Source of the DNA: a virus
Reading direction: 5' to 3' (one strand)
Length of the DNA: 23,484 bases
IMG/VR virus record: IMGVR_UViG_3300047491_000373
Coordinates: 1 to 23,484 of that record
In this document: one piece after another, positions 1 to 23,484 of the stretch
Layout: each line of letters starts with the position of its first letter
Numbering within the stretch: position 1 is the stretch's first letter
Translations under genes and position numbers: made by a program
The notes under the pieces: model-generated
Told to the model about the DNA's origin: nothing
Databases searched by the model: none
The model's input: only the letters and a program-made list of their open reading frames with translations

Positions 1-276
1 AAGATTCCTTACGCAGTTTGTAAGCTGGTTAACTTTGCCATAATTGTTCTTGGAAACTGAGGCGTAATAGAAAAGCTCCCCATCTATGTTGGCAAAGCCA
101 TTTTCTGCCCATATGTCACATTCAGATGGGTTAACTGGGGTGATATCAACCGTGGCCTCCCATGGGTGATTATCTGCAGTAGTCACTGTTTCCGAGGTGT
201 TGTAGACCAAGTACAGAGTGCGATCAGTGTCGTACTGCTTGGGGTATACAGGGATCGGCGGAAAATTGCTGGACAT
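1..276 (-). CDS. Adhesin-like tail protein, N-terminal part (third paralogue)
   Basis: The reading frame runs open from an ATG at 276-274 to the left edge, so only the first 92 residues are visible. A weak AGGT-type ribosome-binding site lies 9 bases upstream, and the gap to the upstream gene is 24 bases. The visible part begins MSSNFPPIPVYPKQYD and contains ENGFANIDGELFYYA. That segment matches the pattern GF-x(n)-G-x-I/L-x(n)-YY seen near residues 57-78 of the next gene and 59-83 of the one after it. I infer it is a third member of the same family of tail or fibre proteins, probably with PKD domains beyond the window. The family resemblance is visible; the attachment role is inferred. Confidence 0.72.
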   Translation of the reverse strand, partial: MSSNFPPIPVYPKQYDTDRTLYLVYNTSETVTTADNHPWEATVDITPVNPSECDIWAENGFANIDGELFYYASVSKNNYGKVNQLTNCVRNL

Positions 277-300
277 TTCTTACCTATCTAGGTCTCCATG

Positions 301-2565
301 TTAGAAAATGGCCATGGCAAATTGGTTGCCAGATGGCCTATTCGAGACGCTACTGAATGTCAGAGTCGTCTCATTGAACTTTATGAATGGCTTTGTGCTG
401 TAATCAAAGCTCAGATAGGCAACCTTGTCGGAATCTGATGCGGCCAGCAATGTGTTTGCCTGATTGTCAAAGTCAACAACTGTGTTGTCTTGAAGGAGCC
501 TGAATGAAGCCGAATTTACACCAGTGCCGCCAGTCTCCCATATGTCCGTGTTTGGGTTGTATGCCGATATTGCCCCTGTATTGTTGAAGAAGTAGACTCC
601 TTGACTCAATGGAACGAGCCTGCCTTCAGTTTTTGCAGGGCCAGCCATATCCGTCAACTTCTTGATGTCCAAGAAATATTCCGATGTTGTCCCAGATGTC
701 TTATAGAAGTTCTTGATTCGGAAGAATGTTCCAACACCTTGGTTTCTAAGAATGAATCCGGCGTTATCCTTCCAGCATGATCTATAGACACTCATGTGAC
801 CCTGGACTGGATTTCCAGAGATGTCATATGTGACTTCGTTGTTTTTAAGTTCTTGGGCGCCATTCTTGTAGTTTGCTGTTGTCAGAGTGTCCGTTGTGAC
901 TGACAAATCAGAAAGCGATATTTTGGATTTCACTTGGTTGGTTAAACTTGTGTTTGGCAGCTGTGATGTTGTTAGGCCACCAAATACAAAGTAAAGGCTT
1001 GTGGTGCTGTGCAAACTAACCCAGTTCCATGGCCTGCTCAATGGACTCTGTGTCAAGTATGTCTGTGTGAAGCCATTGAATTCATGTATGTTTATGTTTT
1101 CATTTGAGGATGGGTCAGATGGACCTCTTCCAGATGCATAATACAAAAGTCCAACCCCACTATTGCCACTTGAGGTTGTTCCTCGTGGAGCAAAACCAGT
1201 ATTTCTGTTGAACTCCCTCTTTTGTTGAGCCTCATTGTTCTGGCCATCAAGGAAACTGCTATTTCTAGATACAGTCACTGGGTTTGTGAATGTGGTTTTG
1301 AATGTCTCACTGACAAGGCCAAACTCATATGCATTTATCTGGCTTGCTGCAAAGTAGTTCCACAGCCACAGATTGTACTTTTCCACAACATCTATGGCTT
1401 CTTCATATGTGGTTATTCTGTAGGCTCCGTATTGCGTGTCGCACCTTAGCACCATGTTATAGATGCCACCAATGCTATATGACCCACGGACAGCAGATGA
1501 ATTGGTGTGAGTCAGATCGTCTGCGAGAGACCATGTATAGCTTGTCACTCCATCAATTGGCACTCCACCAGATAATTCCTCACCAGCGTAAGTCCTTCCT
1601 GTGTTTGGGTTTATGCCAGTCGGAACTTCTGCGTCAACAAATGTGTTTACTGGCGTCCTCAACACTGGAGTTGTTGTGTATGGTCCATTTGTCGGCACTC
1701 CAGATCTTGTCAAAACTTGACCAGTTCTAAGGTTGAAGTTAATTACAGCCTCTTCTGGTGCCGAAACTCGTGCATTGATGTATTCTGGGAAAACAACCGT
1801 ATCGGATCCAAAGTCATTAGTCACCGTTAAGCTGACATCATAGATTCCAGGCCTACTGTAAACCTTGTTTACCGTGCCGCCATCCAAGTCTTGCACAAGG
1901 ACATTGCTCTGGCTTATTGGACCATCAGTTGTACTTACGGTCACAATTGATGGTCCAGTGTTGTCTCCAAAGTCCCATATGTAACTTATGACGCCACTTG
2001 TTCCATCAGTCCCAAGTCTAAAACTCAGATCCTTGAACTCAACCGTTAGTGGTATAAGTCCAATCTTTGTGTTGGATGTGAACCATGCCTTTGGAACCAG
2101 TGCGATCTTCCGAAGATAGTTTATTCTCGCCTCCATGGTTCCAGTCAGTGGCTGCTGGGCTATCTCACCCTTCTTGCCGGCTGTTTGCTCGATCGCTATG
2201 ATGGCATTCTTTAGGGCGTTGTGGTGCTCAGCCATTACATTCATGGTTACATGCGTGATGTCTCTTGGCTTGGCCACATCAGTGAAGCATGGCAATAGCT
2301 CTAGATTGTCAAAAGAAACCACCGTCCTGCTTCCATAGTAGAATGTTATCGCACGAACATCGGCATCGCTGCACTGCTCTGTCAAAGTTATGAAGCCGGA
2401 GTCGGGGAATCTGCTTATGATCTCATTGTCACCAAATATGAATATTGACTTGTCGCCTGGGTTGTAGTCAGCCGACAATGTTACACGAAGGCTGTCATGC
2501 ACAAGGAACAAGGTGCTGTCACCGTCAATGCTTGTTGGGAAGTTTACCGTTGAAGGTATAACCAT
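301..2565 (-). CDS. PKD-domain tail adhesin with putative C-terminal beta-propeller
   Basis: This 754-residue protein appears modular. Residues 1-100 are a beta-rich N-terminal domain shared with both neighbours. Residues 107-160 form a helical linker with MAEHHNALKNAI. Residues 160-268 are a PKD fold with the hallmark YIWDFGDN (195-202) and GIYDVSLTVTNDFG (240-253). Residues 270-395 look like a second, diverged PKD domain (YTWSLADD, GIYNMVLRC). Residues 396-754 carry Kelch-like strands (YFVFGG near 525-530, AYNPNTDIWETGG 668-680) that suggest a beta-propeller. PKD domains are known in surface and phage-fibre proteins. The likely role is a distal tail or baseplate decoration that binds the host (inference). 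Its start ATG overlaps the upstream stop as TAATG, which implies translational coupling. Confidence 0.75.
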   Translation of the reverse strand: MVIPSTVNFPTSIDGDSTLFLVHDSLRVTLSADYNPGDKSIFIFGDNEIISRFPDSGFITLTEQCSDADVRAITFYYGSRTVVSFDNLELLPCFTDVAKPRDITHVTMNVMAEHHNALKNAIIAIEQTAGKKGEIAQQPLTGTMEARINYLRKIALVPKAWFTSNTKIGLIPLTVEFKDLSFRLGTDGTSGVISYIWDFGDNTGPSIVTVSTTDGPISQSNVLVQDLDGGTVNKVYSRPGIYDVSLTVTNDFGSDTVVFPEYINARVSAPEEAVINFNLRTGQVLTRSGVPTNGPYTTTPVLRTPVNTFVDAEVPTGINPNTGRTYAGEELSGGVPIDGVTSYTWSLADDLTHTNSSAVRGSYSIGGIYNMVLRCDTQYGAYRITTYEEAIDVVEKYNLWLWNYFAASQINAYEFGLVSETFKTTFTNPVTVSRNSSFLDGQNNEAQQKREFNRNTGFAPRGTTSSGNSGVGLLYYASGRGPSDPSSNENINIHEFNGFTQTYLTQSPLSRPWNWVSLHSTTSLYFVFGGLTTSQLPNTSLTNQVKSKISLSDLSVTTDTLTTANYKNGAQELKNNEVTYDISGNPVQGHMSVYRSCWKDNAGFILRNQGVGTFFRIKNFYKTSGTTSEYFLDIKKLTDMAGPAKTEGRLVPLSQGVYFFNNTGAISAYNPNTDIWETGGTGVNSASFRLLQDNTVVDFDNQANTLLAASDSDKVAYLSFDYSTKPFIKFNETTLTFSSVSNRPSGNQFAMAIF

Positions 2566-3614
2566 TATTGCACCACTATGCTTTCGCTGAGGAATGTACG
2601 CTTTGTCGTAGAGTTTTCCAAAATGGACATAAGGCCAGGTGTGTACTCACCAGGCTTGTCAAATACAAACCTTATTTCGTGCTTGTTTGGGTTATTCTCT
2701 TGGTAACTCTGGTTTGTGACTGGTATGCCATCAACCGTCCCATCTCCATCAAATATCCAGTACCTCTGGACAATGTCACCATCAGTCTGATCAATGAGCC
2801 TAAATTCAGTTGGGTCGATCGACATGGCATTGGCTGTCTCAAGTGAATAACCTGTGCTTGGGGTCACATAGAAGAAACTGTTTATCTCTTGCTTACTCAC
2901 TGTGATGTAGTTGCTCTTTGTCGTTATACCTTGGGCTCCAAGTATTGAGACAATATTCAGCTGCACGGAATATATCCCCTCGGACTGGTATGTGTGTGTT
3001 GGGCTCTTCTGCACTGATGTGGTGCCATCGCCAAAGTCCCAGAGGTACCTAACAAGAGGGCCAGTGCTGAAATTCTGGAATCTGACCTTGAGCGGCGGCT
3101 GTCCTATGATCTTGCTTGCCCTGAATATGGCCTTGGGAGCAAGGAATATGTTCTCTTGCCGCTTGAGGATTCCGTTGAGTGATGCAGCCGCAGGGTTGCT
3201 GGCCGTTCCAAGGTCTGTTTCTATGTTGTGTATTGCATCCTTGAGGGCGTTGTGGTGCTCGGCCATAACGCTATGGTTTACATTTGTGGTTGCTGGCCAT
3301 ATTGTCTGGCGTGAACCCGCAAAGCCACGGACAAGGTTGTAGAAGACGCCATCACTCTTGTTGCCATAGTAGATTATCTCATGGTTGCCAGCCTTTCCAG
3401 GAGGAGGCCCAAGCCTTATCAAGCCTCTTGGTGGGAACCCCTCGTTGTTGTCAACGATCACATACTTTCCATTGAAAGAAAGGGATTGCTTGAGGGTTGT
3501 GTGGGCATTGTTCTTGGCCTCATACATGGTCTGCTTGTCATCAAGAGCCAGTGGGAAGGCTGATAGGTTTCCAATGGAATAACCTGGTGTCAGTGTCGAA
3601 ATTCTAGTTGCCAT
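2565..3614 (-). CDS. PKD-domain tail/fibre structural protein
   Basis: This 349-residue protein has the same architecture as the neighbour it precedes but stops after two PKD-like domains. An N-terminal beta domain (1-105, with GFPPRGLIRLG and IIYYG) is followed by a helical linker with SVMAEHHNALKDAIHNIE (115-132). The first PKD domain (158-240) has YLWDFGDGTTS at 190-200 and GIYSVQLNIVS at 213-223. The second PKD-like domain (245-349) has YWIFDGDGTVDG at 285-296 and PGEYTPGLMS at 321-330. The linker codons share 22 of 23 bases with the paralogue (3244-3266 against 2213-2235), which suggests a fairly recent duplication. The gene overlaps the upstream coding region by 11 bases. It is probably a short paralogue, or an adaptor carrying the longer adhesin (inference). 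Confidence 0.75.
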   Translation of the reverse strand: MATRISTLTPGYSIGNLSAFPLALDDKQTMYEAKNNAHTTLKQSLSFNGKYVIVDNNEGFPPRGLIRLGPPPGKAGNHEIIYYGNKSDGVFYNLVRGFAGSRQTIWPATTNVNHSVMAEHHNALKDAIHNIETDLGTASNPAAASLNGILKRQENIFLAPKAIFRASKIIGQPPLKVRFQNFSTGPLVRYLWDFGDGTTSVQKSPTHTYQSEGIYSVQLNIVSILGAQGITTKSNYITVSKQEINSFFYVTPSTGYSLETANAMSIDPTEFRLIDQTDGDIVQRYWIFDGDGTVDGIPVTNQSYQENNPNKHEIRFVFDKPGEYTPGLMSILENSTTKRTFLSESIVVQ

Positions 3615-4299
3615 CTGTCTCCTGCTTGTTGGCCAGGGCTGTTTCCGTATGCTTCTTCATTTCGACCATCTGCTTGTGCCTCATGTCAAGGTTCTTGAGT
3701 GTCTGCTCCTTGATTGGTATGTCATCTGGCAGGGCAAGCACTGTCTCTATGAGCTCCGTGTCCACATGGGACTGCATAAGCATCTTGAGGTTTATCTTCT
3801 GGAGTAGCTTCTCACCCCAGTACTGCTTCTGAGCCTTTAGGTCATCGTAATCCAGCAATGGCTCGACATCCCTCAAGCTCTTGAACGCCAGCAAAAAGAA
3901 TTTAGCCTCTTCCTGCAGGCATTTTCTTTTTTTGGCAAGAGCCTCGATGTTCTTCTTGGCCGCCAGCCTCTGTCGCTCGATTCTCCTCAAGTTGATCTCG
4001 GAAATCCTGATTGCCGTCGGGCTTCTACCCTTGGACTTCTTCCTGTCAAGAATTGCCTTATCCCTATTTATGTTTATTTCAATCAATTCTAGGTTGTCGT
4101 TGGCATCCTCAATCTCCAGTTCAATGGCCTCAAGGGAATCATGTCTTGACTTGATTTCCCTTATGCATTGCCACATTTTCGCTTGTGTGGTTGGTTCCTT
4201 TCCAACTATAAAATACTTCATTTGAAAATAACTGTGTCGTTCTGCTGGCTCGTTGACAAGAACATCACGCAGTTCTGACATAAGATCTTGGTTTTCCAT
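3604..4299 (-). CDS. Charged coiled-coil protein of unknown function
   Basis: This 231-residue protein is rich in Lys, Glu and Arg, with long predicted helices at residues about 38-85 and 98-146 that look like coiled coil. A compact C-terminal part contains DYDDLKAQKQYWGEKLLQ (150-167) and LPDDIPIKEQTL (190-201). There is no signal peptide or membrane segment. A strong AGGAGA ribosome-binding site (4305-4310) lies 5 bases before the ATG. It is the first gene of the minus-strand set left of the plus-strand gene, and its end overlaps the first PKD protein by 11 bases, so it is probably co-expressed with the adhesins. It could be a chaperone for fibre assembly or a structural protein. I do not recognise the family. 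Confidence 0.7.
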   Translation of the reverse strand: MENQDLMSELRDVLVNEPAERHSYFQMKYFIVGKEPTTQAKMWQCIREIKSRHDSLEAIELEIEDANDNLELIEININRDKAILDRKKSKGRSPTAIRISEINLRRIERQRLAAKKNIEALAKKRKCLQEEAKFFLLAFKSLRDVEPLLDYDDLKAQKQYWGEKLLQKINLKMLMQSHVDTELIETVLALPDDIPIKEQTLKNLDMRHKQMVEMKKHTETALANKQETDGN

Positions 4300-4374
4300 G
4301 GTTTTCTCCTTGAAATATTAGAGATTGATTTGTTTTGTAAATGATTTAAAATTCATTTTTTCGGGAGATTAACA
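4300..4374. promoter_or_regulatory. AT-rich divergent intergenic region with possible promoters
   Basis: This 75-bp gap separates the plus-strand gene from the divergent minus-strand coiled-coil gene and is the largest untranslated stretch in the window. On the plus strand TTGATT (4325-4330), 16 bases and TAAAAT (4347-4352) resemble a sigma70-type promoter. It would give a leader of about 15 bases before the GGGAGA ribosome-binding site at 4363-4368. A minus-strand promoter is expected on logic, because the adhesin genes lie beyond an opposing gene, but I see no convincing one. No T4-type late element TATAAATA was seen. Confidence 0.4.
4363..4368 (+). promoter_or_regulatory. Ribosome-binding site of the plus-strand gene
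   Basis: GGGAGA lies 6 bases before the ATG at 4375. It supports this start and shows that this strand is really translated. Confidence 0.7.
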
Positions 4375-4878
4375 ATGCTCAATGGATCAAAGGCCTATTT
4401 CAGCGGCCCCATAGAATTCAGCAATGGCAATTACCGCACTCAACCATCAATCGACTTGCATAGAATGTTCGGCATCCAGATTTTTGACCCTGCTCTTGAC
4501 CCCAAGCAGCAGTGGGTTCCTGAGGTAGAACGAGCAAAGGCCGACAAGGACTACATGCGAATGAAGGAAATAGCCGAGAAATTTGTCCGAAAAGACCTTG
4601 GCATGTTGTACCAGTGCGACATGACAATAGCCTTCCTTCCACACAAGGTGCCAACCGTTGGGACTCACCATGAGATCATTGAAAGCTGGCGTACCATGAA
4701 GCCAACGCTGCTGGTTTGTCCAGATGGCATAGAGAACATACCAGTTTGGTATTTTGGTTTCATGCCATTGGATCACATGTTTTCTTCATGGGATGGTCTA
4801 TACGCCTATCTTCAACGCATCGAAAGTGGCGATGCATATGATGAGACATGGTACTTGCTACGCCAGAAATCAACATAA
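4375..4878 (+). CDS. Nucleoside 2-deoxyribosyltransferase-like protein
   Basis: This 167-residue protein is the only convincing plus-strand gene. It has the hallmarks of the nucleoside 2-deoxyribosyltransferase/DUF4406 fold: KAYFSGPIEF near the N-terminus (6-15), a central QCDMTIAFLP (80-89), and PTVGTHHEI (93-101), where Glu100 sits where the family's catalytic nucleophile is expected. TLLVCPDGIENIP (111-123) would be the following strand. Family members exchange or cleave the base of deoxynucleosides, so a role in nucleotide salvage or modified-base metabolism is possible, but substrate and activity cannot be read here. Start: ATG 6 bases after GGGAGA (4363-4368). Its 3' end overlaps the opposing gene by 9 bp with no terminator between. 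The isolated orientation suggests an acquired cargo (moron-like) gene. Confidence 0.65.
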   Translation: MLNGSKAYFSGPIEFSNGNYRTQPSIDLHRMFGIQIFDPALDPKQQWVPEVERAKADKDYMRMKEIAEKFVRKDLGMLYQCDMTIAFLPHKVPTVGTHHEIIESWRTMKPTLLVCPDGIENIPVWYFGFMPLDHMFSSWDGLYAYLQRIESGDAYDETWYLLRQKST

Positions 4879-5400
4879 TGCGGCGCCAACAACACCCTTG
4901 AACCTATACCCTTTGGAAACAGCAAGATGACCCCAAGCAGCTTTGCATTCATTTAGGTTCTGAGACTCTGGCATGTCCCCAAGATCTGCGTAGGCGTCCT
5001 TGTGCACCACTATGCCATTGACTGAACCATCAACGAAATTCATTTTTCTGTCAACTATTGGATAAAGTATGTCTTTTGGCGACTCAATGAAGCATGAATA
5101 CTTTCGGTGCACACGGTTCCTAAGCTGTGTCCCAGATATTACTATCATGTTCCATTCAGCTGGTGCATTTTTCATGCCAGTGCTAAGTAGGCTGCTGTAG
5201 GTGCTCTTGGCGCTGAAAATTTTACCGACTCTAGACATTTCAGCCATGGTTTGATCAAGTATGGAGTCTGTAACCACGGTCACATATGGGCGACCATTGT
5301 ATTTCGCCGACAGTGACGAAACGGTTATCTCCACATGCCTTGGGTTGTTCTCTGGGGTTATAATGATAAAGCCAAGGTCAATTTCTTTTGGTTCGTACAT
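4870..5400 (-). CDS. Degenerate glycosyltransferase-like (GT-A type) protein
   Basis: This 176-residue soluble protein opens with EIDLGFIIITPENNPRHVEI (6-25) and then a strand-loop YVTVVTDS (39-46), the layout of a GT2/GT-A nucleotide-sugar fold. NAPAEWNMIVISG (78-90) occupies the place where such enzymes carry the metal-binding DXD, but no DXD is present. VNGIVVHKDAYADLGDMPE (127-145) and AAWGHLAVSKGYRFKGV (154-170) resemble the acceptor half of GT2 enzymes. It may be a metal-independent or inactive relative; glycosylation of phage or host surface is only a guess. The start ATG is 7 bases after the stop of the upstream fibre-like gene, with a weak GAGAT site. Its 3' end runs 9 bp into the opposing plus-strand gene. 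Confidence 0.6.
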   Translation of the reverse strand: MYEPKEIDLGFIIITPENNPRHVEITVSSLSAKYNGRPYVTVVTDSILDQTMAEMSRVGKIFSAKSTYSSLLSTGMKNAPAEWNMIVISGTQLRNRVHRKYSCFIESPKDILYPIVDRKMNFVDGSVNGIVVHKDAYADLGDMPESQNLNECKAAWGHLAVSKGYRFKGVVGAALC

Positions 5401-5407
5401 TTTGATC

Positions 5408-6259
5408 TCATGTCAGTGAAATATCAAAGTCTATCCTGATGATGTCTTGCGATGTCAGGGCGTTGTCGAGCACAAAGGTGCCGCCAGTGTTGTTTGGCGT
5501 GAACTTGTTGAGTGTCCATGACATTGTTGGGTCGCTGCCTGGACAGTAAATCGGATAGTCGGAATTGATTCTAACACCATTTACGAACACACGCAAGCTC
5601 CCTGAGATATATGGTGTGTTCACACCAGTCACCGAGTAGTTCTGGTAATCAGCAGTTATTGGTTCAAGGTCATAGTAGTGGTTGTGGGCGAATGTGGTGC
5701 CGATGCTTAGGTTTGGCTTGATGATGAATGGCTGGGACGGCGTTACAGGTGCCGTGATGTCCCACGAGATGGTGTCTGATGGCTGTAATGATATGGTGCC
5801 CTCGGATATGGACACGATTGAGCTTGGGCTCTGGACATTGAAGTCAATGTTTGTCGCCTCATCAGCCACAAGGTTTAGCTTTGACCTCTCTGCATCAAGC
5901 ATGCGGACAAATGATACTGGGTTTGTTACACTGTTGAATCCAAGTGTGTTTTGTATGTAGCTAAGTTCGGTTCCATCCACATCTTTTGATGCATCCGTGT
6001 GTTCAGCCACGCTGTGCATGGACTGATCAACCGCAATTGACTTGAGGTTGCCGTCTGCGTCGATCGATTGGTCGATCCTATTCGCCATGTTTCCCTGGGT
6101 ACCAGCGCCATTGCGTAGAATCTGCGACGCACTCTCAAGCTCATTGTTTATGAGCTCGTCACGAAGTTCTAGATTCTTTATTGGAAGGTTGTCATACTCC
6201 CAATGGTATGGCTGGTTTGGCTGGTATTCTGGTACTGGTAGCTTGGATAAATCGACCAT
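5408..6259 (-). CDS. Fibre/baseplate-associated structural protein
   Basis: This 283-residue protein has an N-terminal helical part with AVDQSMHSVAEHTDAS (76-91) and SFVRMLDAERSKLNLVADEA (116-135), a pattern common in phage fibre and neck proteins. It resembles the MAEHHNALK linker of the adhesins in this window. The rest is beta-rich: TISWDITAPVTP (163-174), FAHNHYYDLEP (190-200), and a final SLRVFVNGVRINSDYPIY (221-238) ending in RIDFDISLT, typical of a phage fibre beta-sandwich with a V-x-V-N-G-V signature. No catalytic motif was seen. The ATG follows AAGGTG at good spacing, 14 bases after the stop of the small basic gene. A virion structural role is likely; the exact position in the tail is unknown. 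Confidence 0.65.
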   Translation of the reverse strand: MVDLSKLPVPEYQPNQPYHWEYDNLPIKNLELRDELINNELESASQILRNGAGTQGNMANRIDQSIDADGNLKSIAVDQSMHSVAEHTDASKDVDGTELSYIQNTLGFNSVTNPVSFVRMLDAERSKLNLVADEATNIDFNVQSPSSIVSISEGTISLQPSDTISWDITAPVTPSQPFIIKPNLSIGTTFAHNHYYDLEPITADYQNYSVTGVNTPYISGSLRVFVNGVRINSDYPIYCPGSDPTMSWTLNKFTPNNTGGTFVLDNALTSQDIIRIDFDISLT

Positions 6260-6273
6260 GTTTCACCTTTTAT

Positions 6274-6420
6274 CTATGGAGTATTGCTTTGATTGTTTTT
6301 GGGGACAATTTTTTTTCTGTCTATGCGCATTTGTCTAAATATGAATGTTCGCCTGCGCATGCTTTTTCTATTGTATTCAGCTGGTGTTTGCGCCGGTTTT
6401 TTGTCAAGCCAGTAGTTCAT
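6274..6420 (-). CDS. Small, highly basic protein (48 residues), unknown function
   Basis: This short gene occupies most of what looks like a 157-bp gap. Its ATG (6420-6418) overlaps the stop of the SET-domain gene as ATGA. It is preceded by a strong GGGAGG ribosome-binding site (6426-6431) with 5 bases between, and it ends at TAG (6274-6276), 14 bases before the next start. The product starts MNYWLDKKPAQTPAEYNRKS and continues with MRRRTFIFRQMRIDRKK. By my count it has 13 Lys/Arg against 3 Asp/Glu, a net charge near +10. No known family is recognised. Possible roles are nucleic-acid binding, a small virion protein, or a partner or substrate of the SET protein (all inference). The start signals make a real gene likely. 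Confidence 0.68.
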   Translation of the reverse strand: MNYWLDKKPAQTPAEYNRKSMRRRTFIFRQMRIDRKKIVPKNNQSNTP

Positions 6421-6935
6421 AATAACCTCCCAAGATCGTAAAGGTCGAGTTCAAGGAAGCTCTGCCAGTCACTCTTATCTGTCTTGTTTGATTCGTGTTG
6501 TTTTTGCATCCAACTGAGCAAATTTTGCCAGTTATCGCCATAGTTGCCAAGTATCTCTTCGTCTTTGGATACATCACGAAGGAACACATAGGCGATGCAT
6601 TCATTTCCAATGTATTCTATCTGCACATTTCTCTTGGACTCCTCATCCATGTGGTTCACCATGCCGGAAAATCCAAGTGGTATGACCATCTTGTTGCCGG
6701 TGACTATATCACCGCTTCCAAGCTTGATGACATCTAGAGCGAATTTGTACTGATTGGCAAATGTCGTGCACTTGTCGGCGTATGAATCCCTCTCGACAAT
6801 GACGCCACTTATCTCTATGTGGTCTCCCTTCTTGATGCTGCGCCTCGCAAACAGCCCCTTGCCGGCGCCCTTGATGGTTGACTCCTTGATGTAGAACCTA
6901 TCGTCATTCTCGTCGTATCGGAGCGATTTCCCCAT
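6417..6935 (-). CDS. SET-domain protein (putative lysine methyltransferase)
   Basis: This 172-residue protein matches the SET fold in order. STIKGAGKGLFARRSIKKGD (19-38) is the KGxGxFA cofactor segment. IPLGFSGMVNHMDEESKRNV (85-104) contains the NH and later Asn of the NHxxxxN region. FLRDVSKDEEILGNYGDNW (118-136) corresponds to the D/E-E-x(3)-Y-G end of the domain, with Tyr132 as the probable active-site tyrosine. SET proteins transfer methyl groups from S-adenosylmethionine to lysine. No pre-SET or post-SET cysteine cluster is visible, so it is a minimal SET unit plus a C-terminal helix (136-172). It is coupled by TGATG to the 89-residue gene and by ATGA to the 48-residue basic gene. Its substrate is unknown; a phage structural or host protein is possible. 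Confidence 0.78.
   Translation of the reverse strand: MGKSLRYDENDDRFYIKESTIKGAGKGLFARRSIKKGDHIEISGVIVERDSYADKCTTFANQYKFALDVIKLGSGDIVTGNKMVIPLGFSGMVNHMDEESKRNVQIEYIGNECIAYVFLRDVSKDEEILGNYGDNWQNLLSWMQKQHESNKTDKSDWQSFLELDLYDLGRLL
6426..6431 (-). promoter_or_regulatory. Strong ribosome-binding site inside the SET gene
   Basis: GGGAGG on the minus strand lies within the last codons of the SET gene (Leu-Gly-Arg-Leu-Leu-stop), 5 bases before the ATG of the 48-residue gene. It decides that start and suggests coupled translation. Confidence 0.7.
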
Positions 6936-7204
6936 CAGATCTCCCCTTTTTTTATGGCTTCAACTATCTCTGGAAGAGTCACACTGCGGCCAAGAAACTC
7001 ACAGAAGCAGTCAACAAAATGGTTGATGATGGACATGGATATGGATTCCTTCATGTCAGGCCTCTGGTCTATCATCTTTTTTGTGCGTATGAGCGAGGCC
7101 TCATCTATGCCCCAGTCAAAGACCTCGTTGCCAACCACCAGCATGTTGACTTTCTTTCCAGCCTCATCGCTGTGTATTTTTACAATGCTAATTGCGCTTG
7201 GCAT
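6935..7204 (-). CDS. Small conserved-looking protein, unknown function
   Basis: This 89-residue acidic to neutral protein starts at an ATG preceded by AGGAGA (TAGGAGATGGCAC-ATG); that site overlaps the stop of the upstream gene. It ends in a TGATG overlap with the SET gene, so the two are probably translated together. It shows a short beta segment (VNMLVVGNEVFDWGID, 19-34), then helices with FVDCFCEFLGRSVTLPEI (63-80). Two Cys (66, 68) are close together but do not form a clear metal site. I do not recognise a family. It could be a partner of the SET protein or a small virion protein. Confidence 0.65.
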   Translation of the reverse strand: MPSAISIVKIHSDEAGKKVNMLVVGNEVFDWGIDEASLIRTKKMIDQRPDMKESISMSIINHFVDCFCEFLGRSVTLPEIVEAIKKGEI

Positions 7205-7214
7205 GTGCCATCTC

Positions 7215-7694
7215 CTAGACGAAGGAAAGTCTCCAATTGAATGTTATCTGCATGCTGCTTGTCTTGTTTAGGTCTGCGAAGTTTACCATGCTGTATAGGT
7301 CGCCATTTGACATCTGCAAGGCCATTTCATTGATGGCATAACCATTTGCATCGTCGAATGACAGCACTGATGTGAACACGACTTGACTTGGCATGTTCGT
7401 GTCAACCGAGCTTATTACTGGTTTGCTCGCTCTGGTGACTCCAAAAAGACCAGTCCTTGAACTATCAACGACTTTAAGCGTGCCACCAGATGTGCCACCA
7501 TCACCAAATATCATCTTGTTGATGTAAAAGTTGTAGGTTGACCCAATGCTGTTCGCTAGGCTGCTGGCAAGCGCCTCACGACCCTTGCGAAGGATGGTGT
7601 TCCTAACCTCAGAAACCTCCTTGCTGCCATCGGAATATTCAATGACCCTCTCAACAGTGCCGATTACTTTCAGTGGTTCATGCAATTCTTTCAT
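7215..7694 (-). CDS. Small baseplate/fibre-like structural protein
   Basis: This 159-residue protein overlaps the end of the 1,060-residue wedge gene as ATGA, with an AAGG-type site upstream. It has the segment VRNTILRKGREALASSLANS (30-49), then a Gly-rich stretch (MIFGDGGTSGGT, 61-72), and ends in strands INEMALQMSNGDLYSMVNFA (121-140) and SMQITFNWRLSFV. The N-T-I/V-L-x-x-G-R-x-x-L pattern with a terminal I-x-W-x-L-x-F strand is typical of small tail-fibre or baseplate-attached phage proteins. Its N-terminus (VIEYSDGSKE) resembles the C-terminus of the preceding protein (IIEYSDGTRK). The exact role is unknown; virion location is inferred from its place directly behind the wedge genes. Confidence 0.6.
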   Translation of the reverse strand: MKELHEPLKVIGTVERVIEYSDGSKEVSEVRNTILRKGREALASSLANSIGSTYNFYINKMIFGDGGTSGGTLKVVDSSRTGLFGVTRASKPVISSVDTNMPSQVVFTSVLSFDDANGYAINEMALQMSNGDLYSMVNFADLNKTSSMQITFNWRLSFV

Positions 7695-10600
7695 ATATCG
7701 CCTTTCTTTCTTGTGCCGTCACTATACTCTATTATAAATTCAATCCCTTCTTTTTGACCGGTTGATTCCAAGAAATTATCTTTTGGTGACTGCAGCATGT
7801 GCAGCTCCTCATTTCCTGATGCGTCATTGCCAACAGTCACCCTTCCACGCCTATCGATTGTGTCAAATGTGGCGGATTCAAGATCAAACTGCTGTCCTGG
7901 TATGGTCACGCCTTGGGTCTTGGTGTAACGGTATATGTTGTATGTTGTAGATGTGCCACCGCCAGATATGGTTTTCCAGTATGCATCTGGACCCTCTAGG
8001 GTTATTGTGGTGTTTCCAACTGGGTTGTTTCCATCGATTTCGGCTATGAAATACAAGTTTCCATTGATTTCAACAATATAATTTTCCTTGAAATGATCGT
8101 CCTCAAGTGGTGTTGCCACTACACCGTTCACCCCGTTGTTTATTGATAGGCTTGACTCGAGATCACCAGATATCTGAATTTTGAGGCCTTTATGGCTTAA
8201 ATAACCCACTTGGTTGTCAAGCAGCCTTCTAAATGTTGTCAAGCTTGCACCTGCGACATTGCCGCCGTTGTAGCCATCGATGTAGAACTGGTCGTCTGTC
8301 CCATCCTTGAAGCCAACAATTTTATACTCTGTCCCAGATATCTTCTGGTAGTCACCAATCACAAACACATTCTTCACATCATGCAGCGATGTGTTCAAGA
8401 CCTCCGTCCTGCCCCTGTAGGTAACTGTCAAGGCACCTGAGCTGCTGCTGAAAATCTCATTGTTATACTGATCGTAGGCCGTGTACGAAAGTGGCGATGC
8501 TGAGCTTGACGGCAAACTCCCATTGTCCTCAAGCGACAATGAACCATCGCTCTGCACATTCACTATGTTGAATGGGGTTGCGGAATACGCTGGTATCTTG
8601 ATTTTCCATGATGCTGTGCTGTAACCCTGACTGACATCCCAGAGCGACTTGAATTCAGAGAATGATTGGCTTGCGTCAATGAATTTGAAGAGGTTGTCTT
8701 GGTATATGTTTATTGTGCTCGATGCATCTATAGGATTTGACAGTCGAAAGCTAAATGCTCTCTGGTTGAGGGCGAGCCTTGAGCTGAATATGTTGTTTGT
8801 CTCATTTATCGGCTCGGCTATTGACAATAATTCAACCGTTTTTGGAGTTGGGTTGTCAACATTGTACTCACCGGCAAGAGTTCCACTCAATATCTTGAGT
8901 ATGGCCGTGCCGTCAGTGATCATGCCTATGGATTTGAAGTTTGCCTCGCCGCAAAATAGCACAACACTGTCGTTGTAAGCTGTCCCAGTTCCAGAGTCAA
9001 CGACGCTTGATGCAGCAAGACTGTCTCTAAGTACCGCCTGGGGTCCACTGAGACCCTTCATCATCACCCTGTTGAACCACATCTGTGCGTTGCCAGATAT
9101 GGTGAATGCGTTTTGGAGGAATGTAACAAGTATCTCATAGTCTTCCTCTGGTGGTGTAACCGTTTCGTTTATGCCGCCGTATATGTTCATCACATGAAGA
9201 ACTGCATGGAATGGAAGGCACTCACGGAGCACATCATGAGCCTCAACTATCCTGTCATTGCTCAAATACTCAATTTCTAGGTCTATGTTGTATTTGCTGC
9301 TAAGGCCAGAGTGGCACGGGTCAACGAAGTTCTTGTCGATGTCACATGGATCCTTGCTGTTGCGTATGCTTCCGTTGTACTCTTCCATGTTGTATATGTT
9401 TTCGCTGTACGGGAACTCAGTCCTTACTTGGCCAAATATAATGTCGTCATGGAATGGGTTCTTTGTTGGTATGATGATGTCAAACAGAGGGTCGGTCTCC
9501 TCGATCAGCCGCACATTCCAGTTTTTTGCAGGGTATTGGTTGTCACGCTCGTCACGGGAGTCCATGAGCGGCAGCATCCTGATGTAATCCTCGATTGTCT
9601 GCTGTGTGCCGGTCATGACCTCTCTGACCTTGTAGATGACCCTTACGGAGTCGCCCTCAGCGAGCGTTATTGGTGACACGGAAAGCGTGTCACCAATCCA
9701 CCTTAGCACGGATAATCCATCAACCTCGTCAAACATGATGTAATCTGAAGATAGGGCGACCCAACTTTCGCTGTCTGCATACCTTATGTAAAGCTCAAAA
9801 TTGTCAAGGTCAAGTGGCAATGCGGTTCTGTCAAGTATGAATATATCATTCTGACCATCGTATATGAAAACCTCTTGCCATGTGTGGTTTGAGATTACCT
9901 GCCAAAGCCTTGTTAGCTTTATGAACTTCACACCAGCTTGATCCAGTGATTCCTTGAGACCGCCAATTGTCCCCTTTTTCTTGAATAATGGCACGGCGGT
10001 TTTTATCTGTCGTCTCCACCTGTAAGGGTCGTTTGTTTTTAGCCTCAGATTGAAAAGGTTCGAAAGGAATGGAAGCAATGGCTCGGTTAGAACATTTGCG
10101 TCATAAAGGTCAATCAACTGATTTGCGTAGTTTTCAAGCACTGTGAAGCCATCGGCTATGGCAAGGTTTAATTTTTTCAAAACATCTGGTGTTCTGTCAA
10201 ATTCACTAAGTCTTGCCTTGAACATTTCTGGAGTGTATCGCTCCAAAAGTGTTGGGTACTTTTCAAGCGGTGTGAAGTGCGATGGTATGGCGTTTGCCTC
10301 CACATTCACACTTGTTATGCTGAATTTCTGGTGGCTTGATTTGCTGGTGCCAGCTATGACCGATGTCCAAGTGTAACAGACAAAATAGTCTCCCTCACGG
10401 AAACTGAATGGTTTCCACACATATTTGAAATTACCATAAAGAGTGTTGCCCTCTTCGTCTTCGTCAACCTTTTCAATTAGGGCGTTTCCAAGGTCTGTGG
10501 AAAGCCACGCCGGAAATGTGTCAGTTCCAACTGTGTAAACAGGAGTTGCATCCTTGTAGTAGAACTTCTGCGACTTGACGCTGCTTTCTAGATCGGTTCG

Positions 10601-10873
10601 GAGTTTCTTGGCATTAAAGATGTTTTCCTCGGTTGGGCTATCGCAGGCAAGCTTTTCTGCAGCAATGGTGGCAGCAAGCTTTTCGCTGTTGTAGATGTCC
10701 TCCGTGTATTCATTGAGAGTTGGGTCAACGAAGCTTCTCTCGATGAAGTAGATGACAATCTTGTCAACTTTGTATGGGTCGGCAATTAAGCACCCACTGT
10801 CGTCTGGAGTGGTGAACTCGAGTACGATCTCGTCATTGAGGGTCGGGTTTTCTGTAATTCGCTTTTGTGCCAT
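7691..10873 (-). CDS. Baseplate wedge protein, gp7/gpI-like with long C-terminal extension
   Basis: This 1,060-residue protein contains a P2 gpI-type tail domain at about 200-330: LLERYTPEMFKARLSEFDRT (209-228), LPFLSNLFNLRL (267-278), YRWRRQIKTAVPLFKKKGT (284-302) and GLKESLDQAGV (305-315). This is the helix pair typical of the wedge protein that follows gpJ. RECLPFHAVLHVMNIYGG (550-567) closes that region, as in gpI-like proteins. Residues 575-1060 are a beta-rich extension with no family I recognise. Overall length and order (gp25, gp6/J, then this) parallel T4 gp7, which is 1,032 residues. Its ATG is 4 bases past the J stop, with no clear ribosome-binding site, suggesting coupling. A perfect 12-bp inverted repeat lies inside it at 9669-9697. 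Confidence 0.8.
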   Translation of the reverse strand: MAQKRITENPTLNDEIVLEFTTPDDSGCLIADPYKVDKIVIYFIERSFVDPTLNEYTEDIYNSEKLAATIAAEKLACDSPTEENIFNAKKLRTDLESSVKSQKFYYKDATPVYTVGTDTFPAWLSTDLGNALIEKVDEDEEGNTLYGNFKYVWKPFSFREGDYFVCYTWTSVIAGTSKSSHQKFSITSVNVEANAIPSHFTPLEKYPTLLERYTPEMFKARLSEFDRTPDVLKKLNLAIADGFTVLENYANQLIDLYDANVLTEPLLPFLSNLFNLRLKTNDPYRWRRQIKTAVPLFKKKGTIGGLKESLDQAGVKFIKLTRLWQVISNHTWQEVFIYDGQNDIFILDRTALPLDLDNFELYIRYADSESWVALSSDYIMFDEVDGLSVLRWIGDTLSVSPITLAEGDSVRVIYKVREVMTGTQQTIEDYIRMLPLMDSRDERDNQYPAKNWNVRLIEETDPLFDIIIPTKNPFHDDIIFGQVRTEFPYSENIYNMEEYNGSIRNSKDPCDIDKNFVDPCHSGLSSKYNIDLEIEYLSNDRIVEAHDVLRECLPFHAVLHVMNIYGGINETVTPPEEDYEILVTFLQNAFTISGNAQMWFNRVMMKGLSGPQAVLRDSLAASSVVDSGTGTAYNDSVVLFCGEANFKSIGMITDGTAILKILSGTLAGEYNVDNPTPKTVELLSIAEPINETNNIFSSRLALNQRAFSFRLSNPIDASSTINIYQDNLFKFIDASQSFSEFKSLWDVSQGYSTASWKIKIPAYSATPFNIVNVQSDGSLSLEDNGSLPSSSASPLSYTAYDQYNNEIFSSSSGALTVTYRGRTEVLNTSLHDVKNVFVIGDYQKISGTEYKIVGFKDGTDDQFYIDGYNGGNVAGASLTTFRRLLDNQVGYLSHKGLKIQISGDLESSLSINNGVNGVVATPLEDDHFKENYIVEINGNLYFIAEIDGNNPVGNTTITLEGPDAYWKTISGGGTSTTYNIYRYTKTQGVTIPGQQFDLESATFDTIDRRGRVTVGNDASGNEELHMLQSPKDNFLESTGQKEGIEFIIEYSDGTRKKGDI
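9669..9697. repeat. Perfect 12-bp inverted repeat with 5-base loop inside a gene
   Basis: ATTGGTGACACG (9669-9680) and CGTGTCACCAAT (9686-9697) are exact reverse complements separated by GAAAG. In the mRNA this would fold into a stable hairpin at codons for IGDTLSVSPI of the wedge protein. No T/U tract follows on either strand, so it does not look like an intrinsic terminator. Confidence 0.8.
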
Positions 10874-10877
10874 GGTT

Positions 10878-12431
10878 TTATTCGTAAACGAATCCTAGGT
10901 CGATGATGTCAGGCCTGATTATCTCAAAGTATTTTGCGGTCACGATGTTTGTCGCAGTTGGCGAATCATCCGTGCTGAAAGCAATGTCAATTGATGAAAT
11001 CTCCTTTAAGTCCGAAAGTTCCTTGACTATGTCGGACTCCTTGAGGTTCTGGCCAAATTCCCATCGGCTGATGTTGAAGAAACTATTGACTCTGTTCAAT
11101 ATTTTAACTCTGAGTTCATCCTCGAATTTCTTGTAAAATTTATCTATCGTCACAGATATGTTGACATCAACCGTGATTGGCACACCATCCTTGATGCATA
11201 TGTAATCTGTAACCATTTTTTTTGCCTCAAGGTGGTTCATCAATGCTGTTTTTAGTTGGTCTGAGGCGTTCTCAAGTGTTTCGGTGTCTTTTCTCGCTAA
11301 AATGTAGATGTCTATGATGTTTGCGGCGCATCCATGGTTGCGAAGTACTGCTGTTGATTTTCCAATTTGCCCTTGATATGGAGTTGCGAACTGATCTGTC
11401 AAGGTTTTATAGTCAAGTCCTGTAACAGCCCTATCTTGTGTCCTTAGATAGGCTGGTAGTTTTCTCCTTATATCTTCAAGGCTATCTCCATCAAAACCAT
11501 ATTGTGCTCTTGTGTAGTTGTTGAGAAACACTGGAACTGTGTAGCTTAGACCAGGAACATCAACCAGAATGCTTTTTTGCGTTGCGTTAGTTACAAGGTT
11601 TCCTCTTACACCACCGCCAGTTCTGTAAGTGAATCTAATTAATGAACCTATGGTTGGAACCATGCCAGCAACACCATTACCAAATATGATAAATGCACTA
11701 AAGTCAGAATTGTATTCAATACGGTATTCACGAAGCTGTTGTGACTCTGTAAAGAAATCAACTTTGTTCCAAAGAACACCATCAACTTCAACTTTGATGC
11801 TATCGTAAATCACAGTTGTAAATCCAGTTCTGAAGATTTGATTTACAACCCCAGTTCCTGGAACCTCTTCAATCCTTGTTTTTCCTTCTAATCCGACAAT
11901 GCTTGCATTGACCAATGAATTTGCTGGTAAAAGTATGTCGTCATCAAAAAGTGGATTTCCCTCTGCGTCTGCGGCAAACAATTCCATGTCCAATGACTCA
12001 CCGCCACCATTGACTTGAATGTAAATTGGAGTTGCGATTGTTATATCTGTGGTTATTGCATTTGTTAAACTTGCCGTCCAATAGCTTTTCGCTGCTATGG
12101 GTGGAGTTGGCTGAAAGCCTACAAGTCTACACAGTCTGAATGCGTTGTCTAATTCAGTTACTGTGTCTATGAAAATTTCATTCGCTATCTGATCCATCTT
12201 AAAAGAAAGCGTATCAGCAATGAAGGCCCAGTTTTCCAAAAGCATTACAGCCAATGAAGACTCAACGAAATCAGAAAACTCGCCAGCAAACCTTTGTTGT
12301 GTGAATTGCAGGAGCCTTGTCTTCATGCTCCAAAAATCTTGGTTTGTGTAGTTTAAATTGAACACATTTGGCTTTTTAATGATTTCAGCCTTAGCGTATG
12401 GTTCTACATTAAAAGGACAATTATTGGTCAT
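10878..12431 (-). CDS. Baseplate wedge protein, gp6/J-like
   Basis: This 517-residue protein is a baseplate J-like protein. Evidence: a helical N-terminal region with RFAGEFSDFVESSLAVMLLE (48-67) and FKMDQIANEIFIDT, the segment LCRLVGFQPTPPIAAKSY, the family's signature FGNGVAGMVPTIGSLIRFTY, then RTGGGVRGNL and AQYGFDGDSLEDIRRKLPAY. In contractile tails this protein forms the wedge ring around the hub and pairs with the gp7/gpI-like protein, which here follows after 4 bases. The ATG has a good TAGGAG site. The gene is noticeably more AT-rich than the genes to its left. Family assignment is confident; the T4 equivalence is by order and family knowledge. Confidence 0.85.
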   Translation of the reverse strand: MTNNCPFNVEPYAKAEIIKKPNVFNLNYTNQDFWSMKTRLLQFTQQRFAGEFSDFVESSLAVMLLENWAFIADTLSFKMDQIANEIFIDTVTELDNAFRLCRLVGFQPTPPIAAKSYWTASLTNAITTDITIATPIYIQVNGGGESLDMELFAADAEGNPLFDDDILLPANSLVNASIVGLEGKTRIEEVPGTGVVNQIFRTGFTTVIYDSIKVEVDGVLWNKVDFFTESQQLREYRIEYNSDFSAFIIFGNGVAGMVPTIGSLIRFTYRTGGGVRGNLVTNATQKSILVDVPGLSYTVPVFLNNYTRAQYGFDGDSLEDIRRKLPAYLRTQDRAVTGLDYKTLTDQFATPYQGQIGKSTAVLRNHGCAANIIDIYILARKDTETLENASDQLKTALMNHLEAKKMVTDYICIKDGVPITVDVNISVTIDKFYKKFEDELRVKILNRVNSFFNISRWEFGQNLKESDIVKELSDLKEISSIDIAFSTDDSPTATNIVTAKYFEIIRPDIIDLGFVYE

Positions 12432-12432
12432 A

Positions 12433-12861
12433 TTAAGCTCCTAAGGGTACTTCTAGCCTCAGCTCATTAATCGTCCTGATATCAAGTCTATCAAAGAATG
12501 TAACTCTGATGAGCAAAACATGCTCGTTGTCTGGGTCTGGATCGTCTGGGTTTGCGCTATCCGAGTCAAGCTTTGACTGAATATATATGTTTTCAATCGC
12601 CACTCTTGGCTCCCACATTTTCAATGAAGTGGCTATCATTCCTTTTGCCTCTAAGATAGTGCTGGCATCATTTGGGTTAAAAAAAAGTTTCCTTAATGGT
12701 GTGCCAAAATCTGGCAACATAACCCTTTCCCTTGGATTTGTGAGCAAAAGAACAATCATGTCTGATTTGATCTGGTCAACTCCACTTTGAATGTAAAAGA
12801 AACCCTTTGGGTTCTTTGTTATTGGGTATGGAACCCCCTTGAAACTTTTTTGGGATATCAT
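12433..12861 (-). CDS. Baseplate wedge protein, gp25-like
   Basis: This 142-residue protein matches the GPW_gp25 family. SGVDQIKSDMIVLLLTNPRE (26-45) and ERVMLPDFGTPLRKLFFNPN (45-64) contain the conserved N-P-G/R-E-R and P-D-x-G-x-x-L motifs, and WEPRVAIENI (83-92) is the typical E-P-R strand. It then ends in strands VLLIRVTFFD and LRLEVPLGA. In contractile tails it links sheath initiation to the wedge. Its start overlaps the spike gene's stop as TAATG, with AGGTGG upstream. An acidic insert (SDSANPDDPDPDNE, 105-118) lengthens one loop. Confidence 0.9.
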   Translation of the reverse strand: MISQKSFKGVPYPITKNPKGFFYIQSGVDQIKSDMIVLLLTNPRERVMLPDFGTPLRKLFFNPNDASTILEAKGMIATSLKMWEPRVAIENIYIQSKLDSDSANPDDPDPDNEHVLLIRVTFFDRLDIRTINELRLEVPLGA

Positions 12862-15104
12862 TATGCACCACCTGCGGTTGAGGTTTCATTGGCTGGATTG
12901 CATCTCTTCTTTGCAAATGGCAATATGTGAGTTATTGACATGCATGGGTCTGTCTTGCCAACACTTGCCACGATCTTAGAACTTAGCCTTACCGTCCCAG
13001 TCTTCATGTCATAAACGCATAACCTTCCTATTCTTGGGCTGTTCTTTGGCCCATCCTTGCCAGCAAGTAGGGCTATGAAGTCCTTGGCGTAGAAGATGTG
13101 AGATTTTTTTGTTATGTTGACATAGAAATCCCTGGTGTACACCAACTTGAGTTTGCTGATCATTTCTATTTTGTTGTGTGGTGTTGAGCATCCACCTATG
13201 TCGCCTATGATTTCAACTTGATCATCTGTAGTGGCTATAATGTGGTTGCCGGCAACACGCAGAAAAACAAGACCTGGACCACTGGGTGCCTCTTGATACT
13301 TGTGAATGTGTGGCCCCCTACAATTTGTGTTGTGTGGGCAGTAAATCTGGATGTATTGCCTTTGGGTGGTTATTTGGCTGTTGTCATCACGCATGAGGAA
13401 TTCAAGTCCATAGCCAGATCTTATTTTCACATATGCCTTTTTGGCCAGAGGTTTTGGGTCGCCACCATGGCCGACTGGCGTTTGTTCTTCATTTTGTTTT
13501 TCTGGACTAAGACTTTTTCTGGAACCTTCGCCACATTGTTCATTGTCTTCATCAATCATCTCGAACTGGTGCTTGCTTGTTGTCTGCATGCTGATGCCAC
13601 GGTGCTTGCCAGCTATGCACTTGGATTTCTCATGGTCGTTTAGCTCAATTCTGTTTCCAAACGCCGTCAAAAGCTTGATGCCATTCCACTCGCTTCTTAT
13701 CTCTGGCTCTTTCTCAAGGTCGGATAGCTCAATCATGTGCCCCGTGGCAGATTTGATGTAGGTTCTTCCCTCAAATATGTTTTCTGCACCAAAGTCGAAC
13801 GGTCTAAGGCTTCTCTCCCATTCTGGTATTCCAACTGGGCAACTTACCGAATCATCCATGACGAATGTGTGCCCACCAACACTCATGAGTTGTATGCCAG
13901 ACTGTGGTAGGTCACAGGTGTTGTTCTGTGGTGTCTCTGGACCCCTATAGGCACGGCATTCGTTTTCATGCTTGAAGTATGGATTTTGCCCTTTTTGTTC
14001 TTTGTAACGAGATGATTTGGGATGTCCAGTTCTTGCTTGAGATGAAAATCTTGGTATCAGTTTTCCACATATTGGAATCTCTGATGTTGGAACATAATCT
14101 GGAACTATATCTTTTGTTTGTTGACTTTTTTTCGCTAGCGCCTTTGCTGATGCGTTTAATTCATCGACGCCTTGGTTTGGATTACCATCAGTTGGCACAA
14201 TGCCAGCATCTATACCTATTGCTCTTGCCATATCTGGATATGGCTCTTCTGGTGTCCCAGCTATACAGCTGACATCATCATCGGCAACTATCTCGTCCGT
14301 GTTTGGGAAAGTAACCTTGCAATCTGGGTGTGCCCATTGGCCGCCATAATGAAGATGGTCATCCTTGAGCATCAGCCAGTTTCCTGTACTGCTTATAAGC
14401 TCAATCCTTTTCCATCTTCTATTGCACTTTGGATCTCCATCAACCATTTTTAGGGCATGCTTTTCAGGTGTCTTAAACCCATAAATGTTTGGAAATGTGA
14501 TGATTCTTTGGACTTCTGGCATATCAGCAAAGTCTAGAATGGAAGTTAAATCAAAACCATTATAGCTTTCTGTGTTCCATGGAGGCAAAACTTGACTTTC
14601 ATCATTGGGTCCGACCAAGTAACCTTTGCGATGACCTTCCCATATCTTGTAGTACTCATCCATAAGGTGGTTGACACCCCAATTGTGTTGTCCCTCTGGC
14701 CCTCTATTCCTAGGCCATACAGTTCCAATGTAAAAAGCTGAGCTTCTATTGCCATTTTCAAAAATCAAAGCAATCGATGATCCAGCTGGTGGAACCCAAT
14801 TTAGCCCAGAATCATCAAAACCGCCCATGGCAGATATTGGATGCGCCCATGGAAGTTCTTTGATTTGTACATCAGCCCTATGTAGTTTTGGACAGAAAAA
14901 TCTGACACGGTTCTGCTTCCATATGTCTATAGTCTCGATGACTAAACCAACCATCAAACCAAAATGCATGTCCTTGGTATCGCTTGTCTGGCTTCTCTGG
15001 TTTGATCTTGATATCGCCACAGTTGAGTATTCAACACTCCCAAGTTGATTGGTAAGGCTCAAAATTTTTCTTTCTAGTTCTGCGACTTTGCTTGAGATGC
15101 TCAT
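12861..15104 (-). CDS. Central baseplate spike, gp5/gpV/VgrG-like
   Basis: This 747-residue protein has a short N-terminal coiled-coil (1-22), then an OB fold at about 48-130 (GLVIETIDIWKQNRVRFFCP, LNWVPPAGSSIALIFENG, YIGTVWP) like gp5, gpV and VgrG. Downstream at least seven segments of the form G-N/H-x-hydrophobic-x-L-x-D recur: STGNWLMLKDD (239-249), GGHTFVMDD, TGHMIELSD, FGNRIELND, KHQFEMIDED, GYGLEFLMRDD and GNHIIATTDD. These suit a trimeric beta-helical needle. No lysozyme domain is present. A Cys/His cluster at 589-601 (CPHNTNCRGPHIH) could bind metal. No separate PAAR tip gene was recognised. It is coupled by ATGA to the upstream hub gene, with GGAGAGGAAG as ribosome-binding site. Confidence 0.82.
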   Translation of the reverse strand: MSISSKVAELERKILSLTNQLGSVEYSTVAISRSNQRSQTSDTKDMHFGLMVGLVIETIDIWKQNRVRFFCPKLHRADVQIKELPWAHPISAMGGFDDSGLNWVPPAGSSIALIFENGNRSSAFYIGTVWPRNRGPEGQHNWGVNHLMDEYYKIWEGHRKGYLVGPNDESQVLPPWNTESYNGFDLTSILDFADMPEVQRIITFPNIYGFKTPEKHALKMVDGDPKCNRRWKRIELISSTGNWLMLKDDHLHYGGQWAHPDCKVTFPNTDEIVADDDVSCIAGTPEEPYPDMARAIGIDAGIVPTDGNPNQGVDELNASAKALAKKSQQTKDIVPDYVPTSEIPICGKLIPRFSSQARTGHPKSSRYKEQKGQNPYFKHENECRAYRGPETPQNNTCDLPQSGIQLMSVGGHTFVMDDSVSCPVGIPEWERSLRPFDFGAENIFEGRTYIKSATGHMIELSDLEKEPEIRSEWNGIKLLTAFGNRIELNDHEKSKCIAGKHRGISMQTTSKHQFEMIDEDNEQCGEGSRKSLSPEKQNEEQTPVGHGGDPKPLAKKAYVKIRSGYGLEFLMRDDNSQITTQRQYIQIYCPHNTNCRGPHIHKYQEAPSGPGLVFLRVAGNHIIATTDDQVEIIGDIGGCSTPHNKIEMISKLKLVYTRDFYVNITKKSHIFYAKDFIALLAGKDGPKNSPRIGRLCVYDMKTGTVRLSSKIVASVGKTDPCMSITHILPFAKKRCNPANETSTAGGA

Positions 15105-16567
15105 GAAACTTCCTCTCCAAGGAATGTGCCATCGCCAGTATTTTCGGTGTAAGGACCACAGCTTCCTTCGCCGCCAATTGGATCGGTAGCGGGAAGTTCC
15201 GCATTTGGCACAGCCAATCCAACCTTTAACTTAGTTATAAACTTACCAGGTTCTATTTGGTGATCGACCCCCTCAAGCATCCAATTTTTGTTTGAGAGGG
15301 TTTTATTTGTTTCTGGCTTTGCTATCCATGTGCAAGATTCTTTACTACCACCTTTTATTTGATATGGACTTACAACTGATATGCTGATGTACCTTCCAAT
15401 GTCAGTTATGTCTGCATAAAAAGGATCTCCAATTATTGTAAGTTCGCCTTGAATACTTTTAGCTGTATCAAATGGCTTGTTTGCAAGTGTCGCTGCTTCT
15501 TTGGCGTCTTCCAGCATGGAGGCATGTATTTCTGGTGGTATTGTATAACTGTATTCAATTGGTATTGCTTGCTCGTTACCCGATCCAGTACCTTCGATTG
15601 GCTGTAAATCTGCGGGTTCTTGTGCTTTTTTTTGTTCGCCAGTGCTTCCACCACCAGAAATTCCACCAAAACCGCCTGCGTCTAATATCCAGTCAATTTC
15701 AGGAGAAAATTCAATTACGGGACTGCAATTTCCGCCATTTACCACATATGATTTTATATTGCCCTTGCATCCACAAAATTCTGGTTTGCGACACTCATCA
15801 TCTTCTTGTATGACTAATTCTGAACTTGTTGGATCATATTTAAAATAAACACCTTTCTTGTCAACTGTCCTAGTGGTGCTGACCCAAGACCTAATTGTTG
15901 CAAGCAAGGGCAGCTCATTTGCTTGCCAAACAGCTTTGTAGCCTCTTGGCTCAATTTCAAAGTCAAACTCTCCACCGTCTCTTCCACGAAATCTCACATC
16001 AAGAACGGGATCTTGAGTGTTGCAAAGTTCAATGATTGCGTCTTTGAGTGGTATGTAATTTCCTTCTTCGCCAATATTTTTAGTCACACGACGGTCATTG
16101 TGCCTCTCTAAAAGATCTTTGCACTCAAGTTTTATTTTTGCTATGCCTTTGTCAATGTTAGTTGACATTTTAACTGGGAGTATGTGTATCCATTCTGATA
16201 ATTTGTCATTTACTTGATTGAGGCAATCTTTAAGTATCCATCCAAAGCGCATTCTTGTGGCTTTTATTTCCTCATCTGCCTTTGCGACGGTTTTATTCAT
16301 TAGATCAAAAAGTTTTTTGTACCCATCAGATCCCTCTGCTAATATCTCAAATTCAACTGTTATGCCGCCATTGCCACGACTCATGCCATATTGCATGGAG
16401 CTTATCACCATTGAATGTGGATCTTGTGGGAATGACTCATTTCCGCAGTAAATTTTAAGACCTCTTATATCAAGCTCAACCCAAGGAGCATAGACACGGC
16501 CAGCTGGTGGTAATTCTGGTTCATGACAAAGACAATCTTTTACATCACCACTTACTTGACAAGCCAT
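15101..16567 (-). CDS. Baseplate hub protein, gp27/gpD-like
   Basis: This 488-residue protein lies between the gp53-like and spike genes, where the hub is expected. Residues 29-170 contain beta strands typical of gp27/gpD rings (WVELDIRGLKIYCG, GGITVEFEILAEG). Residues 330-460 contain GELTIIGDPFYADITDIGRY (374-393), then ISISVVSPYQIKG and a VDHQIEPGKFITKLKV-type strand near 435-450, which is the usual C-terminal half of the family. A Gly/Ser-rich linker (about 298-330) and a Cys-rich loop (ECRKPEFCGC, 258-267) separate the halves. The start is supported by AAGGAGC. It is expected to form the trimer that seats the spike on the tail tube. Confidence 0.75.
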   Translation of the reverse strand: MACQVSGDVKDCLCHEPELPPAGRVYAPWVELDIRGLKIYCGNESFPQDPHSMVISSMQYGMSRGNGGITVEFEILAEGSDGYKKLFDLMNKTVAKADEEIKATRMRFGWILKDCLNQVNDKLSEWIHILPVKMSTNIDKGIAKIKLECKDLLERHNDRRVTKNIGEEGNYIPLKDAIIELCNTQDPVLDVRFRGRDGGEFDFEIEPRGYKAVWQANELPLLATIRSWVSTTRTVDKKGVYFKYDPTSSELVIQEDDECRKPEFCGCKGNIKSYVVNGGNCSPVIEFSPEIDWILDAGGFGGISGGGSTGEQKKAQEPADLQPIEGTGSGNEQAIPIEYSYTIPPEIHASMLEDAKEAATLANKPFDTAKSIQGELTIIGDPFYADITDIGRYISISVVSPYQIKGGSKESCTWIAKPETNKTLSNKNWMLEGVDHQIEPGKFITKLKVGLAVPNAELPATDPIGGEGSCGPYTENTGDGTFLGEEVS

Positions 16568-16575
16568 TTCGCTCC

Positions 16576-16899
16576 TTATGAAATTTGACCAGGTATTTTT
16601 ATGCTTAATCCAGATTTAAAATCCCATATATCTTTTATTCCGTTGGCTTCCATGATGATGTGCCAAAATATGCTGGCACCATAAAAATCAACTGCTACTA
16701 AATCTGGTCTATATTCGTATCCCTTGTTCACTACTGTGTACTTATCATTTTTTGATTTCTCAATTTTTGTCTTTCTGTACAGTGGGAAAGTAATATACTT
16801 ATTTTCACCATAGTAAATTACTGTGTTGTCTTCATACCTACTGCCAGAAGCCACCACTTTACCAGCTGATATCCTTGAGACTTCTATTTTGTTGGCCAT
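16576..16899 (-). CDS. Small baseplate protein, gp53/LysM-like
   Basis: This 107-residue protein ends in YRPDLVAVDFYGASIFWHII (62-81) followed by MEANGIKDIWDFKSGLSIKI. This resembles T4 gp53 and the LysM-like baseplate proteins, where Y-R-P-D-x-V-A-x-x-x-Y-G and N-G-I-x-D-x-x-x-x-x-G are conserved. The N-terminal half is beta-rich (VIYYGENKYITFPLYRK). It is expected to help join wedges around the hub. The ATG follows CGGAGA, which sits directly after the stop of the upstream gene. This is one of the most AT-rich parts of the window (36 G/C in 120 bases at 16681-16800 by hand count). Confidence 0.75.
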   Translation of the reverse strand: MANKIEVSRISAGKVVASGSRYEDNTVIYYGENKYITFPLYRKTKIEKSKNDKYTVVNKGYEYRPDLVAVDFYGASIFWHIIMEANGIKDIWDFKSGLSIKIPGQIS

Positions 16900-16911
16900 G
16901 ATTTTTCTCCG

Positions 16912-17487
16912 TTACTGAGAGCCGCCAGTTACAACTATGTCTTCCGCATATGGCAAGTCGGCTGATTGGTAAACAACCTCAAAGTCAAGGCTTACATCTA
17001 ATTTGTATGGAATACCTTCAACTTCATCCCAAGGAACTGCAGGATCAAACTTGACATTGTAATTGTTCAAAACAACACAAAGTGTTTCATCTGCCAAATT
17101 TTCATAACACTTGATTTCCATGATTGGTGGCGGAACATAAGTTCCAGTTTGAGCTTGTTGAGGGTAGACATGCGCTTCAAGCCATCGAAGTGTGTTCTTG
17201 ATGGCAGTTGCTGATTGCGGGCCACTTTCTTGTTGTACAAAAAAATGGCATTCGCATGTAATCATTCTATTTTCAGAATTAGCATATACTTTAAATGGAG
17301 CGGTTCTTCCAATGCCAGTTTCATCATTGTACTTAGCTGATTTTTTATCACTTATGTCTGGTAGATTGTCAAAATATAAAGTGTCAATTTCACCTTTGGA
17401 ATACAACGGGCCATTTGCCTCCAAAGTGCTTGAAATATAACACTTGTCAAGTGGAATAAGTCTTCCATCTCTTCTTGTAGCCTTCAT
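16912..17487 (-). CDS. Tail tube/hub adaptor-like protein (CIS-tube type)
   Basis: This 191-residue protein sits directly behind the tape measure, in the place of the tube-initiator or hub-adaptor proteins of contractile systems. Seen features: IDTLYFDNLPDISDKKSAKY (34-53), then TGIGRTAPFKVYANSENRMI (57-76). This L-P-x-x-x-x-D...G-R-x-x-P-x-x-x-Y...R pattern recalls CIS-tube/LysM adaptor proteins of the Afp7 type. After it come a helix (SATAIKNTLRWLEAHVYP) and VLNNYNVKFDPAVPWDEVEG with DVSLDFEVVY, typical of tube-like beta barrels. A strong AAGGGGTG site precedes the ATG. Family assignment is tentative; structural-baseplate assignment is likely from context. Confidence 0.6.
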   Translation of the reverse strand: MKATRRDGRLIPLDKCYISSTLEANGPLYSKGEIDTLYFDNLPDISDKKSAKYNDETGIGRTAPFKVYANSENRMITCECHFFVQQESGPQSATAIKNTLRWLEAHVYPQQAQTGTYVPPPIMEIKCYENLADETLCVVLNNYNVKFDPAVPWDEVEGIPYKLDVSLDFEVVYQSADLPYAEDIVVTGGSQ

Positions 17488-17503
17488 TTTTCACCCCTTT
17501 AAA

Positions 17504-20500
17504 TTATTTAGTTCCAGATCCAATGTTGGAAACTTGCTTGCCAGATGTTTGCATATATGCTCCGAACGCCCATTTTGCATTCATATATGGTTTGTTCATG
17601 GTTTTCCTTGATGATGTATCAGCATCTGGCGCTGGCGAACCTCCAGACGATAAGTTCTCTTCACCGATGGCATCCACTAACTTAGTTAAAAGCTCTACCA
17701 TTTGCTCGTTGAGTTGTGTTTGGTACGATGTCTCATTGGCGATATTAGTCAATTCTGGCGATCCAATGTTGGTTGAGGATGGCTCAGATGTGGCTTTGTC
17801 TCTCTGAACCATGTCTTGCATGCCAGCCTTGGGCGGAACCGCAGTTGCGGTTTGTGTTGATGCAGTTGCCGAATCATTGGCTGATGATCCAAACAACCAA
17901 CCACCAACCGATGATGCTATGCTGCTTATGCCTGATCCAAGCATTTTTGCAGGTGCTGTGGCCATGTCAAACACTGTACTTGCAGCGCTTCCAACTGTAC
18001 TCATGGCTCCACTAACGAAATCGGTTGCTTTACTTGCAGCGCCTCCAAGAACTGATCCTATGGAGCTAAACATGCCACCAAACATACTTGCAGCACCACT
18101 TGCGACACCACTAATTGCAGAGCCAACAGAGGATATTCCACCAGTGACAAGACTTGCAGCACCACTTGCGACACCACTAATTGCAGAGCCAACAGCGGAT
18201 ATTCCACCAGTGACAAGGCTTGCGGCACCACTTGCGACACCACTAATTGCAGAGCCAACAGCGGATATTCCACCAGTGACAAGGCTTGCGGCACCACTTG
18301 CGACACTTCCTATTGCAGAGCCAACACTTTTAACACCACCCCAAATTGTTTCGCCTACCGCCTTAGTTCCATCCCATATTGCCCCAGGTATGGAAGTTCC
18401 GTCCTCGGTAAACCACTTGTAAAGTTCTGTTGCGCCTCCAACTATACCACCAACAGCTGCGCCAACTGCAGTTCCAATCACGGGAACAACAGATCCAATT
18501 GCTGCACCCGTCATTGCACCAGTGGCTGCTGATCCAGCAACACCAAGGGCTTTGTCACCTGTGCTTCCTTCCTCTACCCCAAGCCAGCTGCTAAACATAC
18601 TACCTGTCTTGGCACTCCCAGTAATTGCTCCAAGTAAGGTTGATTCGACCGTCCCTCTTCCAGTTTCTGCAGCTTCGGTTGCGCCCGTTATGCCTCCGAT
18701 AAGTGGCCCGAGTAATGGCAATGATTTTCCAAGAACCTTGGTTGCTGGACCAAGAACTTTAGTAGCCCCAGCAAGCTTTGAAACTGGACCCATTCCCTTT
18801 GTTATTGCTCCAGTTTTACCAAATGCTTTTCCGACTATCTTGCCTGTCGTTGAGCTGATTGATGAAAATGCCTTGCCACCAACCTCGGCTATTTTCCCAC
18901 CAGCTGTTTTTAGGCCTTGGAATGCCTTGGTTCCAAGCTCTGTAAGCTTTGGAGCCATGTTGCTCAACCCAGCCATGGCTTTGGTACCAAGTGTTGCCAC
19001 CTTTGGTGCTATCTCTTGAACCTTGGCAAATGCCTTTGCGCCATATTCAGTCAATTTTGGCCCTATGCTCCTTGCGCTTTCAAATGCTTTTGCGCCATAT
19101 TCTGTGATTTTTGGAGCTACATTCTTGACTGCTTCAAATGCCTTGCCGCCATATTCTGCGATCTTTGGTCCAGCACCTTTGACTGCATTGAGAGCTTTGT
19201 TTCCGTACTCGGCTATTTTTGGGCCGGCTCCCTTGACAGCATCAAGGGCTTTGTTGCCATACTCAATAATCTTAGGGCCAGCACCTTTAACGGCTTCAAA
19301 TGCCTTGTTTCCATATTCCGCAATCTTCGGTCCAGCACCTTTCACTGCATTAAGAGCTTTGTTCCCATATTCTGCAATCTTTGGTCCAGCGCCTTTGACG
19401 GCTTCAAATGCCTTGTTTCCATATTCCGCAATCTTCGGACCAGCACTTTTCACTGCATCAAGTGCTTTGGTGCCATATTCGACAAGCTTTGGTCCAGCTT
19501 GAACAAATTGTCCTGCGAAATTTTTCACTTGAGTGAAAGCTTTGGCTCCATATTCGGCAATTTTAGGTCCGGCGCCTTTTACCGCCTCAAAAGCTTTAAC
19601 ACCATATTCCGCAATCTTCGGACCAGCGCTCTTGACAGCCTCAAGAGCCTTGCCGCCATATTCAACCATTTTTGGCCCAGCGGTCTTTACTGTCTCGAGA
19701 GCCTTGCCTCCATATTCCACAAGTTTTGGGCCGATTGATTTCAATCCATCAAGTGCCTTTGTTCCATATTGGAACAACTTGTTTCCAATTGAACCGAATG
19801 ATGACATTGCCTTGCCACTGTGCTCAATTATCTTCGGGCCAACGCCCTTGATCTTTTCAAATGCTTTGGCTCCAAACTTGGTCACCGATGGGGCGACCTC
19901 ACGGACCTTGTTGAAGGCCATGCTTCCATACTCTGCAACCTTTGGCCCAACGGATTTGATCTTGTCCATGGCAGTGGCGCCATATTGCATGATGCTTGGT
20001 GCTGATGACTTGACAGCCTCAAATGCCTTGTAACCTATCTTGGACACCTTGCCGCCAAATGTTTTGACCTTGTCCATTGCCTTGGCGCCATATGATGTCA
20101 CCTTTGGCCCAATTTCCTCAACCTTCTGCATTGCCTTTGATCCAGCAGTCTTTAGGTTCTCGCCAACTTTCTCCATGGTGTTTGAAATCTTGGTCATGAA
20201 CTCACCCTTTGGCGATTTCACGATTTTCATGCCATCCTTGACGCTGTCGGCTACGGTCACACCAAGATCAACCTTCTCCAAGCCATCACGGATCTTCTCT
20301 GCCACACCGCCCTTGTCTAGGAATCCCTTTGCTATGACACCAGCCGATATCGTGCTCATTACCGCAGCCGAAATGCCTGCGCCACCGCCACCCTTGCCGG
20401 CCTCAGGCTGTGCCGTTGGTGATTTCATCCATGACATGTCCATGGCTGCTTTGCCAGAGCTGCCAATTCCACCACCAAGAGCTATTTTTGTGTCAATGCT

Positions 20501-23484
20501 CTGCAGAATCTTTGCGGCATTGTCGTCATGGGTGTATATTGAACCCTTCTTCATGCCTTGATTCGCAAAATCTTCCAATGTATGAAGGATTTCCATCTGT
20601 GATTTGCCAGCAGCTTTTTTGCCACCTATCACTGAAATCTGACCAGGGCCTATACCCAATGAAGCAAGACCAATTTGGCCAAATTCAGAATTTGCCATTT
20701 GTTTTGTTGCTTCGTAAAAATCTTTGCCGCCATCGCTAACCGCCAACATCAACTCAGTCATAAGCCCAAGCTTTTGGATGATTTCGTCGAATTCTTTTGA
20801 ACCAGGCATTTCCCTTATTGGCTTGACAATATTGTCAACCAATGCCCATGCTATTCCACCGAACCATGAACCAATCGCTTGTGTTTTCTGCACCAGACTA
20901 AAATCTAGACTTGAGCTGTCAACTACATTGTCCATCACACTGCTGAGCTTTTTAATTAGCACTGGTATGTTGCTCACCAATGATGTCATGGCTGACATTG
21001 TCCTAGCTGCGGTGCTGATCTGCTTTGTGTCCGTGAAAATGGTGTTGATCGGCTCTACGATTCCATGCTTGAGGAACATGGCTGTCTGAACGAAATACTG
21101 GTAGAAGTCAGCCCTTGCATCCATGATGGCGGCAAGTGGTGCTTGCTTCGTGAGGTCACGACTCTGAACCAGTGGAACCAAACCTTGTGCCATGCCATTT
21201 ATGACTGTTGGTATGTTACGCACGACGCTGGCCATGGCTGAAAGGGTTCTTGCCGCCTGCTGCAGACCCTTTGGATCTGGGAAGGCATCATTCACTGGTG
21301 CGACGATTCCATCACGGATGAACGCCGCTGTCTCCACAAAGTATTTCTCAAAGACACCCTTGGATTTGCGGATCTCCTCCATCGGGGCATCCTTGAACCA
21401 GCTCTTGCCGACAGCCAGTGGTACCACCCCATCAGCAAGACCCTTTATGACCTTTGGTATGGATGTCATGATCGTTCCAAGTGCACTCATGATCCTTGCC
21501 GCAGCCTGGATGTCCTTCACTGGCACATCCTTGAATGAGTCCATGATCTGCACGACTATGCCATCACGGATGAACTCGGAAATGGCCTTGAAGTACTTGC
21601 CAAACTCATCCTTGTTCTTGTTGATGTAGTTGACTGGTGTTGGGGCAAAGAAGCCCCTGGATTCAGTCATAAGCCCTATGGCGGTCGCTAGGTTCCTAAT
21701 GATTGGTGGAACCGCCATCATTGCCCTTGACATCGCAATCATTATCTCGGATGCGGATTTTATCTCCTTTGAGTCACCAAATGTGGCTATGACTGGATCA
21801 ACGATGCCGCTCTTGACAAACTTGCTGATTGCTATGAAGCTCGCCTTGAATCCCTCCATGTTGGATGTGATCTTGTCGAGCGGTGTTTCCTTCCAGATTA
21901 AACCAGTTGGCTTCATGAATCCCATGACTTGAGAGAGTGCCGTGATCGCCGTCGATGTGCTCCTCATGATCGATGCCACCGATATCAGCTTGCTTGATGT
22001 CTGTTGGAGCATCTTTGCGTCACCAAGCAAGTTCACTGGGCCAATTATTCCATCCCTTACCATCGCAACTATGGCCAAGAAATGGGCCTTGAACGCAATC
22101 GTGTTTGCCACCATATCTCTAAGTGGTGATGATTTGAATATTATCCCGGTTGGCTTCATGAATGCCATGACTTGTGACAGTGAGCTTATCACGCTTGCTG
22201 TCGATCTGAGTATGCTTGACATCGCAGCCATTTTGGCTGAAGCTTCACTTAAAACCTTGCCATCTGGAATCATCTTTCTCACAGGATCCACAATTCCAGT
22301 TGAAACAAAACCAGCAACCGCAGCAAAGAAGTATCTCATCTGCCACATTCCAGCCATAATCTTCTTTGCTGGAGAAGCCGTGAATATTCCACCTTCGGTC
22401 AATGGCTGTATCTTGGTTGTCAAAACCCTAATGATTGGATCCACCAAGCTTAGTATCTTGGCCATCGCATCTAATTTCTGGGCAGCTGACCTGACTGATT
22501 CCATATCAGAGAATGTGTTGTTTACTTGATTTACTATACCTTCCTTGACAAACCTTGCGGTGGCCTTGAAGAAATATTCGAACTGAGGCTGCGACTTGAC
22601 CAACTTGGTTCCAATACTGGAAGATAGCCAGCCAGCTTGCGTGATTGGAATTATCTTCTCTGCCATGGTTGTCATAATTCTTGCAACATTTGAAACCAGA
22701 TTGCCAACCTGGTTCATGAGCACAGACATCCTTGCAGCCGTCTTGATATCGACTTTCTTTTCTATTTCATCAATGGTTTTTACGATTGTGCCAACAAATT
22801 CAACGACTGGTCCGCTTATGATTGAGAAGGCCAACGAGGCTGAACGGAGTTTTAGGTACTCCTTCACGGCTCCAAATATGCCTCCGATTGATTTCATCTT
22901 CTCTTTTGCGTTGATTATCTGTTCGGTAACCTTGGCGCATGATTCTAGCACACTTGCCACACCCTCACCCATGCTGGCCGCCTTCTTGGGGTCAAGTATG
23001 CTGCCTATGGTCTGTGAGAATTTCACTATGGAGCTGACATATGCATAGATCGGCCATGTCAGTATCTTCAGTGCCGCCACACCGAGAAGCATCGCCCCTG
23101 CCATGAATATGGCCACGGGTAGAAGTGCCGCCATGAGGCTCAGCGATCCACTTGCCGCAATGATGCTGCCTGCAATGTCCCCAGCTGACTTCAAGACAGT
23201 GCTGATGGATTCTGCGATTGACTGAGACTCAGCAGCCGACATTCCGGTCATGGATAAAATTCCTTGTCCCATCTTCAACACTGCCGCCGCAACTGCAAGA
23301 ACGGCTGGTGTTGCTGCCAGCAAAACAGCAGCCCCTATTGCCATTAGTCCAATCCCTGCCCATATGAATGAAAATGCTGCGCCAATTCCAGCCAAGGCTG
23401 CCATCGCAACGCCAACGCCAACCGCTATTGTGCCCATGCCAGTTATCAGTGATGTTGTTGCGTTCACAATCTCTTGAACCTTGT
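17504..23484 (-). CDS. Tape-measure protein, 5' end outside the window
   Basis: The frame is open to the right edge (Lys-Val-Gln-Glu-Ile precede the GTG at 23467), so the true start lies outside; 1,992 residues are visible. The tape measure sets tail length and travels in the tube lumen. In order from the visible N-terminus: several hydrophobic segments (about 23030-23460) that could cross a membrane; about eight 82-residue helical repeats (clear copies 21065-22540); a Gly/Ser/Lys-rich middle; 23 units of 18 residues (18848-20110); a glycine-zipper segment (VVPVIGTAVGAAVGGIVGG, about 18450-18510); 22-residue Gly/Ala/Ser repeats (18093-18310); and a Ser/Thr-rich polar tail. If extended as helix (about 0.15 nm per residue) it would span about 0.3 micrometre. 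Length, repeats and position before the hub genes make the call strong. Confidence 0.9.
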   Translation of the reverse strand, partial: KVQEIVNATTSLITGMGTIAVGVGVAMAALAGIGAAFSFIWAGIGLMAIGAAVLLAATPAVLAVAAAVLKMGQGILSMTGMSAAESQSIAESISTVLKSAGDIAGSIIAASGSLSLMAALLPVAIFMAGAMLLGVAALKILTWPIYAYVSSIVKFSQTIGSILDPKKAASMGEGVASVLESCAKVTEQIINAKEKMKSIGGIFGAVKEYLKLRSASLAFSIISGPVVEFVGTIVKTIDEIEKKVDIKTAARMSVLMNQVGNLVSNVARIMTTMAEKIIPITQAGWLSSSIGTKLVKSQPQFEYFFKATARFVKEGIVNQVNNTFSDMESVRSAAQKLDAMAKILSLVDPIIRVLTTKIQPLTEGGIFTASPAKKIMAGMWQMRYFFAAVAGFVSTGIVDPVRKMIPDGKVLSEASAKMAAMSSILRSTASVISSLSQVMAFMKPTGIIFKSSPLRDMVANTIAFKAHFLAIVAMVRDGIIGPVNLLGDAKMLQQTSSKLISVASIMRSTSTAITALSQVMGFMKPTGLIWKETPLDKITSNMEGFKASFIAISKFVKSGIVDPVIATFGDSKEIKSASEIMIAMSRAMMAVPPIIRNLATAIGLMTESRGFFAPTPVNYINKNKDEFGKYFKAISEFIRDGIVVQIMDSFKDVPVKDIQAAARIMSALGTIMTSIPKVIKGLADGVVPLAVGKSWFKDAPMEEIRKSKGVFEKYFVETAAFIRDGIVAPVNDAFPDPKGLQQAARTLSAMASVVRNIPTVINGMAQGLVPLVQSRDLTKQAPLAAIMDARADFYQYFVQTAMFLKHGIVEPINTIFTDTKQISTAARTMSAMTSLVSNIPVLIKKLSSVMDNVVDSSSLDFSLVQKTQAIGSWFGGIAWALVDNIVKPIREMPGSKEFDEIIQKLGLMTELMLAVSDGGKDFYEATKQMANSEFGQIGLASLGIGPGQISVIGGKKAAGKSQMEILHTLEDFANQGMKKGSIYTHDDNAAKILQSIDTKIALGGGIGSSGKAAMDMSWMKSPTAQPEAGKGGGGAGISAAVMSTISAGVIAKGFLDKGGVAEKIRDGLEKVDLGVTVADSVKDGMKIVKSPKGEFMTKISNTMEKVGENLKTAGSKAMQKVEEIGPKVTSYGAKAMDKVKTFGGKVSKIGYKAFEAVKSSAPSIMQYGATAMDKIKSVGPKVAEYGSMAFNKVREVAPSVTKFGAKAFEKIKGVGPKIIEHSGKAMSSFGSIGNKLFQYGTKALDGLKSIGPKLVEYGGKALETVKTAGPKMVEYGGKALEAVKSAGPKIAEYGVKAFEAVKGAGPKIAEYGAKAFTQVKNFAGQFVQAGPKLVEYGTKALDAVKSAGPKIAEYGNKAFEAVKGAGPKIAEYGNKALNAVKGAGPKIAEYGNKAFEAVKGAGPKIIEYGNKALDAVKGAGPKIAEYGNKALNAVKGAGPKIAEYGGKAFEAVKNVAPKITEYGAKAFESARSIGPKLTEYGAKAFAKVQEIAPKVATLGTKAMAGLSNMAPKLTELGTKAFQGLKTAGGKIAEVGGKAFSSISSTTGKIVGKAFGKTGAITKGMGPVSKLAGATKVLGPATKVLGKSLPLLGPLIGGITGATEAAETGRGTVESTLLGAITGSAKTGSMFSSWLGVEEGSTGDKALGVAGSAATGAMTGAAIGSVVPVIGTAVGAAVGGIVGGATELYKWFTEDGTSIPGAIWDGTKAVGETIWGGVKSVGSAIGSVASGAASLVTGGISAVGSAISGVASGAASLVTGGISAVGSAISGVASGAASLVTGGISSVGSAISGVASGAASMFGGMFSSIGSVLGGAASKATDFVSGAMSTVGSAASTVFDMATAPAKMLGSGISSIASSVGGWLFGSSANDSATASTQTATAVPPKAGMQDMVQRDKATSEPSSTNIGSPELTNIANETSYQTQLNEQMVELLTKLVDAIGEENLSSGGSPAPDADTSSRKTMNKPYMNAKWAFGAYMQTSGKQVSNIGSGTK
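18093..18310 (-). repeat. 66-bp tandem repeats (22-residue units) in the tape measure
   Basis: Three near-identical 66-bp copies start at 18093, 18159 and 18225, and a fourth diverges after about 20 bases from 18291. They encode GVASGAASLVTGGISAVGSA-type units of 22 residues (two 11-residue halves). Only a few bases differ between copies, implying recent expansion. Confidence 0.9.
18848..20110 (-). repeat. 54-bp tandem repeats: 23 units of 18 residues in the tape measure
   Basis: Twenty-three consecutive units of exactly 18 residues are read between 20110 and 18848, with consensus GPKIAEYGNKAFEAVKGA. A single 7-residue insert (AGQFVQA, near 19490-19511) falls between units 11 and 12. The central copies (about 19130-19470) are nearly identical in DNA and the outer copies are diverged. 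The 23 units plus insert account exactly for the 1,263 bases. Confidence 0.95.
21065..22540 (-). repeat. Six 82-residue helical repeats in the tape measure
   Basis: Units begin with GIV/I-x-x-V (GIVNQVNNTF at 22540, GIVDPVRKMI at 22297, and so on, with the next after the tract at 21064). The 1,476 bases hold six units averaging exactly 82 residues. Each unit runs GIVxPV, AAxxMxAMxxI, IPxVIxxL, P-L/M, an aromatic, then FxxYFxAxxxFVxx. Degenerate copies flank both sides (about 22550-22820 and about 20850-21064). Confidence 0.85.

Follow-up and report, generated by a model that had tools for sequence, protein, structure and literature searches.

The DNA analysed here, a virus sequence of 23,484 bases from IMG/VR (the window), raises the question of what a SET-domain methyltransferase does amid the tail genes of a phage, and which protein it modifies. 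A sequence-only reading had placed such a gene at 6417..6935 on the minus strand, described it as a minimal SET unit lying between structural genes and coupled to them by overlaps, and proposed that it modifies a virion or ejected protein. Phage protein methylation is little explored, and our literature search yielded no publication that describes SET enzymes of phages.

The window encodes a SET-domain protein with conserved catalytic residues

The 172-aa product of the gene matched PF00856 over the entire profile (positions 1-105 of 105) with a score of 38.8 bits, above the curated cut-off of 22.4 (E 1.3e-9). It also matched solved SET domains in sequence, namely an EZH2 chimera (E 8.6e-5) and PBCV-1 vSET (E 0.0014). 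The AlphaFold2 model, for which LR756511 (L006) was left out of the alignment, had a pLDDT of 70 and was weak in the C-terminal extension; its top Foldseek matches were SET/PR domains throughout, and PRDM5 was the best VIA structural match (Z 13.8). PBCV-1 vSET (A612L), the histone H3K27 methyltransferase of an algal virus, is likewise a small stand-alone viral SET protein and aligned with the model at Z 11.7 (rmsd 2.3 and 28% identity over 103 residues), but its chain of 119 aa is without a C-terminal extension of the window kind. To our knowledge the hosts of tailed phages, which are bacteria or archaea, have no such histone tails.

The motifs G25-K-G27, N94-H95 and Y132-G133 were found in the protein, and G25, G27, N94, H95, E126, E127 and Y132 were invariant in all 14 sequences of our alignment, at identities down to about 38%. 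Thus the SET assignment of the sequence-only reading was borne out by the predicted fold, the cofactor motifs and the active-site tyrosine. The literal NHxxxxN motif that it also reported is not there, as the window protein reads NHMDEESKRN, with seven residues between H and N; the NHxxxxN spacing is usual for SET-domain lysine methyltransferases, not defining. Such non-canonical spacing could point to a catalytically dead fold with a structural or docking role, and some SET/PR domains are indeed thought to be inactive, but none of the catalytic and cofactor positions that we checked varies among relatives, and we regard loss of activity as highly improbable. Of the term minimal SET unit, the SET core stood (approximately residues 14-134), whereas the attribute minimal does not describe a protein with an extension of about 38 residues (135-172) that carries a conserved L165-Y166. 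The post-SET CxCx4C zinc site of the SUV39, EZH and MLL type is absent from the 172 aa, which hold no cysteine after Y132, and profiles of defence systems gave no match.

In the comparison of the window with L002, dN/dS was 0.049 for the SET gene, close to the 0.045 of gp25; the SET gene is thus under strong purifying selection. Taken together, it is very likely that the gene encodes a SET methyltransferase whose active site is intact and whose catalysis is predicted. The protein would act as an S-adenosylmethionine-dependent protein-lysine methyltransferase.

The SET gene is coupled to two small genes inside the tail operon

On the minus strand, the gene order is a tape-measure-like gene, baseplate protein genes (gp25, gp6/J-type wedge), tf159, g89, SET, a 48-aa ORF, g283 and more tail genes, and four IMG/VR contigs are fully syntenic with the window. 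The gp25-type baseplate wedge protein is encoded at 12433..12861 (minus; PF04965, E 1.7e-14), and the baseplate wedge protein that served as our probe for this tail operon in further phages at 10878..12431 (minus; phrog_219, E 6.6e-29). Overlaps on both sides of the SET gene were confirmed: its start overlaps g89 (6935..7204, minus) by 1 nt (TGATG), and its stop overlaps the 48-codon ORF (6274..6420, minus) by 4 nt (ATGA). Neither of these adjacent genes is a recognised structural gene, and the placement between structural genes was to that extent incorrect, although the position inside the tail operon is real and is conserved in one clade. Next out are tf159 (7215..7694, minus), a tail-collar fibre N-terminal-type protein (PF12571, E 3.4e-7) that is syntenic in relatives, and g283 (5408..6259, minus), a tail-operon protein conserved by synteny and without a family match in profile searches. 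They form the upstream and downstream borders, respectively, of the slot in which the SET gene lies.

The 157-nt gap after the SET gene is mostly occupied by the 48-codon ORF, and terminator and promoter consensus matches in it were at chance level. A search for the T4-type late promoter TATAAATA, with one mismatch allowed, gave 12 matches against 13.9 expected. In the clade of the window, the SET gene and g89 would be made late, together with the tail genes.

Two further features of the window were recorded. A nucleoside 2-deoxyribosyltransferase-like gene (4375-4878, plus; PF05014, E 1e-5, below the cut-off) lies antisense inside the tail operon, as it does in 32 of 40 relatives that have both flanking genes. 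At 301-3614 (minus), adjacent proteins of 754 and 349 aa are about 30% identical over their N-terminal parts, a likely duplication judging from their sequences.

The constant neighbour of SET is g89

A homologue of the 89-aa protein g89 is encoded directly 5' of SET in every phage locus examined, whatever its genomic location, usually with an overlap of 1 or 4 bases. The exception is L016, in which the g89 frame is broken and an ORF of 176 aa lies between g89 and SET. Hence it is g89, not the tail genes, that is the constant neighbour of SET. We consider it likely that g89 is a functional partner of the enzyme, and the simplest reading is that this small product of the overlapping upstream gene docks to SET or presents the target lysine. 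The conserved g89 offers a direct handle for a substrate search by pull-down.

The predicted structure of g89 consists of three strands followed by three helices (AF2 pLDDT 87); no Foldseek match at E 0.001 was found in PDB or BFVD, and the best VIA match reached Z 3.1. A PqqD-type peptide-binding domain, suggested by topology alone, was dropped as no match supported it. A late sigma factor was also rejected as constant partner, since a phrog_234-like ORF (E 1.7e-4) precedes g89-SET only in LR756511 and L033.

The g89-SET pair is optional in the tail operon

Relatives of the SET gene were found in 13 IMG/VR loci and in LR756511, a 595-kb metagenomic phage, and further ones through a g89 search; apart from a few named phage records, they are metagenomic contigs. 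The pair occurs in three genomic contexts: in the tail operon (window, L002-L005, L013, L020-L030), in a helicase region (LR756511, L014-L016, L032/L033), where a sigma-like gene immediately precedes g89 in two cases, and in a third region (L008-L012). The distance between the pair and the same baseplate wedge is 161 kb in LR756511 (401 and 562 kb, respectively) and 178 kb in the 341-kb record G002 (66.7 and 245 kb). The phage family formed a single clade in the SET tree (84/94). As the third context is nested within the tail context, the pair appears to have changed place at least twice on this tree, with moderate support; the tree has long outgroup branches and is rooted for drawing only.

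Subsequently, IMG/VR was scanned with the wedge alignment, which gave 80 tail-operon loci, 51 of them informative at the tf159-g283 junction. The junction holds g89-SET in 20 loci and other DNA in 10, and in 21 the two flanking genes are directly joined; the pair is thus missing from 31 of the 51 operons. Many of these rows are near-copies (the wedge tree comprises 36 distinct sequences among 55 rows), and the presence of the pair needs at least two changes on the wedge tree. Furthermore, eleven SET-lacking records (54-340 kb, some of them fragments) contain neither SET nor g89 in the sequence examined, and among the records with the tail operon and without both genes are some of 251-340 kb. 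The tail therefore does not depend on the pair being adjacent, and the pair is almost certainly an optional cassette at this slot.

Presence or absence between conserved syntenic flanks, a feature of moron-like cassettes, is what we observed for the pair. Like phage morons and other accessory cargo, it is an optional block amid conserved late genes, with relatives that carry it and relatives that do not; it differs from morons in being translationally coupled to its neighbours, and consensus matches for a promoter and terminator of its own were at chance level. Its optional presence and its placement elsewhere in relatives give it the look of a removable add-on and not of a tail part. The pair might accordingly be described as an accessory cassette that would be useful in some hosts.

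Other SET proteins and the case for a tail target

The tail-operon position nevertheless suggests another reading, in which the target of SET, methylated in the course of late assembly, is a virion or ejected protein, for instance a tail-fibre or baseplate protein of the same operon. The coupled starts and the persistence of the location in a clade whose SET proteins diverge to 41% identity (L013) are consistent with it, and LR756511 and G002, where the pair lies elsewhere, still have tail genes. What still speaks most strongly for a tail role is the presence of SET genes in the baseplate operons of two distinct lineages of phages. The second of these is phrog_28741, a minimal SET family of about 100 aa from marine cyanophages and pelagiphages (P-RSM6, P-SSM7, Kolga), whose members are annotated merely as hypothetical protein or of unknown function, or are unannotated. 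Similar to the window protein, it is a phage SET with a PF00856 match (E 1.7e-11) that is frequently found in the baseplate operon, yet it is shorter, forms a separate clade (96/96) and in most loci lies before gp25 or beside nrdB. Among its best 80 IMG/VR loci, the marine SET gene directly precedes gp25 in 56 and follows nrdB in 5; examples directly before gp25 are at 132178-132477 in P-RSM6 (HQ634193) and at 39579-39881 in MH319765.

Against a virion target stand the 31 of 51 informative tail operons from which the pair is missing, its distance of 161-178 kb from the tail operon in LR756511 and G002, and the occurrence of the marine SET beside nrdB too. With g89 as the sole constant neighbour, the proposed modification of virion or ejected proteins was not supported, and we consider it unlikely, at most doubtful. 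As the slot is a space for optional cargo, the product of a gene located in the tail operon need not act on the tail. A target of SET outside the tail operon is somewhat favoured, and it would be either a protein of the host or one of the phage that is not specific to this operon.

A bacterial relative was also found. The SET protein of the Planctomycetia MAG SXID01000056 (L035) is 40% identical to that of the window and has the same active-site residues, but is shorter (126 aa) and has no adjoining g89. It was the sole confirmed match in a pattern scan of 84,980 genomes, and a SET of this kind was found in 1 of 294 genomes of its phylum at E 1e-15.

Paralogues of g89 precede a lysine transaminase-like gene

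When we searched with the N-terminal tag (see below), we obtained additional records in which g89 has no adjoining SET gene and is followed by an aminotransferase gene. The aminotransferase of L272 matched TIGR03251 (L-lysine 6-transaminase) with E 7.9e-155 and 515.6 bits; as this score is under the equivalog cut-off of 520.8, we call the enzyme transaminase-like. It also matched PF00202 (aminotransferase class III; E 5.5e-81). The g89-transaminase pair was identified in 8 of 14 phage records searched: LR756511 (503931-505428), G002 (179017-180520), G003 (5363-6854), G317, G318, G320, L272 and L247. Four of these, LR756511, G002, G003 and G318, carry both the g89-SET and the g89-transaminase pair. 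In G316 neither enzyme adjoins g89, and the pairing is therefore not absolute across the g89 family.

In both pairs a g89 gene lies 5' of the enzyme gene in the same tight spacing, although the enzymes belong to different families with different chemistry. Hence g89 appears to be a partner common to interchangeable enzymes whose action is on the amines of lysine side chains, and a single adaptor family might serve two kinds of reaction at lysine amines. That a transaminase-like enzyme can take the place of SET next to a g89 protein suggests that huge phages have a common system for targeting lysine. Coincidence may also account for the lysine theme, given the score below the cut-off and the fact that L-lysine 6-transaminases normally act on free lysine. 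More speculatively, and in our estimate improbably, g89 could be a phage-specific adaptor presenting protein lysines to interchangeable SET or transaminase-like subunits, with the transaminase acting on proteins. If so, huge phages would carry two parallel lysine-rewriting systems, methylation and conversion to an aldehyde.

The paralogues also bear on the idea that SET is dedicated to modifying g89, which would then be its methylated substrate. Constant adjacency and overlap with SET would fit this arrangement, as would the N-terminal lysines that transaminase-type g89 proteins have in common, but among SET-type g89 sequences no column reaches 70% lysine, and we think it distinctly improbable.

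The reading that we prefer, with a probability of roughly 0.5, is that of an accessory protein-lysine methyltransferase with g89 as its dedicated partner, catalysis being predicted. It draws on the SET fold, the intact catalytic positions, purifying selection, the fixed pairing with g89, the optional tail slot and the transaminase-paired paralogues.

Small ORFs with a common N-terminal tag occupy the slot

The ORF after SET in the window (6274..6420) encodes a basic protein of 48 aa (pI 11.4) that starts with MNYWLDKK; it has a GGAGG ribosome-binding site and a third-position bias (19 of 31 changes, p 0.0013). The tag M(K)N[FYH]WL[DE], in its fuller form M(K)N[FYH]WL[DE][KR], heads ORFs of 24-155 aa with unrelated bodies, several of which end in W-x-L-D-[LV]. 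Tagged ORFs were found in the tf159-g283 slot of 20/20 loci with the pair, 10/10 loci with other DNA and 0/21 joined loci, and in none of the 80 marine loci. They occur in the window, L002, L005, L020, L166, L174, L181, L185, L190, L193, L196, L200, L218 and L271; in L218 four of them follow one another, of which one has a late-sigma-like body. The tag codons vary synonymously, which implies that the tag is conserved at the protein level.

Such a lysine-rich ORF could itself be the substrate of SET, in the manner of a histone tail. Its ATGA overlap with the SET stop, the good ribosome-binding site, a pI of 10-11 both in the window and in its near relatives, and its presence in all 20 pair-carrying tail loci would agree with this. 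Nevertheless, tagged ORFs are equally present in phages without SET at the locus (the 10 loci with other DNA), SET is not followed by such an ORF in L013 or outside the tail-operon context, and the ORF bodies are not conserved; we judge a substrate role very doubtful. Rather, the tagged ORFs are a separate finding that merits its own study, with the N-terminal tag as a candidate loading or targeting signal.

Within the 2.39 Mb searched, distinct tag matches were confined to the slot. Scanning IMG/VR blindly with a 20-base tag pattern gave 62 stretches, and the same baseplate wedge family was present in 8 of 8 records tested from it, all from huge phages. The other stretches held very short or different ORFs, perhaps by chance, and several tagged ORFs lay outside the slot. 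The tagged ORFs at 11641-12021 in L218 and 10074-10439 in L271 resemble, in their bodies, the small late-sigma-like protein encoded before g89-SET in LR756511 and L033. Moreover, several huge-phage proteins start with MxxFxxW[LIMV]xE or similar (L006 9634, 22619, 24358 and 9604; L015 6140; L016 2107), which we take to recall the capsid-targeting sequence of T4.

Follow-up and report, generated by a model that had tools for sequence, protein, structure and literature searches.

Organisation of the tail module

The window, that is the whole stretch of DNA analysed here, is a virus record of 23,484 bases representing a linear fragment. Judged by sequence, its minus strand carries a contractile-tail module with a P2-like order, in which a large frame is followed by proteins of 191, 107 and 488 aa and these in turn by a Phage_base_V protein, GPW_gp25, a gpJ/gp6-like protein and a Tail_P2_I-like protein (Table 1). 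The position of the large frame directly upstream of the baseplate and tail-tip genes, together with its size, suggests that it encodes the tape measure protein (TMP), a function assigned through gene order; the same downstream order is found in the relatives L006, L012 and L018 and in LR756511. Matches of the frame to PHROG 305 (2.4e-21), 1272, 1535 and 58 run mostly via repetitive regions, and the complete TMP of L012 showed no PHROG tape-measure match. LR756511, the nearest record in the phage collection, is an uncultured phage genome of 595 kb. Since further relatives sit on contigs of 381 and 532 kb, the source of the window is probably a huge phage.

Elsewhere in the window, a SET-domain protein (PF00856, E 1.3e-9) is encoded among the structural genes at 6417-6935 (minus strand), and two PKD-domain proteins (301-2565 and 2565-3614, minus strand) are possibly virion surface proteins. 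A nucleoside 2-deoxyribosyltransferase-like gene lies on the opposite strand (4375-4878, plus), its match (E 1e-5) falling just under the Pfam cut-off.

Table 1. Position of the predicted tail genes and of the repeat features within the large frame.
Feature	Position	Strand	Remarks
Predicted tape measure protein gene, 1,992 aa	17504..23482	-	open frame; P2-like tail position; 5' end runs off the window
TMP region (aa 1-908) with degenerate modules of 81-82 residues	20759..23482	-	common to relatives
24th, degenerate unit GENLKTAGSKAMQKVEEI, aa 1107-1124	20111..20164	-	
23 18-residue units, consensus GPKIAEYGAKAFEAVKSA, aa 1125-1545	18848..20110	-	hydrophobic period 3.60
More homogeneous tract core, aa 1251-1455	19118..19732	-	neighbouring units 56-89% identical, flanks 17-61%
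7-residue insert AGQFVQA between unit blocks	19496..19516	-	helical phase preserved (700 degrees = -20)
Further tandem tract of 22-residue units (3.6 copies of 66 bp, 95% matches)	18087..18326	-	hydrophobic period 3.65
Conserved TMP C-terminus, aa 1882-1992	17507..17839	-	
191-aa tail protein after the TMP	16912..17487	-	
107-aa gp53-like baseplate wedge protein	16576..16899	-	PHROG 7145, E 3.4e-14
747-aa gpV-like baseplate spike protein	12861..15104	-	Phage_base_V, E 5.5e-7
gp25/gpW baseplate wedge	12433..12861	-	GPW_gp25, E 1.7e-14
gp6/gpJ baseplate wedge	10878..12431	-	PHROG 219, E 6.6e-29
gpI-like tail protein	7691..10873	-	Tail_P2_I, E 1e-5

The 18-residue array

In the C-terminal half of the 5'-truncated frame lies a tandem array of 18-residue units. 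A first-pass annotation of the window had described a tape measure tract of 23 units at this place, and its coordinates and its count are borne out, while its assignment to a tape measure is supported: the array consists of 11 units, a 7-aa insert and 12 units or, with an adjoining degenerate unit counted, of 12 units, the insert and 12 units (aa 1107-1545). The self-identity of the protein is 54% at an offset of 18 residues, whereas offsets 2-79 average 10%, and the repeat-finder check proposed by that annotation recovered 54-bp periods with 73-80% matches (TRF). The units had been called exact, but their mean pairwise identity is only 49% in amino acids and 56% in nucleotides, with adjacent units ranging from 17% to 89% aa. 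Likewise, the Gly-Pro start ascribed to every unit is found in 15 of 24, while five units start with Ala-Pro and four otherwise, and lysines number two to four per unit rather than three to four. The proposed 4-3-4-3-4 spacing of hydrophobic positions, on the other hand, is well kept, with A11 in all 24 units, G8 in 23, I/L/V/M at position 4 in every unit and V/I/L at position 15 in 22. Lysine is similarly frequent at positions 10 (22/24) and 3 (21/24), and the net charge of the tract is +35. The units contain no Trp; Tyr7 is present in 17 and Phe12 in 12 of the 24. PHROG 32669 matches 11 units of the array. Open frames on the opposite strand across the tract were regarded as by-products of repeat coding and not counted as genes.

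Identity between units amounts to 65% at codon positions 1 and 2 and to 37% at fourfold-degenerate sites, which indicates that the unit is old and that the array has been kept by selection at the protein level. The centre of the tract is more uniform and its edges have diverged, a pattern that would fit duplication and exchange among the central units. Several related contigs start inside such repeats, as an assembly artefact might have it, yet the units differ by 44% on average in DNA and by 63% at fourfold sites, so that the 18-mer array is readable from short reads and an artefact is extremely improbable. For the 22-mer and 20-mer arrays, the count of units is less safe. The contigs of L001, L002 and L101 begin within tandem arrays, so the number of units recorded in IMG/VR for near-identical arrays may not be reliable.

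Tandem DNA-binding motifs of the helix-hairpin-helix type, with GxGPK as their loops, were also considered for the units. The segment GAGPKIAE is similar to such a hairpin and the summed E values reach 9e-8 (HHH_8) and 5.5e-7 (HHH_2); however, not one stretch passes by itself, the first hairpin glycine (position 17) occurs in only 7 of 24 units, and the homologous 20-residue array described below is free of proline. We regard this reading as very remote.

Helical character of the tract

The helical periodicity, another check proposed at first pass, proved strong. Hydrophobicity peaks at 3.60 residues per turn in both blocks (power 47.7 and 50.3), and the power rises to 95.6 when the blocks are joined across the insert, a value reached in none of 500 shuffles. 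As the peak is exactly 3.60, the prediction of an amphipathic helix for the 18-mer tract is well supported. The keeping of phase by the 7-aa insert is, taken alone, weak evidence, because several insert lengths would keep it. The helical wheel is class-A-like: the hydrophobic arc extends from 340 to 120 degrees and is flanked by Lys at 160, 280 and 300 degrees, while acidic residues at 220-240 degrees occupy the opposite side. A PDB sequence search gave only weak matches, to designed helical proteins.

Instead of a long helix, the units might form a series of separate short helices, hairpins, a beta-solenoid or a linker without order. Gly-Pro is indeed present in most units, and the pLDDT of the 18-mer array is low: AlphaFold2 drew the second block as a helix that passes the Gly-Pro sites almost without a break, with a pLDDT of 41 that makes the model no evidence either way, and the straight bundle without supercoil proposed at first pass draws no support from it. 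For the 20-mer array of L001, moreover, AlphaFold2 returned a beta-solenoid with a mean pLDDT of 73. This is likely an artefact, as perfect repeats are known to give confident false beta-solenoids (PMC11795689). A period of 3.60 is helical, and it runs in phase through every unit and across the insert; departures from a long helix are thus considered unlikely.

An amphipathic, lysine-flanked helix could also serve in lipid binding. After ejection, Pro-punctuated helices resembling those of apolipoproteins would lie on or line the host membrane and aid the DNA conduit. The class-A-like wheel and the net charge are in line with this, and Pfam shows a weak similarity to Apolipoprotein (E 0.0016, far under the cut-off; PF01442 at 18.6 bits against a curated cut-off of 90 bits) as well as to Phasin_2 (E 7.5e-8, yet no single stretch passes). 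However, profile matches to repetitive proteins are unreliable, a helix bundle explains the amphipathicity as well, and the 22-mers and 83-aa modules that replace the array in relatives lack the Lys-rich, Pro-punctuated design. Lipid binding appears decidedly improbable, and a dual use of the array, first as a helix bundle in the tail and then as an apolipoprotein-like belt coating or lining the host membrane during formation of the DNA conduit, is highly doubtful.

Different units in the same region of related tape measures

Relatives carry other units in the same TMP region. In L001 and L006, where the adjacent genes (191-aa protein through gp6) share 78-91% identity with those of the window, the array is clearly related to that of the window and ends in the same flank, and it is built of 20-residue units (KITTAGNNAFEAIKSGETFK; eight copies, followed by spacings of 21 and 18) from which proline is absent. 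The 3.6 periodicity is missing from the 20-mer array of L001, where 378 of 500 shuffles were equal or better. Since this array breaks the helical phase, a continuous helix is not general among these TMPs. The short 22-residue tract of the window corresponds to a related long array in L100, where it is expanded to several hundred residues, and in L101; the periods in L097 are 22 and 40 residues (40 = 22 + 18). L012 shows neither and has near-identical modules of ~83 residues in the region instead. More distant relatives possess arrays of 11, 15 (proline-rich), 19 and 30 residues, and a looser version of the unit, PQSVKDNAAKAFDQVKNG, could be made out by eye within the 30-residue array of L145/L197.

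These units bear on the model that follows from the first pass, in which five exact turns per 18-residue unit would be the design, the helices would form a straight, unsupercoiled bundle and, more speculatively, the units would match the tail rings. The 3.60 periodicity is exact over 439 residues and crosses the insert in phase, and several units of relatives (11, 22, and 22 + 18 = 40) keep the phase too. Yet 11/3, 18/5 and 40/11 all do so, making 18 one solution among several; the homologous 20-mer array is without the periodicity, and distant relatives have 15- and 19-residue arrays. With 20-mers, 22-mers or ~83-aa modules in its place, a functional requirement for a five-turn unit is not supported. 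The match of three units to two tail rings is inconsistent across unit sizes, which vary too freely among relatives for commensurability. The five-turn design is accordingly quite unlikely.

Two further features of these proteins were observed. The TMP of L158/L201 (532-kb contig) combines a proline-rich 15-residue array (TRPPRTVLPPVERDA) with long Pro/Gln-rich stretches unlike a helix. A motif like GSIYTHDxHxEKIL recurs at differing positions, namely aa 981 in the window, 132 and 789 in L012, 124 and 834 in L100 and 1479 in LR756511, and also occurs in L183.

Tblastn queries with the TMP or the tract against the phage collection returned nothing useful, probably because low-complexity filtering strips the tract. 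No second array came up with a degenerate DNA pattern of the unit, which matched once in each of 5 viral and 54 genome stretches; the four viral stretches that were read showed no 18-residue period. A match in Saccharomonospora PIS 136 (TMP-like, without an 18-mer array) and matches in Vibrio Mardecavirus (a small protein among replication genes) were set aside as chance.

Length of the tape measure

Complete TMPs are available for L012 (3,980 aa) and L100 (3,917 aa). The window is co-linear with them over aa 200-800, at offsets of 1983-1985 and 1988-1992, respectively, and again at the C-terminus, at offsets of 1988 (L012) and 1925 (L100); in between, an ~81-residue module is missing before aa 873 and the content between the aligned parts differs. 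From this co-linearity, a full length of ~3,980 aa can be extrapolated for the TMP of the window. Its near-equality with L012 is one comparison and could be due to chance. Strict conservation of total length failed on more relatives: the TMPs of L196 and L197 are 63% identical and ~9% apart in length (L197, open at its 5' end, being extrapolated), and frames at the TMP position in the wider clade span roughly 1,100 to 4,750 aa, and some exceed this. Length thus appears to be kept in the near group, not as a rule.

A probable helical spacer of exchangeable units

We consider it probable that the tract is a duplicable and exchangeable amphipathic helical spacer of a giant contractile-tail TMP, and one of several unit types. 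Each unit would supply five turns of amphipathic helix, in most cases with a cap or kink at Gly-Pro, and its Ala/Gly/Ile/Val face would stay on one side from unit to unit. Several TMP copies might pack these faces together in the lumen of the tail tube, possibly three by analogy with phage 80alpha, for which a TMP stoichiometry of three was reported (PMC7048315). If fully helical, the 439 residues would add up to ~66 nm of tail length (0.15 nm per residue); a TMP of 4,000 aa would, on the same condition, correspond to a tail of up to ~600 nm. The array may have grown by duplication of the 54-bp unit, with its centre partly homogenised. Elongation and added length would be what matters, and not the unit size of 18, since relatives use other units in the region. 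Deletions in the TMP of TP901-1 shorten the tail proportionally, and alanines can stand in for one of the repeats (PMC5099701). An imaged tail of this clade was not found in the literature.

The clade amounts to a natural experiment on the properties that a tape measure has to keep, as close relatives with similar baseplate genes build the same part of the ruler from 18-, 20- or 22-residue units or from 83-residue modules. Two complete TMPs and one extrapolated lie within ~2% in length, which points to length, and not the unit, as the property preserved in this group; the 9% difference between L196 and L197 marks where this rule fails. Whether the helix of a TMP has to be continuous can be tested clearly on the 20-mer array.

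Comparison with known systems

In the tail module of P2, the tape measure gene T is followed by U, X, D, V, W, J and I. The window has the same order and homologues of V, W, J and I, but its TMP is several times longer. Apolipoprotein A-I consists of Pro-punctuated, class-A-like amphipathic helix repeats of 22 residues; the array in the window is likewise Pro-punctuated and class-A-like, but its units are 18-mers and its match stays under the Pfam cut-off. A giant TMP is shared with Thermus phage P23-45, for which a TMP of 5,002 residues with an N-terminal RNA polymerase and an extremely long tail are described (PMC10770324).

The closest parallel is found in the lactococcal phages p2 and TP901-1, whose TMPs contain repeats of 11 and 18 residues (PMC5099701, PMC3271669). 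TMP repeats of these sizes are thus already published, contrary to the first-pass view that an 18-residue unit sets this protein apart. In both cases tandem units within the TMP act, or in the window would act, as a spacer that adds length. The lactococcal arrays, however, are mixed arrays of 11 and 18 residues with a Trp or Phe marker at a fixed position, whereas the window has a nearly uniform 18-mer with Gly-Pro, Lys and an invariant Ala in a contractile-tail, probably huge phage, and lacks such a marker. We therefore suggest that the array works like the p2 and TP901-1 repeats without being filed in the same marker family. Two features appear new: an 18-mer array of nearly uniform Gly-Pro/Lys units that lacks Trp markers, and the differing unit types that take its place in close relatives.
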